Assembly: GCF_017301335.1 (NCBI RefSeq)
Contig: NZ_CP071247.1
Coordinates: forward strand, 2,604,001-2,668,000
Direction: 5' to 3'
DNA from: Marinobacter salinisoli
GTDB taxonomy: Bacteria > Pseudomonadota > Gammaproteobacteria > Pseudomonadales > Oleiphilaceae
Length of the DNA stretch: 64,000 nt
Positions within the stretch are counted from its first letter, which is position 1; every line of letters begins with the position of its first letter. The notes below the pieces were generated by a model. That model had not been told where the DNA came from. It ran no database searches and saw nothing but the letters and a program-made list of their open reading frames with translations. Of the stretch, positions 1 through 64,000 are shown in pieces. The position numbers were made by a program, and so were the translations under genes.

Positions 1-1869
1 CATCCACAGCCCGACAACTGCGAATATCAGCGACACAATTTTGAGCAGCGCCTCACTTTGCTGGCTGATGTCGTGAATGTTTCGCTGTGGCTGATCAAGT
101 GTTGGAGGAAGGCCGTGCCCGGACAATTCAGCCGCCTCGCGATTTTCTGCGTGTTTGCGCTCGGCCTCCCGCTGTTCGAGCTCCTGTTTCAGCGCCATAC
201 GCCGTTCCCGAACAGCCAGCCCGCGCAAGCCCAGATAGTGCAGCAGAATGATCAGCGCCACCCAGCAGATGCTGATGAACAGCAGCCCCTCAAACCGCAC
301 GGCGGTGTAGTGGTAACCCCAGAGCGATACGGCGGTCAGGACCAGAGGCGCGCCGACTGCCGCAATGTGCAGCAAAAGAAGTGTGCGGCTGCCGGATTGA
401 TCCGTTCGCACCGCAGACATGAATTTGTGCGCGAAAAAGGCCAGCGCAATGGAGGCAATGGCGAATAAAAACCGCCCGAAACTGTCGCTGTACGGCGATC
501 CCTTCGAGGTATTCATGGTCGGCATGACAATCAGAATCGGAACCAGAACCGCCAGCAACATCGGGATGTGCTTTCTGAGTGCCTGCAAGGTGTTAGGGTT
601 CCACTGGAAGTGCCGCTCACCCAGCCCCCGGGGGTAGGCAACGGTATAAACGCCCCTCAGGAGGAAGGTGGAGAAGGCAGCATTGAAGAACCCTCGAGAC
701 ATGGCACTGAGGAAACTGTTGCCACTTTCCAGAAGCAGGTGGGCCAACCCCAGAATCACCACGCCCGGCAGCGCGAGCAACAAACTGAAAAACAGTGCCC
801 AGAAGGTGAATTGCCAGCGATCTTTTCGGACGTTGCCGACGTTCTCTCCAGTGGCGGTGAGCGCTTTTCGGATCCGGCGGCGGCGAAACCAAAGCCAGCC
901 GAGGACGATCAGGAACAGAGCAATCAGAGGCCAGCGGTCCTCAAGCGAGCGCTCGGCCGCACGCTTGATGGATTTAAACTTGATCTCGGAGACAAACCAG
1001 CTCGCACCCCGGAAAAGGTCTTGCAGATGAGCGAGTTCGACCGGTTCTGTGCTGGGCAGCCAGAACAGGCGCTGTTGAAGCAGCTCCTGATAGGCGTCGA
1101 GTCGTGTCAGCAGCTTCCTGACGATGCTGTAGTACTCATTCAGTACTTCGATGTGCTTGGTCACGGTGGCGTGCAGCTGGCGCAGGAGCTTGGAGCGTGC
1201 CACCTCCATCCGGCCGACCGCATCGTCTTCAGGTTCAATCACCGCTTCGAACTCTTCCAGCCTCAGCTGTTCCTCCCTGGCCGCGGACAGCTGTGCACTG
1301 ATCCCCTGCGTGAGACCGGAGGCAATGGTCTGGCTCTTCAGGCGATCGAGCCGCTGGCGCAACAGATTGGCGTAATCATCGGTGAGGTTTAGGCCGGCCT
1401 TTTCCAGCCGAAGCTCGAAACTTTCGTACTCGTTTTCAAGCCGCGCAAGCAACGACTCCGCGAAGGCCAGGCGCTGCTCGCTCAGCTCCAGAACGTGCTG
1501 GCGGTTATCAAGCGCTTCGCGCAGCTTCTGGATTTGCTGCTGAATATCGGCGGTTTCAGGGGCTGGCAGTGAGCTCACCAGCGGTTCGTCGGGCGCTTCG
1601 ATTTCCGGTTTTACCGGCTCGGGATCGGGTTCCGGCTCTTCTTCCTCTTCGTCCTTCTCTGGTTCCTCCTCTGATTCCTTTTTGCCGGATTCGCTGCCGC
1701 CTTCGGCAGCCTCTTCGGTTTCCTCTTCTTCGGCAGGCAGGAATTGTTCGGTGTCTGTTTGCACAGGTGGCAACAGGTCGTCCAGCGCAGCGACGACATT
1801 ACTGGCCTGGCTGGCGCCGGCCCAGATTGCCAGGGCAAAAAACGTCAGAATAAGGTGATGCCATTTCAT
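1..1869 (-). CDS. MscK/KefA-type mechanosensitive channel, N-terminal part
   Basis: This is an open frame of 623 codons from the ATG at 1869 to the left edge; the C-terminal part, where the MscS pore and beta domains should lie, is outside the window. It has a signal peptide (MKWHHLILTFFALAIW...), a very acidic Glu/Pro-rich linker (about residues 40-85), a long coiled-coil periplasmic region (about 100-290) with a QRLFWLPS stretch resembling the MscK family, and then at least seven hydrophobic segments from about residue 313. Known MscK proteins are inner-membrane channels of about 1100 residues that open under osmotic down-shock and are modulated by ions. No operon partner is visible. The family call rests on architecture and the FW motif; the pore itself is not seen. 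Confidence 0.8.
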   Translation of the reverse strand, partial: MKWHHLILTFFALAIWAGASQASNVVAALDDLLPPVQTDTEQFLPAEEEETEEAAEGGSESGKKESEEEPEKDEEEEEPEPDPEPVKPEIEAPDEPLVSSLPAPETADIQQQIQKLREALDNRQHVLELSEQRLAFAESLLARLENEYESFELRLEKAGLNLTDDYANLLRQRLDRLKSQTIASGLTQGISAQLSAAREEQLRLEEFEAVIEPEDDAVGRMEVARSKLLRQLHATVTKHIEVLNEYYSIVRKLLTRLDAYQELLQQRLFWLPSTEPVELAHLQDLFRGASWFVSEIKFKSIKRAAERSLEDRWPLIALFLIVLGWLWFRRRRIRKALTATGENVGNVRKDRWQFTFWALFFSLLLALPGVVILGLAHLLLESGNSFLSAMSRGFFNAAFSTFLLRGVYTVAYPRGLGERHFQWNPNTLQALRKHIPMLLAVLVPILIVMPTMNTSKGSPYSDSFGRFLFAIASIALAFFAHKFMSAVRTDQSGSRTLLLLHIAAVGAPLVLTAVSLWGYHYTAVRFEGLLFISICWVALIILLHYLGLRGLAVRERRMALKQELEQREAERKHAENREAAELSGHGLPPTLDQPQRNIHDISQQSEALLKIVSLIFAVVGLWM

Positions 1870-2114
1870 TGCACGCAAAAGGCCTCGAATTGGCTTTCGG
1901 TAAGTTTAGTCAGCGCGCAGAGCCAGGGCACGGTATCTGACCGCATTGTAATAGGCCGTTTACCTTGATGTACCGAGGCACGGATGCTAGGTGATAAAAG
2001 ATCAGGCCGTTTGTTCGCTGGAGACTCTCATGCATTCCCGTTGCCGGAATTATTCCGTCGCCGATTTGAAAGATAGCTGTCATGACGCAAAAGAGTGAGT
2101 GCGGAGCCAGCGCC

Positions 2115-2921
2115 ATGTTTCGGATAGCACGGGTTTTTCTGCTCGCTTCACTGACGTATCCGATACCTTCAGCGGTGTGGGCTTTTGAGCATGGCGATCA
2201 GTCCAATCGGTTAGACGATGGAGTCAGTCGGCTGCCAGCGCAGATGCCTCCATCCTCCTTGCATGAAAAAACGTTCCAGATTTCGTTGTTCGATCCGCAG
2301 CGCGGTGAGGACAGGGAGCGACTCTGGTCTCAAACCAAGCTCCTATTCGGTTTGGGGGTAGGGGCCGGCGCGATCGTTGCCTCGCTGCCGCGTAATCGCG
2401 ACGACGGCGCGCTGGCCAGTGAATGGTGGAAGAACGTGTCATCCGGTCCTGTCTGGGACCGTGATGTCTGGTACGTCAATTACATTGGCCACCCTTATTT
2501 TGGCGCTGTTTACTACCAGGTTGCCCGGAAATCCGGCTATCGGCAGTGGGATGCGTTCGTGTACTCCTTACTGATGTCGACGTTTTACTGGGAATACGGT
2601 CTGGAAGCCTTCGCTGAAGTTCCCTCCATTCAGGATCTGGTGACAACGCCGGTCGGCGGCTGGCTCTGGGGCGAGTGGGCCTACCACAAAGAACGCGAGA
2701 TTCGTCAGCGAGGGGGTACGGTCATGGGGTCGCACACCTGGGGCGACATTTCCCTGTTTTTTCTCGACCCGGTTGACGCCATCGCGGTCGGAATCAACCG
2801 GGTGATGGGGCGCGAGGTGGTGAAATCCGGAGTAGCCTCCCTGTCTGCAAGACCGGTCGAACCCGGAACCGGCGGCTCAAAAGACTACGTCTGGAGCGTG
2901 AACCTTGTTTATCAGTTCTGA
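2115..2921 (+). CDS. DUF3943 domain envelope protein
   Basis: A 268-residue exported protein. I chose the ATG at 2115 because GGAG lies 8 bases upstream and the protein then begins with a clean signal peptide (MFRIARVFLLASLTYPIPSA...); an in-frame ATG at 2082 lacks this. The central segment with YVNYIGHPYFG, STFYWEYGLEAFAEVPS and PVGGWLWGEWAYHKE is typical of the DUF3943 family, whose biochemical role is unknown. Its stop overlaps the next gene by 17 bases, so the two are probably translated together and may act together in the outer membrane or periplasm. Confidence 0.75.
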   Translation: MFRIARVFLLASLTYPIPSAVWAFEHGDQSNRLDDGVSRLPAQMPPSSLHEKTFQISLFDPQRGEDRERLWSQTKLLFGLGVGAGAIVASLPRNRDDGALASEWWKNVSSGPVWDRDVWYVNYIGHPYFGAVYYQVARKSGYRQWDAFVYSLLMSTFYWEYGLEAFAEVPSIQDLVTTPVGGWLWGEWAYHKEREIRQRGGTVMGSHTWGDISLFFLDPVDAIAVGINRVMGREVVKSGVASLSARPVEPGTGGSKDYVWSVNLVYQF

Positions 2922-3441
2922 ACGGTGGCGACTCATTGTATTCAGCGTGTTGCTCGTCGCAGCAACCGCAGCGCAGTGCGCCGACCCGGTAACCCGTCGC
3001 ATCATTTATTTTGGTGCAACCTACGGCCAATACGACTTTGCCTCGAAGCGGGGGCTGGACGATCGTCAGTTTCCGGGGGTGTCTCTGGGCCTTCAGTTCA
3101 CGGAACAGGTCTCGATGGCGTTGTTTTACACCCGCGCTGACGTCACGGCCAACGACGGCCGGCCCCGGTATCGGTTGGAAAATTACTTTCTTGAAGGGGC
3201 CTGGTATTTCAATATCGCCGAGAGGTTCCGGCCTTACGTGGTTGCCGGAATTGGCGAGACCCAGGAAGCGAAGGGCGATATTTCCGCGGCGACCACCGTG
3301 AATGGCGGTGCCGGCATCAAATGGCGATTCAACCAGCACTGGGCGGCCAAGCTGGATGGCCGGGCGCTTTTCAGCCTGGATGATGACTTGACTGACAAGG
3401 CCATCATGACCTCCATCGAGTACCACTTTGGCCGGGACTGA
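2905..3441 (+). CDS. outer-membrane beta-barrel protein
   Basis: A 178-residue protein with a TTG start at 2905, supported by GGAG 8 bases upstream inside the preceding gene. A signal peptide ending near AAQCA is followed by alternating hydrophobic strands (YFGATYGQYDF, VSMALFYTRADV, YFLEGAWYFNI, RFRPYVVAGIGE) and a terminal aromatic strand (MTSIEYHFGRD), the pattern of a small OmpA-like or OmpW-like barrel. It is translationally coupled to the DUF3943 gene. Its stop is immediately followed by the stop of the convergent metallo-hydrolase with no spacer. The ligand or function is not evident. Confidence 0.7.
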   Translation: MFISSERWRLIVFSVLLVAATAAQCADPVTRRIIYFGATYGQYDFASKRGLDDRQFPGVSLGLQFTEQVSMALFYTRADVTANDGRPRYRLENYFLEGAWYFNIAERFRPYVVAGIGETQEAKGDISAATTVNGGAGIKWRFNQHWAAKLDGRALFSLDDDLTDKAIMTSIEYHFGRD

Positions 3442-4446
3442 TCAGCCGCCACCGAGGGCGGCTTTCTCCATCTCCAGAAACACCCGGTAGGCATTGGCTT
3501 TATTGGACGCATCAAACGCCGGCATGGTCTCGTAGCGTGACCAGTCCGTCTGCTCATAGGCGTCTTCGAACGGGATCCAGTTGTCGACCGCATTGCCCAT
3601 TTCCTCGCGAACAAAGGACAGGTAATCGTGGGTGAACTGCAGCGCCTCCATAGCATTGGAGGACGCCGGACCGTGCCCCGGCACAAGGTAGGTGGGAGCC
3701 AGCTCTCGAACCCGTTCAATGGCGTTCAGCCAGTTGGCGGAATCCACCTCCGAGCTGGCCAGATAGGGTATGCGGCCATTCTGGATGATGTCGCCGGAAA
3801 ACAGCACTCCGGCCGGCTGGACCATCATCAGAGTATCATCGGACGCATGGGCCGGCCCTGCATGTACAAGGCTGAACTGGTAACTTCCGGATTCGAACGT
3901 CTGGTGACTCTCGAACGTCATATCGGGGCCAATGATCCGTGTGCTGTCATTAACCCAGGGTGCCAGAGCCTCCTGACGCTGACTTAAACGCTGGTTTGCG
4001 TCGGGGCTGTCCAGGTAATGACGGGCATGCTGGTGCGCCACCACCTTTGCCTCCGTCAACTCCTTGAACGCCTGAAGTCCGTAAACGTGGTCCGCGTGGT
4101 AATGGCTGACCACCACGTGCGAAATTGGCAATGGGGACGTATCGCGAATCTTTTCGATCATGGCTGCCCCAAGACTTGGCGTACCCAGGGCGTCGAATAC
4201 CACCACACTGTCTTCGGTAATCACAAAGCCGGCGTTGGCTGTAAAACCCTGATTCTGGTTATCGGGCACCCCGGACATGCCCTGAAAATAGAAAACCCCA
4301 GTGTCTGTGACAGCCTCTGCTTGAAAGGGAATAGTGAGCTCAGGGTAGGTGGTATCGCTTTGCCCGTGCGCGATCTGAGCGATACCCGGCAGCCCGCCAA
4401 CCAAGCCGGCAATTAACCCGTGAACTCCTCTCCTTGCGTGTTTCAT
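3442..4446 (-). CDS. exported metallo-beta-lactamase-fold hydrolase (SoxH-like)
   Basis: A 334-residue protein with an N-terminal signal (LIAGLVGGLPGIAQIAHGQ) and an intact dinuclear metal site: HYHADH at residues 115-120, HAGPAH, FSGDI and VPGHGP. The ATG at 4446 follows GGGAGG at good spacing. Proteins of this type are annotated as quinoprotein-relay zinc metallohydrolases or SoxH-like hydrolases and are often encoded beside sulfur-oxidation or methanol/PQQ genes; the substrate is unknown. It is divergent from the sox operon across a 217-bp region carrying a perfect palindrome, so co-regulation is plausible. Compare the related gene at 12744, whose metal motif is destroyed. Confidence 0.75.
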   Translation of the reverse strand: MKHARRGVHGLIAGLVGGLPGIAQIAHGQSDTTYPELTIPFQAEAVTDTGVFYFQGMSGVPDNQNQGFTANAGFVITEDSVVVFDALGTPSLGAAMIEKIRDTSPLPISHVVVSHYHADHVYGLQAFKELTEAKVVAHQHARHYLDSPDANQRLSQRQEALAPWVNDSTRIIGPDMTFESHQTFESGSYQFSLVHAGPAHASDDTLMMVQPAGVLFSGDIIQNGRIPYLASSEVDSANWLNAIERVRELAPTYLVPGHGPASSNAMEALQFTHDYLSFVREEMGNAVDNWIPFEDAYEQTDWSRYETMPAFDASNKANAYRVFLEMEKAALGGG

Positions 4447-4571
4447 ATCGCCTCCCTCACACGCGGTTTGGCTATGCCCTAAAGCGTAGTCCGGGAAAAC
4501 CGGCGGGGGGCATAAAAAATGAACGCGGCTTCACCAAAAGCTTGCAGTCCGGTGAAAAGTGTCTATACCTG

Positions 4572-4589
4572 AGTTATATCCTTATAACT
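4572..4589. promoter_or_regulatory. palindromic operator candidate before soxC
   Basis: AGTTATA-N4-TATAACT is a perfect 7+7 inverted repeat in the divergent region between the SoxH-like hydrolase and soxC, 75 bp before the soxC start. Size and AT-richness suit an ArsR-family winged-helix repressor such as the sulfur-sensing SoxR/BigR/SqrR group. No such regulator is encoded in the window, so the regulator assignment is inference. Confidence 0.45.
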
Positions 4590-4663
4590 TTTACAACAAG
4601 ACCGCCATACAGTCCTGAACTGTTTGCCGGCCGACTGCCCAAGGCATCGAAGGAGGACAGCGC

Positions 4664-5995
4664 ATGTTCGGCAAGCTTCGCCGGCTCAGTCTCGACGTGT
4701 CTAAAACGGCACTAGAAGAATCCCAGAAGTTACCATCGTCGGAGCGCCGACAGTTTCTACGGAGTGGCCTCTTCACTGCCGGTGGTGCGATGGTTGGCGG
4801 TGCCCTGGCAGGCCTCGCACCCGGCGCCCTCGCAAAATCCAAATACCCACCGGAAAACCCGTCCTGGACCCTGTCTCTCGGGCCCGGCGTCGTTGCCGAC
4901 CCATACGGCATGCCCTCGCCGTTTGAAAGCGAGGTGATTCGCCGGAATGTGCCCTGGCTGACCGCCGACAAGGTTTCCTCCATCAGCTTTACACCGCTGC
5001 AGCACCTCAAGGGCATCATTACTCCGAACGGCCTGTTCTTCGAGCGCCATCATGCGGGGCGCCCGGAGGTCGATCCGCAACAGCATCGGCTTATGATTCA
5101 CGGCCTGGTGGAGCGCCCCATCATTCTCTCCATGGCAGACCTGCAGCGCTTGCCCAGCGTGTCCCAGATCAACTTCATCGAGTGTCCGGCCAATGGCGGT
5201 ATGGAGTGGCGCGGGGCACAGCTGAATTCGCTTCAGTTTCTGCATGGCATGGTCAGTTGCGCCGAATGGACCGGTGTTCGGTTATCCACGCTGCTGCAGG
5301 AAGTGGGCATGAAGCCGGAAGGCAAATGGGTATTGGCCGAGGGCGCAGATGGCGCGGCCATGACCCGAAGCATTCCCATGGCTAAGGCGCTGGACGATGT
5401 GATCGTTGCTTACGCCCAGAACGGCGAGGCGCTTCGCCGGGAACAAGGGTATCCCATTCGTCTTGTGGTTCCCGGCTGGGAGGGCAACACCCACGTCAAA
5501 TGGCTGCGCCGGCTCGAAGTGGGCGACAAGCCCTGGATGCAACGGGAGGAAACCTCCAAGTACACCGATCTGATGGCGGATGGCTCCGCCCGTGGCTTCA
5601 CCTGGGTGATGGAGGCCAAGTCGGTTATTACCTCGCCATGCCCGGAAATGCCGCTCGGGCAGAAAGGTGTCTATCAGATCGAGGGACTGGCCTGGAGCGG
5701 CAACGGCAAGGTCAAAGCGGTGGATGTGTCGGTGGACGGTGGCATGAACTGGCAGCAGGCCCCGCTTCGTGAACCCGTGCTGTCCAAATCACTGACCCGC
5801 TTCGCTCTGGAGTGGGCCTGGGATGGCAATCCGGCATTGCTGCAGTCACGGGTCATTGATGAGACCGGCTATGTCCAGCCAACGCTTCACCAGCTGCGTA
5901 AGGCCCGGGGCAGCAACTCGATCTACCACAAGAACGCCATTCAGACCTGGAAAGTCAACGCAGACGGGAGTGTGATCAATGTTCAGCTTTCGTAA
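4664..5995 (+). CDS. soxC: sulfite dehydrogenase molybdenum subunit SoxC
   Basis: A 443-residue protein with a twin-arginine signal (RRQFLRSG at residues 28-35), as expected for a cofactor-loaded exported molybdoenzyme. The sulfite-oxidase fold is marked by FIECPANGG, whose Cys (about residue 174) is the molybdenum ligand, followed by GVRLSTLLQEVG, VVPGWEGNTHVKWLRRLEV and a C-terminal dimerisation domain with DGGMNWQQAPL. SoxC with SoxD oxidises the sulfane sulfur of SoxY-bound intermediates in the periplasm. AGGAGG lies 7 bases before the ATG. It is the first gene of the operon and overlaps soxD by 17 bases. Confidence 0.95.
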   Translation: MFGKLRRLSLDVSKTALEESQKLPSSERRQFLRSGLFTAGGAMVGGALAGLAPGALAKSKYPPENPSWTLSLGPGVVADPYGMPSPFESEVIRRNVPWLTADKVSSISFTPLQHLKGIITPNGLFFERHHAGRPEVDPQQHRLMIHGLVERPIILSMADLQRLPSVSQINFIECPANGGMEWRGAQLNSLQFLHGMVSCAEWTGVRLSTLLQEVGMKPEGKWVLAEGADGAAMTRSIPMAKALDDVIVAYAQNGEALRREQGYPIRLVVPGWEGNTHVKWLRRLEVGDKPWMQREETSKYTDLMADGSARGFTWVMEAKSVITSPCPEMPLGQKGVYQIEGLAWSGNGKVKAVDVSVDGGMNWQQAPLREPVLSKSLTRFALEWAWDGNPALLQSRVIDETGYVQPTLHQLRKARGSNSIYHKNAIQTWKVNADGSVINVQLS

Positions 5996-6659
5996 ATGCG
6001 GCCCAACTCTGGCGCTGATCTGCTCGGCAGCGGTTTTGATGCCGTTCAGCCAGCGCGCCTTCGCTGAATCTGCCGGCTATTACGGAGTGGGCGAAACACC
6101 CACCGAAGAGCAGATCGCGGCATGGGATATCGACATCCGCCCCGACGGTGCCGGTCTGCCAGAGGGCAGCGGCAGTGTCGATGAGGGAATGGCGGTTTAT
6201 GAAACCTACTGCGCATCCTGTCACGGCGCTTTCGGCGAGGGCATGGGGCGTTATCCGAAGCTGAGCGGAGGCGAGGGTACGCTCGCTGAAGACCGCCCGG
6301 AGAAGACCATCGGCAGCTACTGGCCTTACGCATCGACCCTGTGGGATTACATTCACCGGGCCATGCCCTTCTTTGCACCGCAATCGCTCACCGATGACCA
6401 GGTGTATGCAGTGACCGCCTACGTGCTGAACCTCAACTACATCGTCGATGGTGACTTTGTTGCCAATAAGGACACCCTGCCCAAGGTTGAAATGCCCAAT
6501 AGCGGGAATTTCGTCTGGGAGGACCCGCGGCCGGATATTCAGAACGAGCGTTGTATGAGCGACTGCAAGGATGAGGAGGTAAGCGTTGCCGATTCCTCGC
6601 AAGGGAAGAACCTGACCCCCAGTACCACCGGCCCGCTGGATGAAGGGCTAATCGAATAA
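5979..6659 (+). CDS. soxD: sulfur dehydrogenase cytochrome subunit SoxD
   Basis: A 226-residue exported c-type cytochrome with one CASCH haem site at about residues 78-82 and a typical SoxD context (YYGVGETPTEEQIAAWDIDIRPDG, PYASTLWDYIHRAMPFFAPQSL). It carries electrons from SoxC. The Paracoccus SoxD is longer and has two haem sites; this protein has one and a short tail containing CMSDC, so it belongs to the shorter single-haem type. The ATG lies inside soxC with GGGAG upstream. Confidence 0.9.
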   Translation: MFSFRKCGPTLALICSAAVLMPFSQRAFAESAGYYGVGETPTEEQIAAWDIDIRPDGAGLPEGSGSVDEGMAVYETYCASCHGAFGEGMGRYPKLSGGEGTLAEDRPEKTIGSYWPYASTLWDYIHRAMPFFAPQSLTDDQVYAVTAYVLNLNYIVDGDFVANKDTLPKVEMPNSGNFVWEDPRPDIQNERCMSDCKDEEVSVADSSQGKNLTPSTTGPLDEGLIE

Positions 6660-6716
6660 TAAACCGCATCAAAACCCACGTTTTGGTGCTTGAACACAGC
6701 CTGGGAGGATTGTGAG

Positions 6717-7070
6717 ATGCGAAAGGGACTGGTTTCAGTGTGCTTGACCGCACTTGCACTGACGGCAATGCCGCCGGTGTACGCCGAACCCACGCAGGCG
6801 GATATCGATCGGGGCAAGGAGCTGGCCTTCAGCCGGAAGGACGGCAACTGCCTGGCGTGCCACAAGATAGACGACGGCCAACTGACCGGCACGGTAGGGC
6901 CGGAACTCGCCGACATGAAGAGCCGTTACCCCGATCGGGACATTCTGTTCAAAAGGATCTGGGATGAAACCCAGTTCAATCCGGTGACGGTGATGCCGCC
7001 ATTCGGACGGAACATGATTCTGAACGAAGAGCAGATCAATCGAATCGTTGATTACCTGTACACGCTGTAA
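6717..7070 (+). CDS. soxX: SoxX, small cytochrome subunit of SoxAX
   Basis: A 117-residue protein starting at ATG 6717, with GGGAGG 9 bases upstream; a TTG nine codons earlier gives a poor signal peptide. After the signal (MRKGLVSVCLTALALT...) come CLACH at residues 45-49 and a VMPPFG loop supplying the likely distal Met. SoxX transfers electrons during SoxA-catalysed attachment of thiosulfate to SoxY. It sits between soxD and soxY, an order differing from the Paracoccus cluster, where soxX precedes soxYZA. Confidence 0.92.
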   Translation: MRKGLVSVCLTALALTAMPPVYAEPTQADIDRGKELAFSRKDGNCLACHKIDDGQLTGTVGPELADMKSRYPDRDILFKRIWDETQFNPVTVMPPFGRNMILNEEQINRIVDYLYTL

Positions 7071-7090
7071 AAGGCCAAGGAGGAATAACC

Positions 7091-7573
7091 GTGATTGACC
7101 AAAGGCGTAGAGGATTCCTTAAAGGTGTGTTGGGGGCCAGCGTTGTTGGCCTGACTGTGGGCTCCGGTTTGATTCCACTGCGGGCGCAGGCAGCGGCGGA
7201 AGTGGCTAACTGGCCGGAAACAGCCTTCAAAACCCCGGGGGTCGACGCAACCATCTCCGAATTGTATGGCATGGAAGCGGCCGAATCTGACCAGATCTCC
7301 ATGGATCTGCCGACCATCGCCCAGAATGGTGCCGTGGTGCCGGTGAGCGTCGAAACCACGCTGCCGAATGTCACCGCTATCGCGCTGCTGGTTGCCAAGA
7401 ACCCCAATGCCCTGGCGGCCGCGTTCGACATTCCCGAAGGCACAGTTCCGTTCGTGTCCAACCGCCTGAAAATGGCTGAAACCACCGATGTCGTGGCGGT
7501 CGTGATTTCGGACGGCAAGGCTTACAAGGCAACCCAGAACGTGAAAGTTACCGTTGGCGGCTGCGGCGGCTGA
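7091..7573 (+). CDS. soxY: sulfur-carrier subunit SoxY
   Basis: A 160-residue protein with a GTG start at 7091 preceded by AAGGAGG. It has a twin-arginine signal (RRRGFLKG) and ends in GGCGG, the flexible C-terminal arm whose Cys carries the covalently bound sulfur intermediate throughout the Sox cycle. It is exported with its partner SoxZ, which lacks a signal, by hitchhiking. The body (VPVSVETTLPNVTAIALLVAKNPN) matches SoxY. Confidence 0.95.
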   Translation: MIDQRRRGFLKGVLGASVVGLTVGSGLIPLRAQAAAEVANWPETAFKTPGVDATISELYGMEAAESDQISMDLPTIAQNGAVVPVSVETTLPNVTAIALLVAKNPNALAAAFDIPEGTVPFVSNRLKMAETTDVVAVVISDGKAYKATQNVKVTVGGCGG

Positions 7574-7597
7574 TTTTGACCGGACAGGAGAAGAAAC

Positions 7598-7909
7598 ATG
7601 GCATCCAGTATCAGAGTTCGAGCCGTTGAAAGCGGTGGCGTTACCTCCCTTAAAGCCCTGGTCCGGCACCCGATGGATTCCGGCTTTGCCAAGGATTCCT
7701 CGGGCAATGTGATTCCGGCCTATTTCATCAAACTTCTGACCATTACCCATCAGGGCAAGGAAGTGTTTGTGGCGCACTGGGGGCCGGCGGTATCGAAAGA
7801 TCCGTTCCTTGAGTGCCGGTTCAAAGGCGCAAAAAAAGGCGACGAAATTACCATCAGCTGGGTCGACAGCAAGGGTGAGAGCGACTCAACCAAGGCAACC
7901 ATTGGCTAA
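7598..7909 (+). CDS. soxZ: SoxZ, partner of SoxY
   Basis: A 103-residue immunoglobulin-like protein without a signal peptide (MASSIRVRAVESGGVTSLKA..., ALVRHPMDSGF, FIKLLTITHQGKEVFVAHWGP). It forms the SoxYZ heterodimer and is probably exported with the SoxY Tat substrate. AGGAG precedes the ATG, and the gene is 24 bp behind soxY. Confidence 0.95.
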   Translation: MASSIRVRAVESGGVTSLKALVRHPMDSGFAKDSSGNVIPAYFIKLLTITHQGKEVFVAHWGPAVSKDPFLECRFKGAKKGDEITISWVDSKGESDSTKATIG

Positions 7910-7957
7910 AGGTTGGGCGAGGCGGGGCAGCAGCCCCGGCGCACAGGAGGATAGGAC

Positions 7958-8794
7958 ATGCGTATAGCAAAGGCCATTCTGGTCGTAGTAGGGGCGACGC
8001 TGGCCGTGCCGCAGGCGCTGGCCGGCGCTACCCCGGAGGCAGACCGCAAGGAAACGGTGGAGTATTTCCAGCAGAAATTCCCGGACATTCCGCTGGATGA
8101 ATTCGTCAACGGGCAATACGCGCTGGATGACGATCGGCGCAAGCAGTGGGAGGCGATGAGCGATTTTCCGCCGTTCGAATTTGCCGTGGCGGAAGGTCAG
8201 GAGATGTTTGAAAAGCCCTTTGCCAATGGCAAGACCTACGCCAGCTGTTTTGAGAACGGAGGCATCGGCGTGCGTCAGAATTACCCGTATTTCGACACTG
8301 AAACGAACGAGGTCGTGACGCTGGAGCTGGCGATCAACCGGTGCCGGGAAGCCAACGGTGAAAAGCCGTTAGGCTGGAAAAAGGGCCCGATTGCGTCCAT
8401 TTCCGCCTATATGGCATCCACCTCCGCAGGCAAGCCCTTCAATATCGAGGTACCGAACGACGACGCGCTCGAGGCCTACAAAGCGGGCAAGGAGTTTTAC
8501 TACACCCGCCGGGGGCAGCTGAACTTTTCCTGCGCCAGCTGCCACGTCCAGAACCCGGGCAACTGGATTCGCGCGGATTTGCTCTCGCCAATGCTCGGGC
8601 AGGTCGCGAATTTCCCGGTTCATCGGGCCAAGTGGGGTGAAATGGGCACGCTGCACCGGCGGTTCGTTGGCTGTAACCGAAATGTCCGGGCGGTGCCTCA
8701 GGAAGCCCAGAGTGAGGAGTACCGGAATCTGGAGTACTTCATGACCTACTTGAACAACGGCCTTCCGGTCGTCGGCCCGGCCACGCGGCCTTAA
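7958..8794 (+). CDS. soxA: L-cysteine S-thiosulfotransferase subunit SoxA
   Basis: A 278-residue exported cytochrome. It contains one CASCH haem site at residues 192-196 and the active-site Cys in RRFVGCNRNVRA (Cys239), which ligates the catalytic haem. The N-terminal domain has only TYASCFENGG where di-haem SoxA proteins carry a second CxxCH, so this is the mono-haem type. With SoxX it couples thiosulfate oxidatively to SoxY in the periplasm. AGGAGG lies upstream of ATG 7958. Confidence 0.93.
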   Translation: MRIAKAILVVVGATLAVPQALAGATPEADRKETVEYFQQKFPDIPLDEFVNGQYALDDDRRKQWEAMSDFPPFEFAVAEGQEMFEKPFANGKTYASCFENGGIGVRQNYPYFDTETNEVVTLELAINRCREANGEKPLGWKKGPIASISAYMASTSAGKPFNIEVPNDDALEAYKAGKEFYYTRRGQLNFSCASCHVQNPGNWIRADLLSPMLGQVANFPVHRAKWGEMGTLHRRFVGCNRNVRAVPQEAQSEEYRNLEYFMTYLNNGLPVVGPATRP

Positions 8795-8819
8795 CCGAAC
8801 AGGATAAGGGAGAATTGTC

Positions 8820-9125
8820 GTGAACAAGCCGTTATTGATCCTTGCAGCGTCGTTCGTCTTGTCGCTGCCTGCAGTGTCGCAGGCGGGGGCAAAAGAGGAC
8901 TTCAGCGAAATCTACCAGCAGGCTGAGAACACCCACAACCAGGCCGGAACCTTCCAGTGGACCACCACCGCCAATCAGCTGTCTGCGGCCAATGAAGCCG
9001 CCGAAAGCGGTGACTACGACAAGGCGCTGGAGATGGCCAAAAAAGCCCTGGCGTATGCGGAACAGTCATTGGCACAGCGCAAACAGCAGGAAGAAAACTG
9101 GCCCGCGGTTGCCATCGGCAACTAA
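8820..9125 (+). CDS. SoxAX-binding protein (SoxK-like)
   Basis: A 101-residue exported protein with a GTG start at 8820 (GGGAGA upstream). After the signal (MNKPLLILAASFVLSLPA...) it is almost entirely helical (FSEIYQQAENTHNQAG, ANEAAESGDYDKALEMAKKA, YAEQSLAQRKQQEENWP) and has no cysteine. Its place directly after soxA and its size and composition match the SoxXA-binding protein SoxK, the third subunit that stabilises SoxAX in several sulfur oxidisers. The assignment rests on context and general sequence character. Confidence 0.75.
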   Translation: MNKPLLILAASFVLSLPAVSQAGAKEDFSEIYQQAENTHNQAGTFQWTTTANQLSAANEAAESGDYDKALEMAKKALAYAEQSLAQRKQQEENWPAVAIGN

Positions 9126-9191
9126 CCCCTCACCAGCGGCCTCCGCAACAGGAGGCCTAACCCCTCCGGTGACAACGGATAGGAGATACCC

Positions 9192-10949
9192 GTGTCGATT
9201 TCCCGCAGAGATTTCCTGTTTGCCATGCAGGCCGCCGCGCTGGCAGGACTGGCGCCGCGCCTGGCACTGGCGAAGAGTGGTGAGAAGCTTTACGACGCGC
9301 CAGCCTTCGGAAATGTCCGCCTGCTGCACCTGACGGATATCCACGCCCAGCTTCATCCGGTTCACTTCAGAGAGCCCAACGTCAATCTGGGCGTTGGCCC
9401 CAGCCAGGGCAAGGTGCCGCATGTGGTGGGGCAGCATTTTCTGGATCACTTTGGCGTTGCCGCCGGTTCCCCACGTGCCCACGCCTATACCTACCTGAAT
9501 TACACGGAAGCGGCGCAGGAGTTTGGCCGCATGGGGGGATTTGCTCACCTGAAGACGTTAATCGACCAACTCCGGGATCAGGCGGGCAGCGGCAATTCCC
9601 TGTTACTGGATGGCGGTGATCTGTGGCAGGGCTCGGGAACCGCTTTCTGGACTCAGGGGGAGGATATGGTTGAAGCCAGCAACTTGCTGGGCATCGACAT
9701 TATGACCGGGCACTGGGAATTCACTTACCCGGAGGCTCAGATCCGGAAGAACATCGGCGGCTTCAAGGGGGAGTTCCTGGCACAGAATATTTTCCTGTCC
9801 GAAGAAGCCATGTTTATGGGTGCCGAGGCGTTTGATGAATTCAGCGGTCGCGTGTTCAAGCCGTACACGGTGCGTGAACTCGGAGGCAAACGCATCGCCG
9901 TCATCGGGCAGGCTTTCCCGTACACCCCGATCGCGAATCCATCCTATTTTATTCCGGATTGGCGTTTTGGTATTCGCGAATCGGAAATGCAGCAGCTGGT
10001 TGATGAGATCCGTGCAACCGAGCAGGTTCACGCGGTGGTGGTGCTGTCGCACAATGGCATGGATGTCGATCTCAAAATGGCCAGCCGGGTAACCGGCATC
10101 GACGCCATCCTCGGCGGGCATACTCACGATGCGGTTCCGCAGCCAACCGTTGTGACCAACCCGGGTGGGAAAACACTGGTCAGCAACGCCGGTACCAACG
10201 GCAAGTATGTTGCGGTTCTGGATCTGGATATTGGTGACAGCGGGCTGCGCGATTACCAATACAAGCTGTTGCCGGTGTTCTCGGACCTGATACCGGCGGA
10301 TGCCGGCATGGCCGAGTTCATTCAGACGATCCGGGCACCCTATGCTGGCAAACTCGCCGAAGAACTGGCGGTAACCGACGAACTCCTGTACCGGCGAGGC
10401 AATTTCAACGGCACGCTGGATCAGCTTATTTGCGATGCGCAGCGCAAGGTGCTGGATGCCCAGATTGCTTTGTCGCCCGGCTTCCGCTGGGGCACCAGTA
10501 TTTTGCCGGGTGAAGCCATCACCATGGACGATGTCATGAACGCAACGGCGATCACCTATCCGGAAACCTACGTTCGGGAGATGTCCGGCGCCGATCTGAA
10601 ACTCATCATGGAGGATGTGGCGGACAACCTGTTTAACAAGGACCCCTACTACCAGCAGGGTGGTGACATGGTTCGCGTTGGTGGCATGGATTACACCTGT
10701 GACCCCACAGCCAGCATGAATGGTCGGATCACTGATATGCGCCTGGATAACGGCGCTGCCATCGAGGCAGACAAAATGTACAAGGTCGCGGGGTGGGCAA
10801 CGGTGAACTCCCGGGCACCGGGTAAACCCATCTGGGATGTGGTGGCCGATTACCTGAGGTCTGAAAAAACCGTGAAGATCGACAAGTTCAACACCCCAAA
10901 GCTCAAGAACGTCGCGGGCAATCCCGGGCTTGAAGACTATGCCGGTTAA
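9192..10949 (+). CDS. soxB: thiosulfohydrolase SoxB
   Basis: A 585-residue protein with a GTG start at 9192 (AGGAGA upstream) and a twin-arginine signal (SRRDFLFAM). The 5'-nucleotidase-type dimanganese centre is visible as LLHLTDIHAQLHP, LLDGGDLWQGSG, the SoxB-specific GHWEFTYPE, VVVLSHNGMDVD and GGHTHD. SoxB hydrolyses the sulfate group from SoxY-cysteine-S-thiosulfonate. The C-terminal substrate domain includes PYYQQGGDMVRVGGM. Length is normal for the family. Confidence 0.96.
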   Translation: MSISRRDFLFAMQAAALAGLAPRLALAKSGEKLYDAPAFGNVRLLHLTDIHAQLHPVHFREPNVNLGVGPSQGKVPHVVGQHFLDHFGVAAGSPRAHAYTYLNYTEAAQEFGRMGGFAHLKTLIDQLRDQAGSGNSLLLDGGDLWQGSGTAFWTQGEDMVEASNLLGIDIMTGHWEFTYPEAQIRKNIGGFKGEFLAQNIFLSEEAMFMGAEAFDEFSGRVFKPYTVRELGGKRIAVIGQAFPYTPIANPSYFIPDWRFGIRESEMQQLVDEIRATEQVHAVVVLSHNGMDVDLKMASRVTGIDAILGGHTHDAVPQPTVVTNPGGKTLVSNAGTNGKYVAVLDLDIGDSGLRDYQYKLLPVFSDLIPADAGMAEFIQTIRAPYAGKLAEELAVTDELLYRRGNFNGTLDQLICDAQRKVLDAQIALSPGFRWGTSILPGEAITMDDVMNATAITYPETYVREMSGADLKLIMEDVADNLFNKDPYYQQGGDMVRVGGMDYTCDPTASMNGRITDMRLDNGAAIEADKMYKVAGWATVNSRAPGKPIWDVVADYLRSEKTVKIDKFNTPKLKNVAGNPGLEDYAG

Positions 10950-11400
10950 CAAAGGGGTGACGGGACTGGTCCTCGGATTGGCCATCCTGATGGCTGGCCT
11001 GGGTACCGGTGTGCAGGGGGAGCCCCTGAACGAGGATAAGCCGTTTGCGGAACAGTTCCTCCTGCTTCAGCTCAGTGATGATCAGCCCGAGAAACAGAAC
11101 ATGGTGCTCAGCGTGGCGGCCAACCTGTTGCAGCACTACGGGCCCGACAGCATCGACATTGAAATCACCACTTTTGGCCCGGGTGTGGCGTTGCTGGTAA
11201 ATGGCAATAGCCGTACCGAACTGATCAGCAGCCTGATGGCGCAGGGGGTGCGGTTCAGTGTGTGCATGAATACGGTTGAAACCATCGAGCGCAGTACCGG
11301 GCGCGCGCCGGATCTGCACCCGGATAGCGTGCGCGTTCAGGTGGGCGTTGCCCACATCCTCGATCAGGTTAAAAAAGGCTACGTGCTGGTTCGCCCGTAG
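10939..11400 (+). CDS. exported DsrE-family protein
   Basis: A 153-residue protein beginning at ATG 10939 inside the end of soxB (11-base overlap); a TTG at 10930 is an alternative. A signal peptide (VTGLVLGLAILMAGLGTG) precedes a DsrE/DsrF-like fold (QNMVLSVAANLLQHYGPDSIDIEITTFGPGVALL, SSLMAQGVRFSVCMNTVE). DsrE proteins relay sulfur on conserved cysteines; here the Cys of FSVCMNT is the candidate. Translational coupling to soxB suggests a periplasmic sulfur-handling role, which is inference. Confidence 0.75.
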   Translation: MPVNKGVTGLVLGLAILMAGLGTGVQGEPLNEDKPFAEQFLLLQLSDDQPEKQNMVLSVAANLLQHYGPDSIDIEITTFGPGVALLVNGNSRTELISSLMAQGVRFSVCMNTVETIERSTGRAPDLHPDSVRVQVGVAHILDQVKKGYVLVRP

Positions 11401-11425
11401 ACTGCTGGACAGAATGGAGGTCGGC

Positions 11426-11941
11426 ATGAAGAACAAAGCACTGAAAGTGATCCTGCTCACTGCTTCCGTGGCACTGTCGCCTGGTGCCATAGCTCAGGAG
11501 TCCGACCAGCCTTTGCTGGTTGAAATACGGCGAATGTCGATGGATGTAGCCCTGGCCATCGCCAAAACCGCGATTGATCACTGCCGGGAGCAAGGCGTTC
11601 AGGTTGCCGTAACCGTGGTGGACCGTGGCGGCCACCCCCAGGTTGTCCTGCGAGATGTGCTGGCCATGGACCTGGCACTGGATGTCAGCTTTCGGAAAGC
11701 CTATACGGCAATGACGTTCACCAGTGCCACCTCGGCACTGGAAGATCGGTTCACCGGTCCGTTCTCGGTCGGCAAGCTCGACAAGGTGTTGCTGTCGGCA
11801 GGGGGCATGCCGGTGCAGGCCAGTGGCGAAACCATTGGCGGTGTGGGTGTCAGTGGGGCGCCGTCCGGGCAGATCGATGAGAGCTGCGCTCAGGCCGGTG
11901 TGGCCGCGGTGGAAATGGACCTGGAAATGGCACCGTTCTGA
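11426..11941 (+). CDS. exported GlcG/HbpS-like (DUF336) protein
   Basis: A 171-residue protein starting at ATG 11426 (GGAGG upstream). The signal MKNKALKVILLTASVALS... is followed by a GlcG/HbpS fold (MSMDVALAIAKTAIDHCREQGVQVAVTVVDRGGHPQ..., SFRKAYTAMTF, GGMPVQASGETIGGVGVSGAPSGQIDE). HbpS of Streptomyces binds haem and senses redox; exported GlcG-like proteins recur beside sox genes, but their role is not settled. It lies between the DsrE-like and DsbG-like genes in the operon. Confidence 0.75.
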   Translation: MKNKALKVILLTASVALSPGAIAQESDQPLLVEIRRMSMDVALAIAKTAIDHCREQGVQVAVTVVDRGGHPQVVLRDVLAMDLALDVSFRKAYTAMTFTSATSALEDRFTGPFSVGKLDKVLLSAGGMPVQASGETIGGVGVSGAPSGQIDESCAQAGVAAVEMDLEMAPF

Positions 11942-11969
11942 CCTACCGCTGGCTCGAGTGCGTGAAAAC

Positions 11970-12740
11970 ATGACACCAAAGTGGCTTTTAATCGTAATCC
12001 TGAATGCCTCTCTGTGGCCTTCACTCGCTTTCGGGCAATACCCGGACGCGCTTCAGGTGTTCATTGCCGAAGGCTTTAAAGCGGAAGCCAGTTTTGATGC
12101 CGGCGCAGGGGTGCAGGGGTTTGTGGGGCGTAAAGACGGCCGCCCGGTGACCTTGTATCTGCTACCGGACAAAGAACATGTCATCATTGGCGACATGTTC
12201 GATGGATTTGGACGAAACCTGAGCGCAGAGCACGTGCGCACCTGGCTGCCGGCCCCGGATCTGAGTCACGCCTGGAAAAAACTGGAGGCGGCGAGCTGGG
12301 TTGCCGAGGGACCCCCGGAAGCAAACCGAATTGTCTATGCCTTCACCGATCCCAACTGCGGATACTGCCTGGTTCTGCGCCAGAAGGCTCGGGACTATTT
12401 GAGCCGCGGGATTCAGCTTCGGCACATCATGGTTGGCATTATCCAGCCCTCCAGTCTGGCCAAGTCGGCGGGCGTGATCAGTGCCAGTGATCCGGTCAGC
12501 CAGCTGGATTTTCATGAAACCGAGTACCCGGATTCGTGGCTGGTGTCGGACGACAACATACCGGGGGACATTCGCGAACGCATCCTGGCGAACCATCGGT
12601 TAATGGAAGAACTCGGCGCCTCCGTTACGCCGACCGTGTTCTATCGCGACCAAAACGGTGTGGTCCAGCGAATCGATGGATTGCCGGATGACTCAGCGCT
12701 TGCCGAAGCGGTATTTCGTGGCGAAACAGCGGAGGAATAA
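11970..12740 (+). CDS. DsbC/DsbG-like periplasmic thiol-disulfide protein
   Basis: A 256-residue protein from ATG 11970. A signal (MTPKWLLIVILNASLWPS...), an N-terminal dimerisation-type domain (about 20-90) and a thioredoxin-fold domain with CGYC at residues 130-133 and the cis-Pro loop SVTPTVFY match DsbG. In a sox operon it could keep the SoxY, SoxA or cytochrome cysteines in the correct redox state, analogous to SoxS/SoxW; that role is inferred from context. It stops 3 bp before the next ATG. Confidence 0.8.
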   Translation: MTPKWLLIVILNASLWPSLAFGQYPDALQVFIAEGFKAEASFDAGAGVQGFVGRKDGRPVTLYLLPDKEHVIIGDMFDGFGRNLSAEHVRTWLPAPDLSHAWKKLEAASWVAEGPPEANRIVYAFTDPNCGYCLVLRQKARDYLSRGIQLRHIMVGIIQPSSLAKSAGVISASDPVSQLDFHETEYPDSWLVSDDNIPGDIRERILANHRLMEELGASVTPTVFYRDQNGVVQRIDGLPDDSALAEAVFRGETAEE

Positions 12741-12743
12741 AGC

Positions 12744-13682
12744 ATGTTGCTGAAACGTTTTGCCACACTTGCTGGCCTGGCGCTGACTGCAGCGGCCGCG
12801 TTGGCCCAGCCGATTCCTGAGCAGCTGGAGCTCGTCAAGGTCACCGACCGGGTGTATTCCGCTATCGGCGCGACCGCGCCCGGAACCTACGAGAACCACG
12901 GCCATAATAACAACCTCAGTGTTGTTGTCGGTTCGGAGGGCGTGGTCGTCTTCAACGGCGGTGATAACTACAAACTTGCAGAATCCTTCCATAACGCGAT
13001 CAAGCGCATTACCGACCAACCGGTGACGTACGTGGCCAACGAAAACGCCCAGGGGCATTCCATGCTGGGAAATAGCTACTGGCGCGACCAGGGTGTGCCG
13101 ATCATTGCGCAGGATCACGCGGTTGAGGAGTTCTCTGCCCACGGCGAGGCCAAGCTGGCCAGGATGAAGGTTCGAAGCAAAGATAAGGCGGAAGGCACAT
13201 ACGTAGCTGTGCCTGACATCAGCTTTACCGACCGTTATGAGCTGGATATCGGCGATCTTACCGTTCAGCTTCTCTATTTTGGCGCAGGTCACGCCCCCGG
13301 CGACATCGCCCTTTGGGTACCCGAAGAACAGCTGCTGATTACCGGCGATCTGGGGTTTCATCAACGTTTGCTGGCGGTGTTTGAGGATACCGACGTCGGT
13401 GCGTGGATCGAGTCGTTCGACAAAATGACCCGGCAACTCGCTCCGGCGATCGTCATTCCGGGGCACGGCGAGCCAACCACGATCGATGTCGTCGAAAAAG
13501 AGACCCGCGGCTATCTGGTGTTTCTCCGGGATTCGGTGAGTCGGATTCTCGAGCAGGGCGGTGGGCTGGATGACGCCTACAATCTTGATCAGTCCCAGTG
13601 GTCGTACCTGGATACGTTTGAAGAGCTGGCGGCCAAGAATGCAGGGCGCGTGTATCAGGATCTGGAATTCGACTTCTTTTAG
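12744..13682 (+). CDS. metallo-beta-lactamase-fold protein with degenerate HxHxDH
   Basis: A 312-residue exported protein (signal MLLKRFATLAGLALTAAA...). The fold is clear: NHGHNNNLSVVVGSEGVVVFNGG, FGAGHAPGDIALW, LITGDLGF and VIPGHGEPTT. The canonical HxHxDH metal loop is replaced by NENAQGH at residues 99-105, with the usual ligand positions occupied by Asn, Asn, Gln and Gly. The later His and Asp ligands remain. It probably binds one metal or none, or uses nearby His104. Last gene of the sox operon; substrate unknown. The intact relative at 3442 lies across the sox promoter. Confidence 0.8.
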   Translation: MLLKRFATLAGLALTAAAALAQPIPEQLELVKVTDRVYSAIGATAPGTYENHGHNNNLSVVVGSEGVVVFNGGDNYKLAESFHNAIKRITDQPVTYVANENAQGHSMLGNSYWRDQGVPIIAQDHAVEEFSAHGEAKLARMKVRSKDKAEGTYVAVPDISFTDRYELDIGDLTVQLLYFGAGHAPGDIALWVPEEQLLITGDLGFHQRLLAVFEDTDVGAWIESFDKMTRQLAPAIVIPGHGEPTTIDVVEKETRGYLVFLRDSVSRILEQGGGLDDAYNLDQSQWSYLDTFEELAAKNAGRVYQDLEFDFF

Positions 13683-13756
13683 GAGCCGGTATCCAAGATG
13701 TCTGATGCGCGCATGCTAAGCTGAATTGGCCCCTCCATCATATAAAAGACCAGTCT

Positions 13757-14869
13757 ATGAGCATGAAAGGCCTGACTTCCTCTCAGCCGTCGCGTGCATT
13801 AATCACCGGTTCCGCTCTCTGTTTCGTCCTTCTCGCCATCCCCGCGACGGTCGCCGCGCAAACCCCGGGTGCGGCGAGCAAAGAGCAGGCTCAGGAGGAG
13901 GAATCACCCTGGCTGCTGGTCCCGACAGTAAGCAGCGATCCCAAGGTGGGTACCACGCTGGGTGCCCTCGGTGGTTACGTTACCCGGCTGGATGAGCAGT
14001 CTACCCCGTCCATGCTCCTGTTGAGCGGCAAGTACAGCAACACCGACTCCTGGACGGGCGCCCTGTTTGGCCAGATGTTCTTTGATAGCAATCGCCAGCG
14101 CCTGACCGTCGGGTACGTCCAGGGGTTGATACGTAATGACTATGATGACTTTCTCGGATCCGGCCAGCCCGCCCAGACCACCGACAACCTCAATGCCCTG
14201 GCGGTGCGTTACATGCGCAGTGCTGGTAGCCACTGGTACCTTGGGGTTCAGGCGCTTTCCTCGAACTACTCGATCGGGGCCGATCAGCTGTTGGAGGGCA
14301 TCCTTGAGAAAATCGGGCTCACCGGCTTTGACTCCAACGGTCTGGGCCTGATCGCTGAGTACGATGCTCGCGACCATCCACGCAATCCGGCCAGCGGCAC
14401 TCTGTTTCGGGTCAGCAATATCGCCTACCGGCAGACGTTTGGCGGTGACGAGTCCTTTGATGTCTATAACATCCAGTATAACGATTACCGCACACTGAGC
14501 CTGGAGAACACGGTGGTGGCGACTCAGCTGTCCGGTCGCGCCACCCATAACGCACCGGTGGGCGGCTATTCATCAGTCAACCTTCGCGGCTATGTGCGCG
14601 GGCAGTCGTTAGCACCCCATTTTACCAGCGTTCAAACCGACGCGCGGATTCCTCTTGGGCCGCGCTGGGGCGCCAGTGCTTTTGCCGGAGTGGGATGTCT
14701 GTACGAAAATCCGGGCGACTGTGGCGACAGTGAGAGCCTCTATCCCATGGCAGGGGGAGGCGCTATTTTCCTGATCAAGAAAGACGCGGGGTTGGTGCTG
14801 CGGGCTGAGTACGCGCAGGGCAAAAGCGGCAATTCCGGGTTCTACCTGGCGCTGGGTCACCCGTTCTGA
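13757..14869 (+). CDS. BamA/TamA-type outer-membrane barrel protein
   Basis: A 370-residue protein with a signal peptide cleaved near TVAAQT. It lacks POTRA domains and consists of one 16-strand-like barrel of the bacterial surface antigen type (GTTLGALGGYVTRL, IAEYDARDHPRNPASGTLFRVSNIAYRQTFGG, YSSVNLRGYVRGQ, ending in FYLALGHPF). The RGY motif and the terminal Phe support the family. Function unknown. It follows the sox operon after 74 bp and may be transcribed separately. Confidence 0.75.
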   Translation: MSMKGLTSSQPSRALITGSALCFVLLAIPATVAAQTPGAASKEQAQEEESPWLLVPTVSSDPKVGTTLGALGGYVTRLDEQSTPSMLLLSGKYSNTDSWTGALFGQMFFDSNRQRLTVGYVQGLIRNDYDDFLGSGQPAQTTDNLNALAVRYMRSAGSHWYLGVQALSSNYSIGADQLLEGILEKIGLTGFDSNGLGLIAEYDARDHPRNPASGTLFRVSNIAYRQTFGGDESFDVYNIQYNDYRTLSLENTVVATQLSGRATHNAPVGGYSSVNLRGYVRGQSLAPHFTSVQTDARIPLGPRWGASAFAGVGCLYENPGDCGDSESLYPMAGGGAIFLIKKDAGLVLRAEYAQGKSGNSGFYLALGHPF

Positions 14870-14919
14870 CTGCCCCCGTGTTGCAACGAGCGTCATCACT
14901 TCCGATACAGAGGGGCAGT
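14869..14919. terminator. possible long-stem hairpin between convergent genes
   Basis: ACTGCCCC at 14869-14876 and GGGGCAGT at 14912-14919 form a perfect 8-bp inverted repeat across the gap between the barrel gene and the convergent DUF2914 gene. The loop is 35 bases and there is no T tract, so terminator activity is doubtful. Confidence 0.3.
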
Positions 14920-14935
14920 GACGCAAACGGCACGC

Positions 14936-15775
14936 TTACTGAACCGTGAATTGGCCAACAGCCAGGCGCTCACCTTCTTCGGTCACGATTTCAACCCGCC
15001 AATCTCCCAGCATGTGACGGTCGATAAATTTGGCCGAGGATGCGCGCATCGGGTCAACAAAGGGTGTGATCTCAACCCTTGCCACGCGCTCATCCTGCAG
15101 GTACCAGTCGTGAAAGTGCTTTTTGTTTATCATTTGCCGCACTTCGGTGAACAGAAAGACGCGAATCAGTCCGTCTGCCTCCATGTCGATGGTTGCTGTA
15201 AGTTGGTCGATGGGCTCTTTCTCTTCGAGTCCCGAACTGAGTTGGGCGCGGGTGAGGTTGTCGGAAAAGATCTGAATGGGTGAGGTCGGTTCGTTTTCGG
15301 GCTCCGGTTCCACGGCTTGCGCGTTGGTGGGCGCTGCGTTCACTGATCCGGCGTCGTGGGAGGCTGGAGCAGCCGATTCTTTCGGCGGTGCGGTATCTGG
15401 TAGTTCAATGTCCATCGCTGCAGTCGCCGGGGCGAAGGTTTCCGGGCTGGAAATTGTTGTTGAGGAGGGAGCTTCTCCGGCCGCTGTGGGTTCCAGTTCG
15501 TCGATAAAAACGGGGCCGTCGGGTTGTTCCGAGGGTTTTAACGCCTCAGTCTTTACCTCCGGGCTTTGTGCTTCCGTTACTGTCGTTTCATCCGTCGCTG
15601 TAAAGCGCAGCACTCCCCAGGCGATGACGCTTGCCAATATTGCAAGGATTGTGAGCGCAAAGAATATCCTCCCCCAGTAGTACACAACCATTTCCTGAGG
15701 TTCTTCGGGTTCGGGAAGTTGGCCGGGCCGGTCAAGAATTGAATAATCGTGCGCCTGGGGTTGTGTGTCTTTCAC
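14936..15775 (-). CDS. membrane-anchored DUF2914 protein
   Basis: A 279-residue protein with a probable GTG start at 15775. A cytoplasmic N-terminus is followed by one membrane segment (YYWGRIFFALTILAILASVIAWGV, about 28-51), a long Ala/Pro/Glu/Ser-rich linker (about 55-175) and a C-terminal DUF2914 domain (IRVFLFTEVRQMI, HFHDWYLQDERVARVEITPFVDPMRASSAKFI, GDWRVEIVTEEGERLAVGQF). DUF2914 is believed to be an extracytoplasmic ligand- or glycan-related domain; no activity is established. Confidence 0.7.
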   Translation of the reverse strand: MKDTQPQAHDYSILDRPGQLPEPEEPQEMVVYYWGRIFFALTILAILASVIAWGVLRFTATDETTVTEAQSPEVKTEALKPSEQPDGPVFIDELEPTAAGEAPSSTTISSPETFAPATAAMDIELPDTAPPKESAAPASHDAGSVNAAPTNAQAVEPEPENEPTSPIQIFSDNLTRAQLSSGLEEKEPIDQLTATIDMEADGLIRVFLFTEVRQMINKKHFHDWYLQDERVARVEITPFVDPMRASSAKFIDRHMLGDWRVEIVTEEGERLAVGQFTVQ

Positions 15776-15902
15776 GCCTTGGTCTTCCTTGAGGTGATTT
15801 TTGACGACTCCAATTAACCGGAAAGCATAGCAAAAACCTTACGTTCCACATGGGATTTCAGGCCTTTCCGGCCATTTTTCTGTTTCTCGGCTTTGGTGGT
15901 GG

Positions 15903-16031
15903 GCCAGTTACTGGCGTGGGGTAGTGGTCGTGCCAGAATTTGGCGCCAGTTTTCGTGGGTGCCACAAAGTGGCATGGGTGTAAGCTTGTGCCACGAACTG
16001 GCCCCGCTATAATGGCGCGCCAAAACCTGGC
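15903..16031. repeat. five GCCA-N5-TGGC palindromes at exact 29-bp period
   Basis: Copies lie at 15903-15915, 15932-15944, 15961-15973, 15990-16002 and 16019-16031. Each is GCCA-N5-TGGC, with N5 = GTTAC, GAATT, CAAAG, CGAAC and AAACC; start-to-start spacing is 29 bp four times. The 16-bp spacers are not conserved, so the array is a set of phased binding sites rather than a simple tandem duplication. It covers the promoter of the small HTH gene and ends 21 bp before its start codon. It is probably an operator or iteron-like array for a dimeric DNA-binding protein, most simply the HTH product itself. Confidence 0.85.
15986..16013 (+). promoter_or_regulatory. sigma-70 promoter inside the palindrome array
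   Basis: TATAAT at 16008-16013 is a perfect -10 box lying between the fourth and fifth palindromes. A weak -35, TTGTGC at 15986-15991, overlaps the fourth copy with a 16-bp spacer. Transcription would start near 16020, inside the fifth copy, so occupancy of the last two sites should block initiation. Confidence 0.65.
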
Positions 16032-16052
16032 ACCTCCCGCCCGCAGAGCCCT

Positions 16053-16358
16053 ATGTATCGCGATTTCAAAACCACGCTTGAGCTTGTTGTTACCGTTCTG
16101 GATAACAAAAGCCTGACCTCCGAACAGTTAAGAAAGCGCTTCGGCAACATGCCGGACCGAACCTTCAAGCGACATATGGCGACAGCCCGAAAGCATGGCG
16201 CCCAGATGGAATGCGCTACCGATGCCAGAGGGCGTTATGTCTGGTCCTGCCGTAACAAAGTGATGATCGAGCAACGGGTTCGGACATGGCTGCTGTTCGA
16301 ACAGGAACGGACGCTGGTCGGGGATTCCCAGCTGGATCTGTTGCATCAGGCGCTTTGA
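16053..16358 (+). CDS. small helix-turn-helix protein, probable autoregulator
   Basis: A 101-residue protein with no family I recognise firmly. The N-terminal half reads as a winged or DeoR-type HTH (ELVVTVLDNKSLTSEQLRKR, then FGNMPDRTFKRHMATARKHG as the recognition region); the basic CRNKVMIEQRVRTW segment and a helical C-terminus could dimerise it. It stands immediately behind five phased palindromes that span its promoter, the usual arrangement for a repressor of its own gene. The nuclease gene follows 127 bp later on the same strand and may be under the same control. Confidence 0.6.
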   Translation: MYRDFKTTLELVVTVLDNKSLTSEQLRKRFGNMPDRTFKRHMATARKHGAQMECATDARGRYVWSCRNKVMIEQRVRTWLLFEQERTLVGDSQLDLLHQAL

Positions 16359-16460
16359 ACGGTAGTTGCGTCAGCGCTCTTGCGCTCCACGCACGCAGGC
16401 GGCGGCTTGGTGCTCTTCGAAATCCGCTAAAGTTAAAGCTTAGTCTGGCGTTTTGAGACA

Positions 16461-16477
16461 CTCCTTTTCAAAGGAGG
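16461..16477 (+). promoter_or_regulatory. hairpin sequestering the nuclease ribosome-binding site
   Basis: CTCCTT-TTCA-AAGGAG is a perfect inverted repeat whose 3' arm is the Shine-Dalgarno sequence (AAGGAGG at 16471-16477) of the nuclease gene starting at 16486. In mRNA the ribosome-binding site would be paired, limiting translation unless the stem melts or is bound. No T tract follows, so it is not a terminator. Confidence 0.6.
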
Positions 16478-16485
16478 GCTGGGTT

Positions 16486-17214
16486 ATGAATGATCCTTTC
16501 CAAATGCAACCAGAATTGCGTTACGGCGCGCCGGTGTGCGACGAGATACTAACCGGCCGGCACTTCACCATTGGTTACTCCTATTATTTTCGCCAAGCCA
16601 AGTGGACGCTGGAAATCATCAATAGAAACGAGTATCTGCTGACCGAGACGGAACGATTCGACAACTTCAGGGCGGATACCCGGGTGCCGACCCGGTTCCG
16701 GGCAGGGCTGAGTGCCTATAAAGGTAGCGGCTATGATCGCGGGCACCTGGTGGCCAGTGCGAATCAGGATATTCAGGAGATTCAGAACAGCGAAACCTTC
16801 CTGTTATCCAATATGTCTCCCCAACAGCCAGGATTTAACCGGCATATTTGGCGGCGACTTGAATTTGCCATTCGGGATCTGAATAACCGCGATGACATTC
16901 TCGAAACCTACGTGCTGACCGCGCCGGTGTTCTATTTTGGTATCCCCATCGAAACCATCGGCTCGGCGGATGATGACTACGGCATTTATATCCCGGTGCC
17001 GCATGGTTTTATCAAAAGCGTTCTCGCTGAAGACCGGCGCGGGAAACTCTCGCTCTGGACGTTTGAGATGAAGAACGAATCGCTGCAGGGTGGCCTGGGC
17101 GAGTACCTGGTCAGCACCTACGACGCGGAGCAGATGATCGGAGGGCGGTTCTGGGATCGGGTAAGTGGTGAGGATTTGCACCAGCAAAAGAAAAAACCCC
17201 GCCCGATGTGGTAG
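16486..17214 (+). CDS. DNA/RNA non-specific endonuclease (DRGH family)
   Basis: A 242-residue protein starting at ATG 16486. The NUC fold is complete: YDRGHLVASAN, whose His is the general base, and SNMSPQQPGFNRHIWRRLE, which supplies the metal-binding Asn and the follow-up helix, then ETYVLTAPVFY and a C-terminal YDAEQMIGGRFWDRV. Characterised relatives such as Serratia nuclease and EndoG are secreted or compartmentalised; this one has no signal peptide or membrane segment, so it should act in the cytoplasm or be released by lysis or a dedicated secretion route. Its ribosome-binding site is buried in a hairpin. Confidence 0.85.
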   Translation: MNDPFQMQPELRYGAPVCDEILTGRHFTIGYSYYFRQAKWTLEIINRNEYLLTETERFDNFRADTRVPTRFRAGLSAYKGSGYDRGHLVASANQDIQEIQNSETFLLSNMSPQQPGFNRHIWRRLEFAIRDLNNRDDILETYVLTAPVFYFGIPIETIGSADDDYGIYIPVPHGFIKSVLAEDRRGKLSLWTFEMKNESLQGGLGEYLVSTYDAEQMIGGRFWDRVSGEDLHQQKKKPRPMW

Positions 17215-17262
17215 GCGCTGGTTTTGTTGCTTGCGTAGCGATCCGTTGGTATCGGCAGGACT

Positions 17263-17859
17263 TCAGGTCTCCACCAGGGTGCTGGCCCAGGCTGGCAGCG
17301 TTGGTGTGATTTGATCCCAGCGATGGGTGCGATACGCGGCAACCAGTTGGTAGGGGTGTTCGGCGCTGGAGTTATCGAATAAATACACCTCATCGCACAG
17401 TGGAGTTGCGGCCTGGATGTGCTTCAGGGTCCTCGGAATCCGGCTGCGGACTTTGTCTTCGGGAACGGAATGGCCGCCTTCGCGGATGCGTTGACTGATT
17501 CGCGCAAGATTAAGATCGGCATGTTCGACATGAAACGCGAACACCTTGATGACGTAGCCATGGGCTTTTGCCTTGGCGATGAAGTCGACCTTTGACGGGT
17601 GGGAGAAGACCGTCTCGTAGCAGAACGATTGGCCGCAGGTGAGAATGCGATCTCGCTCGCGCGCCGCCAATAGCGCGGCTTCATAACTGTTCGCCTCCGG
17701 ATTGTCTGGAAAAAAACGGGCCGCGATCTGATCGGCATTCACCAGAGGCAAGCCGTGTTTGGCCAGGAACTGACGGTAGAACGTCGATTTGCCGGATCCA
17801 TTCCCGCCAACCAGTACCCACAGTTCAGGCGGCGTCGTCCTTTTCAACGAAGGCTCCAT
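17263..17859 (-). CDS. zeta-toxin-like P-loop kinase
   Basis: A 198-residue protein from ATG 17859 (an upstream TTG at 17874 is possible). Walker A GGNGSGKST lies at residues 18-26, followed by LPLVNADQIAARFFPDNPE, CYETVFSHPSKVDFIAKAKAHGY, FHVEHADLNLARISQRIREGGHSVPEDKV and YLFDNSS. This is the zeta-toxin/AAA_33 organisation; zeta toxins phosphorylate UDP-N-acetylglucosamine and block wall synthesis, but chromosomal relatives may use other substrates. The start overlaps the upstream ParD-like gene by 35 bases, the usual antitoxin-toxin order. Confidence 0.8.
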   Translation of the reverse strand: MEPSLKRTTPPELWVLVGGNGSGKSTFYRQFLAKHGLPLVNADQIAARFFPDNPEANSYEAALLAARERDRILTCGQSFCYETVFSHPSKVDFIAKAKAHGYVIKVFAFHVEHADLNLARISQRIREGGHSVPEDKVRSRIPRTLKHIQAATPLCDEVYLFDNSSAEHPYQLVAAYRTHRWDQITPTLPAWASTLVET

Positions 17860-18229
17860 TTTCGAAGTAACCAACTCGTACGGTTCCGCTGGGCTGTATC
17901 TGCTCCAGATAGCCTGGATGGCTGAGCGAGGCCTGATAGATGGTGCCGGATGCGGTCAGTCGCCGGGTCAGCTCGCCGGATTGCCCCAGCTGTGCCACGT
18001 CAGCGAGCACCTGGTCAGAGGAGGGTGGCTGCACACGGACGCGCTCAGGCTTGAGCTCCAGTAATCCCTGGCTGAGTGCCACAAGATCCTCCTGGGACAG
18101 CGAGTCAGCGACGATCTGGCCGATTTCGGCCCAGTATTGAATTTGCTGGGGTGTCGAGCGCCGGGCTGCCTTGCCAATGGCGGCGGCTTCTTTCAATAGT
18201 TTGGCGTCGAGCCGGATGGGTGAGGGCAT
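17825..18229 (-). CDS. ParD-like antitoxin
   Basis: A 134-residue protein from ATG 18229 (longer in-frame starts read through the promoter repeats). The N-terminal half (PIRLDAKLLKEAAAIGKAARRS, TPQQIQYWAEIGQIVADSL) is the ribbon-helix-helix-like region of ParD_like antitoxins; the C-terminal half (LTASGTIYQASLSHPGYLEQIQPSG) would bind and neutralise the kinase. Co-translated with the toxin. Autoregulation is suggested by tandem repeats over the promoter. Confidence 0.75.
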   Translation of the reverse strand: MPSPIRLDAKLLKEAAAIGKAARRSTPQQIQYWAEIGQIVADSLSQEDLVALSQGLLELKPERVRVQPPSSDQVLADVAQLGQSGELTRRLTASGTIYQASLSHPGYLEQIQPSGTVRVGYFENGAFVEKDDAA

Positions 18230-18262
18230 GGTTGGTACCTCAGGTTTGGCGATTACTGTTCG

Positions 18263-18320
18263 ATTGTAGTAAAAAGCAGCAAATGTAGCAAAATGCAGCA
18301 AATGTAGCAAAATGCAGCAA
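18263..18320 (-). promoter_or_regulatory. antitoxin promoter with tandem operator repeats
   Basis: On the minus strand TTGCTA (18286-18291) and TACAAT (18263-18268) form a promoter with a 17-bp spacer. A 19-bp unit, GCAGCAAATGTAGCAAAAT on the plus strand, occurs twice head to tail at 18276-18294 and 18295-18313 with a third partial copy to 18320, giving five GC(T/A)GC or GCTAC half-sites every 9-10 bp. They overlap and extend upstream of the -35, as expected for cooperative ParD-type binding. Confidence 0.65.
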
Positions 18321-18388
18321 GCTTTATTGGAGTGGCCGTTCGCCGTGCCTGAGACCAAGAAGTTAAGCCTGTCGGACACATGCAGTCA

Positions 18389-18493
18389 TCAGCGCAGGGC
18401 AAACACAAGAAGCATCAGACACAATGTGAGGTTCAGCACCCAGATGATCCAGGGAGTCCGCCCCCGGCTTTTGCGTTTTTGAGCTTTAGTCAT
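18389..18493 (-). CDS. 34-residue single-pass membrane protein
   Basis: MTKAQKRKSRGRT, then the hydrophobic segment PWIIWVLNLTLCLMLLVFAL and a terminal Arg. The ATG at 18493 overlaps the stop codon of the ferric-reductase-like gene (ATGACTAA), and CGGAG lies about 8 bases upstream, so translation is coupled. A strongly basic cytoplasmic tail and one hydrophobic helix suggest a small accessory subunit of that membrane oxidoreductase, by analogy with other tiny redox-complex subunits. I recognise no family. Confidence 0.6.
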   Translation of the reverse strand: MTKAQKRKSRGRTPWIIWVLNLTLCLMLLVFALR

Positions 18494-19790
18494 AGTCAAA
18501 CCGCTCCGACAGGATGCGATGAGAGGGCGTTCCGCGTTCGATCAGGTGGTCCTCAACGGCATCCATCATCGCCGCCGGCCCGCACATGACAAACACCCAC
18601 TCCCCGAATTCTTGCTCTGAAAAGATGCGATCCATAAGCGCGCCATCAATGAAGCCGGCTTCTCCCTGCCAGGCTTCGGGCGGTTCTGACAGCACATAGA
18701 CCACGTCCTCCGAGCCCAGTTCCTCGCGATAGGCAATTTGCTCGACCGCCCGATTCCCATAGAACACCTTCACCTTGCGCGAATCACCGCTCAGACGCAG
18801 TTGCCTGAGTATGCTCAGCAGCGGCGCAAGGCCGACACCACCTGCGATGAGGGCAATTCCCGGTTCCGGGCGATTGTCGACAGACAGATTTCCGTAAGGG
18901 CCGTCCAGGTAGGCAGTGGTGCCGGCTTCGATCTGGCCAATGCTGCAAGTGAAGTCGCCACGCTCCTTAACCATGAACGATATTTCCGGACCGGCTGCAG
19001 GTGCGGAACAGATCGAGAACGGATTTTCTTTCATAGAGAACGTATTGTGGCCCACATTAAGCCAGACAAATTGACCCGCCTTGAACGCGAGGCCTTGATG
19101 CCCATCTGGCGTCACGGTCACCTCCCATTGCCTGGGTGTCAGCTGGACCACCGAACTGACACGCCATGGGCGCGCCTTTTGCAGAAGTGGGACTACCAGA
19201 TAAACCTTCAGCAGAGATCCGGCAGCCAAACCTGTTAAGGCCAGCCACACCCAGGTCATGACAGGTTCAGATCCGTAACGGCCTGCATATACTGTGTGGT
19301 GCAGCAAAAGCAGTGCGATCAGGAGCGCGCCAATGCCGTGCAAAAGTCGCCATGTCTCGTATTTGTACCCGAGTTGAGTGCGCCCGATGGCCAGCAGAAC
19401 AAGGCTTGGAAGCAGGAGGTAAGCGGCTATCCCTGTCGATAGCGCGGAGAAGTCGGTCGTGATCGTCAGCGCCCTCGTGGGGTCCCACGGGCGTTGGCCA
19501 CCGGACGGCGTTCCCAGGTAGAGAAACGGATGCAGCAGAGCAAAGACCAGAGCTGTGCGTGCCATGAGCTGGTGAAATCTCATGGTCACATCCATTCCGA
19601 TGCCTCTCGAGATGGTCTTGGAACGGCCAGACAGGACGAACTCGATAAGGATCATGGAGAAGGCGAGAATGCCAAGGCCCGATGCCAGTTCCTGGTGAAA
19701 CGCCCGCGGCGGCCCTCCGACCCACGCGGACACAGCCAGTGGCAGTGTGACAGCGACAAGGTAAGCAACGATCAGCAAGAGCGGTTTCAT
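18486..19790 (-). CDS. ferric-reductase-like transmembrane flavo-oxidoreductase
   Basis: A 434-residue protein; start ATG 19790 chosen, with a GTG at 19808 as alternative. The N-terminal half has six membrane helices with paired histidines for haem (MRFHQLMARTALVFALLHP, RLLHGIGALLIALLLLHH). The C-terminal half is a ferredoxin-reductase module with an FAD motif ENPFSICSAP, an NAD motif GGVGLAPLLSILRQL and CGPAAMMDAVEDHL. Such proteins pass electrons from NAD(P)H through FAD and haem across the membrane to ferric iron or another acceptor. Coupled to the 34-residue protein downstream. Confidence 0.85.
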   Translation of the reverse strand: MKPLLLIVAYLVAVTLPLAVSAWVGGPPRAFHQELASGLGILAFSMILIEFVLSGRSKTISRGIGMDVTMRFHQLMARTALVFALLHPFLYLGTPSGGQRPWDPTRALTITTDFSALSTGIAAYLLLPSLVLLAIGRTQLGYKYETWRLLHGIGALLIALLLLHHTVYAGRYGSEPVMTWVWLALTGLAAGSLLKVYLVVPLLQKARPWRVSSVVQLTPRQWEVTVTPDGHQGLAFKAGQFVWLNVGHNTFSMKENPFSICSAPAAGPEISFMVKERGDFTCSIGQIEAGTTAYLDGPYGNLSVDNRPEPGIALIAGGVGLAPLLSILRQLRLSGDSRKVKVFYGNRAVEQIAYREELGSEDVVYVLSEPPEAWQGEAGFIDGALMDRIFSEQEFGEWVFVMCGPAAMMDAVEDHLIERGTPSHRILSERFDYD

Positions 19791-19918
19791 TTGTCTCGTC
19801 TGTTTCACTTCCTGTGGCCCTTCAATTTAGCCCTCTGCTGAGCCTCCGGCAACGCAATAACGACGAGAAAGCCTTGATGCAGCTCTGGTGATTCGATTTT
19901 TCGTGTGGCCCACAGCAG

Positions 19919-19943
19919 CGGACCCGGTCAAAAACCGGGTCCG
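19919..19943. terminator. hairpin after the Old Yellow Enzyme gene
   Basis: CGGACCCGGT-CAAAA-ACCGGGTCCG is a perfect 10-bp stem 28 bp beyond the stop of the minus-strand gene at 19972. It is very stable but has no adjacent T tract in that direction, so it may act as a weak terminator or an mRNA 3'-end protector. Confidence 0.5.
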
Positions 19944-19971
19944 CGCTTGGTTTGGATTCAAGGTTCGCTGC

Positions 19972-21072
19972 TCAGGCAGCGTTTTGCTCTCGCCAGGCCA
20001 GTTCGTTCTTGATTGTCGCTTTGGGTTGGAGCATCGCGAAATCGAGTTCGGCCACGGCTTTGCCGTCTTTGAGTCTCTGCACGAAATCGGGGTTCGCGAG
20101 GGCTTTTTTGCCAACCGCGAGCAGGGCGCCCGGATACCGGTTTGCCAGATCCTGATAGCTGTTTTCGTCAATACCACCGTTCAGGATGAGCGAAACGCCG
20201 TCGATCTCAGCCGCAACATCCGCCAGTGACAGGTTTCCTTCCAGAAAGTGATCGCGCTCTACGTGATTGTCCGTTGTGTGGACAAAGTCTGCTCCGGCGT
20301 CACGGACCGCGGTAACGATCTGTCTGAAGCCTGCTTCGCCTTCGGGCAACTGGTAGTCCGGATCGGTCACGGTAATCTGTGACAGGCGAATACCGACCGG
20401 ATAATCCGGGCCTACGGCGGTGCGAACAGCGCGCACCACGTCAGTGACGAGGCGCAGGCGGTTTTCCAGTGTGCCGCCATACTCGTCGCTGCGCTGGTTG
20501 AAATGCGTGCTCAGGAATTCATTGAGCAGGTAGCCATTCGCGCCGTGCAATTCAATGCCGTCGAATCCAGCGCTCTTGGCATTCAGTGCGGCCTGAACGA
20601 ACCCCTGGATGACGGTACCGATGTCATCGCCGGTCATTGCTCTGGGCGTTTTCCATTCACTTTGGTCACCATAAAAGCCAAGTGGTGCGCCCTTTGGCTG
20701 CACTGCGCTGGGCGAGATGGGCTGATCGGTAAACCGGTTGGCCTGGAATTGGGCGCCGGCGTGCATCAGCTGGATGAACATTTTGCTGCCTGCGGCGTGC
20801 ACCCGTTCCGTAATGCGTCGCCAGCCCTCAACCTGGTGCTGATTGATTATGCCCGGCTGGTTGCTGTAACCCTGGCTGGCAAACTCGTCTGTGTAAACGC
20901 CTTCAGAAATGAGTAACCCAAAACCGCCCTTGGCATAGGCTTCGTAGTGGTCCGCCATCAGCTGGTTGGGGGTGCCATCCGCATCTGCGCTCGTTCTGGT
21001 CATCGGTGCCAGCGCGAACCGGTTGTCGACGCTCAGATTTCCGAAGCTCACGGACTGCATTACATCGGACAT
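19972..21072 (-). CDS. Old Yellow Enzyme-family NADH:flavin oxidoreductase
   Basis: A 366-residue TIM-barrel protein. The NRFALAPMTRT start, GLLISEGVYTDEFASQGY, QLMHAGAQ, the substrate-binding pair in FDGIELHGANGYLLNEFLSTHFNQRSD, and ILNGGI...ALLAVGKKALANP with its FMN phosphate loop are all present. Members reduce activated alkenes, nitro compounds or enones using NAD(P)H. GGGAGG precedes ATG 21072. No clear partner; a hairpin lies downstream. Confidence 0.9.
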   Translation of the reverse strand: MSDVMQSVSFGNLSVDNRFALAPMTRTSADADGTPNQLMADHYEAYAKGGFGLLISEGVYTDEFASQGYSNQPGIINQHQVEGWRRITERVHAAGSKMFIQLMHAGAQFQANRFTDQPISPSAVQPKGAPLGFYGDQSEWKTPRAMTGDDIGTVIQGFVQAALNAKSAGFDGIELHGANGYLLNEFLSTHFNQRSDEYGGTLENRLRLVTDVVRAVRTAVGPDYPVGIRLSQITVTDPDYQLPEGEAGFRQIVTAVRDAGADFVHTTDNHVERDHFLEGNLSLADVAAEIDGVSLILNGGIDENSYQDLANRYPGALLAVGKKALANPDFVQRLKDGKAVAELDFAMLQPKATIKNELAWREQNAA

Positions 21073-21405
21073 ATAAAAACCTCCCTCGGTTTGAAGTTGC
21101 CCGCAGGATAGGAGGGAAAGGGAGGGCTGGATAGCGGATTCTTCAGAACGGGACGTTCAACAGGTTTGAACGACTGACTGGCTGCCCGGGTGTTTTCTGG
21201 GCAAAGCCCTTATCTCAGGCTGTATGGCCGCAGCGACCTCTCATGGGTAAGTTTTTCTTTTGGGATCAGATGTGTGTACACAAAATGTAACATTTATATG
21301 TAGCCAAAGGAGATAGGATGCGCTGAGAAAGTAAGCCGAAAGTCTAAGATGCCAGGCCGTCCTGGTTGGTGTGAATCAGAATTAAAAGAAGTGTAGAACT
21401 CATCA
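21073..21405. promoter_or_regulatory. intergenic region with TGTGTACACA palindrome
   Basis: A 333-bp divergent region between the Old Yellow Enzyme and the diguanylate cyclase. A perfect 10-bp palindrome TGTGTACACA lies at 21273-21282, closely followed by AAATGTAACATTT (21283-21295), another inverted repeat. These are candidate operators for the cyclase operon about 110 bp downstream. No gene was found here. Confidence 0.4.
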
Positions 21406-23004
21406 ATGGGCGTTACCCGCAGCATCCAGTTCAAGCTGGTCACAATTCTGATTCTCTGCGCCTTGCTGTTCGTGTTGGCGTTGGCGCCCATTCTCAGCTA
21501 CATCAGTTTCACCAATAAACAGGCAGAGGCCAGTCAGCAGCAAGCGCGCCTGGTGGGGGCCGTTACTCTGTCCGCCTCCATCGCAGCCTTTGTTGAGAAC
21601 GAGCAAATTGCCGAAGATGTCATCAATGGCCTGCTTCTGGATGACGAGATATCGCAGGTTCGTCTTACCGGCGCCGAAGGCTTTGTGGTCGAATCAGGCG
21701 CTCCGACTGCGGCAGTCAGTCCCAGCGAAGCGCCAATGGAATATGTGTTGCGCTCTCCGCTCAGTGGGAATCAGGAGGTGGGCGCACTCCATGTTTGGCC
21801 GAATAACGAGCTGATTAATGCCCGGGCTATCCATTCAGTAACGAACAATATCATCTGGCTGGTCGTGCTGTGTTTGGTGTTTTTACTGGTTTCCATTCTG
21901 GCGGCGAGCAAGCTCGTCGGCATCCCGCTGCGTGACCTGGCGAGACAGTTGGCCGGTGCAACGCCAGGGTCGGATTTGCAGGTTCAGGTTGCGCACTCCC
22001 ACCGGAAAGATGAGATCGGCTTGCTGGCTCACCGCGTTAACTCGTTTCTCAAGGTCACCCGTGAGGCCATCGAGACAGAGCGGAATCTGCGGCTCCAGAT
22101 AGAGAAGCTGGATCGCCGCTATCGCAATATTTTTGCCTCCACTCACGTTGGGATCATGGTGCTGGATGGCAATGGGTTTCTTCTGCACGGAAATCCGGTT
22201 TTGCTCGACCGGATCGTGAAGCTTGATGACTCCCAAAAACAGCGGGTGGCTCAGGAAGAGTTCTTTAACCTCGCATTCAAAAAGCCGGACGACGCCTGGG
22301 GCCTGGTGGCCAGGGCAAGAAAGCAGGGTGAGACCGTCAGCGCAGATCTTGAGCTGAATTCCGCGGCTGCTTGCTCGTCGTGGGTGCACTGCCTTGTGTC
22401 GGGCACGCGAGACGAGGAAACCAACGAGGAATTGATTGAAGCGGTTCTCTACGATGTCACCTCGCGCGTCGTTGAAGCAACCGAAGCCCAGAAACTGGCT
22501 GAAGAGGACCCGCTCACCGGTCTTAAAAACCGTCGGGGTTGCCAGCAGTTCTTTGAACAGAGAGTCGGGCAGGGGCGCAAGATCCGGGACATGGCGGTTA
22601 TGCTGCTTGATCTTGATGGGTTCAAGTCAGTTAACGACTCCCTCGGGCATGCGGCGGGCGATTATCTGCTGCAACTCATCGCTGAGCGCCTCCAGTCTTG
22701 CGTCCGCTCCAATACCGATTTGGTTGGCCGTTTTGGTGGTGATGAGTTTGTCGTGATGGTGGAAGTTGGCAATAACACGCAGGAAGCCATCGATCGGGTA
22801 GCGCGACAAATTCTTAAGGAAGTTTCGAGCCCGGTTTGTATTGATGGTGCCGCGCCTGTTCAGGTTGGCGTCAGCATTGGAATCGCACTGACCAGTCAGT
22901 TTAAGTCGTTTGATGAGCTGATTGATGGCGCAGACAAGGCGATGTATCAGGTAAAAGCTGCCGGAAAGCACAGTTATGGTTTTTCTGATGCATCCGGTTG
23001 GTGA
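21406..23004 (+). CDS. membrane-anchored diguanylate cyclase
   Basis: A 532-residue protein with a first membrane helix (VTILILCALLFVLALAPIL), a short periplasmic sensor (about 35-145) with a CHASE8-like look (ARLVGAVTLSASIAAFVENEQIAEDVINGLL), a second helix (IIWLVVLCLVFLLVSILAAS), a HAMP-like segment, a PAS-like region (YRNIFASTHVGIMVLDGNGFLLHGNPVLL) and a C-terminal GGDEF domain with intact RFGGDEF at 442-448. It should make cyclic di-GMP. No canonical RxxD inhibitory site precedes the active loop. First gene of a three-gene set with a porin and a phosphate-binding-like protein. Confidence 0.9.
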   Translation: MGVTRSIQFKLVTILILCALLFVLALAPILSYISFTNKQAEASQQQARLVGAVTLSASIAAFVENEQIAEDVINGLLLDDEISQVRLTGAEGFVVESGAPTAAVSPSEAPMEYVLRSPLSGNQEVGALHVWPNNELINARAIHSVTNNIIWLVVLCLVFLLVSILAASKLVGIPLRDLARQLAGATPGSDLQVQVAHSHRKDEIGLLAHRVNSFLKVTREAIETERNLRLQIEKLDRRYRNIFASTHVGIMVLDGNGFLLHGNPVLLDRIVKLDDSQKQRVAQEEFFNLAFKKPDDAWGLVARARKQGETVSADLELNSAAACSSWVHCLVSGTRDEETNEELIEAVLYDVTSRVVEATEAQKLAEEDPLTGLKNRRGCQQFFEQRVGQGRKIRDMAVMLLDLDGFKSVNDSLGHAAGDYLLQLIAERLQSCVRSNTDLVGRFGGDEFVVMVEVGNNTQEAIDRVARQILKEVSSPVCIDGAAPVQVGVSIGIALTSQFKSFDELIDGADKAMYQVKAAGKHSYGFSDASGW

Positions 23005-23031
23005 CCCCTCGAAGGAAAAAGCAGTTCTCTC

Positions 23032-24288
23032 ATGTTGAAACACCCCAGATTCATTTTTTGTGCGTGCCTGATGGCGTTTTCGTGCCCGATTCAGGCGGAT
23101 TTTGCAGGGCTCAAGGTTTCCGGCTTTGCATCTGTTGGGTTCAGTTTCGAGGGCGAAGAGGAGCTTGGGGCCTTTCGCGATAACACGCAACGCAAGCGTC
23201 CGGACAGCGACTTCTCGCTGGCGCCTGATTCCCAGGCCGGTGTGCAGTTTTCCTACCGCATTAGCCCGAAGTGGCAGGCAACCACTCAATTCGTTCTGGC
23301 CGATAAGGCAAAGTACGACCTGGATTCGGCGACCGAATGGGCTTTCATCGGGTATTCGCCAGCCCCCGATATCGATATCCGTGCCGGAAGAATGGCCGTT
23401 GATATCTTCAAGCTGTCAGAGGTGCGCCGGGTGGACTACACCTATCTCTGGGTACGCCCACCGCTGGAGCTTTATGGCTGGATTACCCCGTATTCCATTG
23501 ACGGGGTTGATGTCGCCAAGTCCTTCTCGGCTGGCTCTGTCTATCTCAGAGCGAAGCTGCAATACGGCTCAGCCAGGGCGGACATTGAGCCTCCGGACGC
23601 AAGTCGGTTGCTGCAAACCAGGTTCAACGATCTGTTCACCGCATCGCTCACCGGTGATTACCGGTTCTGGTCAGCCAGGCTGAGTTACGCCCAGTTCAAG
23701 ATTCCTGAGGCTACAGAAGGTCAGCGTGGGCTGTTCGATGCTGTAGCCGGTATTGGTAATTTCCCGGGCCCGCTGGGCGCAGAGGCGAATCAGTTTGCGA
23801 CCCGGCTGGCCGACTCTTACGGGGCAACGGCCAGGTACTACCAGGCTGGCTTGAGCTACGACGATGGAGCCTATGTTCTTGATCTTGAGCTGGCGCGCAT
23901 GAACAGTGACTCATACGTTTTGCCAACTGGCAATGCCGGCTATATCAGCCTGGGCTATCGGGTTGGTGCTTTAACACCGTATGTTGTGTACTCGGCGTTT
24001 GAACCGGACAGGGATTTGGTGACAAGCACTGCTGATTGGTCCGTCCTGGGGCCCGGCGGCGACGGCCTGAAGGATTTTTCGGTCGCGTTTTTGAATGGTG
24101 CCCGGATCGATCAGCACACAACGTCGGCTGGCGTGCGCTGGGATTTTGAGCAACGGCTCGCGCTCAAGGCTCAGTGGGATCGCACAAAGGTTGAATCTCA
24201 GGCTTATGGGTTATGGGCTTTCGATGAAAGCCCATCCGTTGACTCGACAGTCAACGTATTTTCGCTCTCTTTGAATTACATATTCTGA
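23032..24288 (+). CDS. porin-like outer-membrane protein
   Basis: A 418-residue barrel with a signal peptide (MLKHPRFIFCACLMAFSC...). It begins LKVSGFASVGFSFEGEEELG and ends in FSLSLNYIF with the terminal Phe required by the Bam machinery. Strand repeats such as WAFIGYSPAPDIDIRAGRMAVDIFK and YISLGYRVGALTPYVVYS match trimeric general porins. It starts 27 bp after the cyclase and is followed by the binding-protein-like gene, so the three probably form one sensory and uptake unit. Confidence 0.8.
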   Translation: MLKHPRFIFCACLMAFSCPIQADFAGLKVSGFASVGFSFEGEEELGAFRDNTQRKRPDSDFSLAPDSQAGVQFSYRISPKWQATTQFVLADKAKYDLDSATEWAFIGYSPAPDIDIRAGRMAVDIFKLSEVRRVDYTYLWVRPPLELYGWITPYSIDGVDVAKSFSAGSVYLRAKLQYGSARADIEPPDASRLLQTRFNDLFTASLTGDYRFWSARLSYAQFKIPEATEGQRGLFDAVAGIGNFPGPLGAEANQFATRLADSYGATARYYQAGLSYDDGAYVLDLELARMNSDSYVLPTGNAGYISLGYRVGALTPYVVYSAFEPDRDLVTSTADWSVLGPGGDGLKDFSVAFLNGARIDQHTTSAGVRWDFEQRLALKAQWDRTKVESQAYGLWAFDESPSVDSTVNVFSLSLNYIF

Positions 24289-24301
24289 GGTGGTGGCGAT
24301 G

Positions 24302-24724
24302 ATGCGTGTACTGGTTTTTTTGTTGCTGCTCGCCATAAACAATGTGTCGGGCGCTGATATCTATGTTGTGGCGAATGCCAAGAGCCCGATTGAACAGATC
24401 TCTCGCGAGGCGTTGCGCGATCTTTACCTCGGCAGAACCAAGGCGTTACCCAACGGTGAGTTTGCCTCGGTTTATGATCGTGAGGAGAGCAGCGATCTTC
24501 GTGCTCGTTTCTACCGGCATGTAACTGGAATGGAGTTGAGGCAGGTCGATGCCTTCTGGGCTCGACTGGTTTTTGCAGGGCGAATGCTGCCGCTGGAAGA
24601 AGTGACCGATCAACAAAGGCTCGTGTCGCTGATCAAAAGCGACGTAAATGCAATCAGTTATCTTGAGGCGGCGCCAGAGAGCTCGGAGCTCAAAGTTATC
24701 TACCGGGTGCCAGATGGGGGTTAG
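24302..24724 (+). CDS. phosphate-binding-like small periplasmic protein
   Basis: A 140-residue exported protein (signal MRVLVFLLLLAINNVSG). The start is ATG 24302 or the adjacent 24299, with GAGGTGG upstream. The body (ANAKSPIEQISREALRDLYLGRTKALPNGEFASVYD..., FWARLVFAGRMLPLEEVTDQQRLVSLIKSDVNAISYLEA) is the truncated one-lobe PstS-like type often found next to diguanylate cyclases. It is too short for a complete ABC solute-binding protein and no permease is adjacent, so a sensory role with the upstream cyclase is more likely than transport. Confidence 0.75.
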   Translation: MRVLVFLLLLAINNVSGADIYVVANAKSPIEQISREALRDLYLGRTKALPNGEFASVYDREESSDLRARFYRHVTGMELRQVDAFWARLVFAGRMLPLEEVTDQQRLVSLIKSDVNAISYLEAAPESSELKVIYRVPDGG

Positions 24725-24801
24725 AGCTGATGAGTTGGATCGCGGATGGGGAGCGGAGCTGTGCTTGGAATTGGTGTGCGTCCAGTGAAACCTAATACTG
24801 C

Positions 24802-24829
24802 ATTTAACATAATATACATTATGCGCAGT
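24802..24829 (-). other. dif: dif, XerCD chromosome dimer-resolution site
   Basis: Read on the minus strand the 28 bp are a XerC arm ACTGCGCATAA, a central TGTATA and a XerD arm TTATGTTAAAT. Escherichia coli dif is GGTGCGCATAA-TGTATA-TTATGTTAAAT, so only the two outermost XerC-arm bases differ. It lies in a 345-bp gene-free stretch, and GGGNAGGG octamers on both sides mostly point towards it. This places the window at the replication terminus. Confidence 0.92.
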
Positions 24830-24862
24830 TGGTGATCGGGACTCTTATGGGTGAATGTTCGC

Positions 24863-24910
24863 TAGACGTCCACATAAAGTGCTAAAAATTTCCACACAAA
24901 GTACTTAAAA
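24863..24910 (+). repeat. left end: two AAAGT..TAAA motifs
   Basis: Motif A, CCACATAAAGTGCTAAA, begins at 24870/24871 and motif B, TCCACACAAAGTACTTAAA, begins at 24891; their CCACA cores are about 22 bp apart. Both face into the accessory element. The counterparts at the other end are inverted (26237-26254 and 26292-26308). Confidence 0.6.
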
Positions 24911-25069
24911 CGGCGTATAGCCCTGAATCAGGATTCGTTCACTGCGCTTCGGCAGGGAGATTGCGGTCTCCGATATTTCTCAACAAAAAATCTCGATATG
25001 GGTGCGATGGACTACTCTCTAGATGGAAGTAAAGGCTCGGGATAATTCACTGCTCTCAAGGAGAGACTC

Positions 25070-25591
25070 ATGATTCGTTCCATCGTTACCCTCATTATTG
25101 CAGCCGTAGCAATGACCGCCCATGCCGACAACCACATGAAGAAGGCGAGCGCTGATCTGATTAATTCGTCTGGCGAAGTGATCGGTATGGCCAACCTGAT
25201 GCAAGGTCCCAATGGCGTTCTGATCCATGTCCGTGTCACTGGCCTTGAGCCTGGCAAGCATGGACTTCACCTGCACAGTCACGGTGACTGCCTGCCGGAT
25301 ACTGGCTTTGAATCAGCAAAAGGACATGTTGGAAAAGTAGAAGGCGCCCACGGCCTGATGAACCCAAAAGGCCCTGAGCCAGGTGACCTGCCAAATATAT
25401 TCGTCGGTGAAGACGGTGTGGGCGAGATGGAAGCATTCACCTCGATGGTATCACTGGATGACAGCAAACATGGCCTGCTTGATGAAGATGGTTCGACGTT
25501 CATCATCCATCAGAATGCCGACGACCACATCACTCAACCGATTGGCGGAGCGGGCCCAAGAGTTGCCTGCGGTACAATCGAAGCCAACTAA
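25070..25591 (+). CDS. sodC: Cu/Zn superoxide dismutase
   Basis: A 173-residue periplasmic enzyme (signal MIRSIVTLIIAAVAMTAHA) converting superoxide to oxygen and peroxide. Copper and zinc ligands are visible in KHGLHLHSHGDC, SAKGHVG, GAHGLMNPKGPEPGDLPNI and STFIIHQNADDH, and the disulfide partner in GGAGPRVACGTIE. AAGGAG lies upstream of ATG 25070. The gene sits alone between dif and cassette-like sequence, inside the inverted-repeat pocket, which suggests acquisition as cargo. Confidence 0.92.
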   Translation: MIRSIVTLIIAAVAMTAHADNHMKKASADLINSSGEVIGMANLMQGPNGVLIHVRVTGLEPGKHGLHLHSHGDCLPDTGFESAKGHVGKVEGAHGLMNPKGPEPGDLPNIFVGEDGVGEMEAFTSMVSLDDSKHGLLDEDGSTFIIHQNADDHITQPIGGAGPRVACGTIEAN

Positions 25592-25804
25592 GCTACGCAG
25601 CGCTATTCGTACCTGAAAGCCGGTGTAAAGCTTTGGGGACCAATGTAGTCGCGTGTGATTTTTGCGGCGGCCACAGGCCTGCGCGACCATGACGAACCGG
25701 CCAAAGTGGTGCGACACGAAAACTGATGGTCATGCCACCATAATGTGGCCGCGCCGGTCGCAAAGCGGACATTCAGATCTGGGGACCATAGTCACTTGTT
25801 AAGC
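25592..25804 (-). other. attC-like 3' flank of cassette E
   Basis: On the minus strand GCTTAACAAG (R'' box RYYYAAC plus AAG) begins at 25804, at the stop of the small gene at 25799, and is followed by about 75 bp (to 25726) shared with 53340-53438: GTGACT(A/G)TGG, AATGTCCGCTTTGCGACCG, and a CCAC...GTGG inverted repeat. No matching left-hand R' box is present, so the attC is truncated or fused. The rest (25592-25725) holds no gene; TGGGGACCA occurs at about 25635 and again at about 25780. Confidence 0.5.
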
Positions 25805-26098
25805 AGAAAGCTCCACCACGATACCGCCCATTCGCGCCTCGCCCGCATGACACTTTCTGCCTTTAATAAAGCAGGTGTGGCCTTGGCGCTTCTCGTTCGT
25901 GTCTGAATAAATAGCCTCGAAACCACCATAAATATCGGTATTAAAAAACTTCAGAGGGCGGCCATTTTTATCGGTTGCATTGGCGACACAAGAGTCACAA
26001 ACATAGTTCGGATTTCGGGAGTAATACGCGAGCTCAATAGCGCAGATTGGACAGCTATAGTCGGGCTCTCTCACTTGATCATCCTTGATGCTTAACAT
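25799..26098 (-). CDS. cassette-type hypothetical protein with CxxC pairs
   Basis: About 99 residues from ATG 26098; a GTG at 26122 would extend it. CPIC, CDSC and later TCFIKGRKC could form a zinc-ribbon-like site; otherwise unrecognised (REPDYSCPICAIELAYYSR, FFNTDIYGGFEAIYSDTNEK). The gene fills a cassette-like unit: GTTAAGC at 26096-26090 overlaps the start codon and its exact reverse complement GCTTAAC begins at 25804 over the stop codon. This R'/R'' symmetry is typical of integron gene cassettes. No integrase nearby. Confidence 0.6.
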   Translation of the reverse strand: MLSIKDDQVREPDYSCPICAIELAYYSRNPNYVCDSCVANATDKNGRPLKFFNTDIYGGFEAIYSDTNEKRQGHTCFIKGRKCHAGEARMGGIVVELSA

Positions 26099-26121
26099 CG
26101 CTGTGCCTGGCCTTGTTAGCA

Positions 26122-26244
26122 CTAAACCACTTTGTAGGTACGGTGTTCACCTGGCCCACTCCAGGTTATTGCTGTAAATGGCTTCTGGACCAACCCCTTA
26201 TTTGAGTGCCCTATTCTAGAATCTACTTTAAGTTTGTTTAGCAC
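26122..26244 (-). pseudogene. truncated 40-codon reading frame, possible cassette remnant
   Basis: An open frame from GTG 26244 to TAG 26122 encodes a protein-like tail (VDSRIGHSNKGLVQKPF, TAITWSGPGEHRTYKVV). Its only start lies inside the end motif at 26237-26254, and its stop is directly followed by TGCTAACAAG, a cassette-type R'' box. This looks like the 3' end of a cassette gene whose 5' part was replaced when the inverted-repeat end arrived. Coding status is uncertain. Confidence 0.35.
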
Positions 26245-26315
26245 TTTGTGTGGAATTTGGCAGGTAAGTTACTGATATCTCGTTTCGGAGATTTAGTGCT
26301 TTCTGTGGTCGTCCA
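26236..26315 (-). repeat. right end: two inverted AAAGT..TAAA motifs
   Basis: TTTAGCACTTTGTGTGGA at 26237-26254 and TTTAGTGCTTTCTGTGG at 26292-26308 are inverted relatives of the two motifs at 24870-24909; spacing here is 55 bp against about 22 bp on the left, an asymmetry also seen in Tn7-type ends. The outermost copy is followed by TCGTCCA, matching the outer GACGT of the left end. Confidence 0.55.
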
Positions 26316-26354
26316 CTATGAGTGTCATCAGGGCCGAAAAAATCCGACCCAGCG

Positions 26355-26759
26355 TTACTCGTTGGTGGCCGGTGCAGAAACTGATCGCGACGCCCCCAGC
26401 GGATTACAGTTCTTCAGCACGACACGCCCTTGCAACAGGTCACCCCGAGAGTATTCCCGGAAAATGCATTCGTTAGTTTCCGGGTTGTAGTCCTCAATCC
26501 AGAGGTTGTCGTCCTTCCAGGTGGAGCCGATATGCTGCAGGCCCTGAGGGATAGTAATACTCATCACGCCGCCATAGCGCTTCACGAATATCTGCTGCAG
26601 CCAGAAGTAATAAGTCATGGCGCCGACCACCGCGATGACCGCCGCCAGGATCACTGCCAGTTGCCACCTCCCTAGCCTGGCACCGATTCCAAACAGGGCG
26701 CCACACGCGAGGGCAAGAATAATGAACCAATACAGGTAGGTAACCATGGATAGGGACAT
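26355..26759 (-). CDS. small membrane protein, unknown function
   Basis: A 134-residue protein (ATG 26759, or 26747 giving MVTYLYWF...). Two adjacent membrane helices (LYWFIILALACGALFGIGARL and WQLAVILAAVIAVVGAMTYYFW) are followed by a soluble domain of about 70 residues with GGVMSITIPQGLQHIGSTWKDDNLW and a Cys in NECIFREYSRGDLLQGRVVLKNC. No family recognised. It lies just outside the accessory pocket and is transcribed in the same direction as the oxygenase gene upstream. Confidence 0.6.
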   Translation of the reverse strand: MSLSMVTYLYWFIILALACGALFGIGARLGRWQLAVILAAVIAVVGAMTYYFWLQQIFVKRYGGVMSITIPQGLQHIGSTWKDDNLWIEDYNPETNECIFREYSRGDLLQGRVVLKNCNPLGASRSVSAPATNE

Positions 26760-26868
26760 CCTTGTAACAATGAATGACTATGACAGGATAGCAGTCCATC
26801 GCTCGTTCAGCGCAATTAGCCAGAGCCAATCCGCTGGGCGATTTACTTCCGAGAGCTCGCAGACACGC

Positions 26869-27549
26869 CTAGATAACCCGCTTGAATTTCGGGGTTGGTG
26901 TGGATTTACGCGACACAGCCGGTGCTGTTTGATAGGGCTGCTCGCGAAACCAGAAATTGCAGGCCCATTTTTCCCCTTTCAGTACCGGCATGCCGCCATG
27001 CAGGCTGTCGGGATGGCGGACAGTACTGCCCCGATGACAATTGTGAAACAGCACCATACGGCCTTTTAGGGCCCTGACTTCCATGTCCAGATTGGGAAAG
27101 GAAGTACTACCGCCCTGCTCCGGATCATTGAGGTACAGCAGGCAGGTAATCAGGCGCTGCCCGCCCCGGGCCATGCAGCGCTGGCCACGTTCAGTGCCTG
27201 CATCCCAGGCATCATAATGGGGCGCGTACTGCTGATCTTCACCATAGTGAACGACTTGCAGGGATTCGGCATGCTGAAGCGGCAAGCCAACGATATCGGC
27301 AACACGCAGGGCCAGATCTTCGACGATTGGATTGTGGTCATGGGGTATCCAGCAATTACTGCCGGTGCGGCCGGGGCTTTGGACTCCGGATGTTGCTGCA
27401 CTGACCAGGGCCTGCTTCATTTTGGATTGTGCGGCGCTGATCAGCTGTTCGACTTCCCTGGGCTCAAGGAAGTCCTCGAAGACCACAATCATGGGGTCTT
27501 CGTTCACCGGGTTTCCGGTTTCGTAGCAATCTCGAAGGCGAATATCCAT
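26869..27549 (-). CDS. prolyl-4-hydroxylase-type 2OG-Fe(II) oxygenase
   Basis: A 226-residue cytoplasmic protein. The iron triad is H111-x-D113 (YAPHYDAWD) and H184 (DSLHGGMPVL), and K194 (KGEKWACNFWF) binds 2-oxoglutarate. DPMIVVFEDFLEPREVEQLI, ESLQVVHYG and YLNDPEQGGSTSFPNLDMEVRALKGRMVLFHN are typical of P4Hc enzymes. These hydroxylate prolyl residues; bacterial targets include EF-Tu, but the target here cannot be told from sequence. Single gene, followed at a distance by the membrane-protein gene. Confidence 0.88.
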   Translation of the reverse strand: MDIRLRDCYETGNPVNEDPMIVVFEDFLEPREVEQLISAAQSKMKQALVSAATSGVQSPGRTGSNCWIPHDHNPIVEDLALRVADIVGLPLQHAESLQVVHYGEDQQYAPHYDAWDAGTERGQRCMARGGQRLITCLLYLNDPEQGGSTSFPNLDMEVRALKGRMVLFHNCHRGSTVRHPDSLHGGMPVLKGEKWACNFWFREQPYQTAPAVSRKSTPTPKFKRVI

Positions 27550-27597
27550 TGTAGAAATGAGTCTAGTCGATTCAAAACCTGTTAGAAATTCTTCAGC

Positions 27598-27634
27598 AAA
27601 GCCCCCATATCAAACGGTATGAGGGCTTTTTTTC
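27598..27634. terminator. bidirectional intrinsic terminator
   Basis: AAAGCCC(C)CATA, a short loop and TATGAGGGCTTTTTTT form a 9-10-bp stem with one bulge and a seven-T run on the plus strand; on the minus strand the stem is followed by TTT. It lies 12 bp beyond the stop of the metalloprotease gene (27646, minus strand), which it probably terminates, and insulates the oxygenase gene. Confidence 0.75.
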
Positions 27635-27645
27635 TCTACGATTAG

Positions 27646-29139
27646 CTAGCGCTTGTCGCCACAGCTACTGTGTGCGGCCAACGTTTGGAGTTGACCTTTC
27701 TCGAATTCGGTAAGCACGCCTTTTTCGACAAAGCTGCTCGTAGCTTTTGCGTGGCACGAAACGTACGTACCCTTGTTCCTCCAGGCTGTGCTGTAACCGC
27801 TTGGACCCTCACACGGACAGATTTGCGCAATAGAGCATCCTGAGTCTGGGTCTACAAGGGTTCCGCGCTCTGTAAACTCGCATGCGTCATTGCCTGTTTC
27901 TACGCCGTCACCATCTATGTCGCTGTCACAGGCGTCACCTTGCCCATCACCGTCAAAATCTGTCTGCGAAGCATTGGAAACAAGCGGGCAATTATCAAAC
28001 TCGTTGTCTATACCGTCGGCATCATCGTCGGTATCACAAGCGTCCCCAAACTGGTCACCGTCAAGGTTTTCCTGCCCTGAGTTCGGGGTAAGCGGGCAAT
28101 TGTCGAGGCTATCCTGCACCCCGTCATTGTCGTCATCGGCATCGCATAGATCCCCTGCACCATCACCGTCTGCATCGTCTTGCTGTAAGTTCGGAACTAA
28201 TGGGCAGTTGTCGACATCATCCAACACAAAGTCGTTGTCGTTATCGCTATCGCACGCATCTCCAATGTCATCGTTGTCTCTGTCTTGCTGCCCGGAGTTC
28301 ACCGCATAGACACAATTATCAACGCTGTCGTCAACGCCATCGTTATCGTCGTCAGGGTCGCACGCATCGCCTTGGTTATCGCCATCAAAGTCTTCCTGGT
28401 CTGGATTTGCGACCACGGGGCAGTTATCGTCGGCGTCATTGAGGCCGTCATTATCCGGATCCAGATTAGGGCCCTGAACCAGGACAGGGATAACGTCGAT
28501 GTAGTTCGTTACCCCATCGCTCTTGACCAATGGGCTTTGCAAAATGATTGAGATTTCTGCAAGCGTCAGCTTGAGTGCTGTATCCAGCGCTTGGGGCTGC
28601 ATCAGCAGATCCGGTTCACTGTCGCAGGTTAGATAAATCTGGGAATTCGGGTCGTCACAGTGACGAAGCCCAAGCAGGTGGCCGATTTCATGCGCTTGGA
28701 TTTGATACCCCAGCTCTCCGCCGGGAAGCAACCCATCGGAGACTTCTGACTCCACGACTAAAACATTGCCGCCCGCAATGCCAACAAGACCATCCGAGTC
28801 GGGTGTCGCAAGGGTATCGACAAAGTACATAAAGATGACGTCAGGGTTAGTGGCCAGTCGCAGGTCGATAAGAGGTTCAAGTTCATCAACGCCAACGTCT
28901 CCGTAAGCTACGATCAAATCGAGCAAGGAAGCATCTTCAACAATCTCCACTTCGCCATAGCGCACGTCAATGGCGTTATTACCAAAACCCTCTTGCGCAA
29001 AGACCGCTTCAATTTCAGCTTCGTTCAAGTTCACCGATGCCGCATGGATTTGCAAAGAGAGCGTCGAAATAAAGGCAAACAAAAGGCCCAAATATTCAGG
29101 TGTATTCTTCAGGGGGCATCTCATAATTATTCTTCTCAT
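27646..29139 (-). CDS. secreted metzincin protease with thrombospondin type-3 repeats
   Basis: A 497-residue exported protein. ATG 29139 or 29124 are both possible; the signal core is YLGLLFAFISTLSLQIHA. A matrixin-like domain (about 40-190) carries HEIGHLLGLRH at 150-160, the HExxHxxGxxH zinc motif, with LLMQP as probable Met-turn. Residues about 225-420 are calcium-binding TSP3 repeats (DPDNDGLNDADDNCPVVANPDQEDFDGDNQGD, repeated about six times, each about 35 residues). The C-terminal part holds further cysteines (PCEGPSGYSTAWRNKGTYVSCHAKA). Probably cell-surface or secreted. The repeats also make the DNA repetitive. Confidence 0.8.
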   Translation of the reverse strand: MRRIIMRCPLKNTPEYLGLLFAFISTLSLQIHAASVNLNEAEIEAVFAQEGFGNNAIDVRYGEVEIVEDASLLDLIVAYGDVGVDELEPLIDLRLATNPDVIFMYFVDTLATPDSDGLVGIAGGNVLVVESEVSDGLLPGGELGYQIQAHEIGHLLGLRHCDDPNSQIYLTCDSEPDLLMQPQALDTALKLTLAEISIILQSPLVKSDGVTNYIDVIPVLVQGPNLDPDNDGLNDADDNCPVVANPDQEDFDGDNQGDACDPDDDNDGVDDSVDNCVYAVNSGQQDRDNDDIGDACDSDNDNDFVLDDVDNCPLVPNLQQDDADGDGAGDLCDADDDNDGVQDSLDNCPLTPNSGQENLDGDQFGDACDTDDDADGIDNEFDNCPLVSNASQTDFDGDGQGDACDSDIDGDGVETGNDACEFTERGTLVDPDSGCSIAQICPCEGPSGYSTAWRNKGTYVSCHAKATSSFVEKGVLTEFEKGQLQTLAAHSSCGDKR

Positions 29140-29733
29140 GACCGTAAAAAGGATGTGCAGCGTTCAGGCACGCCATTTGAGTTGCCACTGATTCAATCTT
29201 GCTGCCCGATCAGCCACCTTCTGCCAGCACCAAAGTGCGAAACCGTTTCTGCTGCCACTGAGGCACTGCATTGCGCAGTCAGTATTGCGGGGGATACAAG
29301 TCGGTGGAGGAAGAGGCTAGGCGGCTCTTTTACATTCAATACCGGCGTCGGATAACTAGTGCTGTAAGGCATTGGTGGCTCCGTGCTTCCTCGTAGGGAG
29401 CGCGTCTTCTGGCCCATAGCACCAACCAAATTCCTTGTTGATGTCTATGACAATTCAAATGAGCCCTGCTCCGTGTTCCTGAGAAGCACGCATCGGCTTC
29501 CTGGGTCATCAGTGACCGTAAAGGGACTCGGCGGCAAGTATCGCGCCAGTTATAAACCTTTGCATATAAACCATTCACATCGAGCCATCGGCGTTTCACC
29601 TGGAAGCTATTCATGTAAACAAAGCTGACATATCTGGCTATTGAACTATTGTGACGCTCAAAGCCTGAGCCATGAATGAGAGTCCGGAGGTTGAATGGCC
29701 TTTCTCCCTGAGACAAAACATGCTGTTTGGCTG
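29140..29733. other. 594-bp gap without convincing gene
   Basis: Frames of 75-133 codons occur here on both strands, but their products lack hydrophobic pattern, domain motifs and upstream ribosome-binding sites. No terminator with a T tract was seen. The composition is less GC-rich than the neighbours; it may be decayed sequence, and it probably contains the promoter of the metalloprotease gene at its left side. Confidence 0.5.
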
Positions 29734-30561
29734 TCACGGCAAGTCCCGATCAAGAAATTGCATAATTTCTCTCGTTACATCCGCATGTTGCAGAAGTCGG
29801 CTGTGGCCAAGCCCATTGGTTCGAAATGAGCGACTCTGAGAAAAAGCGCGTTGTAGAGCCATGGATTCAGCAGCGGGCACCTCTGCATCACTCTCATCGT
29901 GAATGACCAGCACTGGTGTGCTGACCGCATGGGCCAGCGCGACCAGGTCCAGCCGGTCCACACCCAGTCCAACCGTTTCCTCCATGGCGCTGATGAAGTG
30001 ACTTGTGCTCCTGTCGCCAAGATTCAGGAAGCGGGCAAATCTTCTCAGAACGCCCTCAATGGTCGCGGGGCTGGATACGAGCACCAGGTGCTTGATGTCG
30101 CCTCTGAGCGCTTGAGCATAAATCAAGGCGGCGGCGCCCAGCGAATGCCCCACAGCGACGTCAAACGGCGCATCAACAAAGTCCAGGGTTTCGAGTGCGG
30201 CCTCTATAAACCGCCCCGGATGTGATTGGGGCGCATTGGATTCTCCGTGCCCAAGAGGTTGGACCGCATAAACGGTGTATTCAGTTGGATCGATCTCACT
30301 GATCAAAGCCTGAAACTGTCCAACCCACCCGGACCATCCGTGCAGCAGCAACATCTTTTTAGGCCCTGTCCCAAAAGTGGCCAGCAGGCCACCGCTCGGC
30401 AGAGCAATGCGCTCGCTAAACAGGTCTTTTGGCAACCTTCGTCGCTCTGCCTTGATTCGCGGGCTCGTCATCCATTCGACGGCCTTCACGGCTGCACGAG
30501 AAGGAAGGATCCGGCTGTAAATTCCGAAAGCTGCCTGAAACAGGTTGAGCTGAAAATTCAT
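29734..30561 (-). CDS. alpha/beta hydrolase
   Basis: A 275-residue protein from ATG 30561, preceded by GAGGAG at 7-8 bases. Oxyanion-hole region LLLHGWSGWVGQF, nucleophile elbow GHSLG, acid in VLVIHDESDAEVP and His in GLGHSRLL complete a catalytic triad. Substrate unknown (esterase or thioesterase type). It begins 30 bp after the NmrA-like gene, and both follow an AraC-type regulator on the same strand, so a regulated two-gene operon is likely. Confidence 0.85.
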   Translation of the reverse strand: MNFQLNLFQAAFGIYSRILPSRAAVKAVEWMTSPRIKAERRRLPKDLFSERIALPSGGLLATFGTGPKKMLLLHGWSGWVGQFQALISEIDPTEYTVYAVQPLGHGESNAPQSHPGRFIEAALETLDFVDAPFDVAVGHSLGAAALIYAQALRGDIKHLVLVSSPATIEGVLRRFARFLNLGDRSTSHFISAMEETVGLGVDRLDLVALAHAVSTPVLVIHDESDAEVPAAESMALQRAFSQSRSFRTNGLGHSRLLQHADVTREIMQFLDRDLP

Positions 30562-30591
30562 GTTTGTTCTCCTCTTTGAAGGCAATCGCCT

Positions 30592-31434
30592 TTAGCGTTT
30601 GTCCCAGATGCCGGTCTTTGCGACTTGCTCTGCGAACGCAGCGAAGTCTTTCGGTTCGCGACCAAGTGCCTGCTGGACACCGTCAGTCAAATGGGCGTTG
30701 CGGCCATCAAGCACCGTCGCGAAAAGATAATCCAGCATCCAGACCACATCCTCGGGCGTTCCGGAGCTCTCCATCTCAGCGATGAAGCTCGTGTGAGGGA
30801 CGTCAATGAACGCAACTTCGCGGCCGGTTGCGCGGGAGATGTCGCTGGCCACGTCCGCAAAGGTCATCAGTCTTGGCCCCGTTACTTCATAGATGCGGCG
30901 GTTGTGGTGGTCCTGAGTCAGAGCGGCGACAGCCACGTCCGCGATGTCATCGACATCCACAAAAGGCTCGACCTGATTGCCTGCCGACAGAGTGATAGCG
31001 CCATTCAGCACCATGTCGATGAATGCGCCCTCCGAAAAGTTCTGGTTGAACCAGCTTGCGCGGACGATTGTCCACTCCAGGCCTGAGTCCTGCACAATCT
31101 TTTCGCAGGCTTGTGCCTCGGCCTCGCCACGCCCTGATAACAGGACGAGTCGGTTCACTCCGTGACGTTTGGCCAAGCCAACAAAGGCCTGGATGGCGTC
31201 GGTTGCGCCCGGCATGGCCAGGTCTGGCGAGTAAGTGATGTAAACGGAAGTGACACCGTTGAGGCACGGCGCCCAGCTTTTCTCGTTGCCCCAATCAAAA
31301 GACGGGATGGCTGAGCGGGATCCGACCCGAACCTGATGGCCGCTGGCTTTCAGTTGTTCAGCGACACGCTTGCCGGTCTTTCCGGTACCGCCGACAACGA
31401 GAATGGATTGGCGTGTCTGATTGGTATGTTTCAT
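30592..31434 (-). CDS. NmrA-type NAD(P)-binding oxidoreductase
   Basis: A 280-residue atypical short-chain dehydrogenase from ATG 31434 (AAGGAG upstream). The dinucleotide loop SILVVGGTGKTGKRVAEQL, VNRLVLLSGRGEAEAQACE, WTIVRASWFNQNFSEG and PFVDVDDIADVAVAAL match the NmrA/QOR2 group, which acts as redox-sensing regulator or quinone reductase. Located between the AraC regulator and the hydrolase. Confidence 0.82.
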   Translation of the reverse strand: MKHTNQTRQSILVVGGTGKTGKRVAEQLKASGHQVRVGSRSAIPSFDWGNEKSWAPCLNGVTSVYITYSPDLAMPGATDAIQAFVGLAKRHGVNRLVLLSGRGEAEAQACEKIVQDSGLEWTIVRASWFNQNFSEGAFIDMVLNGAITLSAGNQVEPFVDVDDIADVAVAALTQDHHNRRIYEVTGPRLMTFADVASDISRATGREVAFIDVPHTSFIAEMESSGTPEDVVWMLDYLFATVLDGRNAHLTDGVQQALGREPKDFAAFAEQVAKTGIWDKR

Positions 31435-31539
31435 TGACTTGCTCCTTTTACCGTGTGTGCAAGTCAATTTTCCTGAAGTACCGTCGCTTGTTATTGCCTC
31501 AGCGTGCCAGAGTTTTCGCCGAGGGCGACAATGTCAAAC

Positions 31540-32541
31540 TCAGCGAGCCGAGAGTCGATAGGATCGCGGAGTCTGCCCGGCCCAGCGCTTGAAGGCTCTT
31601 GTGAACCCACTCTGCTCCGCAAATCCCGTCAGGAAGGCTACCTCTGCAAGGCTGTAGTCTGTTTCCCGCAGCAGTCTTTGGGCGAGATCCTTTTGCGCCA
31701 TATCAACGACGCTTTGGAAGGAATAACCCTGCTCCGACAATCGCCTCTGCAACGTCCGTGTGCCTATTTTCAATTCGGATGCAATCCGTGAGAGCTTCGG
31801 TACGCCCTCACTGAGCACGTTGCCGACGGCGTGTCGGACTTGCTGTTGCAGGTCGATATCACCTTTGAGCGAATTCAGCTGTTGTTCCAGGTGTCGGTCA
31901 AAAAACCGGGCGATGGATTCGTCGCCGAGTTTGTTGGGAGTATCGATGCTTTCTTTGCTCACAAGCACCGCGTCTCGTCCCGACTCGAAATGAACGGGGC
32001 AACCAAAATGCGATTCGTACACGCTGGTATCGCCTCTCGGCGCATGCCTGAAATAGATGGCCAATGGCGTAAAGCTTGAGGAGCAAACCTCATTGCTGAT
32101 GGTGACGACCGCCGACATGCTCGCCTCGTTAGAAAGCAGCATGCCCGGGCTGCCATCTCCTGCTTTCTCAAGGTTGAAGAAGAAGCCCAGGGCCGATTCT
32201 TCCAGCGAATAGGTTTCTGCGCTGCCCAGAACATGCCCGTACCGCTCTGCCCTTTTGAAGGAGCCGCGCAAGGTCGGCGCGGATTTCCACGCCAGGCCGA
32301 AAGCACCGTACTCGTCGCTTCGCATGGCCGCACCAATCTTCAGTGGCAATGAGAGGCCACTGGGATCCCGATCAATCAGCTCAGCAAAAAAGTCGTAATA
32401 CTCTGATGAAGACACCATCTGGCCGGGATCGATGGGGCCGTCCACGGGGAGGCCAAGCCCCCGTATCAAGTCCCGCGTTTCGACGCCGGGGCTAGCCTGA
32501 CTGACCACCTTGTAGACATACAGTGACGTTATTTGAGCCAT
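31540..32541 (-). CDS. AraC-family transcriptional regulator
   Basis: A 333-residue regulator from ATG 32541; longer in-frame starts add a sequence unlike the family. The N-terminal arabinose-binding-like ligand domain (GLPVDGPIDPGQMVSSSEYYDFF, GAFGLAWKSAPTLRGSFKRAERYG) is followed by two C-terminal HTH motifs (KLSRIASELKIGTRTLQRRLSEQGYSF and YSLAEVAFLTGFAEQSGFTRAFKRWAGQTP). This is the OruR/ArgR-like group. It probably activates the NmrA-like and hydrolase genes 105 bp downstream. Confidence 0.88.
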   Translation of the reverse strand: MAQITSLYVYKVVSQASPGVETRDLIRGLGLPVDGPIDPGQMVSSSEYYDFFAELIDRDPSGLSLPLKIGAAMRSDEYGAFGLAWKSAPTLRGSFKRAERYGHVLGSAETYSLEESALGFFFNLEKAGDGSPGMLLSNEASMSAVVTISNEVCSSSFTPLAIYFRHAPRGDTSVYESHFGCPVHFESGRDAVLVSKESIDTPNKLGDESIARFFDRHLEQQLNSLKGDIDLQQQVRHAVGNVLSEGVPKLSRIASELKIGTRTLQRRLSEQGYSFQSVVDMAQKDLAQRLLRETDYSLAEVAFLTGFAEQSGFTRAFKRWAGQTPRSYRLSAR

Positions 32542-32738
32542 AGCAACATAGATAATCCGGATTCGGCGGGTTGCGCAACTTCTTGTGCTCGGTTGGCTGA
32601 AATTGCCGACACCCATGTATTCGGTTTTTCCATACGGTTCGGTGTGGTTTTTTTTCGTACAATTAGCCTAACAATGTGTTGCAAGCTAAGAAGTTTCGCA
32701 ACTCAACGTATCTTGAATTTATGGAGGCATACAAACCG

Positions 32739-32876
32739 ATGGTAAATGTGATCCCAGTCGTTACTTTGTTTGGCGGTCTTGCGGGATTTTTCACTCTGGC
32801 TCTCATGCTTGGCTTTGCGGTCGGTAAAGCACCGGCGATGCAATCTCAGGATGAGGATCAGTCAGGCGCCGCGTGA
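32739..32876 (+). CDS. 45-residue membrane protein
   Basis: MVNVIPVVTLFGGLAGFFTL, then ALMLGFAVGKAP and a polar acidic tail. The ATG at 32739 has GGAGG 11 bases upstream; ATG 32721 would give 51 residues. One or two hydrophobic helices. It has its own terminator 20 bp later, supporting it as a real monocistronic gene. No known family. Confidence 0.5.
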   Translation: MVNVIPVVTLFGGLAGFFTLALMLGFAVGKAPAMQSQDEDQSGAA

Positions 32877-32896
32877 TTGCCTTCCTACAGAAATAG

Positions 32897-32930
32897 AGCC
32901 CGACCGACTCGATTGGCCGGGCTTTATTTG
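32897..32930 (+). terminator. intrinsic terminator of the 45-residue protein gene
   Basis: AGCCCG-A-CC and GG-C-CGGGCT pair around a 9-base loop, followed by TTATTTGT. It lies about 20 bp after the stop at 32876. Confidence 0.75.
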
Positions 32931-32979
32931 TGGTCATGAGCTGCGCTCTGCAGTGTTCCCTTCCGGGCCACTCCCGCAC

Positions 32980-34521
32980 TTATTGTAATCCGGTAACCCC
33001 TGCGTAACTGACGCCGGAGAGCAACGCCATATCCCGGTGCCATGTGGTCAGGTCTGCTACCGTAAAGCTGGTCAAGGAGTGATGGCCGCAGGCTCTGGCA
33101 AGAACTTGCATTAATTCAGTGGATGCCTCGAGAAAGTTCTTGAGCTGCTCGGCAGATTGGTCGACGTTCAGGCGCTGGCGCAGATCGGCGTTCTGGGTGG
33201 CTATGCCGGCCGGGCAATTGTTGGTGTTGCAGATTCGAGCTGCAACGCAACCGATGGATTGCATCGCGCTATTGGCGATGGCGACAGCGTCGGCGCCCAG
33301 GGCAAGCGCTTTGACAAAATCGGTGGGCACCCGAAGTCCGCCCGTGATGATCAGAGTCACTTTGCCGGTGGCGTCGTGCTGGTCCAGATACTTTCTCGCC
33401 CGTGCCAGCGCGGGGATGGTTGGCACGCTGATGTGATCGCGAAAGAGCTCGGGCGCCGCGCCAGTGCCGCCACCCCGGCCGTCCAGGATGATGTAGTCGG
33501 CACTTGCATCCAGTGCGAACTGTATGTCCTCTTCAATGTGATTGGCGCTCAGTTTGAAGCCGATGGGGATGCCGCCGGTGAGTTCACGTACCCGGTCGGC
33601 GAACGCTCGGAAATCATCGACGGTGTGAAGGTCGGTAAAGGTTGGTGGTGATATGGCCGGTTCCCCTTCCGGAATGCCGCGTACCTCTGAGATCCGGCCG
33701 ACATTTTTATTTCCCGGCAAGTGCCCGCCGGTGCCGGTCTTGGCGCCCTGTCCGCCTTTGAAATGAAAGGCCTGCACGCGGCAGAGTTGTGATTCGTCAT
33801 ACCCGAATCTGGCGCTCGCGAGCTCATAAAAATATCGGGAGTTTGCCTGCTGTTCATCGGGTAACATGCCGCCTTCCCCGGAACAGATGCCAGTGCCTGC
33901 CATTTCGGCCCCTTTCGCGAGCGCCAGTTTCGCCTCCTCACTCAGCGCACCAAAGCTCATGTCGGACACGAACAGGGGAATTTTGAGCGTGAGCGGTTTT
34001 TGCGCGTTTGCACCAATCACCACGCCTGTCTCAACGTTTGCATCCTCCATCAGTGGCTTTTTTGCCATCTGGGCGGTCAGAAGCTGAAGGTCGTCCCAGT
34101 GCGGCAGTTTATGGCGAGGCACCCCCATTGCCGTCATCGGGCCGTGATGCCCCATCTTGGACAATCCTTCACGCGCTAACTGGTGAATGAATTCAACCGT
34201 TGGTTCTTCCTGTGTGGCCTTAACTGAAGGCGTGCCAGACCCCGATTGCTCATTGCCCGGGCCTTCCTGGCCCTTGTCCGATTCACTGAACTTTCTGTGG
34301 GTCCCATCGCAATACGGCAGTGAAGAAGAGTGTTTGCACTGGCAGAGGAAGGCCTCTGTGTCGTCATCCGCCTTGAAGCTCTTGGGCTTGAATCCGGTGC
34401 CCGCATGGGAGCCGTCACAAAAGGGCTGGTTCGAGGACTGGCCACAGGCACAGAAATAGTATTCTTTACCTTTTTTCAGCGATACTTTTGCCGGTTTAAT
34501 ATCGGCAATGACAGGTTTCAT
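32980..34521 (-). CDS. CDGSH iron-sulfur / FMN-binding glutamate synthase-like fusion
   Basis: A 513-residue protein from ATG 34521 (GGAGG upstream). The first 90 residues hold two CDGSH-type 2Fe-2S motifs (YYFCACGQSSNQPFCDGSH and FLCQCKHSSSLPYCDGTH). From about residue 125 the FMN-binding TIM barrel of glutamate synthase follows (PLFVSDMSFGALSEEAKLAL, SGEGGMLPDE, QAFHFKGGQGAKTGTGGHLPG, DYIILDGRGGGTGAAPE, DAVAIANSAMQSIGCVAARICNTNNCPAGIATQ). There is no amidotransferase domain. The physiological reaction is unknown; the CDGSH clusters probably feed electrons to FMN. Confidence 0.88.
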   Translation of the reverse strand: MKPVIADIKPAKVSLKKGKEYYFCACGQSSNQPFCDGSHAGTGFKPKSFKADDDTEAFLCQCKHSSSLPYCDGTHRKFSESDKGQEGPGNEQSGSGTPSVKATQEEPTVEFIHQLAREGLSKMGHHGPMTAMGVPRHKLPHWDDLQLLTAQMAKKPLMEDANVETGVVIGANAQKPLTLKIPLFVSDMSFGALSEEAKLALAKGAEMAGTGICSGEGGMLPDEQQANSRYFYELASARFGYDESQLCRVQAFHFKGGQGAKTGTGGHLPGNKNVGRISEVRGIPEGEPAISPPTFTDLHTVDDFRAFADRVRELTGGIPIGFKLSANHIEEDIQFALDASADYIILDGRGGGTGAAPELFRDHISVPTIPALARARKYLDQHDATGKVTLIITGGLRVPTDFVKALALGADAVAIANSAMQSIGCVAARICNTNNCPAGIATQNADLRQRLNVDQSAEQLKNFLEASTELMQVLARACGHHSLTSFTVADLTTWHRDMALLSGVSYAGVTGLQ

Positions 34522-34624
34522 CGGTAGCAATCCTCCGCAGGCCCGGCGTCGATACGCGTTTTGGTCATTCACAGCTTAGACCACCCCGTACCCATGCCGG
34601 GTTGGAGTTGAGGATTTTACAGTC

Positions 34625-35869
34625 GTGTTTCGCGGCCCCGAAGTGCCTTCAGCGACGACTCCGAGAGCGAGCAACTCTATGGCTTTGCAGGATCACCCAA
34701 TGTGGCGGAAGCCGCAGCATCACAAGGATCTCCGCCAACCAAACGATCACGTTCACTGGGCCGAGTTGTTTTATGACCTGATTCATGTCGTTACTATTTT
34801 TCTTCTGGGCAACTATTTGTCCGCGAACCTGACTGTCGATGGTTTTCTGATCTTTACCGGGCTTTTTGTTGCGCTCTGGTATGCGTGGGGCGAGCTCAGC
34901 ATTTTCAACTCGATCTATGTGAGCACCGACATTTGGCACCGCATCATCATGTCCGTGATGATGTGCACCGTGATGTTCATGGCCGCCGCCATTCCATCAA
35001 TCGAAGGTGAGGGCTGGAGCTATTTTGCGGTGGGTTTTGCGCTGAACCGCGCCTTGCTTGCCCTCTTTTACCTCAGGGCTCAGAGAGCCAATGGTTCAAC
35101 GTGTCCGATGTGTTCCGAGCAGATCCGGAACTTCTTCGTTTTTGCGGTGATTTTCGGAATAAGCGCATTTCTTCCAAGGCCCTACTGCTACTGGGCTTTC
35201 GCCACTGCAATGGTTGCCACGCAACTGGTCTACATGATCCCGGGTATTTCGGTACTCCGCTTCGAGCGGTTCGTGCCGCGCCTTGGGCATATGGCAGAGC
35301 GTTTTTCGCTGCTGACGCTGATTGTGCTTGGTGAGGGGTTCTTCAAGCTGGTAGTGACCCTGTCGGAGAAAGGAATTCACAAAGTCACACCGGACGTTTT
35401 GGTTAATTACACGCTGGGTGGCATTGCCATGTTCGTGATGTGCTGGCTCTACTTTGATTTTGTCGGCAATGGAAGGCCCAGGAACCAGAGGTTAGCGACC
35501 CTGGTCGCGTGGTGGCTTGCGCATCTCGTGCTCATGCTTTGTGGCGTTATGGTCGGAGTTGCGCTGGCTGCGCAGGTAAAGGTCGGGTTCTGGCAGCCGT
35601 ATCCGACCGACTATGCGGCAATCGGTTGTTTTGGTCTGGCCGGCTACATTGCCATGCTCTGGGTGCTCAAATCGGTGATCGAGCATCGCATTCCATCGGA
35701 GCATGGCAGCTGGGAAGTCCGCTTTGTCGGAATCGTTATCGCGGTGGCGTGCTTTTTCGTCGTTCCCTATGTGCCGGCGTTGATCGGCAACCTGATCTGG
35801 AGTACGGCGCTCATTTCCCAGATAGCAATCCCCGTATTTCGTGGCTGGAAACAGTTCAGCCGGGAGTGA
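34625..35869 (+). CDS. LtrA-family membrane protein
   Basis: A 414-residue protein with a GTG start at 34625 (GAGG upstream) or ATG 34679. The family hallmark HVHWAELFYDLIHVVTIFLLGNYL opens about eleven to twelve membrane helices, with YVSTDIWHRIIMSVMMCTVMF and ERFSLLTLIVLGEGFFKLVVTLSEKG also typical. LtrA was named for a low-temperature requirement in Listeria; molecular function is unknown. Divergent from the CDGSH-glutamate synthase gene. Confidence 0.85.
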   Translation: MFRGPEVPSATTPRASNSMALQDHPMWRKPQHHKDLRQPNDHVHWAELFYDLIHVVTIFLLGNYLSANLTVDGFLIFTGLFVALWYAWGELSIFNSIYVSTDIWHRIIMSVMMCTVMFMAAAIPSIEGEGWSYFAVGFALNRALLALFYLRAQRANGSTCPMCSEQIRNFFVFAVIFGISAFLPRPYCYWAFATAMVATQLVYMIPGISVLRFERFVPRLGHMAERFSLLTLIVLGEGFFKLVVTLSEKGIHKVTPDVLVNYTLGGIAMFVMCWLYFDFVGNGRPRNQRLATLVAWWLAHLVLMLCGVMVGVALAAQVKVGFWQPYPTDYAAIGCFGLAGYIAMLWVLKSVIEHRIPSEHGSWEVRFVGIVIAVACFFVVPYVPALIGNLIWSTALISQIAIPVFRGWKQFSRE

Positions 35870-36044
35870 GCGTGCGCCAGGGTGCCTGCTTACGGCTTTC
35901 TGCTATGGCGAAGCCGTCGAAAACCGGCGAGACTATTGGCCGCTGAGCAAGGCGGATTTCTGAATCCGCTTCCCCCATCTTGAGGACGACCTCACCCAGC
36001 CAGGGATTTCATTTCGGGACGCCCCGAATTCCGGAGAAGCGATC

Positions 36045-36503
36045 ATGCGTACTACCGCCGACCGAATTCGTCAGGCCGTCAGTTTTGAGCTGATAGGCAT
36101 CGCCCTGAGCACCCTCTTTGGCGCTCTGCTCTTTGATATGTCCATGGCCAGCATTGGTGTCCTGGCGGTGATTGGCGCCAGCCTGGCGACCGGATGGAAT
36201 TATGTCTTCAACCTGATCTTCGATCGCGCCTTGTTGCGTTACCGCGGTACCGTCCGCAAAACTCTGCCGTTGCGCCTGGTGCATGCGCTGTGTTTCGAGT
36301 TGGCACTGATGCTGGCTTTCCTGCCGATCATTGCCTGGTGGTTGGAGATAACGCTGCTCGAAGCGCTTGTTATGGATATTGCGTTCGTACTCTTCTATCT
36401 CGTCTACGCGTTCGTGTTTACCTGGGCGTATGACACCCTGTTCCCGGTGTCCGATACCAGAGGGTGTGCCGGGCGCGAAGCCAGCGCGGTCCACTCACGC
36501 TAG
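36045..36503 (+). CDS. PACE-family multidrug efflux protein
   Basis: A 152-residue four-helix membrane protein, ATG 36045. The two tandem bacterial transmembrane pair domains are visible: RIRQAVSFELIGIALSTL...GWNYVFNLIFDRA and RLVHALCFELALMLAFLPIIAWWLE...YAFVFTWAYDTLFP. AceI of Acinetobacter, the prototype, exports chlorhexidine; natural substrates may be short diamines such as cadaverine and putrescine, notable given the polyamine genes 10-20 kb away. Confidence 0.88.
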   Translation: MRTTADRIRQAVSFELIGIALSTLFGALLFDMSMASIGVLAVIGASLATGWNYVFNLIFDRALLRYRGTVRKTLPLRLVHALCFELALMLAFLPIIAWWLEITLLEALVMDIAFVLFYLVYAFVFTWAYDTLFPVSDTRGCAGREASAVHSR

Positions 36504-36533
36504 ATTGCCCTCATCCGCATTCGCCACGCAGGG

Positions 36534-36881
36534 TTACTGGCCTAACGGCGGGTAACCCAGTGTCTCGCGAATGCGGTTGATGTGTGTCTCGAGCCATTCC
36601 GGGTTGATGGCGCCCCACTCTTTCAGTTCGTAATGCCCCGCCTTGGTGGAACCGACGTGCTCAACCGCAACGTCAATTTCATGGAGCGCGTTAATGGTGT
36701 CTTGAGCGGTTCGCCGTGGCATTCCAGTGGCTTGCATGATCGAGGGTACGTTATTGATTCCGCAGTTAATCAGCCACGCAAGGTAAATGCGCCGGTAAAA
36801 GCTGGTTTTTGTTTTCGAGGGGCTTCCGCTCACAATTGGGTGTCTCCTGCTCCGGTTCGGTCCTGTGTGTTTTGTGGTCAT
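36534..36881 (-). CDS. winged helix-turn-helix regulator
   Basis: A 115-residue protein from ATG 36881 (a longer start at 36929 is possible). A basic N-terminus (MTTKHTGPNRSRRHP) precedes a winged HTH (FYRRIYLAWLINCGINNVPSIMQATGMPRRTAQDTINALHEIDV) with a wing KAGHYELKEWGAINPEWL. It resembles the HTH_43 type. It is convergent with the PACE gene with a 30-bp gap. Confidence 0.7.
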   Translation of the reverse strand: MTTKHTGPNRSRRHPIVSGSPSKTKTSFYRRIYLAWLINCGINNVPSIMQATGMPRRTAQDTINALHEIDVAVEHVGSTKAGHYELKEWGAINPEWLETHINRIRETLGYPPLGQ

Positions 36882-37221
36882 GGTTTTCTGAAGCTGCTCA
36901 AAAATAGCAGTGACAACGCTGGTGACCAAGGGCTATCAGTACTTCCGGATCAGCTGTCCCACCCGACGGACACAATGTCCGGCATCCCGGACGGTGTAGC
37001 GAGCTTTCGGGCTTTTCTGTTCAGAGTTCCGAACGTTTTGCGCGCTACTGTCCGATGTTCTTCAGTGCCGCCTCAAAAAAACGTCGGAAAAACAATGATG
37101 TGTCGGTTAGGCATGGTTTGTGCTGCAGTGTGCCCGGTCGAAAAATACCGATAAAAAGACCCGACAAACAAGCTGTTAACAGCAGCTCCTGTTTATTTCG
37201 CTCGGATAATAAGGAAAAGAT
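36882..37221. other. divergent intergenic region
   Basis: About 340 bp between the winged-HTH gene and the binding-protein gene. It contains CTGTTAACAG, a perfect 10-bp palindrome near 37170, about 45 bp before the start at 37222. No gene-like frame with a ribosome-binding site was found. Confidence 0.4.
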
Positions 37222-38187
37222 ATGCGTGTTTTTCTTCTGGCGCTTCTGCTGGTCAGCCCGCTGTGTTTCGGAAAAACAGTTGTTGTCGTGCAAAGCTACC
37301 ACCTCGAATACAAATGGGACGCCGATTATCTGGAGGCGATTCAAACGGTTCTGGGCAAGGAGCACGACATTCATGCCTTTGAGCTTGATACAAAACGGTT
37401 GCCCAAGTCTGAGTGGTTCGGTCGGGCCAGCGACATCCGGCGTTCGATCGCGGAACTCGGCCCCGACGTGGTCATTCTGGGCGACGACAATGCCTTTGCG
37501 CTCATGGCCGAACCTCTGGTTCACCAGGGTATTCCGGTTGTCTTCCTGGGCGTGAATGGTGGGCCGGCGCAGCACCCTGCCCTGAAGCATCCCCTGGTTA
37601 CGGGCATTCTTGAGCGCCCGTTCTTCACCGAAAGTATCCGGCACCTGAAAAAGATTCTCCGCAAGAAGGACCGGTTCCTGGTGCTGATGGACGATTCGCC
37701 CACCATGCGCAACGCAGTGACAGAGCATTTCGGTGATAAACGCGAGGCCAAGGTTCATGGTGCCCAGCTGGAGATTGTATTGACCAACAACAAGAGCGAA
37801 TGGCTCAGTCAGATCATTCAGGGCCATCAGACTTACGACGCCATTGTCGTGGGTACGCATCACACCATTCGTGACGACGCTGGTAACTACGCACCACCGA
37901 ACGAACTGATGGATGAGGCCTTCGCGAAAGCCCAGATCCCGATTTTTTCGTTCTGGGACATTTTTGTCGGAAAGAACCAGGGTATCGGCGGGTTTACGGT
38001 GTCCGCCCATCAGGAAGGGCTGACGGCTGCCCGGTTGGCGTCTCTGGTGCTCAACGGTATCGCACCCGGACGAATCCCCCAGCTGAAATCGCTCAGTGGC
38101 CACTATGTCTACAGTCAGAGCGGCTTGCAGCATTGGGATCTCACGCTGTCGCCGATGATTGCCAGTCAAGCGAAGTTTGTTGAATAA
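37222..38187 (+). CDS. ABC-type solute-binding-like periplasmic protein
   Basis: A 321-residue exported protein (signal MRVFLLALLLVSPLCFG). The two-lobed sugar-binding-like fold is suggested by KTVVVVQSYHLEYKWDADYLEAI, GPDVVILGDDNAFALMAEPLVHQGIPVVFLGVNGG, DRFLVLMDDSPTMRNAV and YDAIVVGTHHTIRD. Such stand-alone binding proteins often serve sensor kinases or cyclases rather than transporters; no permease or ATPase genes are adjacent. AAGGAAAAG precedes ATG 37222. Confidence 0.75.
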   Translation: MRVFLLALLLVSPLCFGKTVVVVQSYHLEYKWDADYLEAIQTVLGKEHDIHAFELDTKRLPKSEWFGRASDIRRSIAELGPDVVILGDDNAFALMAEPLVHQGIPVVFLGVNGGPAQHPALKHPLVTGILERPFFTESIRHLKKILRKKDRFLVLMDDSPTMRNAVTEHFGDKREAKVHGAQLEIVLTNNKSEWLSQIIQGHQTYDAIVVGTHHTIRDDAGNYAPPNELMDEAFAKAQIPIFSFWDIFVGKNQGIGGFTVSAHQEGLTAARLASLVLNGIAPGRIPQLKSLSGHYVYSQSGLQHWDLTLSPMIASQAKFVE

Positions 38188-38315
38188 ACCCGAACCGGCC
38201 TTCAGGAAGCGGCCCGTGCCGGTGATGCCGGCCGTGGGTTTTCGGAAGTCGGAGACGAGCTTCGGGGTTTGCCAAACGACTGCAGAACGCTGAGAAGCTG
38301 ATTCGGAATAGGAGT

Positions 38316-38350
38316 GGGCGCTTGGCAGAAGACCATCCAGGCGCCCTTTC
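38316..38350 (+). terminator. possible terminator before the sulfatase gene
   Basis: GGGCGCTTGG pairs with CCAGGCGCCC (one mismatch) around an 11-base loop, followed by TTTC. It lies about 130 bp after the binding-protein gene and just beyond the stop of the convergent sulfatase gene. Confidence 0.4.
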
Positions 38351-38363
38351 GTGACCTGCAGGC

Positions 38364-39986
38364 TCAGCGTGCCCCGCTGGATTCCTTCAGTTTTTCAACG
38401 ATCGCTTCAAGATTGAAGGAGCCTGGCTTCTGACTTGGCGGGTATTCAATAAAGGTCTGTGCGAACTGCGCCGCGGCGGCCTGCATTGGCACCAGCACGA
38501 AGGCCCGATCCAGGAACCAGTCGTTGTAGGTGTTGGAGTTATGCTGGGCTTTTTCAAACGGATCGCGGCGCAGGTTGAACAACAGCGGTACGCGCAATTC
38601 GGTGAACGGCTCCCGCCAGACCTCAAAGGCCGTGCCCCGATTCTCCAGGAAGACACCTTTCCAGTCGGCCAGTCGCATGGCAACTACCTGGCTGTCGTCA
38701 TTGAAGTACCAGAACTCCTTGCGCGGTGAGGCGGCAATGTCTTCGTCGATGGTTTCGAAGCTGCCTGCCTTGGACAGGTAGCCGGTCATGTCGTAGCCAT
38801 CAAGATGGGTCTTGTAGTCGCGGCCGATTGCTTCATAGCCGTCCAGAAGATCTTCCTTGATGTCGTCCTTGCCGGCAGCGGCGGCAAACGTTGGCAACCA
38901 ATCTTCGTGAGCAACGATGCCGTTGACGGTTTCACCTGCCGGGAATTTGGCCGGCCAGCGCACGAAGGCCGGAACACGGTACGCGCCCTCCCAGTTAGAG
39001 TTTTTCTCACTGCGGAATGGCGTGGTACCGGCATCTGGCCAGGTGTTGAAGTGAGGGCCGTTATCCGTGGAATAGAACACAATGGTGTTGTCAGCAATGC
39101 CGAGTTCGTCGAGCTGTTTCAGTAACTCGCCGACATGGCGATCATGTTCAACCATGCCATCGTGGTATTCGTTCCCCCTTGGCCCGCTAATGCCAGTATT
39201 TTCCTCTTTCACGTGGGTGCGGAAATGCATACGTGTGGCATTCCACCAGGTAAAGAAGGGTTTGCCGGCTTCGTGCTGACGTTTAATGAAGTCTTTCGCC
39301 GCCTCGAGGGTTTCCTCATCGACGGTTTCCATCCGCTTTTTGGTCAGAGGGCCGGTGTTTTCGATGGATTGCTCACCATCGTCGTTCACGGTCACTTTCA
39401 GAACGCCCCGCGGCCCCCACTTTTCTTCAAAGGTTTCACCGCTTGGCAGCACATAGTCACCCGGGTAATCCCGGTGCTCTGGCTCCTCCTCGGCATTCAG
39501 GTGGTACAGATTGCCAAAGAACTCATCAAAACCGTGGTTGGTGGGCAGATGCTCGTCCCGGTCGCCGAAATGGTTTTTGCCAAACTGGCCAGTGGCATAA
39601 CCCAGCGACTTGAGGACGGCGGCGATGGTGATGTCCGATTCCTGCCAGCCTTCAGGTGCGCCGGGCAGCCCGACTTTGGTCATGCCGGTGCGCGCGGGTA
39701 CGGTTCCGCCGACAAAGGCAGCCCGGCCGGCAGTACAGGATTGTTGGCCGTAATAATCGGTGAAAGCGATGCCTTCGTCCGCAATTCTGTCGATGTTCGG
39801 GGTTCGATAACCCATCAGGCCGCGGTTGTTATGGCTGATGTTGGTGATCCCGATGTCATCGCCCCAGATCACCAGAATATTCGGTTTGTCTCCATTGTTG
39901 TCCTGGGCTGACGCCATCATGGACAGTCCCATGCCGGCCACCATTCCCAGCAAGCATCCCATTTGCCTGTTTCGCCAAGCGTTCAT
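38364..39986 (-). CDS. exported arylsulfatase-type sulfatase
   Basis: A 540-residue protein from ATG 39986 (GGGAG upstream) with signal MGCLLGMVAGMGLSMMASAQ. Calcium ligands in ILVIWGDDIG, the formylglycine motif C84-T-A-G-R (QQSCTAGRAAF), GKNHFGD, and FYSTDNGPHFNTWPD place it among type I sulfatases. The Cys-type site needs an activating formylglycine generator, not encoded here. It hydrolyses sulfate esters; the substrate is unknown. Divergent from the mscS-like gene. Confidence 0.88.
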   Translation of the reverse strand: MNAWRNRQMGCLLGMVAGMGLSMMASAQDNNGDKPNILVIWGDDIGITNISHNNRGLMGYRTPNIDRIADEGIAFTDYYGQQSCTAGRAAFVGGTVPARTGMTKVGLPGAPEGWQESDITIAAVLKSLGYATGQFGKNHFGDRDEHLPTNHGFDEFFGNLYHLNAEEEPEHRDYPGDYVLPSGETFEEKWGPRGVLKVTVNDDGEQSIENTGPLTKKRMETVDEETLEAAKDFIKRQHEAGKPFFTWWNATRMHFRTHVKEENTGISGPRGNEYHDGMVEHDRHVGELLKQLDELGIADNTIVFYSTDNGPHFNTWPDAGTTPFRSEKNSNWEGAYRVPAFVRWPAKFPAGETVNGIVAHEDWLPTFAAAAGKDDIKEDLLDGYEAIGRDYKTHLDGYDMTGYLSKAGSFETIDEDIAASPRKEFWYFNDDSQVVAMRLADWKGVFLENRGTAFEVWREPFTELRVPLLFNLRRDPFEKAQHNSNTYNDWFLDRAFVLVPMQAAAAQFAQTFIEYPPSQKPGSFNLEAIVEKLKESSGAR

Positions 39987-40317
39987 TCGGTTTTCTCCCG
40001 GTTTCAATCAGCTATCGTTCCCCGACACTGCCGAATGACGCCAGCCCAATCCTGATTGGGGCTTGATCCGGTCAAGAACGTCCATCTTCATGTTTGTAAT
40101 CTAGTGCACCAAGCCTGTTCTGCAATTTTTTTGAGCAAGGTTCCGATAGCTTTCCCCACAAAAACCGGCCATGTGCCGGCTGATTGGCTGCCACCTTTCT
40201 GCGGCCCCCGTGTACTAGACTGAATGGGCGCGTTGTTCAGACGTTTCGGTGAGCTCCAGTCCTCGCTGTAACGTTTTCAGCCCCTGATAGTGACCTTGAT
40301 TAAAAAAGAGATCATCA
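39987..40317. other. divergent intergenic region, no gene
   Basis: About 330 bp between the sulfatase and mscS-like genes. It has an AT-rich stretch (ATTTTTTTGAGCAAGG near 40127) and no reading frame with coding character. It presumably holds both promoters. Confidence 0.4.
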
Positions 40318-41595
40318 ATGCGAGTACCAAGCGCCCTGTTCCTCTTTCTTGCATGCATCCTCCTGGCCCTCAATCCGGCTCTGGCCCAGGAGCCTTCGGG
40401 ACCCGCTGCCAAATCGGCGGACTATACGGCCCTGGCAGATCCGGACATTCCCATTGATGAGCTCTCCCATCGCACCGTGCCGATGACCAAGGAAGAGCTG
40501 AAGCCCCTTGCGTTGGCCTGGCAGCAAGTCGTCAAATCCGAGACCGAGAAGATTTCCGAAACGAAAATCAGGCTGAGAAAAGATCCTGAGGCGGATGCCA
40601 AGGAGGGTTATAAGGAAGTCGCTTCGATGGTTGAGGCGCGCATGGAGGTGCTGGAGCGCTTCAATCTGGTCGTGAGTGCCTATGAGGCGAAAGGCGGTGA
40701 TCCTGAGTTGGTGCGTGATCTGCGCACCTACCGGGAAGCCATCCTGTTCAGCGAGACCGTTCTGGCCAGCCCCAAGGCCATTCTGGTTGCGATTCTGGAT
40801 TGGTCGACCCGGCGTGATGGCGGAATTGCCGTGATGATAAATTTTGGAATCGCCCTGCTTGCCGTACTGGGCTTGCTCGCGGTGGCACGCATGGCCGGAG
40901 CCGCGGCCCGAAAATGGATTGGACGGGTGCCCACCATCTCAAAGCTTCTGGAAACGTTTCTGGTTGGGCTGGTTTTCTGGCTCGTTCTTACTCTGGGTAT
41001 TTTGCTTGTGCTGGCCGGGCTGGGCGTCAACATTGCGCCGATCTTCGCCATGATTGGCGGCGCGTCCTTCATTTTGGCGTTTGCGCTTCAGGACACGTTG
41101 GGTAACCTCGCGAGCGGGTTGATGATCATGGTTAACCAGCCGTTCGATGAGGGCGATTACGTCGAGGTCGGCGGTGTCGGTGGCACGGTGAAGTCAGTCA
41201 GTATTGTTGCCACGACGATCGCCACGCCGGACAACCAGCTCATCGTGATTCCCAATAAAAATGTTTGGGGCAATGTCATCACCAACGTCACGGCGAGCAA
41301 GGTGCGGCGGGTGGATATGGTGTTTGGCATCTCCTACGAAGATTCCATTCCCGATGCGCTCGCGGTTATGCAGCGCGTGGTCAAGAGTCATCCTGCGATC
41401 CTAAGCAAGCCTGAGCCCACGTTGCGCGTCCATCAGCTTGCCGACAGCTCGGTGAACTTTGTCTGCCGGCCATGGGTGAAGTCGGCTGATTACTGGGATG
41501 TGTACTGGGATCTGACGCATCAAATGAAGGAGGCATTTGATGATGCGGGTATATCCATCCCCTACCCGCATCGCGATGTTCGCATTCGGAGGTAA
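40318..41595 (+). CDS. MscS-family mechanosensitive channel
   Basis: A 425-residue protein with a signal peptide (MRVPSALFLFLACILLALNP...), a charged periplasmic region (about 45-150), three membrane helices and the MscS core. The pore helix reads GGASFILAFALQDTLGNLASGLMIMVNQPFDEGDYVEVGGVGGTVKSVSIVATTIATPDNQLIVIPN, the family signature, followed by a beta domain and alpha/beta cage. It releases osmolytes on hypo-osmotic shock. Distinct from the MscK-type gene at the left edge. Confidence 0.92.
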   Translation: MRVPSALFLFLACILLALNPALAQEPSGPAAKSADYTALADPDIPIDELSHRTVPMTKEELKPLALAWQQVVKSETEKISETKIRLRKDPEADAKEGYKEVASMVEARMEVLERFNLVVSAYEAKGGDPELVRDLRTYREAILFSETVLASPKAILVAILDWSTRRDGGIAVMINFGIALLAVLGLLAVARMAGAAARKWIGRVPTISKLLETFLVGLVFWLVLTLGILLVLAGLGVNIAPIFAMIGGASFILAFALQDTLGNLASGLMIMVNQPFDEGDYVEVGGVGGTVKSVSIVATTIATPDNQLIVIPNKNVWGNVITNVTASKVRRVDMVFGISYEDSIPDALAVMQRVVKSHPAILSKPEPTLRVHQLADSSVNFVCRPWVKSADYWDVYWDLTHQMKEAFDDAGISIPYPHRDVRIRR

Positions 41596-41722
41596 GCCTC
41601 CGCCGTCAGCCGATATGGTGTGAGGGAGCAAGTTCCGTTATCGCAGGACGCGAAACAACGCGATTGGCGGACAGGCAGGATATGCCGTTCATTGCCGCCA
41701 ATCGCTTTCTGTGCAATTCCCC

Positions 41723-41902
41723 TCAACTACCGCCTTTCGTGCCGCAGTTGCATCCGGAGTGATGGCAGCCTTTTCCCTCAGAGCACTCCTTGCAGCAGAA
41801 GATACCGGTTGCCGTTTTGTAGTGTGTTTCGTCATCGGCCACTCTGCAGTTGCATTCTTCCCGTGCGCACTGATAGGTGCCGTCAGCACTGGCATCAGTC
41901 AT
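41723..41902 (-). CDS. bmtA: bacterial metallothionein
   Basis: A 59-residue protein from ATG 41902 (GGGGGGAA upstream). Nine cysteines and three histidines are arranged as YQCAREECNCRV, GIFCCKECSEGKGCHHSGCNCG, the SmtA/BmtA pattern that binds zinc and cadmium in a four-metal cluster. A longer in-frame start lacks support. It stands alone. Confidence 0.9.
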   Translation of the reverse strand: MTDASADGTYQCAREECNCRVADDETHYKTATGIFCCKECSEGKGCHHSGCNCGTKGGS

Positions 41903-42022
41903 AGCGGTTCCCCCCAAAAATTGCCGTCGTGGGTATGGTGTTAGCGCAGCAGCCAATGGCTCTTGCTGCGACGTTATTACCATAGTCGTTTTTTGGCGGG
42001 TTGCCGCTTGATTGTGATGCTT

Positions 42023-43507
42023 TCAGCCGGATGTTGTTGGTTTTGCTTCGGCCCCTTGAGCGGTGATGCCGAGGATTTCGTTGGCCGCATCGCGCACCTC
42101 CCGATAGCGGGCGGCATTGGTGGTCAGTGTCTCCAGCTCTGGCTCTGGGAATATGTCCCGGATTTTTTGCTTGGCCTGATCGGAAAAAGCCAGCTCCGGC
42201 AGCAGGCGCTCCACGCAATGCAGCATGACTTCCGGTGAAACGGATGCCCCGGGCGATGCGCCCAGCAGGGTTCCGTAGGTCTTGTCGGTGGATACGATCA
42301 CTTCGGTGCCCATTTGCAGGTCGCCGTCCTTGATGATTTGCACCCGCTGGCCGGCCTCAATGGCTTTCCATTGGAATTTTTTGCTCAGTCCCGGCGCAAA
42401 ATCCTCCAGCTCTTCGAGCATGCTCTTCTCGCCCTTGAAGGTTTCTGACACCAGATACTTCACCAGCGGAAAGTGTTCAATGGCGACGTTCAGCATGCTT
42501 GGGATGTCGTGAAAGCGCATGGCTTTGAGGTAATCGAAGAAGCCTCGACCTTTCTCAAGAACCGGCTTGAACGAAGCGAAAGGGCCGAAAAGCAGGTAAT
42601 GCTGTCCATCCGCCACGCGCAGATCGAGGTGTGGCACAGACATGGGGGGTGCGCCAACTTTGGCCTTGCCGTAGGTCTTGGCGCGGTACTGATCGGCTTC
42701 TTCCCTGGATATGTTGGCTTTCAGGAATCGGCCGCCCACCGGAAATCCTGTAAAACGCCGCCCAAAGGGTAAATGACTTTTTTTCAGCAGCGGGAATGCA
42801 CCACCGCCTGCGCCGACAAACAGTTTGTCGGCCTTGAACTGGGTCGCTGAGCCCCGGCTCTCGGTTTCGATCAGCCAGCTGCCGGAGGGGCTTTTGTGTA
42901 CCCGGCGCACGTGGGTGTTGTATTCGATCTTCACGCCAAGCGTGTTAACGGCATACTCTGCCATTTGGGCGGTCAGGGCGCCGAAGTTGACGTCTGTTCC
43001 GGTTTCAATGGCTGTGGCGGCCATTTTTTCCGTTCGGGAGCGTCCCTCCATCAGGAAGGGGATCCAGCTTTTAATTTCGTCGAAGTCTTCTGAGTATTTC
43101 ATGTTTTCAAAGAAATGATGGGCGGACATTTCCTTGAACCGAAGGCGAAGCTCGTTGACGGAGGCTTCCGATACGATGGTGCAGTGTTTGGTCTGGTTGA
43201 TGAATGTTTTCGGGTCTTTGATCGCCCCCGTTTTCACCAGGTGGGCCCAGAACTGTTTGGCAATATTGAACTGGGCGTGGATTTTCAGGGCTTTCTCGAC
43301 CGAAATAACCTCTTCATCGACAGGCGTGTAGTTGAGTTCGCAATTGGCCTCGTGCCCTGTCCCGGCGTTGTTGAACGCCCATGAGTTGCCACCCCCGGCT
43401 TCGCCGAGTCGCTCCAGAATGGTGACGTCCAGCTCGGGTGCCAGCTCCTTGGCCAGCACAGCAAAGGTGGTGCCCATGATGCCGGCGCCGATGATGATCA
43501 GATTCAT
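42023..43507 (-). CDS. mqo: malate:quinone oxidoreductase
   Basis: A 494-residue FAD enzyme. NLIIIGAGIMGTTFAVLAKEL is the dinucleotide fold; GGGNSWAFNNAGTGHEANCELNYTP, FVGAGGGAFPLLKKSHLP, FGPFASFKPVLEKG and GTLLGASPGASVSPEVMLHCVERLLPE are Mqo signatures. It oxidises malate to oxaloacetate at the inner membrane and reduces quinone. Confidence 0.94.
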   Translation of the reverse strand: MNLIIIGAGIMGTTFAVLAKELAPELDVTILERLGEAGGGNSWAFNNAGTGHEANCELNYTPVDEEVISVEKALKIHAQFNIAKQFWAHLVKTGAIKDPKTFINQTKHCTIVSEASVNELRLRFKEMSAHHFFENMKYSEDFDEIKSWIPFLMEGRSRTEKMAATAIETGTDVNFGALTAQMAEYAVNTLGVKIEYNTHVRRVHKSPSGSWLIETESRGSATQFKADKLFVGAGGGAFPLLKKSHLPFGRRFTGFPVGGRFLKANISREEADQYRAKTYGKAKVGAPPMSVPHLDLRVADGQHYLLFGPFASFKPVLEKGRGFFDYLKAMRFHDIPSMLNVAIEHFPLVKYLVSETFKGEKSMLEELEDFAPGLSKKFQWKAIEAGQRVQIIKDGDLQMGTEVIVSTDKTYGTLLGASPGASVSPEVMLHCVERLLPELAFSDQAKQKIRDIFPEPELETLTTNAARYREVRDAANEILGITAQGAEAKPTTSG

Positions 43508-43639
43508 AAGGTTTCCTTGCCTTTTTCCAGAGGTCTATCAAGCAGATTGGTTCGCGGTATCTCTATAGGATAGTGCTTTGAGGGCCGTGTTTGATAGGCC
43601 GGCGAACGAAACCGGGCGTTTTTCAACTTGCCCTGTTGG

Positions 43640-45019
43640 TCAGCATTCGGTGGTATTTACGGCCAGCCCGCCACGGGACGTTTCTTTGTACTTGTCCTGC
43701 ATGTCCTTCCCGGTTTCCCGCATGGTTCCAATCACTTTATCGAGTGATATGAAATGCTTGCCGCTTCCTCTTAAAGCCATTTGCGCGGCATTTATGGCTT
43801 TGACGGCGGCAATGGCGTTGCGTTCTATGCAGGGTACCTGAACCAGCCCGCCCACGGGATCGCAGGTCAGTCCAAGGTTATGCTCCAGGCCGATCTCTGC
43901 GGCGTTCTCCACCTGCTCCGGGGAGCCACCCAGCACCTCGCACAGCCCTGCTGCTGCCATGGCGCAGGCTGACCCCACTTCCCCCTGGCAGCCGACTTCG
44001 GCGCCGGAAATGGAGGCATTCTCCTTGCACAGGGCGCCGATGGCCGAGGCGGCCAGAAGGAAATCCACCACATGGTCCTCGGAGGCTGTCGGCTCAAACT
44101 CCATGTAGTACATGAGCACCGCGGGAATGATGCCGGCCGCTCCGTTGGTGGGTGCCGTCACCATGCGGCCGCCGCAGGCGTTTTCTTCGTTCACCGCCAG
44201 TGCGTACAGGTTGACCCAGTCCATGGCGCCGAGTGTCGAGCTGATCACGTTGGGATTGCGGCTGTTAAGCAATGATTCGTGCAGGTTCTTGGCGCGGCGC
44301 TCCACCCCCAGGCCGCCCGGCAGCGGACCCTCTTTGCTTAATCCGGTGGCTACGCAGTCTTTGATTGCGGCCCAGATGGTCATCAGCCCCTGCCGGATTT
44401 CAGGTTCAGGGCGCCAGGTTTTTTCGTTCTCCAGCACCAGTTGGCTGATGCGGAGCCCTTTCTTGTTACACAGCGCCAGCAGTTCGGCGCAGTGGTTGAA
44501 CGGGAAAGGCACGGATGACTGCGGGACCAGTCTGGCGTCTTTGGTGGCCTCATGTTCTTCAATCACGAAGCCACCGCCGATGGAGTAAAAGGTGTTGCTG
44601 AGGAGCGTTTGGTTGTTCTTGTCCAGGGCGTGAAATCGAAGCCCGTTGGGGTGGTACGGCAGCGCCGCCTCCTCGAAACAGAGGTCGTGGTGCCAGTCAA
44701 AGGCCAGCGAATGGCGGCCCAGAAGGCTTAACACGCTGCTCTGTTTCAGTTTTTCCACCGTGGGCGCAATGATGTCGGGGTCGACGGTGTCGGGCCGATA
44801 GCCCATCAGACCCATCACCACGGCATGATCAGTACCGTGACCAACGCCTGTGGCGCTCAGTGAACCAAACAACTGCACCTGAATTTTGTGCACATTCGGC
44901 AGGGCATCGCTGGCTTCTAACTGCTCGGCAAACCGGGCCCCTGCGACCATCGGTCCGGTCGTGTGGGAACTGGATGGGCCAATTCCGATTTTGAAAAGAT
45001 CGAACACGGAAATAGACAT
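43640..45019 (-). CDS. sdaA: L-serine ammonia-lyase (iron-sulfur dependent)
   Basis: A 459-residue single-chain enzyme: an N-terminal beta domain (SISVFDLFKIGIGPSSSHTTGPMVAGARF) and a C-terminal alpha domain with cluster-binding cysteines (MVTAPTNGAAGIIPAVLMYY, EVGCQGEVGSACAMAAAGLCEVLGG, GLTCDPVGGLVQVPCIERN). It deaminates L-serine to pyruvate. sdaA and sdaB cannot be told apart from this alone. It follows the LysR gene by 56 bp on the same strand. Confidence 0.93.
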   Translation of the reverse strand: MSISVFDLFKIGIGPSSSHTTGPMVAGARFAEQLEASDALPNVHKIQVQLFGSLSATGVGHGTDHAVVMGLMGYRPDTVDPDIIAPTVEKLKQSSVLSLLGRHSLAFDWHHDLCFEEAALPYHPNGLRFHALDKNNQTLLSNTFYSIGGGFVIEEHEATKDARLVPQSSVPFPFNHCAELLALCNKKGLRISQLVLENEKTWRPEPEIRQGLMTIWAAIKDCVATGLSKEGPLPGGLGVERRAKNLHESLLNSRNPNVISSTLGAMDWVNLYALAVNEENACGGRMVTAPTNGAAGIIPAVLMYYMEFEPTASEDHVVDFLLAASAIGALCKENASISGAEVGCQGEVGSACAMAAAGLCEVLGGSPEQVENAAEIGLEHNLGLTCDPVGGLVQVPCIERNAIAAVKAINAAQMALRGSGKHFISLDKVIGTMRETGKDMQDKYKETSRGGLAVNTTEC

Positions 45020-45075
45020 GGCATCACCCGGTAAATCTGTTATTTCAGAGGCTGGCTATTGGCTGGCCTCTTTCT

Positions 45076-46011
45076 TTAGTTTAGGTCTGTCTGAGTCAGT
45101 TGATTCAGCATTTGCAGAAAAAGATCCCGGGGCCGGTTCGCCCGGCCATGGGTTCGGGTTATTGCGGCGATTTCCAGTGAATAATGTTTGATTTCCGGTA
45201 TCAGCGGCTTGAGCTCCCCGGTTGCCACCTGGGATTCGACGTAGGCGTCGGGCATGAAGCCGACATAGGCGCCGGACAGAATCATGGCCAGGCGCGCCTC
45301 GTAGAAATAGGAAATGGCGGCCTTGTTCATGTCGGCCAACTGACTACCCACTTCCGGGCTGGTATGAATCCCGGCGTGGACCACCTTGCTGGCGAGCACC
45401 TTATCCTGCAGGTCGTCTGAGGGCTCGGCGTCATACAATGGATGGGTTCGGCTGCAGTACAGGTGGAAATGATCCGCGTACAGTGAGGAGTAATTCAGTC
45501 CGGACAGTTGGCGGTGAAACGGAATCAGACCGATATCGGCTTCGTCATTCAGTACCATCCGCTCGATATCGTTGAGTGCCTTGACGTCCAGCAGTACATT
45601 CACTTCCGGAGCTGCGTCGGAGAACCGGGCAATGGCATCCGGTAGCCGTGACTGGGGGTCCATACAGATGGCATCGCTGACGATGATGCGCAGCTCACCG
45701 GTCAGCCGGACATGCAGCGCGTTGACACCGGCGCGAAATCCCTCGATGGCCGAAAACAGCCCCTTCATCAGTTCGTAGACCTCAACGCCCTCCTCGGTCA
45801 GCGAGAATCCGCCGCGCCCCCGCCGGCAAAGTTTCAGGTCCAGGCGTTCCTCCAGGTTGGCGATGTGAGTGCTGATGGTCGAACGTCCGATGCTCAGCTC
45901 GCTCTCCGCCGCCGAGAATCCGCCGCTTTCAACGACCGCCTCGAATACCTTGAGCAGTCGGATTTCATAATCGCCCACCTGGCCAAGGCTGACCCTCAGG
46001 TCTTTCTTCAT
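45076..46011 (-). CDS. LysR-family regulator, probably of gabDT
   Basis: A 311-residue regulator from ATG 46011. The N-terminal HTH (LLKVFEAVVESGGFSAAESELSIGRSTISTHIANLEERLDLKLCRRGRGGFSLTEEG) is followed by a two-lobed effector domain. The gene is divergent from gabD across 115 bp, the typical arrangement for control of that operon; it may also affect the downstream serine dehydratase gene. Confidence 0.9.
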   Translation of the reverse strand: MKKDLRVSLGQVGDYEIRLLKVFEAVVESGGFSAAESELSIGRSTISTHIANLEERLDLKLCRRGRGGFSLTEEGVEVYELMKGLFSAIEGFRAGVNALHVRLTGELRIIVSDAICMDPQSRLPDAIARFSDAAPEVNVLLDVKALNDIERMVLNDEADIGLIPFHRQLSGLNYSSLYADHFHLYCSRTHPLYDAEPSDDLQDKVLASKVVHAGIHTSPEVGSQLADMNKAAISYFYEARLAMILSGAYVGFMPDAYVESQVATGELKPLIPEIKHYSLEIAAITRTHGRANRPRDLFLQMLNQLTQTDLN

Positions 46012-46126
46012 TGTTTGATCGCTCTCAACGTTAACGCCTAATGCGCCACATTTATCACACAAACCCTTCCGTTTACCATCCTCCCAAACTGTATAGGCCC
46101 TGTTTTTAGGCTGTTAGGAGCGATTT

Positions 46127-47590
46127 ATGACGCCAGAACTTAATGCCCCCGAGCTGTTTCGGGACCGCGCATACATTAACGGCGAGTGGGTTTCCGCTGC
46201 CAAAGCCCATACGTTTCCGGTCTTCAATCCCAGTACCGGCCAAACCATCGCCCAGGTTCCGGATCTAGGTGGCGATGAAACCCGCGCGGCGATCGACGCG
46301 GCGGAAGCTGCGATGCCTGCATGGCAGGCGCTGACGGCGAAGGAGCGTGCGGCTCGTTTGCGCAACTGGTTCAACCTGATCATGCAGCACCAGGACGACC
46401 TGGCCCGCATCATGACCAGCGAGCAAGGCAAGCCCTTCGCTGAAGCCAAGGGCGAAGTAGCCTACGGTGCGTCTTTCGTTGAGTGGTTCGCCGAGGAATC
46501 CAAGCGGATTTACGGGGATGTGATTCCGGCCCACGGCGCCGACAAGCGGTTGGTAACCATCAAGCAGCCGATTGGTGTTGTGGCAGCAATTACGCCCTGG
46601 AACTTCCCGATCGCCATGATTACCCGCAAAGTAGCGCCCGCACTCGCAGCCGGTTGCACGGTGGTCATCAAGCCCGGTGAAGATACTCCGCTGAGTGCCC
46701 TCGCCCTGGCGGAGCTGAGTGCCCAGGCCGGCATTCCGGCAGGTGTCTTGAACGTGGTGACCACCCTTCAGGCGCCGGAAGTTGGCCGGACCCTGTGCGA
46801 GGATTCCCGCGTTCGAAAGCTGTCGTTCACCGGCTCAACGCCGGTTGGCAAATTGCTGATGCGCCAGTGCGCCGACACCGTTAAGAAGGTGTCGCTGGAA
46901 CTGGGTGGTAACGCGCCCTTCATCGTGTTCGACGATGCGGATATCGATGCCGCCATCACCGGTTTGATGGCCTCCAAGTTCCGTAATGCCGGGCAAACCT
47001 GTGTTTGCACCAACCGAATTCTGGTTCAGGACAGCGTTCACGATGAATTCGTGGAAAAGCTGAATGCCGCGGTTGCCGCCCTGACTGTCGGGGATGGCTT
47101 TGGAGACGGTGTCACCATCGGCCCTCTGATCAACGACAAAGCGGTCGCCAAGGTGCGCGGTTTGGTAGACGACGCCGTGTCTGCCGGTGCCCGGGTCGCG
47201 CAAGAGCATACCAGCACCCCTGACAACCCCAATTTCTATCCGCCCACCGTGGTTACCGGTGTTACCGCGTCTATGCGTATCGCCCAGGAGGAGATCTTCG
47301 GCCCTGTCGCCACGGTGTTCCGTTTCAATGAGGAGTCGGAAGCCATTGCGTTGGCGAATGACACGCCGTTTGGCCTGGCAGCCTATTTCTACAGCCGCGA
47401 TATCGGCCGCGTATGGCGCGTTGCCGAAGCCCTGGAATACGGCATGGTGGGCATCAACGAAGGCCTGATCTCAAATGAGGTGGCGCCGTTCGGAGGCATC
47501 AAGGAATCCGGTATTGGTCGCGAGGGCTCTCGCTACGGTATCGATGACTTTGTGGAAATCAAATACCTGTGCATGGGCGGCATTCGCTGA
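46127..47590 (+). CDS. gabD: succinate-semialdehyde dehydrogenase GabD
   Basis: A 487-residue NAD(P)-dependent aldehyde dehydrogenase. Catalytic Glu in VSLELGGNAPFIVFDDAD, nucleophile in NAGQTCVCTNR, and ITPWNFPIAMITRKVAPALAAGC, KPGEDTPLSALALAELSAQAG and NEGLISNEVAPFGGIKESGIGREGS match GabD. It oxidises succinate semialdehyde to succinate. AGGAG precedes ATG 46127; gabT follows after 29 bp. Confidence 0.94.
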   Translation: MTPELNAPELFRDRAYINGEWVSAAKAHTFPVFNPSTGQTIAQVPDLGGDETRAAIDAAEAAMPAWQALTAKERAARLRNWFNLIMQHQDDLARIMTSEQGKPFAEAKGEVAYGASFVEWFAEESKRIYGDVIPAHGADKRLVTIKQPIGVVAAITPWNFPIAMITRKVAPALAAGCTVVIKPGEDTPLSALALAELSAQAGIPAGVLNVVTTLQAPEVGRTLCEDSRVRKLSFTGSTPVGKLLMRQCADTVKKVSLELGGNAPFIVFDDADIDAAITGLMASKFRNAGQTCVCTNRILVQDSVHDEFVEKLNAAVAALTVGDGFGDGVTIGPLINDKAVAKVRGLVDDAVSAGARVAQEHTSTPDNPNFYPPTVVTGVTASMRIAQEEIFGPVATVFRFNEESEAIALANDTPFGLAAYFYSRDIGRVWRVAEALEYGMVGINEGLISNEVAPFGGIKESGIGREGSRYGIDDFVEIKYLCMGGIR

Positions 47591-47619
47591 CCCGTCATTT
47601 ACTACAAGGAGACACGCTC

Positions 47620-48897
47620 ATGTCCAATCAATCTCTTCATCAGCGCCGTTCTGCCGCTATGGCACAGGGCCAGGGCGCTCTGCATCCGGTCTACGTAGAC
47701 AAGGCCCGCAACGCGGAAATCTGGGACGTTGAGGGTAACCGTTTCATTGATCTGGGTGCCGGCATTGCCGTCAACAACACCGGGCACAGCCATCCTCGTA
47801 TCCAGGCCGCTGTACAGGCTCAGCTCGAGCGTTTCAGCCACACCTGTCTGATGGTGACACCTTACGAGTCCGCGGTTGAACTGGCCGAGAAGCTCAACGA
47901 CATTGCGCCCGGCACTACCCCGAAAAAGAGCGTATTCGTCACCTCCGGTGCGGAAGCCGTTGAAAACTGTGTCAAGATCGCGCGCTCCTACACCGGCCGT
48001 CCGGGTGTTATCGCCTTCAAGGGCGGTTTCCATGGCCGTACCAATCTGACCATGGGGCTGACTGGCAAGGTTAAGCCGTATAAAGCAGGGTTTGGCCCAT
48101 TCCCGGCCGACATCTTCCATGCGCCGTACCCGAATGCGTATCACGGGGTGTCCGTTGAGGAATCACTGGCGGCTCTGGACGATCTGTTCGTGTGTGATAT
48201 CGAGCCGAACCGTGTGGCGGCCATAATCATCGAGCCGGTTCAGGGCGAAGGTGGTTTCTATCCGGCACCGGCGGAATTCATGCAGGCGCTGCGCGAGCGT
48301 TGCGACCAGCACGGCATCCTGCTGATTGCCGATGAAATTCAGACCGGTTTTGCCCGCACAGGCCGCATGTTCGCCACTGAATACTCCGGTGTCGAGCCCG
48401 ACCTGATGACCATGGCCAAAGGCATCGCCGGCGGCTTCCCGATTGCTGCGGTAGTCGGCAAGGCTGAGATCATGGATCACCCCGGCCCCGGTGGCTTGGG
48501 CGGCACCTACGGTGGTTCCCCCATTGGTTGCGCGGCAGCGCTGACGGTGCTGGATATCATCAAGGAAGAAAACCTTTGCGAGCGTGCCCTGTCCATCGGC
48601 GAGCGGATGACCGCGCGTCTGCGTCAGTTGCAGCAGCGCTTCCCTGCCCGTATCGGCGATGTGCGCAACCTGGGTGCGATGATTGCCATGGAACTGGTGG
48701 TGGACGGCAACGTCAACTGTCCGGATCCGGAGCTGACCAAGGCACTCATCACCGAAGCCGGCCAGAACGGCTTGATCCTGCTGTCCTGCGGTATTCGCGG
48801 CAACGTTGTGCGCTTCCTGCCCGCACTCACCATCAGCGACGAGCTGATCGACGAGAGCATGGATATTCTGGATCGCTGTTTTGCGACCCTGAGCTAA
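47620..48897 (+). CDS. gabT: 4-aminobutyrate aminotransferase GabT
   Basis: A 425-residue class III PLP transaminase from ATG 47620 (AAGGAG upstream; an earlier in-frame ATG is unsupported). NTGHSHPRIQAAVQAQLERFSHTCLM, VTSGAEAVENCVKIARSYTGR, IEPVQGEGGFYPAP, IADEIQTGFARTGRMFATEYSG and the Lys in LMTMAKGIAGGFPIAAVVG are in order. Converts GABA plus 2-oxoglutarate to succinate semialdehyde and glutamate, feeding GabD. A terminator follows. Confidence 0.95.
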   Translation: MSNQSLHQRRSAAMAQGQGALHPVYVDKARNAEIWDVEGNRFIDLGAGIAVNNTGHSHPRIQAAVQAQLERFSHTCLMVTPYESAVELAEKLNDIAPGTTPKKSVFVTSGAEAVENCVKIARSYTGRPGVIAFKGGFHGRTNLTMGLTGKVKPYKAGFGPFPADIFHAPYPNAYHGVSVEESLAALDDLFVCDIEPNRVAAIIIEPVQGEGGFYPAPAEFMQALRERCDQHGILLIADEIQTGFARTGRMFATEYSGVEPDLMTMAKGIAGGFPIAAVVGKAEIMDHPGPGGLGGTYGGSPIGCAAALTVLDIIKEENLCERALSIGERMTARLRQLQQRFPARIGDVRNLGAMIAMELVVDGNVNCPDPELTKALITEAGQNGLILLSCGIRGNVVRFLPALTISDELIDESMDILDRCFATLS

Positions 48898-48920
48898 GCT
48901 GGTTTCCGCCAGTCTGCGGC

Positions 48921-48946
48921 GCCACCCTTTGGGGTGGCGTTTTTGT
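48921..48946 (+). terminator. gabT intrinsic terminator
   Basis: GCCACCC-TTTG-GGGTGGC followed by GTTTTTG, 24 bp after the gabT stop: a classical rho-independent terminator. Confidence 0.9.
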
Positions 48947-48980
48947 TTTCTGCACCAAAGTTGGGCCTTTGAACGCAAAA

Positions 48981-48998
48981 TATACCCTGGGGGGTATA
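48981..48998. promoter_or_regulatory. TATACCC-N4-GGGTATA operator before puuB
   Basis: TATACCCTGGGGGGTATA is a perfect 7+7 inverted repeat ending 75 bp before the puuB-like start. Related sites at 58097-58114 and 60858-60876 precede the puuA-like and puuC-like genes at the same distance, suggesting an activator site near -40 shared by a polyamine regulon. Confidence 0.65.
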
Positions 48999-49073
48999 TA
49001 GGCGTTTCCACGGATCTCGTAACGTTACAGGCATTGTAAGACCTATAACTCATGCGATTCCGGGAGCGACATC

Positions 49074-50357
49074 GTGCAAACACCGTCACACACCTCTTCC
49101 TATTACGCGGCCTCCGCCAATGACACGCGGATGCGCCCGCCCCTGAAAGAGCACATCAAAACCGATGTCTGCATTATTGGTGCGGGCTATACCGGCATGT
49201 CGACCGCCCTCCACCTCGCCGAGGCCGGCTACCGAGTAACGGTTCTTGAAGCAAGCCGGATCGGCTTCGGTGCGTCCGGTCGGAACGGCGGCCAGATCGT
49301 GAACAGCTACAGCCGCGATATCGACTTCATCGAAAAGCACTACGGCAAGGACGTTGGCAAGCAGATGGGCCAGATGGCCTTTGAAGGCGGCCGTATCCTG
49401 CGCCGCTTCGTTCGCGACTACAACATCCAGTGTGATCTGAAAGAAGGCGGTATCTTCGCCGCCTGCAATCGCCGGCAGTTCAACGAGCTGGAGGAGAAGA
49501 AAGCGCTGTGGGAGTCCCATGGCCACGAGGGGCTTGAGCTGCTGGACAGCAAGCAAACCATGGAACACATCGGCACCGACCGTTACACCGGTGCACTTAT
49601 CGATCATACCGGTGGCCATTTCCATCCGCTGAACCTGGTTCTCGGTGAGGCTGCAGCGGTCGAGTCACTGGGTGGAACCATCTACGAAGCCACGCCTGCC
49701 ATCAGTATTGAGGAAGGCTCAATGGCCGTCGTGAAAACCGAGCACGGCAGCGTGACCGCTGATTATGTGTTGGTGGCCGGTAACGCTTACCTCAACGGTC
49801 TGTTGCCGAAGCTGGAGTCCAAAGCGATGCCGTGCGGCACCCAGGTGATTGCGACCGAACCACTGCCAGAGGATGTTCAGAAGCGCCTGCTGCCGAAAGA
49901 CAACTGCGTTGAAGACTGCAATTACCTGCTGGATTACTATCGCCTGTCCGGTGATGGCCGCCTTATCTATGGTGGCGGCGTCACCTATGGGGCGCGCGAA
50001 CCCTCAAAGGTTGAGTCTCTGATTGTTCCGAACATGCTCAAGACCTTCCCCGAGCTGCGCGGCACCAAGGTGGATTACGCCTGGACCGGCAACTTCCTGC
50101 TGACGCTGATGCGCCTGCCGCAGTTTGGCCGCATCGGTAGCAACGTGTACTACGCCCAGGGCTACAGCGGCCATGGCGTCACCTGTTCGCATCTGGCCGG
50201 AAAGGTTATCAGCGATGCCATTCGTGGCCAGGCTGAGCGCTTCGATGTGTTTGCCGGTCTGCCGCAATACCGGTTCCCGGGCGGTCGACTGTTCCGGATT
50301 CCGTTCACCGCCATGGGCGCCTGGTACTACAACATGCGCGACCAGCTGGGCGTCTGA
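49074..50357 (+). CDS. puuB: PuuB-like FAD oxidoreductase (gamma-glutamylputrescine oxidase type)
   Basis: A 427-residue flavoprotein with a GTG start at 49074 (GGGAG upstream). SSYYAASANDTRMRPPLKEHIKTDVCIIGAGYTGMSTALHLAEAGYRVTVLEA, FGASGRNGGQIVNSYSRD and VYYAQGYSGHGVTCSHLAGKVISDAIRGQ are characteristic of PuuB/OrdL. It would oxidise gamma-glutamylputrescine, or a related gamma-glutamyl amine, to the aldehyde used by PuuC. The puuA- and puuC-like partners lie 7-10 kb away behind the same operator motif. Confidence 0.87.
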   Translation: MQTPSHTSSYYAASANDTRMRPPLKEHIKTDVCIIGAGYTGMSTALHLAEAGYRVTVLEASRIGFGASGRNGGQIVNSYSRDIDFIEKHYGKDVGKQMGQMAFEGGRILRRFVRDYNIQCDLKEGGIFAACNRRQFNELEEKKALWESHGHEGLELLDSKQTMEHIGTDRYTGALIDHTGGHFHPLNLVLGEAAAVESLGGTIYEATPAISIEEGSMAVVKTEHGSVTADYVLVAGNAYLNGLLPKLESKAMPCGTQVIATEPLPEDVQKRLLPKDNCVEDCNYLLDYYRLSGDGRLIYGGGVTYGAREPSKVESLIVPNMLKTFPELRGTKVDYAWTGNFLLTLMRLPQFGRIGSNVYYAQGYSGHGVTCSHLAGKVISDAIRGQAERFDVFAGLPQYRFPGGRLFRIPFTAMGAWYYNMRDQLGV

Positions 50358-50417
50358 GGAAATCACCTGAGAGACGGGCCATTGAGAGCCCGGCGCACGG
50401 CATTGACCTGTAGTTAC

Positions 50418-50438
50418 TGCGGCGAGCAAGTCGCCGCA
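50418..50438. terminator. hairpin between puuB and the antiporter gene
   Basis: TGCGGCGA-GCAAG-TCGCCGCA is a perfect 8-bp stem in the 101-bp gap, without a T tract (ATTCCTTAAAA follows). It may attenuate or stabilise a shared transcript rather than stop it. Confidence 0.45.
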
Positions 50439-50458
50439 ATTCCTTAAAAAAATAAATC

Positions 50459-51985
50459 ATGGGTATAGAAATGACACAAGACGCTTCCCAAACCCTGACT
50501 GAATACCCCTCGATGGAGGATCAAGCGAAGGAGACTCGAGAGCGCGGACCGCTTTACTCCATCGGCATCTACGGCGCGATCATGGCCGGCTTTGCTTATT
50601 TGTCGTCGCAGTATGGGGATGTGGATTCCTATGGCTTTGTCAGCCTGCTGCCTTCTTTGCTGATCGTACTTGTCGCGATCAAAACCAAGAAACCCCTTGA
50701 GTCGATTTTTGCCGGTATCATCGCCGGTCTGCTCCTGCTTGACCCGACCTCGCTGGTCACCAGCCTTGGCGATTTGTCCATGGGTGTGGTTCAGAACGAA
50801 ACGATTGCCTGGATTGTGCTGGTGTGCGGCATGATGGGCGGTTTGATCAACATCCTTGAGCGTGGCGGCAGCGTGCTGAGCTTTGGTGACTTCCTGGCGA
50901 AACGTGTGAAGACCAAGCGCGGCACCATGTTGACCACATCTTTCCTTGGCCTGGCAGTCTTCATCGACGATTATCTGAACTCGCTGGCCGTGTCGGCCTC
51001 CATGAAAAACCTGACCGATCGCTTCCGCATCTCCCGTGAGAAGCTGGCGTTCCTGGTGGATTCCACGGCCGCACCGGTTTGTATTCTGGTACCGCTGTCT
51101 ACCTGGGCGGTGTATTTCGGCGCCCTGCTTGAAGAAAACGGTGCCGTGGCTGAGGGTCAGGGCATGTCCCTGTACATCGAGTCCATTCCTTACATGGCGT
51201 ATGGTTGGGCTGCGCTGATCGTGGTGCTGCTGGTCGCCACTGGCAAGCTCAAAGACATGGGCGCGATGAAAGAGGCAGAGCTGCGGGCCCAGAAAGGTCA
51301 GCCGATTCCCGATGGCGTTGAGTCCATTGGTTTTGATACCACTCACGTCAAGCGTCCGCCGGTACTGGTCGGCATGATGAACTTCGTTCTGCCGATGGCC
51401 GTACTGGTTACGGCCAGCATCTACTATGAAATTGACCTGCTTCTGGGTGCTCTGGTGGCGTCCTGCTTCACCATGGTGCTGTATTTCTGGCAGCGGTTGA
51501 TGAGCTTTGGTCAGCTGGCTGATGCCATGCTGGATGGCTTCAAGGTTATGTTGCACCCGATTGCCGTTGTCGCGGCGGGCTTCATGATCAAGGAAATCAA
51601 TGACCAGCTGGGCATGACCACATACATCATTGAAACACTGACGCCTTACCTGTCTGTCGAGCTGCTGCCGGCGCTGGTATTCGTGTCCATGGCTGCCGTG
51701 GTGTTTGCGACCGGTTCAAGCTGGGGTGTGTTCGTGGTATCCCTGCCGATCGTCATTCCGCTGGCCCTGTCCATGGGTGTATCCATGCCGCTGACCGTGG
51801 GCGCCCTGCTGTCTGCCTCCGCCTTCGGCAGCCATGCCTGCTTCTTCAGTGATTCAACGGTTCTGTCGTCTACCGGTTCCGGCTGTACACCAATGCAGCA
51901 CGCCCTGACGCAGATTCCTTACGCATTGATTGGCGCGACACTGGCCTTCATTTCTCTGGTAGTGCTTGGCTACGCGGTCGCCTGA
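50459..51985 (+). CDS. NhaC-family Na+/H+ antiporter-like transporter
   Basis: A 508-residue protein with about 11-12 helices; start ATG 50459 or 50471. GLAVFIDDYLNSLAVSASMKNLTDRFRISREKLAFLVDSTAAPVCILVPLSTWAVYFG and ATGSSWGVFVVSLPIVIPLA with SASAFGSHACFFSDSTVLSSTGSGC are NhaC-superfamily hallmarks. Because it follows the puuB-like gene and lies in a polyamine/GABA region, uptake or exchange of an amine or amino acid is as likely as Na+/H+ exchange; this is inference. Confidence 0.85.
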   Translation: MGIEMTQDASQTLTEYPSMEDQAKETRERGPLYSIGIYGAIMAGFAYLSSQYGDVDSYGFVSLLPSLLIVLVAIKTKKPLESIFAGIIAGLLLLDPTSLVTSLGDLSMGVVQNETIAWIVLVCGMMGGLINILERGGSVLSFGDFLAKRVKTKRGTMLTTSFLGLAVFIDDYLNSLAVSASMKNLTDRFRISREKLAFLVDSTAAPVCILVPLSTWAVYFGALLEENGAVAEGQGMSLYIESIPYMAYGWAALIVVLLVATGKLKDMGAMKEAELRAQKGQPIPDGVESIGFDTTHVKRPPVLVGMMNFVLPMAVLVTASIYYEIDLLLGALVASCFTMVLYFWQRLMSFGQLADAMLDGFKVMLHPIAVVAAGFMIKEINDQLGMTTYIIETLTPYLSVELLPALVFVSMAAVVFATGSSWGVFVVSLPIVIPLALSMGVSMPLTVGALLSASAFGSHACFFSDSTVLSSTGSGCTPMQHALTQIPYALIGATLAFISLVVLGYAVA

Positions 51986-52088
51986 TCGCTAGCCACTTCG
52001 CCAGGCAGGGCAAGGCTCTGCCTGGCACATTCCCCTTCCCTTATTTCCAGCCTCCGCTTTAACGAACTTCGTCCCTCCGCCGGGCCGG

Positions 52089-52655
52089 TTACTCGGGAAG
52101 ATAGTCCCGGATGATCTCGTAGATGGCGGGGCGGTTTTCAGCGATCTCTTCCCGCGTCAGCCCCTCCAGCGAATGGGGGTACTTGAGCCAGGCTTCGGTT
52201 TCGTGAATGTAGTAGTCGGGGATTCGGTCGGTCTGATTCCGGCTCGGCTTGTAATACGGAACGGCAACCCGGATGTCGGCCGGCGTGTTGAGGCGGGCAC
52301 GGGTGCGTAACTCATCGATAATCGCCTCGATCGATCGCCCGGTGTCATAGACATCGTCGACAATCAGCAGGCGATCCTCGTGTCGCACATTCTTTACCAG
52401 GTAGTTCAGGCCGAATACCTTGACCTCCCGGCTCTGTTCATCAATCCCGCTGTAGGACGAGGTACGAATGGCAATGTTGTCCGTGGTAATGCCATGGAAG
52501 TCGAGAAACTCCTGCACCGCGGTTCCGATCGGGGCACCGCCACGCCACACGGCAATCATGAAGGTAGGCTGAAATCCGCTGGCGACGATTTTGGCGGCCA
52601 GGCGATAGGAGTCTTCCAGCAGACCCTGGGCGGTCAGGTGTTGTTTCTTACTCAT
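52089..52655 (-). CDS. phosphoribosyltransferase, paralogue 1
   Basis: A 188-residue type I PRTase. The PRPP loop is LLIVDDVYDTGRSIEAIIDEL; FQPTFMIAVWRGGAPIGTAVQEFL and IAIRTSSYSG are also typical of hypoxanthine or xanthine PRTase-like proteins. It is divergent from a clearly related gene at 52741 across only 85 bp. Substrate base unknown. Confidence 0.85.
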   Translation of the reverse strand: MSKKQHLTAQGLLEDSYRLAAKIVASGFQPTFMIAVWRGGAPIGTAVQEFLDFHGITTDNIAIRTSSYSGIDEQSREVKVFGLNYLVKNVRHEDRLLIVDDVYDTGRSIEAIIDELRTRARLNTPADIRVAVPYYKPSRNQTDRIPDYYIHETEAWLKYPHSLEGLTREEIAENRPAIYEIIRDYLPE

Positions 52656-52740
52656 GGAGTATTACGCCTCTCGCGGGTCGCACTTTTCGGGCAATCGGGT
52701 ATATTCTCTTGCTCGTTCCCTCTTGGCAACCGGGGTCAGT

Positions 52741-53337
52741 ATGAAAAAGCACTATCTCGAAGAAGAAGATTTGATCCTCGATGCGTTCAGGCTGGGCGTA
52801 GAGATATTCAAAAGCGGATTTCGCCCCACGTTTATTGTCGGGCTGTGGCGCGGGGGCAGCTCCATCGGGATCTACGTGCAGGAGTGCCTGCAGACCCTTG
52901 GCGTCATGACCGATCATATCGCGCTGCGTACCTCCTACCGTGGGCAGCCCTACTATCACAACATGGTGGCGTCGCCGAATTCGGAAATCCGTGTTCATGG
53001 CACCCAGTACCTGCTGGAAAACCTGAACGCGGATGATGGTCTGCTGATCGTAGATGATGTCTTCAGCACCGGTCTGAACATCAAGGCGGTGATCGACAAG
53101 CTGGAGCGTAACTGCAAGCGGAACATGCCCAGGGACGTGAAAGTCGCCACATTGTGGCAGCGACCTGCGTTCAACAAAACGACGCTGCAGCCAGACTACT
53201 GCCTGCATCGCACCGATGACTGGCTGGTGTTTCCGTACGAGCTGAACGGTCTGACCATGGACGAGATTCGGGAACATAAACCGTTTGTGGTGCCGATTCT
53301 GGAGTCCTGCAGCCCTGACCCTGACCGCAGGGGCTAG
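52741..53337 (+). CDS. phosphoribosyltransferase, paralogue 2
   Basis: A 198-residue relative of the divergent gene at 52089 (FRPTFIVGLWRGGSSIGIYVQECL, IALRTSYRGQ, LLIVDDVFSTGLNIKAVIDKL). The ATG at 52741 has GGGG upstream; an earlier in-frame start is unlikely. Its active loop reads DDVFSTG where the paralogue has DDVYDTG. Probably arose by inverted duplication and diverged in substrate. The cassette pocket begins directly after its stop. Confidence 0.85.
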   Translation: MKKHYLEEEDLILDAFRLGVEIFKSGFRPTFIVGLWRGGSSIGIYVQECLQTLGVMTDHIALRTSYRGQPYYHNMVASPNSEIRVHGTQYLLENLNADDGLLIVDDVFSTGLNIKAVIDKLERNCKRNMPRDVKVATLWQRPAFNKTTLQPDYCLHRTDDWLVFPYELNGLTMDEIREHKPFVVPILESCSPDPDRRG

Positions 53338-53339
53338 TC

Positions 53340-53438
53340 GGTCATGCCACCTTAATGTGGCTGGAGATTGTCATCAGAATTTGGCCGGGCGGTCGCAAAG
53401 CGGACATTGGATTCGCGGGCCACAGTCACTTGTTATGT
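53340..53438 (-). other. attC-like 3' flank of cassette D
   Basis: On the minus strand ACATAACAAG begins at 53438 and continues GTGACTGTGG, AATGTCCGCTTTGCGACCG, GGCCA and a CCAC...GTGG inverted repeat, ending at the PRTase stop. The same elements follow cassette E at 25726-25804. No R' box closes it on the left, so it is an incomplete or fused attC. Confidence 0.5.
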
Positions 53439-53690
53439 GTTTTGTCTGACCAACTCAAGGTCTACATCTCCGGGCTTGAAGGTTGCCGCCCATTTAGTGC
53501 TTCCATCGGATGCCACGCACTCCAAATCGTATGCAAGCGAGGGCTGTTCATACACCTCGATTACTGTGACTTCATCACCCACAGTTGGCGCATTAGATCC
53601 AAGCCAGACACTCGAACTGCTGAATTGGTCGTAGAGCGCTGTGATTCGCACGACATCATATTGCTGAAGCGCGTCATTACCCTTACACAT
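53433..53690 (-). CDS. cassette-borne hypothetical protein
   Basis: An 85-residue protein from ATG 53690 (MCKGNDALQQYDVVRITALY...APTVGDEVTVIEVYEQPSLAYDLECV...WAATFKPGDVDLELV). The small beta-rich layout with V-R-I-T and GDEVTVIEVYE resembles DUF4926-type cassette proteins, though I cannot confirm the family. The start codon overlaps the R' box GTTATGT and the stop overlaps its reverse complement ACATAAC, so the gene fills one integron cassette. Confidence 0.65.
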   Translation of the reverse strand: MCKGNDALQQYDVVRITALYDQFSSSSVWLGSNAPTVGDEVTVIEVYEQPSLAYDLECVASDGSTKWAATFKPGDVDLELVRQNT

Positions 53691-53753
53691 AACGCTAAGC
53701 TTTGCGGCTGACGGTGCGTAGCACCGGCAGTCCGCAACAGTGGCTTGTTAAGT
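53687..53753 (-). other. attC recombination site
   Basis: A 67-bp site on the minus strand: R'' ACTTAAC followed by AAGCCACTG, a hairpin core GCGG.CTG.CGGTGC-TAC-GCACCG.CAG.CCGC, then GCTTAGC and R' GTTATGT. The nested imperfect arms fold into the extended hairpin required by integron integrases. R'' pairs exactly with the R' of the cassette before it (GTTAAGT at 54217-54211) and R' with the R'' of the cassette after it (53438-53432). Confidence 0.8.
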
Positions 53754-54196
53754 TTCGAGTTTTTCACAGGCGGTCTGCTGGAAATCGATGAACGACTCAA
53801 TGTCGTCTGTAAACTCTTGGGTCTTCCAGTACTTGTTGACAGTTCGGACAGTAAAGCTGGTTACAACGCCGTTCTTCACTTTTTCATCTTCAACTGACAT
53901 GTCCTTCCAGAACATCCGAAAGGATTGCCGCTCCGGGCTCGTGTGAATTCGGATGCCATCACTTGTGGTAACAAATCTTATGTCCCTCCGGATTTTTCGA
54001 ACGCAACCGTATGCCCCCTTAGCTCACTGGCACCGAGGAGCAGAAGCACCAGGGATGGAATCAGGCTGAAATACCACGCGATCGGAAATAACAGTAACGC
54101 AGCCAAAACCATAGCTAAAAGAATAAACCCGAAGCCTCGTCTCTTTGCCTTTCTTTCAGCTGACATCAACGATTCGGGAGAAAAACGGTATTCCAT
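53748..54196 (-). pseudogene. frameshifted two-helix membrane protein with PH-like tail
   Basis: From ATG 54196 the first 72 codons encode two membrane helices (FGFILLAMVLAALLLFPIAWYF, SLIPSLVLLLLGASEL) and end at TAA 53978 shortly after GHTVAFEKSGG. In the -1 frame, reading continues without a good start (IRFVTTSDGIRIHTSPERQS, FRMFWKDMSVEDEKVKNGVV...) to TAA 53748. Together they look like one protein of about 148 residues of the two-helix plus bacterial PH-like type, split by a frameshift near 53985. It fills a cassette bounded by GTTAAGT (54217) and ACTTAAC (53753). Confidence 0.5.
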
Positions 54197-54255
54197 TGAT
54201 TGCGCTCGAAACTTAACTAAGCTGCTATTGAAGCCCCATTAACAGGGAGCGGTAT

Positions 54256-55449
54256 ATGTATCCTCTAAAACAGATCTCGAATTACTTCATGCTTGGCTGC
54301 CTTGCCCTCTTGCTCATTGGGTGTGGCGGTGGCGGTGGCGGTGGTGGCGGTTCTCAAAGCAGTCGCTTTGATCCTGGAACTGGATTTGATGGCTTTGTTT
54401 TCAGCATTGCTATCGCCACCGACGGCAGTGGCGACATCTACGTGGGTGGAGCTTTTGCGAATTTCGACGGTACTGAAATAAACCGTATTGCCCGACTCAA
54501 CAATGACGGAACCCTCGATACCGGGTTCGACCCGGGAGCAGGGATTATGCGCTATGTTAGTGATGTCACTCCGACAACTGACGGTAGCGGTGACATTTAC
54601 ATCGGTGGGAATTTCACAGATTTCATTAAGCGGCTGAACAGCGATGGTTCCAACGATGCCGGGTTTATTACGGGTACGAGTGCTAATGACGAAGTTCTGT
54701 CCATCGCACTGGCAACCGATGGCAGTGGCGATATCTATGTTGGCGGAAATTTTACCCTTTACCGCGGCAATGCCAGGGATTACATCACACGCATCAACAA
54801 CGATGGGTCCAACGATGCCGGATTTGTAACGGGTACCGGTTTTAACGCAGTTGTTACTAGTGTTGCACTGGCAAATGATGGCAGTGGCGATATCTACGCT
54901 GGAGGACCTTTTAGCCTTTACCGCGGCAATGCCAGGGATCGTATCGTGCGTGTTAATAGTAGTGGTTCCAACGATGCCGGATTCGATCCGGGTACGGGAT
55001 TTAATTTTGCTGTTTTTAGCATTGTACCGGCTGCCGATGGCAGTGGTGACCTCTACGTTGGTGGACGGTTCACGGATTACGACGGCACTACCAGAAATCG
55101 CATCGTCCGACTCAACAGTGACGGCTCCCACGATGCCGGGTTTGATTCAGGCCTGGGATTTAACGACGTCGTACTTAGTATCGCACTGGCAACCGATGGC
55201 AGTGGTGATATTTATGTTGGCGGAGATTTCACAGACTATCATGGCACCGCCAGGCGCCGTATCGCCCGGCTCAACAGTGATGGTTCCCTCGACGCCGGGT
55301 TTGATCCTGGTACAGGATTTGACCAGGCGGTATGGAGTATCGCCCCCGTTAGTGGTGGCAGCATCTACGTTGGCGGGGGATTTGCCAGTTATCGATCAGC
55401 CAGCGCAAACGGAATCATTCGCCTGGATTCAACGGGTACCCCGAATTAA
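54256..55449 (+). CDS. delta-60-repeat propeller lipoprotein
   Basis: A 397-residue lipoprotein: signal FMLGCLALLLIGC with a lipobox LIGC, then a run of nine glycines. Seven repeats of about 46-54 residues follow, each with DGSGDIYVGG.FT.Y.G..R.RI.RLNSDGS.DAGFDPGTGF, the delta-60 repeat forming a beta-propeller. The second repeat is about seven residues short and the seventh is degenerate. Likely anchored in the outer membrane; ligand unknown. GGGAGCGG precedes ATG 54256. Confidence 0.82.
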   Translation: MYPLKQISNYFMLGCLALLLIGCGGGGGGGGGSQSSRFDPGTGFDGFVFSIAIATDGSGDIYVGGAFANFDGTEINRIARLNNDGTLDTGFDPGAGIMRYVSDVTPTTDGSGDIYIGGNFTDFIKRLNSDGSNDAGFITGTSANDEVLSIALATDGSGDIYVGGNFTLYRGNARDYITRINNDGSNDAGFVTGTGFNAVVTSVALANDGSGDIYAGGPFSLYRGNARDRIVRVNSSGSNDAGFDPGTGFNFAVFSIVPAADGSGDLYVGGRFTDYDGTTRNRIVRLNSDGSHDAGFDSGLGFNDVVLSIALATDGSGDIYVGGDFTDYHGTARRRIARLNSDGSLDAGFDPGTGFDQAVWSIAPVSGGSIYVGGGFASYRSASANGIIRLDSTGTPN

Positions 55450-55757
55450 CGGCAATCAATAGGGTCAGACTCTAAGTTTAAGGGGAAAGAGGGGTTTATT
55501 TTTAACCATTTTGCGTGTTGGTCAATTTTAAATCACTCCGTCCCCTTTTACGCCTTTTACGCTCCCCCCCCTTTTTGTTTAAAAGGCGGAAATCATCGAG
55601 GCGGCCAAAACTGGTGGGCTATGTCAGCGTATCGTGGCCGGAACGGCCAAAATATCGTGACAAAAACACTGGTTCTTTAGCCGTAAGTAATTTCTGTGGC
55701 CGGGCGCATTGAACATGCTGGGCATCCTGGAAAGGCAGCGTCCCTTCGATCGAAGGC
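55450..55757. other. 308-bp gap, possible mobile-element remnant
   Basis: Contains AATAGGGTCAGACTCTAAGTT at about 55459, a phrase that in my recollection often flanks REP-associated Y1 transposase genes, then several C8/T5-rich tracts and a 65-codon frame without family resemblance. No intact transposase is present. Confidence 0.3.
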
Positions 55758-55785
55758 ACAAAAAAGCCGGCTGCTTGGCCGGCTC
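55758..55785 (-). terminator. terminator of the amidotransferase operon
   Basis: AGCCGGC-N6-GCCGGCT followed on the minus strand by TTTTTTG; it lies 27 bp beyond the stop at 55812. On the plus strand the stem is followed only by CTTTC. Confidence 0.85.
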
Positions 55786-55811
55786 TTTCGTTGGCGGTGG
55801 GCGGCACGGCG

Positions 55812-56585
55812 TCAGCAGGCGCTCGCGACTTCCTGCCGGGGCTTGGTGGTGCTGGTCTCAGCCTTATCGCGCCGCAGGAATCCCGCCATCCATCTGGCAA
55901 TCGCCATGGAGTCTGTCGCCGCGTCCGGCTTTGAAAGCCCTTCCAGTGCCTGATCGGCATCAGCCTCTGGGACCGACTGGCCGCGCAAATGCTTCACCAG
56001 CCGGGTCTCGAAAGTGACATCAAATTCCGGGTGCGCCTGGAACGTCAGGATGCGGTTGTCGTACTGAAGGACGGCGTACGGGCAGAAAGCGGATTCAGCG
56101 AGCACCTCAGCGGCGGCCGGTTTTTCCAGCACTTGATCCTGATGCATGACGCTCAGCGTGAATGTTGAGGCGCTCAGATCCAGCCCTTCAATCTCTCTGG
56201 TCAGGGTGTATTCGTGCAGCCCTACTCCCCACCCGCCGGAATACTTGTGCACGTGCGCATCGAACGCATCGGCAATGATCTGATGGCCAAAACAGATGCC
56301 GAGCATCGGACGGTCTGCCTGGTAAATGTCGCGAATCAGGACCTTGAGCCTCTGCATCCAGGGCAGGTTTTCGTACACGTTAGATTTCGAGCCGGTTACG
56401 ATCCAGCCGTCACAGGCGGTGGCTGACTCGGGAAATTCACCGTCACGAACGTCGTAGTTGACGTAATCAAACGTTTGGCCGGCCTGCTTGAACAGGCGCT
56501 GGAACATGTCGGCGAAAGAGCCAAACTCGCCAATCAGTGGGTCCGGTGTGATGCCGGTGGCCAGAATACCAATCTTCAAGGTCAT
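55812..56585 (-). CDS. class I glutamine amidotransferase
   Basis: A 257-residue protein from ATG 56585 (GGAG upstream). The nucleophile is in MLGICFGHQIIADAF, and the His/Glu pair in FQAHPEFD completes the triad; GWIVTGSKSNVYENLPWMQRL is typical of the GMP-synthase-like group. It follows the PuuA-like gene by 102 bp on the same strand. A role as gamma-glutamyl-GABA hydrolase (as PuuD) is plausible from context, though PuuD belongs to a different branch of the fold. Confidence 0.85.
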   Translation of the reverse strand: MTLKIGILATGITPDPLIGEFGSFADMFQRLFKQAGQTFDYVNYDVRDGEFPESATACDGWIVTGSKSNVYENLPWMQRLKVLIRDIYQADRPMLGICFGHQIIADAFDAHVHKYSGGWGVGLHEYTLTREIEGLDLSASTFTLSVMHQDQVLEKPAAAEVLAESAFCPYAVLQYDNRILTFQAHPEFDVTFETRLVKHLRGQSVPEADADQALEGLSKPDAATDSMAIARWMAGFLRRDKAETSTTKPRQEVASAC

Positions 56586-56687
56586 CCGTGTTCTCCAGTT
56601 CAAAGCGTCTGCCGCCCTCCGGTTTGCCTGGCCGGTTGCCAGTCGGGCCGGAGGTTGGGCAGGTTGTCGGGTATCTCAGAAATGGGC

Positions 56688-58025
56688 TCAGAGCAGCCCG
56701 AGGTAAGCTTCGTATTCCACGTCAGTGATGCGCTCGCTCAACAGACGCTGTTCCTGGCGCTTGGCGGCGCTGTAGACGCGCTGAAACTCCTCGCCCAGAT
56801 AGTCTTTCAGCACGGTGCTGTGTTCGAACGCGTGGGTGGCATCTTCCCATTTGTTTGGCAGCACCAGCGATTCGTCGCTTTCCGCATAGGCATCGCCTTC
56901 GGTCGGGGCGGCCGGCTCCAGGTTGTGTTCGATGCCGTAGAGCGCGCCGGCAAGGACCGATGCCAGAACCAGGTAGGGGTTCGCGTCGGCGCCGGCTACG
57001 CGGTGCTCAATCCGTCGGGCGGCACAGGGGCTTTCCGGGATGCGCAATGCAACGGTGCGGTTTTCATAGCCCCAGCTGGCCACGGTTGGTGCGTGGGCGC
57101 CCGGCATGAAACGACGGTAAGAGTTCAGGTTTGGCGCCAGCGCTAGCATGGTGTCGGGCATGGTTTTCATCATGCCGGCGACCGCTTGTTTCATCATCTG
57201 ACTGCCCTCTTCGGTGCCGTTGTCGAAGACGTTGCGGCCGGATTCGTCAAGCAGGCTGAAGTGGACATGGAAGCCATTGCCGCTCTGGTCGGCGTAGGGT
57301 TTGGCCATAAAGGTTGCGCCGTAACCGTGGCGGCGGGAAACGCCACGAACCAGACGTTTGAACAGGATGGCCTGGTCGCCGGCCAGCAACGGGTCATCAA
57401 CGTGGTTGAGGTTGATCTCAAACTGTCCCGGGCCCATTTCGGCAATGATGGTGTCGGCCTCAATCCCCTGCGCTTCGCACGCTTTGCGGATGTCAGCAAA
57501 GAACGCATCGAACCCATCCATTTCCTCGACCGCATACCCCTCAGTATTGGAGAGTCGGCGGCCGCGCCCGTCAGCCAACAAAGGCGGAATCGGGCGTTGC
57601 GTGGTTTCGGATTTTCCATCCATCAGGTAGAACTCGAGTTCCGTCGCCATAACCGGGCGCAAGCCACGCGCTTTGAACCGGTCGACCACGCGTTTCAGTA
57701 CCTGACGCGGATCGGCCCCGAACGGAGAACCGTCCGAGTTAAACATCATGGCGAGGATCTGGTGCCGGGGAATATCTGACCAGGGCACGGGAAGCGGTGT
57801 TTCGGAGACCGGGAAACATACGCCATCGCTGTCGCCGGTCTCAAAGACCAGGCCATTGTCGAGTACGTCTGCGCCCCAGAAATCGAACCCGACAACAGAT
57901 CGGGGCAGTTTGATGCCTTCGTTCAGCACTTTCTTCAAGGCGCCGGCAGGCATTCTTTTTCCACGTAAGTTGCCGTTCAGGTCGGTAATAAAAAAGTCGA
58001 ATTCGGTGTTTTTGTTGACTGTCAT
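56688..58025 (-). CDS. puuA: PuuA-like gamma-glutamylputrescine synthetase
   Basis: A 445-residue glutamine-synthetase-family ligase. Metal and ATP sites appear in VMATELEFYLMD, EMGPGQFEINLNHVDDPLLAGD, DQSGNGFHVHFSLLDESGRNVF and NRTVALRIPESPCAARRIEHRVAGADANPYLVLA. The opening FFITDLNGNLRGKRMP is typical of PuuA rather than GlnA. It joins glutamate to putrescine or a related amine. A regulon-type operator lies 72 bp upstream of ATG 58025. Confidence 0.88.
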   Translation of the reverse strand: MTVNKNTEFDFFITDLNGNLRGKRMPAGALKKVLNEGIKLPRSVVGFDFWGADVLDNGLVFETGDSDGVCFPVSETPLPVPWSDIPRHQILAMMFNSDGSPFGADPRQVLKRVVDRFKARGLRPVMATELEFYLMDGKSETTQRPIPPLLADGRGRRLSNTEGYAVEEMDGFDAFFADIRKACEAQGIEADTIIAEMGPGQFEINLNHVDDPLLAGDQAILFKRLVRGVSRRHGYGATFMAKPYADQSGNGFHVHFSLLDESGRNVFDNGTEEGSQMMKQAVAGMMKTMPDTMLALAPNLNSYRRFMPGAHAPTVASWGYENRTVALRIPESPCAARRIEHRVAGADANPYLVLASVLAGALYGIEHNLEPAAPTEGDAYAESDESLVLPNKWEDATHAFEHSTVLKDYLGEEFQRVYSAAKRQEQRLLSERITDVEYEAYLGLL

Positions 58026-58096
58026 ACGTCTCTCTCTGGAACGCTGCCGTTTCTATCAATGCTTCAACACTAAACCATCGCCGATTCCCCTGTAAC

Positions 58097-58114
58097 TATC
58101 ACCCAGGGGGTATA
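58097..58114. promoter_or_regulatory. operator before puuA
   Basis: Read on the minus strand, TATACCCCCTGGGTGATA; its left arm TATACCC and spacer match the site before puuB and the site before puuC. It ends 72 bp before the puuA start. Confidence 0.65.
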
Positions 58115-58445
58115 CGATGCGGGCGCGCCGGTCTGTTCTTGGAATCAGATATTGATGTTCGAACCGTTTGCCGCGATCATTGCCGCCGCCAAGGTCAGGT
58201 CGTCTGCGCCTCTGGCAGTCACAGGATGTCTTGCCGTCTCTGGTCATCATCCTGCCGACGCCGATCACGGGGTGGAAGGGCTGAAAAAAGACACTCCGCT
58301 GCGTTGATCTGACCTACGCTGAGTTAACGCAGGAACGCTGAATCGAGCGCAGGCCGGACGGCGCTCAACAATCCGAAAGCCCGCGATCGAACGGGCCTTC
58401 TGCACCATCCATGTACGGGTTTGAAAGGTCGCGCCACGGGCATCT
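58115..58445. other. intergenic region before the LuxR gene
   Basis: About 330 bp between the puuA operator and the LuxR-type regulator. Small frames occur but none has a ribosome-binding site or recognisable product. It presumably contains the LuxR promoter. Confidence 0.4.
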
Positions 58446-59252
58446 ATGCGAGAACGAGTCAGTCGAATTAACGCCAACGACAGCTGGCAGAAGAGTGTTG
58501 CGGTTCTGATAGAGCATCAGCGCCTTCGAAGCTTTCCAGCTGTGCTTGAAGAGTTTCTTTCAACGATCTGTTTTTACGACACCTTCATTATGGTGGCGTA
58601 CAAATCATCTTTGCGCCCTATCCTGCTTCACCCGACAGATTCTGAAGAGCAAAGCGACACTCTGAGGCTCTACATCAATCATGCCTATGTGATCGACCCG
58701 CTGTTTCACGCCATTAAATCCGGCATTGCCCCCGGCGTGGTTCGGCTCGCGGACATCATGCCCGACTCGTTCAGAGAGACGGAATATTTTCAGACCTGTT
58801 ACCAGGATTTTGGCCTGGTCGATGAAATCAACCTGATTATTCAGCTGGATGATGAGGTGACCTGCACCCTGACGCTGGGCCGCAAGGCGGCGCTGGACAG
58901 TATTTCGCGCAGCGAGCTGAAAGCGTTAAGTGATTTCTACCCGATTCTGGCTGCCCTGGTTCGTCAGTTCTGGCTATCGCAGTCGCGGGAATATCTGCAG
59001 CATGGCCGTTCGGATGGCCCCATGAAGCGGGCGTTGAAAACTTTTGCCAGCGGTGTGCTGACTCAGCGGGAGCGGGAAATTACTGACCTGATACTTCGGG
59101 GGTATTCATCACAAGCCATCGCCGACCAGTTGAAAATCAGCGTTGGGACGGTGAAAGTGCACCGGAAGAATATTCACAATCGCCTGAATACATCCACTCA
59201 GGCCGAAATCTTTACCCAGTTTATCGCCCATCTGAATAGTCTGGACGATTAA
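58446..59252 (+). CDS. LuxR-family regulator, candidate polyamine regulator
   Basis: A 268-residue protein with an N-terminal sensor domain (about 10-190, no known ligand motif) and a C-terminal LuxR HTH (LTQREREITDLILRGYSSQAIADQLKISVGTVKVHRKNIHNRLNTSTQAEIF). It lies between the divergent puuA-like operon and the puuC-like gene, so it is the best local candidate to bind the repeated TACCC...GGGNATA operator. The start at 58446 is not well defined; later ATGs are possible. Confidence 0.87.
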   Translation: MRERVSRINANDSWQKSVAVLIEHQRLRSFPAVLEEFLSTICFYDTFIMVAYKSSLRPILLHPTDSEEQSDTLRLYINHAYVIDPLFHAIKSGIAPGVVRLADIMPDSFRETEYFQTCYQDFGLVDEINLIIQLDDEVTCTLTLGRKAALDSISRSELKALSDFYPILAALVRQFWLSQSREYLQHGRSDGPMKRALKTFASGVLTQREREITDLILRGYSSQAIADQLKISVGTVKVHRKNIHNRLNTSTQAEIFTQFIAHLNSLDD

Positions 59253-59308
59253 CCGGCTTTTGCTGCTCAGACACGGGCGCACTCCCTGCGCCCGCCCTGG
59301 CCGAAGCG

Positions 59309-60796
59309 TCAGAGGCTGATCCAGACCGTCTTAAGGTCGGTGTACTTCTCAATCGAGTGCAGCGACTTGTCGCGCCCGTTACCAGAGGCCTTAACGCCGC
59401 CGAAAGGCATCGTGGAGTCTCCGCCGCCCCAGCCATTCACCCAGACCATGCCGCTCTGGATTTCCCGGCTCACCCGGTGGGCGCGCGAGAGGTTGTCGGT
59501 CCAGACCGATGCGCCCAGGCCGTAGCGGTTGTCATTTGCAAGCTCAATGGCCTCGGCTTCATCGTCAAATTCGCCAACCGCCAGTACCGGTCCGAAGATT
59601 TCTTCCTGCACGAACGTCATGGAATTTTTGGCGTCACCGATGATGGTGGGTTCGACGTAAAAACCGCGCCCCGGAATGTACTCTGGCAGTCCGCCTGTCA
59701 GCACGGTGGCACCATCATCCATTGCGGATTTGATGTAGCGCGACACGGTGTCCAGCTGAGCCTTGTCCACCAATGCGCCCATCCGGGTATCGGGATCAAG
59801 CGGATCGCCGCCCTGGTAAGCCGATGCCGCTTCGAGCAGGGCCGTCAGGAACCGGTCCTTGATAGACCGCTGTAAATAAAGCCGTGAGCAGGCAATGCAG
59901 ACTTCACCCTGGTTGGAGAAAATTGCTGCGGCTGCGGTTTGGGCGGCTTTTTCGATGTTACTGCAGTCGTCAAAGACCACCATGGGTGACTTGCCGCCAG
60001 CCTCAAGCCAGACCTTCTTCAGGTTCGACTGCCCGGCGTATTCCATCAGCATTCCCCCGACCCGGCTGGAGCCGGTGAATGCCAGCACATCCACGCCGTG
60101 GTGCAGTGCCAGTGCTTTGCCCGCGGTGTGACCGTAACCCGGCAGTACGTTCAGTACGCCATCGGGGATGCCTGCCTCAGTGGCCAGTTCCGCCAGACGC
60201 AAGACGCTGAGCGGCGATTTTTCGGATGGCTTGAGGATCACGGAATTGCCCGCGGCCAGAGCCGGCGCGAGCTTCCAGGTGGCCATCATCAGCGGGTAGT
60301 TCCAGGGTGTGATGGCTGCGACCACGCCAACGGGTTCGTGGCTGATCAGGCCCAACGTGTCATTGCCTGTGGGGGCAATCTCGCCATAAACCTTGTCGAT
60401 GGATTCTGCCGTCCAGCGGAAGCAATCGATGGAATCCGGAAGATCGATGGAGACCATCTCAGAAATGGATTTCCCCATGTCCATGGTGTCAGTGACGGCA
60501 AGTTCATCACGGTGCTGTTCCATCAAGTCTGCAAGACGCAGAAGAACGGCTTTGCGCTCTGCCGGCGACTTGCGGGACCACACGCCGGCCTGGAACGCCT
60601 TACGAGCCGCTGTAACCGCCAAATCAACGTCGGCCTGATCGCAGCTGGCTACCTCAGCCAGGACTTCTTCAGTGGCCGGGTTGATGGAGGGGAATGTCTC
60701 ACCGGAAGCTGAAGGCTGGAAACGCCCGTTAATATAGGCAAGGTTCCGGAAGTTGAGGCTCTGGCCAAGTTCTTGCCATTGCGATTTTGTCTTCAT
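59309..60796 (-). CDS. puuC: PuuC-like gamma-glutamyl-gamma-aminobutyraldehyde dehydrogenase
   Basis: A 495-residue aldehyde dehydrogenase. Glu in VWLEAGGKSPMVVFDDCSN, Cys in SNQGEVCIACSRLYLQRS, and ITPWNYPLMMATWKLAPALAAGNSVILKPSEKSPLSVLRLAELA are typical; WSRKSPAERKAVLLRLADL and the C-terminal KASGNGRDKSLHSIEKYTDLKTVWI agree with PuuC. It oxidises the aldehyde produced by PuuB. An operator copy lies about 62 bp before ATG 60796. Confidence 0.88.
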   Translation of the reverse strand: MKTKSQWQELGQSLNFRNLAYINGRFQPSASGETFPSINPATEEVLAEVASCDQADVDLAVTAARKAFQAGVWSRKSPAERKAVLLRLADLMEQHRDELAVTDTMDMGKSISEMVSIDLPDSIDCFRWTAESIDKVYGEIAPTGNDTLGLISHEPVGVVAAITPWNYPLMMATWKLAPALAAGNSVILKPSEKSPLSVLRLAELATEAGIPDGVLNVLPGYGHTAGKALALHHGVDVLAFTGSSRVGGMLMEYAGQSNLKKVWLEAGGKSPMVVFDDCSNIEKAAQTAAAAIFSNQGEVCIACSRLYLQRSIKDRFLTALLEAASAYQGGDPLDPDTRMGALVDKAQLDTVSRYIKSAMDDGATVLTGGLPEYIPGRGFYVEPTIIGDAKNSMTFVQEEIFGPVLAVGEFDDEAEAIELANDNRYGLGASVWTDNLSRAHRVSREIQSGMVWVNGWGGGDSTMPFGGVKASGNGRDKSLHSIEKYTDLKTVWISL

Positions 60797-60857
60797 ATCA
60801 GGCTACCTGGGTAAGTCATTGGTTGCACAAGGCTATCCCTCCGGTCGTAACCAGTGC

Positions 60858-60876
60858 CATATCCCCAAGGGGGTAG
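60858..60876. promoter_or_regulatory. operator before puuC
   Basis: On the minus strand, CTACCCCCTTGGGGATATG; TACCCCCT.GG..ATA matches the puuA site closely and the puuB site in both arms. Ends about 62 bp before the puuC start. Confidence 0.55.
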
Positions 60877-60994
60877 GCTCGGGTCCGTGTCAGACGGACT
60901 GGCAACGTAACATGGAGGTCTCGAGCGCGACACGCGATCACCAGGCTGACAAAGCCACTCCATTCAGGCCGGCTCACCTTGCCTGAGTCGCGCT

Positions 60995-61396
60995 TTATTT
61001 CTTGGGTAGATTGTCGCCGATATCGATCACCCGCCGAGCATAGAAGAAATGACCGGTTGGTTCGAATCCAGCGGGCAGTTCGTCGCCATGACACTTTTTG
61101 AACAAGAGCTGCGAAACGAGTTTCCAGCCCATTTTGTTGGTGTTGTAGAGAACCTCACCGCAATGCTTGCAAAACACCCGTGTCATTTGCTTTTCGGGGT
61201 GCTTGAACTCCACGGTATCGGCTTCTCCGGAGCTGAACCCTACTTTGTCGCCCTCCCAGGCCAGCACCGAGTGGTACGGCACCTGGAGAAGTTCCCGGCA
61301 ATCTTCGCAGTGACAATAGCCATGTACTCGCGGTTGGCCCAGCATAGTCACCTCCACCGCCCCGCAATCGCAATGGACTGTGTGTTGGTCGCTCAT
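60995..61396 (-). CDS. GFA-family (glutathione-dependent formaldehyde-activating-like) protein
   Basis: A 133-residue protein from ATG 61396 (AGAGGA upstream). Zinc cysteines occur as HCDCGAVEV, GYCHCEDCRELL and RVFCKHCGEVLYN, the Mss4-like fold of the GFA family. The original enzymatic claim for Gfa is disputed, so the function remains open. It follows puuC downstream on the same strand. Confidence 0.85.
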   Translation of the reverse strand: MSDQHTVHCDCGAVEVTMLGQPRVHGYCHCEDCRELLQVPYHSVLAWEGDKVGFSSGEADTVEFKHPEKQMTRVFCKHCGEVLYNTNKMGWKLVSQLLFKKCHGDELPAGFEPTGHFFYARRVIDIGDNLPKK

Positions 61397-61470
61397 AAGT
61401 CTGTCGTCCTCTGCCACCAGAGCCATGCGCATTCCTTGCGCTCTGGCTCCTTCGGCCGGATTCTGTTGGT

Positions 61471-62055
61471 TCAGAAGTTTTCGTTCAGATGAGCCAGGAA
61501 GCGCTCAAAATCCCGCTCCGGTTCAGCGTTTTTCATAACGTCATAGCAGGCGAAGGTCGGCATCGCCTGCATGCCAAAGAATCTGAAATTCATGTGCATG
61601 GGGAAGAATAGATCATCCACGCCTTTGCCCTGGAACAGGTATTCGTTGTCATCGTTGAATGCTTCTTCAGGGGCGTTGAAGGTGAGCGATAGCATGTAAC
61701 GCTTACCGGTGAGCGTTCCCCCGGCGCCGTAGTTTTTCTTGGGCGCTTCCTCGTGGCGGCCATCGCCATTACACAGTGCGCCGCCCATGCCGGCGGTGTA
61801 GATCTCGTCCATGTATTTCTTGAAGGTCCAGGGGACCCCCATCCAGTTCACCGGGGATTGCAGCAGAATAATGTCCGCCCACTGATGGTTATCAAGCTCA
61901 GTGTTTACATCCCAGCCTGCGTCGACTTCTACCACCCGCGTGCTGTGGCCCTTGGCTGTGAGGATCTCGCTGGCCATCTGGGTCAGGGTGGCGTTGAGCC
62001 GCCCTTCGGCAAACGGATATTTGTGGTGTGCGTTGATAATCAGGATGTTGCTCAT
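61471..62055 (-). CDS. MdaB-type NAD(P)H quinone reductase
   Basis: A 194-residue flavodoxin-fold protein. ILIINAHHKYPFAEGRLNATLTQ, DNHQWADIILLQSPVNWMGVPWTFKKYMDEIYTAGMG and GKRYMLSLTFNAPEEAFND match modulator of drug activity B/Kef-type reductases, which reduce quinones by two electrons. Divergent from an HxlR regulator across a 107-bp region full of GGTTACC elements. Confidence 0.9.
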   Translation of the reverse strand: MSNILIINAHHKYPFAEGRLNATLTQMASEILTAKGHSTRVVEVDAGWDVNTELDNHQWADIILLQSPVNWMGVPWTFKKYMDEIYTAGMGGALCNGDGRHEEAPKKNYGAGGTLTGKRYMLSLTFNAPEEAFNDDNEYLFQGKGVDDLFFPMHMNFRFFGMQAMPTFACYDVMKNAEPERDFERFLAHLNENF

Positions 62056-62078
62056 AAATTTCCGTTCCTCTTTCGGAT

Positions 62079-62158
62079 GGTTACCACTTGATACCTGGTA
62101 TATTATGGTTACCTAAAAATTTGCGGCAATTAGTCTCTTTTTGGTAACCACCCGGGTG
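62079..62158. promoter_or_regulatory. HxlR operator cluster
   Basis: GGTTACC occurs at 62079-62085 and 62107-62113, GGTAACC at 62143-62149, TACCTGGTA at 62092-62100 and a perfect CACCCGGGTG at 62149-62158. These inverted-repeat elements fill the divergent promoter of the MdaB-like and HxlR genes and are likely bound by the HxlR dimer. Confidence 0.6.
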
Positions 62159-62162
62159 ATCC

Positions 62163-62531
62163 ATGGACCTCACGAAAAGAAGTTACGTTGAAACAGATGC
62201 AGCTGGCCGGAAGACGGTGATCAATAGTTGTGCCGAGCCTTGCGCCATCGAAAAAGGCATGCGAATGATTGGCGGAAAATGGACCGGCTCGATCATCTTT
62301 CATCTGAAGGATGGACCGGTTCGCTTCAATGATCTGAATCGCATGCTGGGAGGCGCCAGCAAGAAGATGATTGACCAGCGCCTGAAGGAGCTGGAAGCCC
62401 GCGGCATGGTGACCAGAACGGTGATCAGTGAGCGGCCGGTCGCGGTCAGCTATGCACTCACCAATTTCGGCAAAAGCGCGCTCAAGGTGCTGGATGACCT
62501 GCGGCAGTGGTCGGAATCCAACAATCTGTGA
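62163..62531 (+). CDS. HxlR-family transcriptional regulator
   Basis: A 122-residue winged-HTH protein. CAIEKGMRMIGGKWTGSIIFHLKDGPVRFNDLNRMLGGASKKMIDQRLKELEARGMVTRTV is the HxlR signature; Cys23 and Cys27 near the N-terminus (NSCAEPCAIEKG) could sense electrophiles or quinones as in QorR/HypR. It probably controls the divergent quinone reductase gene. Confidence 0.92.
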   Translation: MDLTKRSYVETDAAGRKTVINSCAEPCAIEKGMRMIGGKWTGSIIFHLKDGPVRFNDLNRMLGGASKKMIDQRLKELEARGMVTRTVISERPVAVSYALTNFGKSALKVLDDLRQWSESNNL

Positions 62532-62751
62532 TGGCCCCCTTCCGTCTCGGTTGCGCTGTAGTTCCCACCAATACTGCAGCAAGCCTTGAGGAACAAACTC
62601 CGTCAGGAATGAGCCCGGCCCTAACTTGTCGTGCAAAAAAATTGTTGGTGTCCGTGCTGCTGATGGCTGGTGGACGTTCTTTGCGTTGACTAGATTTCCC
62701 GTTAAACAACCTGTCGCGCAGGGACGGCGTGTTTTCCGTGGGGGTGGCGCA

Positions 62752-63567
62752 ATGTTTCAACATACCAGGTCGTTTGTTCGGCGGATGGGAGCGGTGCCGC
62801 CTATTCAAAAAATGCTTGATGGTTGGTACGCTAGGGATTTTGCGCAGGCCATCCACGTTAACTGGTTCCGGGGCGTTTACCCCGATTTCGCTTCGGCACG
62901 CGATGCCGCGCCAACCAACAAACCCCTTGGCTATAACAACCCGGAACCGGCATCAGCGGAAATGTATCGTTTCCGAATGCAGGCCATCGCCCCCTGCGAC
63001 TATCCGGTCGCGTTCTGGCTTTCCCGGCTGATGTTACCGGGTCAATCTCTATTGGATTTTGGTGGTCATAGCGGGGTGCTGTTTTACGCCCTGAATAAAT
63101 ACCTGACGTTCCCTGAGGGGTTTTCCTGGCAGGTCTACGATTTGCCGGTGGTGCTTGAGGAAGCCCGGCGCTTTGCCGAAGTGAATAATGCACCGAAAAC
63201 CCTCTCCTTCTGTGACGACTATAAGAACGCCGGTCCCTGGGATTACGTTTTGTTTTCCGGCTCACTGCAATATCTGGAAGAGTCCCTGAGCGCCATTATT
63301 CTGAAGATGAAAGCGCCGCCTGATCGCCTGCTCATAAATATGCTGCCTGTTCACCCTGAGCAGAGCTACTACACCCTCCAAAACATCAGCACAGCTTTCT
63401 GTCCTTATCGTATCTACAGCGCCAACGAACTGATGAATGAAATTGACGGACTGAACGGTACTGTCATCGATGAGTGGCGCAACACCGATAAACGCTGCGA
63501 AATCCCCTATCACCCCAGCCAATCCCTGGGTTTCTACCGCGGGCTTCTGGTTGATCTTGTACCCTAG
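62752..63567 (+). CDS. TIGR04325-type putative methyltransferase
   Basis: A 271-residue protein from ATG 62752; an upstream extension to 62626 overlaps non-coding sequence. WFRGVYPDFASARDAAP and GYNNPEPASAEMYRFRMQ are followed by a Rossmann-type SAM fold (QSLLDFGGHSGVLFYALNKYL, WQVYDLPVVLEEARRFAEV, YVLFSGSLQYLEESLSAII). The family typically occurs in polysaccharide or O-antigen loci, where a methyl transfer role is presumed. Isolated here. Confidence 0.75.
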   Translation: MFQHTRSFVRRMGAVPPIQKMLDGWYARDFAQAIHVNWFRGVYPDFASARDAAPTNKPLGYNNPEPASAEMYRFRMQAIAPCDYPVAFWLSRLMLPGQSLLDFGGHSGVLFYALNKYLTFPEGFSWQVYDLPVVLEEARRFAEVNNAPKTLSFCDDYKNAGPWDYVLFSGSLQYLEESLSAIILKMKAPPDRLLINMLPVHPEQSYYTLQNISTAFCPYRIYSANELMNEIDGLNGTVIDEWRNTDKRCEIPYHPSQSLGFYRGLLVDLVP

Positions 63568-63706
63568 CTATTGCTGGCAATCCGTTGTTTTCACCGCGTG
63601 ATTCGTTGTGTTAACCCGTTCAAAGGGTTTTGTCAGGAATGCTGATATGTTGCTGCCATAACTATACGTATTGAAGCGTGAAAATAACGATCAGGGAGAG
63701 TACCTC

Positions 63707-64000
63707 ATGGGCTGTTTCAGCTCCGGCATGTTCAGAAACGGTATTGTGTTTTCTTTGGCCATTTCGGCCAGCGCAATAGCTCAGGGCAACAACGTCAAGC
63801 TCATTTTTGCGGCTGAAAACGCCCTGTACGGTGCCGGTTATGACATCGGGCAGGCGGATGGCTGGATGGACGATGCGCTTCGTGCAGCCGTCAAGCGCTA
63901 TCAGGGTCAGAGTCCGGGGCTGACAGCGACAGGCACTCTGGACGCGCAGACTCTCAAGTCGCTGGGCGTTTCAGCGGGTTCGGATAAAAAGGTTTCAGGC
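63707..64000 (+). CDS. peptidoglycan-binding domain protein, N-terminal part
   Basis: Open from ATG 63707 (GGGAGAG upstream) to the right edge, 98 codons. A signal peptide (FRNGIVFSLAISASAIAQG) precedes a PG_binding_1 domain: LIFAAENALYGAGYDIGQADGWMDDALRAAVKRYQGQSPGLTATGTLDAQTLKSLG. It is exported and probably binds murein; any catalytic domain lies outside the window. Confidence 0.8.
   Translation, partial: MGCFSSGMFRNGIVFSLAISASAIAQGNNVKLIFAAENALYGAGYDIGQADGWMDDALRAAVKRYQGQSPGLTATGTLDAQTLKSLGVSAGSDKKVSG

Follow-up and report, generated by a model that had tools for sequence, protein, structure and literature searches.

Small DNA-binding proteins with an array of sites around their own promoter, as at the locus described here, are found among the partition adaptors TubR/tubC and ParR/parC, whose sites are short direct iterons, while those considered here are 13-bp palindromes 29 bp apart. 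Restriction-modification controller (C) proteins and multi-operator toxin-antitoxin autoregulators, as represented in part of their literature, are likewise small autoregulators with more than one operator and presumed cooperativity. Among the WYL regulators, BrxR recognises inverted repeats of 10-11 bp that have a 5-bp spacer, and it bends the DNA and acts as a repressor of its own promoter, according to the part of the report that deals with its sites (PMC9122601), and the sites of CapW overlap its -10, according to the corresponding part of a second report (PMC9122588).

The locus that we analysed lies in a 64-kb stretch of Marinobacter salinisoli DNA (the window) and combines a gene for a 101-residue protein with operator-like palindromes. 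As far as those partial accounts go, it resembles the BrxR case in that the half-sites of its predicted operators are also 5 bp apart and lie in the -35/-10 spacer at 7/7 loci, and the CapW case in that operators lie at the promoter, those of CapW overlapping its -10. There is also a weak sequence likeness to both over the winged-helix part, where 11 of 13 family members match the PADLOC WYL model at E up to 1, the best at 0.0006. By contrast, at the loci compared here the predicted operators number four to eight and mostly keep to a 29-bp lattice, against the one or two described in those parts of the BrxR and CapW reports; no defence genes were recognised beside the 101-residue gene, whereas BrxR and CapW belong to phage-defence loci; and the family is seen only in Marinobacter where a source is named (four of the 16 protein matches, all four Marinobacter). 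Unlike the TubR and ParR systems, the locus has no recognised motor gene and the window's copy sits on chromosome-size DNA, and unlike those of C proteins and toxin-antitoxin autoregulators, the carriers have no common partner toxin or enzyme, and the operators are more numerous and strictly phased, as judged from part of that literature. The best matches in the open-licence PubMed Central literature included no description of the 101-residue family or of a 29-bp operator lattice. The features of the window's locus are as follows.

15903-15915, no strand assigned: operator-like palindrome 1, GCCAGTTACTGGC
15932-15944, no strand assigned: operator-like palindrome 2, GCCAGAATTTGGC
15961-15973, no strand assigned: operator-like palindrome 3, GCCACAAAGTGGC
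15986-15991, + strand: -35 element TTGTGC, overlapping palindrome 4; TTG in 7/7 loci
15990-16002, no strand assigned: operator-like palindrome 4, GCCACGAACTGGC, occupying the -35/-10 spacer
16008-16013, + strand: -10 element TATAAT
16019-16031, no strand assigned: operator-like palindrome 5, GCCAAAACCTGGC, at the expected transcription start
16053-16358, + strand: gene for the 101-residue probable winged-helix regulator, a WYL-type winged helix-turn-helix without the WYL domain; QLDLL at residues 93-97
16486-17214, + strand: DNA/RNA non-specific endonuclease (PF01223), 242 residues from ATG, judged to lie outside the system

A palindrome array phased at 29 bp

A first-pass annotation of this DNA had described five GCCA-N5-TGGC palindromes at steps of exactly 29 bp. 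All five were re-found, at 15903, 15932, 15961, 15990 and 16019, with 4/4 intervals exact, and the array ends 21 bp before the gene, as had been noted, copy five finishing at 16031 and the ATG standing at 16053. Exact matches to GCCA-N5-TGGC number seven in the window, two of them outside the array, as compared with a mean of 2.24 and a maximum of 6 in 100 shuffles of the 64 kb. The 400 bp upstream of the gene hold five exact sites (mean 0.02 and maximum 1 in 1000 shuffles) and, when a site is defined by at least seven of the eight core bases, four pairs at a lag of 29 bp, a number that none of 1000 shuffles reached at any lag from 13 to 100. Exact pairs with 29-bp spacing occur in the window's own genome at the array locus only.

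The spacers had been called unrelated, which holds for the mid-spacer, unconserved over 37 sites from seven loci, but not for the flanks, where GT before the palindrome and A-T/C-G-G after it are weakly preferred; the full motif over these sites is approximately GTGCCA-N5-TGGCAYGG. We rejected an RNA element, as the array lies mostly upstream of the promoter and a search of Rfam gave no match at E up to 1. Strand folding of the array scored a z of -4.65, as palindromes must.

The promoter had been placed between copies four and five, where TATAAT was indeed confirmed at 16008-16013. At all seven loci exactly one palindrome starts 18 bp before the start of TATAAT, and this promoter palindrome follows a TTG, the two hexamers standing 16 nt apart (7/7 loci). 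A T four bases before the palindrome, which TTG requires, is found in 7/7 promoter copies as opposed to 8/30 other copies. A generic promoter scan called no promoter at 15986-16013, since the -35 hexamer is poor: TTGTGC agrees with TTGACA at only three of six positions.

Conservation of the array among seven loci

The 101-residue gene was found in seven of 124 Marinobacter genomes, that of the window and those of six relatives, which were compared together with their flanks: M. daepoensis (L006), M. mobilis (L007), M. nauticus (L008), a metagenome-assembled genome (L009, from G126, 72% complete), Marinobacter sp. F4216 (L010) and M. zhejiangensis (L011). GCCA-N5-TGGC-like sites lie upstream of the gene in all seven carriers, 37 sites in total, and 24 of the 30 consecutive intervals between them are exactly 29 bp, the remaining six being 16, 57, 78, 79, 80 and 86 bp. 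This set omits two out-of-phase seven-of-eight matches (L006 at -361 and L007 at -162) and includes one in-phase six-of-eight copy (L011 at -34), without which 23 of 29 intervals are 29 bp. In each of the seven loci, the number of lag-29 pairs was reached by 0/1000 shuffles. With the upstream DNA compared, the 29-bp spacing without conserved spacers, on which the first-pass annotation had built its case, is retained at 7/7 homologous loci.

Apart from the promoter copy, there are one to four upstream copies and one to three in the leader, depending on the locus, and the phasing of the upstream and leader groups across the promoter differs between loci. As the interval is 29 bp inside groups but the gap between groups is variable, the phase within a group is fixed and the distance between groups is free. 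The half-site cores outlast the spacers between them: core positions are identical at 39/40 between M. daepoensis and M. nauticus and at 35/39 between M. nauticus and L009, against 90/169 and 123/170 for the other positions, and the corresponding values are 31/38 against 85/147 for the window and F4216 and 32/40 against 68/124 for M. mobilis and M. zhejiangensis, two pairs whose alignments are partly out of register. The weakest array is that of F4216, with two of five copies exact. Neighbourhoods, spacers and copy number differ among the seven loci while the sites persist.

A relaxed pair pattern was found in 45 of the 124 Marinobacter genomes, and two or more relaxed pairs close together, judged from the places listed for these genomes, in 6/7 carriers and 0/117 non-carriers; the seventh carrier, F4216, has one relaxed pair and copies too degenerate for the pattern. 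This co-occurrence of array and gene fits a dedicated operator array. The weak family identity of the small protein would also suit a reading in which a different, unlinked regulator binds the array and the small gene is merely its target, but we regard this as quite improbable, given that the clusters of relaxed pairs are absent from the 117 non-carriers and found only upstream of this gene, and that single sites are not enriched in carriers. Outside the arrays, exact-core single sites (TGCCA-N5-TGGCA) number 3-11 in the seven carriers, after subtraction of their array copies, and 5-13 in 14 non-carriers hand-chosen from the 117. As single sites, counted with exact cores only, are not more frequent in carriers, a chromosomal regulon was rejected; a further target could have escaped such exact-core counting.

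Distribution, neighbourhoods and the adjacent nuclease

A search of 5.8 billion proteins returned 16 matches to the 101-residue protein including itself, two being fragments, and repeating the search with a profile of 13 members brought no further family members. Across 390 genomes of the order, from 142 genera, with up to 12 candidates scored per genome, the only match was in the window's own genome; this sample holds at least 16 Marinobacter, and the other carriers are absent among those listed. The window's copy lies on a 3.7-Mb single contig and those of the relatives on contigs of 0.06-1.2 Mb. Pairwise dN/dS was finite for 16 of 21 values, at 0.04-0.13 with dS saturated in nearly all, and was 0.058 for M. 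nauticus and L009, the one unsaturated pair; on these values the gene is evidently under purifying selection.

The seven loci fall into three neighbourhood groups, namely the window with F4216, M. daepoensis with M. nauticus and L009, and M. mobilis with M. zhejiangensis. The genes beside the regulator in the other five carriers, which from their translations we take to be, for example, ccoG-like and Nudix or fdhD-like, are unrelated to the window's neighbours. These groups match three parts of an rpoB tree built from six of the seven carriers (G126 gave no rpoB match), 22 hand-chosen Marinobacter non-carriers and one hand-chosen outgroup, in which the window and F4216 are sisters (support 100), M. 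mobilis and M. zhejiangensis are sisters (100), and M. daepoensis and M. nauticus share a clade (97) that also holds four non-carriers. The regulator gene tree agrees weakly with rpoB, with support of 98 for M. nauticus/L009, 84 for M. mobilis/M. zhejiangensis, and 64 and 56 elsewhere. Between M. nauticus and L009 the DNA match runs from about -147, just upstream of the promoter copy, to the stop codon, and the adjacent DNA is without match on both sides (the right flank of L009 is only 0.7 kb). The pattern is compatible with two histories: the gene passed between lineages long ago and was then inherited vertically, or it is ancient and has repeatedly been lost and moved. M. mobilis has, about 0.6 kb downstream of its regulator, a gene (L007:10917-12218) that we take to be transposase-like, of an IS1380-like kind, and that might have helped to relocate the regulator. 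In the same neighbourhood group a conserved protein of 112-127 residues, 60% identical, is encoded downstream of the regulator (L007:10436-10819 and L011:10496-10834; two of seven loci).

The next gene in the window is, as the first-pass annotation had it, a nuclease with a DRGH motif (Endonuclease_NS, PF01223, E 4e-35) and, to judge by its N-terminus, probably no signal peptide; that annotation had imagined a damage- or phage-responsive effector module in which the HTH protein silences itself and the nuclease until triggered. The two genes lie side by side on one strand in the window and in F4216, and WYL-type regulators often stand at defence loci, according to part of one report (PMC9122601). 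The proposal did not survive the comparison of relatives, and we consider it very unlikely. Nuclease matches occur in 3 of 124 genomes, one of them weak (35%), and the true copies are those of the window and F4216, the two carriers that share a neighbourhood; the F4216 copy (L010:10531-11150) is broken by an internal deletion while its regulator and array are intact. Linkage of the nuclease to the HTH gene in relatives had been set beforehand as the check, and no nuclease match was found in the other five of the seven carriers (one of which, G126, is 72% complete); these five lie in the two other neighbourhoods. The nuclease has no PADLOC match, and no exact palindrome lies between the regulator and nuclease genes. 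To judge from these genomes, the nuclease is apparently a passenger beside the regulator.

The cassette is self-contained and patchy (7/124 genomes), and its three neighbourhoods, unrelated to each other, correspond to three parts of the rpoB tree, as might be expected if it served immunity or as a decoy, the protein repressing or titrating a phage or plasmid that enters the cell and shares these operators. The viral contigs do not bear this out, and we think such a role quite unlikely: stretches with exact pairs at 29 bp number 26, not above the controls at 28 bp (41) and 30 bp (34), no run of three palindromes at 29 bp was found in them, and no protein relative was found in the collections of viral contigs, phages and plasmids. 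With neither protein relatives nor an excess of 29-bp pairs in viral contigs, a phage or plasmid origin or target is unsupported. One lookalike of a phased array in a viral contig (L114:1064-1223) was discarded as a low-complexity 14-bp tandem repeat, CAGCCAGGCGCTGG.

The protein and its probable mode of action

The first-pass annotation had called the small gene an HTH gene. The 101-residue reading frame stands, and a weak PADLOC WYL match speaks for the assignment (E 0.0037, residues 8-63 on model positions 6-58 of 229, which is the N-terminal, DNA-binding part of the model), but the window's protein has no Pfam match. For the family, Pfam, PHROGs, NCBIfam and the PDB gave no significant match, only scattered weak ones, the best being Xre-like-HTH in Pfam (2/13 members, E 0.034) and a PHROG of unknown function (5/13 members, E 0.0054). 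Unlike BrxR and CapW, the protein has neither the WYL ligand-binding domain nor WCX, with 101 residues in all and no Pfam WYL match, and without a WYL domain it is by definition not a WYL regulator. Profile-profile alignment (hhalign) with seven WYL N-termini from relatives was in the expected register and scored 12.2, within the range of 40 column-shuffled controls (mean 11.7, maximum 20.9), and a second WYL group of 11 sequences gave a 13-column profile match only. WYL kinship of the family is not proven by these sequence comparisons; the operator geometry agrees with it. We conclude, by analogy, that the protein probably acts like the DNA-binding half of a WYL regulator.

In our view the protein probably acts as a repressor at its own promoter, occupying the operator that separates the -35 and -10 elements, and the outer copies would make this occupancy cooperative. 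The unit would consist of one gene and its own control region. A minimal winged-helix protein of the kind found at the N-termini of WYL regulators would bind the GTGCCA-N5-TGGCAT inverted repeats as a dimer, the occupied promoter operator would block RNA polymerase, and the 29-bp lattice would give cooperative binding, so that expression of the gene would be kept low and within narrow limits. With 10.5 bp to the turn, a 29-bp step spans 2.76 turns; neighbouring dimers are therefore expected off one face, turned by about a quarter turn, and would form a helical or bent complex rather than a flat row. Several points count against such an autorepressor: the 29-bp step is not the one classically seen in cooperative repressors, a regulator confined to its own promoter would be unusual, the family match is weak, the F4216 array is degenerate, the DNA match between M. 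nauticus and L009 begins no further out than just upstream of the promoter copy, and the promoter is not called by the generic scan.

Two features remain strange, namely a regulator with no visible target or partner and an invariant QLDLL near its C-terminus (13/13 members). In the parts of two reports that touch on it, the clamp-binding consensus is QL[S/D]LF (PMC12309361), and the clamp-binding motif of transposases is almost always C-terminal (PMC4549789). QLDLL is one residue off this consensus, with a final L in place of F, and since residues elsewhere in the C-terminal region vary about as little, we treat the motif as a lead, not as evidence. It is conceivable, though we hold it to be decidedly improbable, that a lattice-bound helical complex docks on the replication clamp via QLDLL, which would make the locus a single-gene element of the chromosome, expressed and acting in dependence on fork passage and not on other target genes.

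Regularly spaced sites about the promoter of a small gene, probably for a winged-helix protein, also bring to mind TubR/tubC and iteron systems, and on this likeness the array could be a centromere- or iteron-like site at which the protein organises, segregates or licenses DNA, autoregulation being a side function as for the small adaptors of plasmid partition or replication. This is unlikely: no ParA, TubZ, Rep or relaxase gene was recognised adjacent to the gene at the seven loci, mostly by reading translations (family-library searches of flanking genes covered the window's genes), the plasmid and phage collections gave no match, the window's copy lies on the 3.7-Mb contig, and the C-terminal invariance extends beyond QLDLL. 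The locus offers a small example, open to experiment, of an operator lattice whose strict spacing is under selection while the DNA between the sites drifts. It raises the questions why 29 bp, or 2.76 helical turns, is held so exactly, what structure a sensor-less winged-helix protein can form on it, and for what reason bacteria maintain, by purifying selection, a regulator that has no visible target but itself.

Other genes near the locus include one for a DUF2914 protein, among its neighbours in the window, and, at 17263-18379 on the - strand, one for a Zeta-toxin/AAA_33-like kinase of 203 residues (PF06414, E 3.2e-9; PF13671, E 3.9e-10), overlapped by an upstream ParD-like gene (PF11903, E 5.3e-8). 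By their family matches these last two look like a toxin-antitoxin pair. Upstream of one possible ATG of the ParD-like gene there is a 19-bp tandem repeat of 2.9 copies (TGTAGCAAAATGCAGCAAA, 18265-18320), possibly the operator of that gene.
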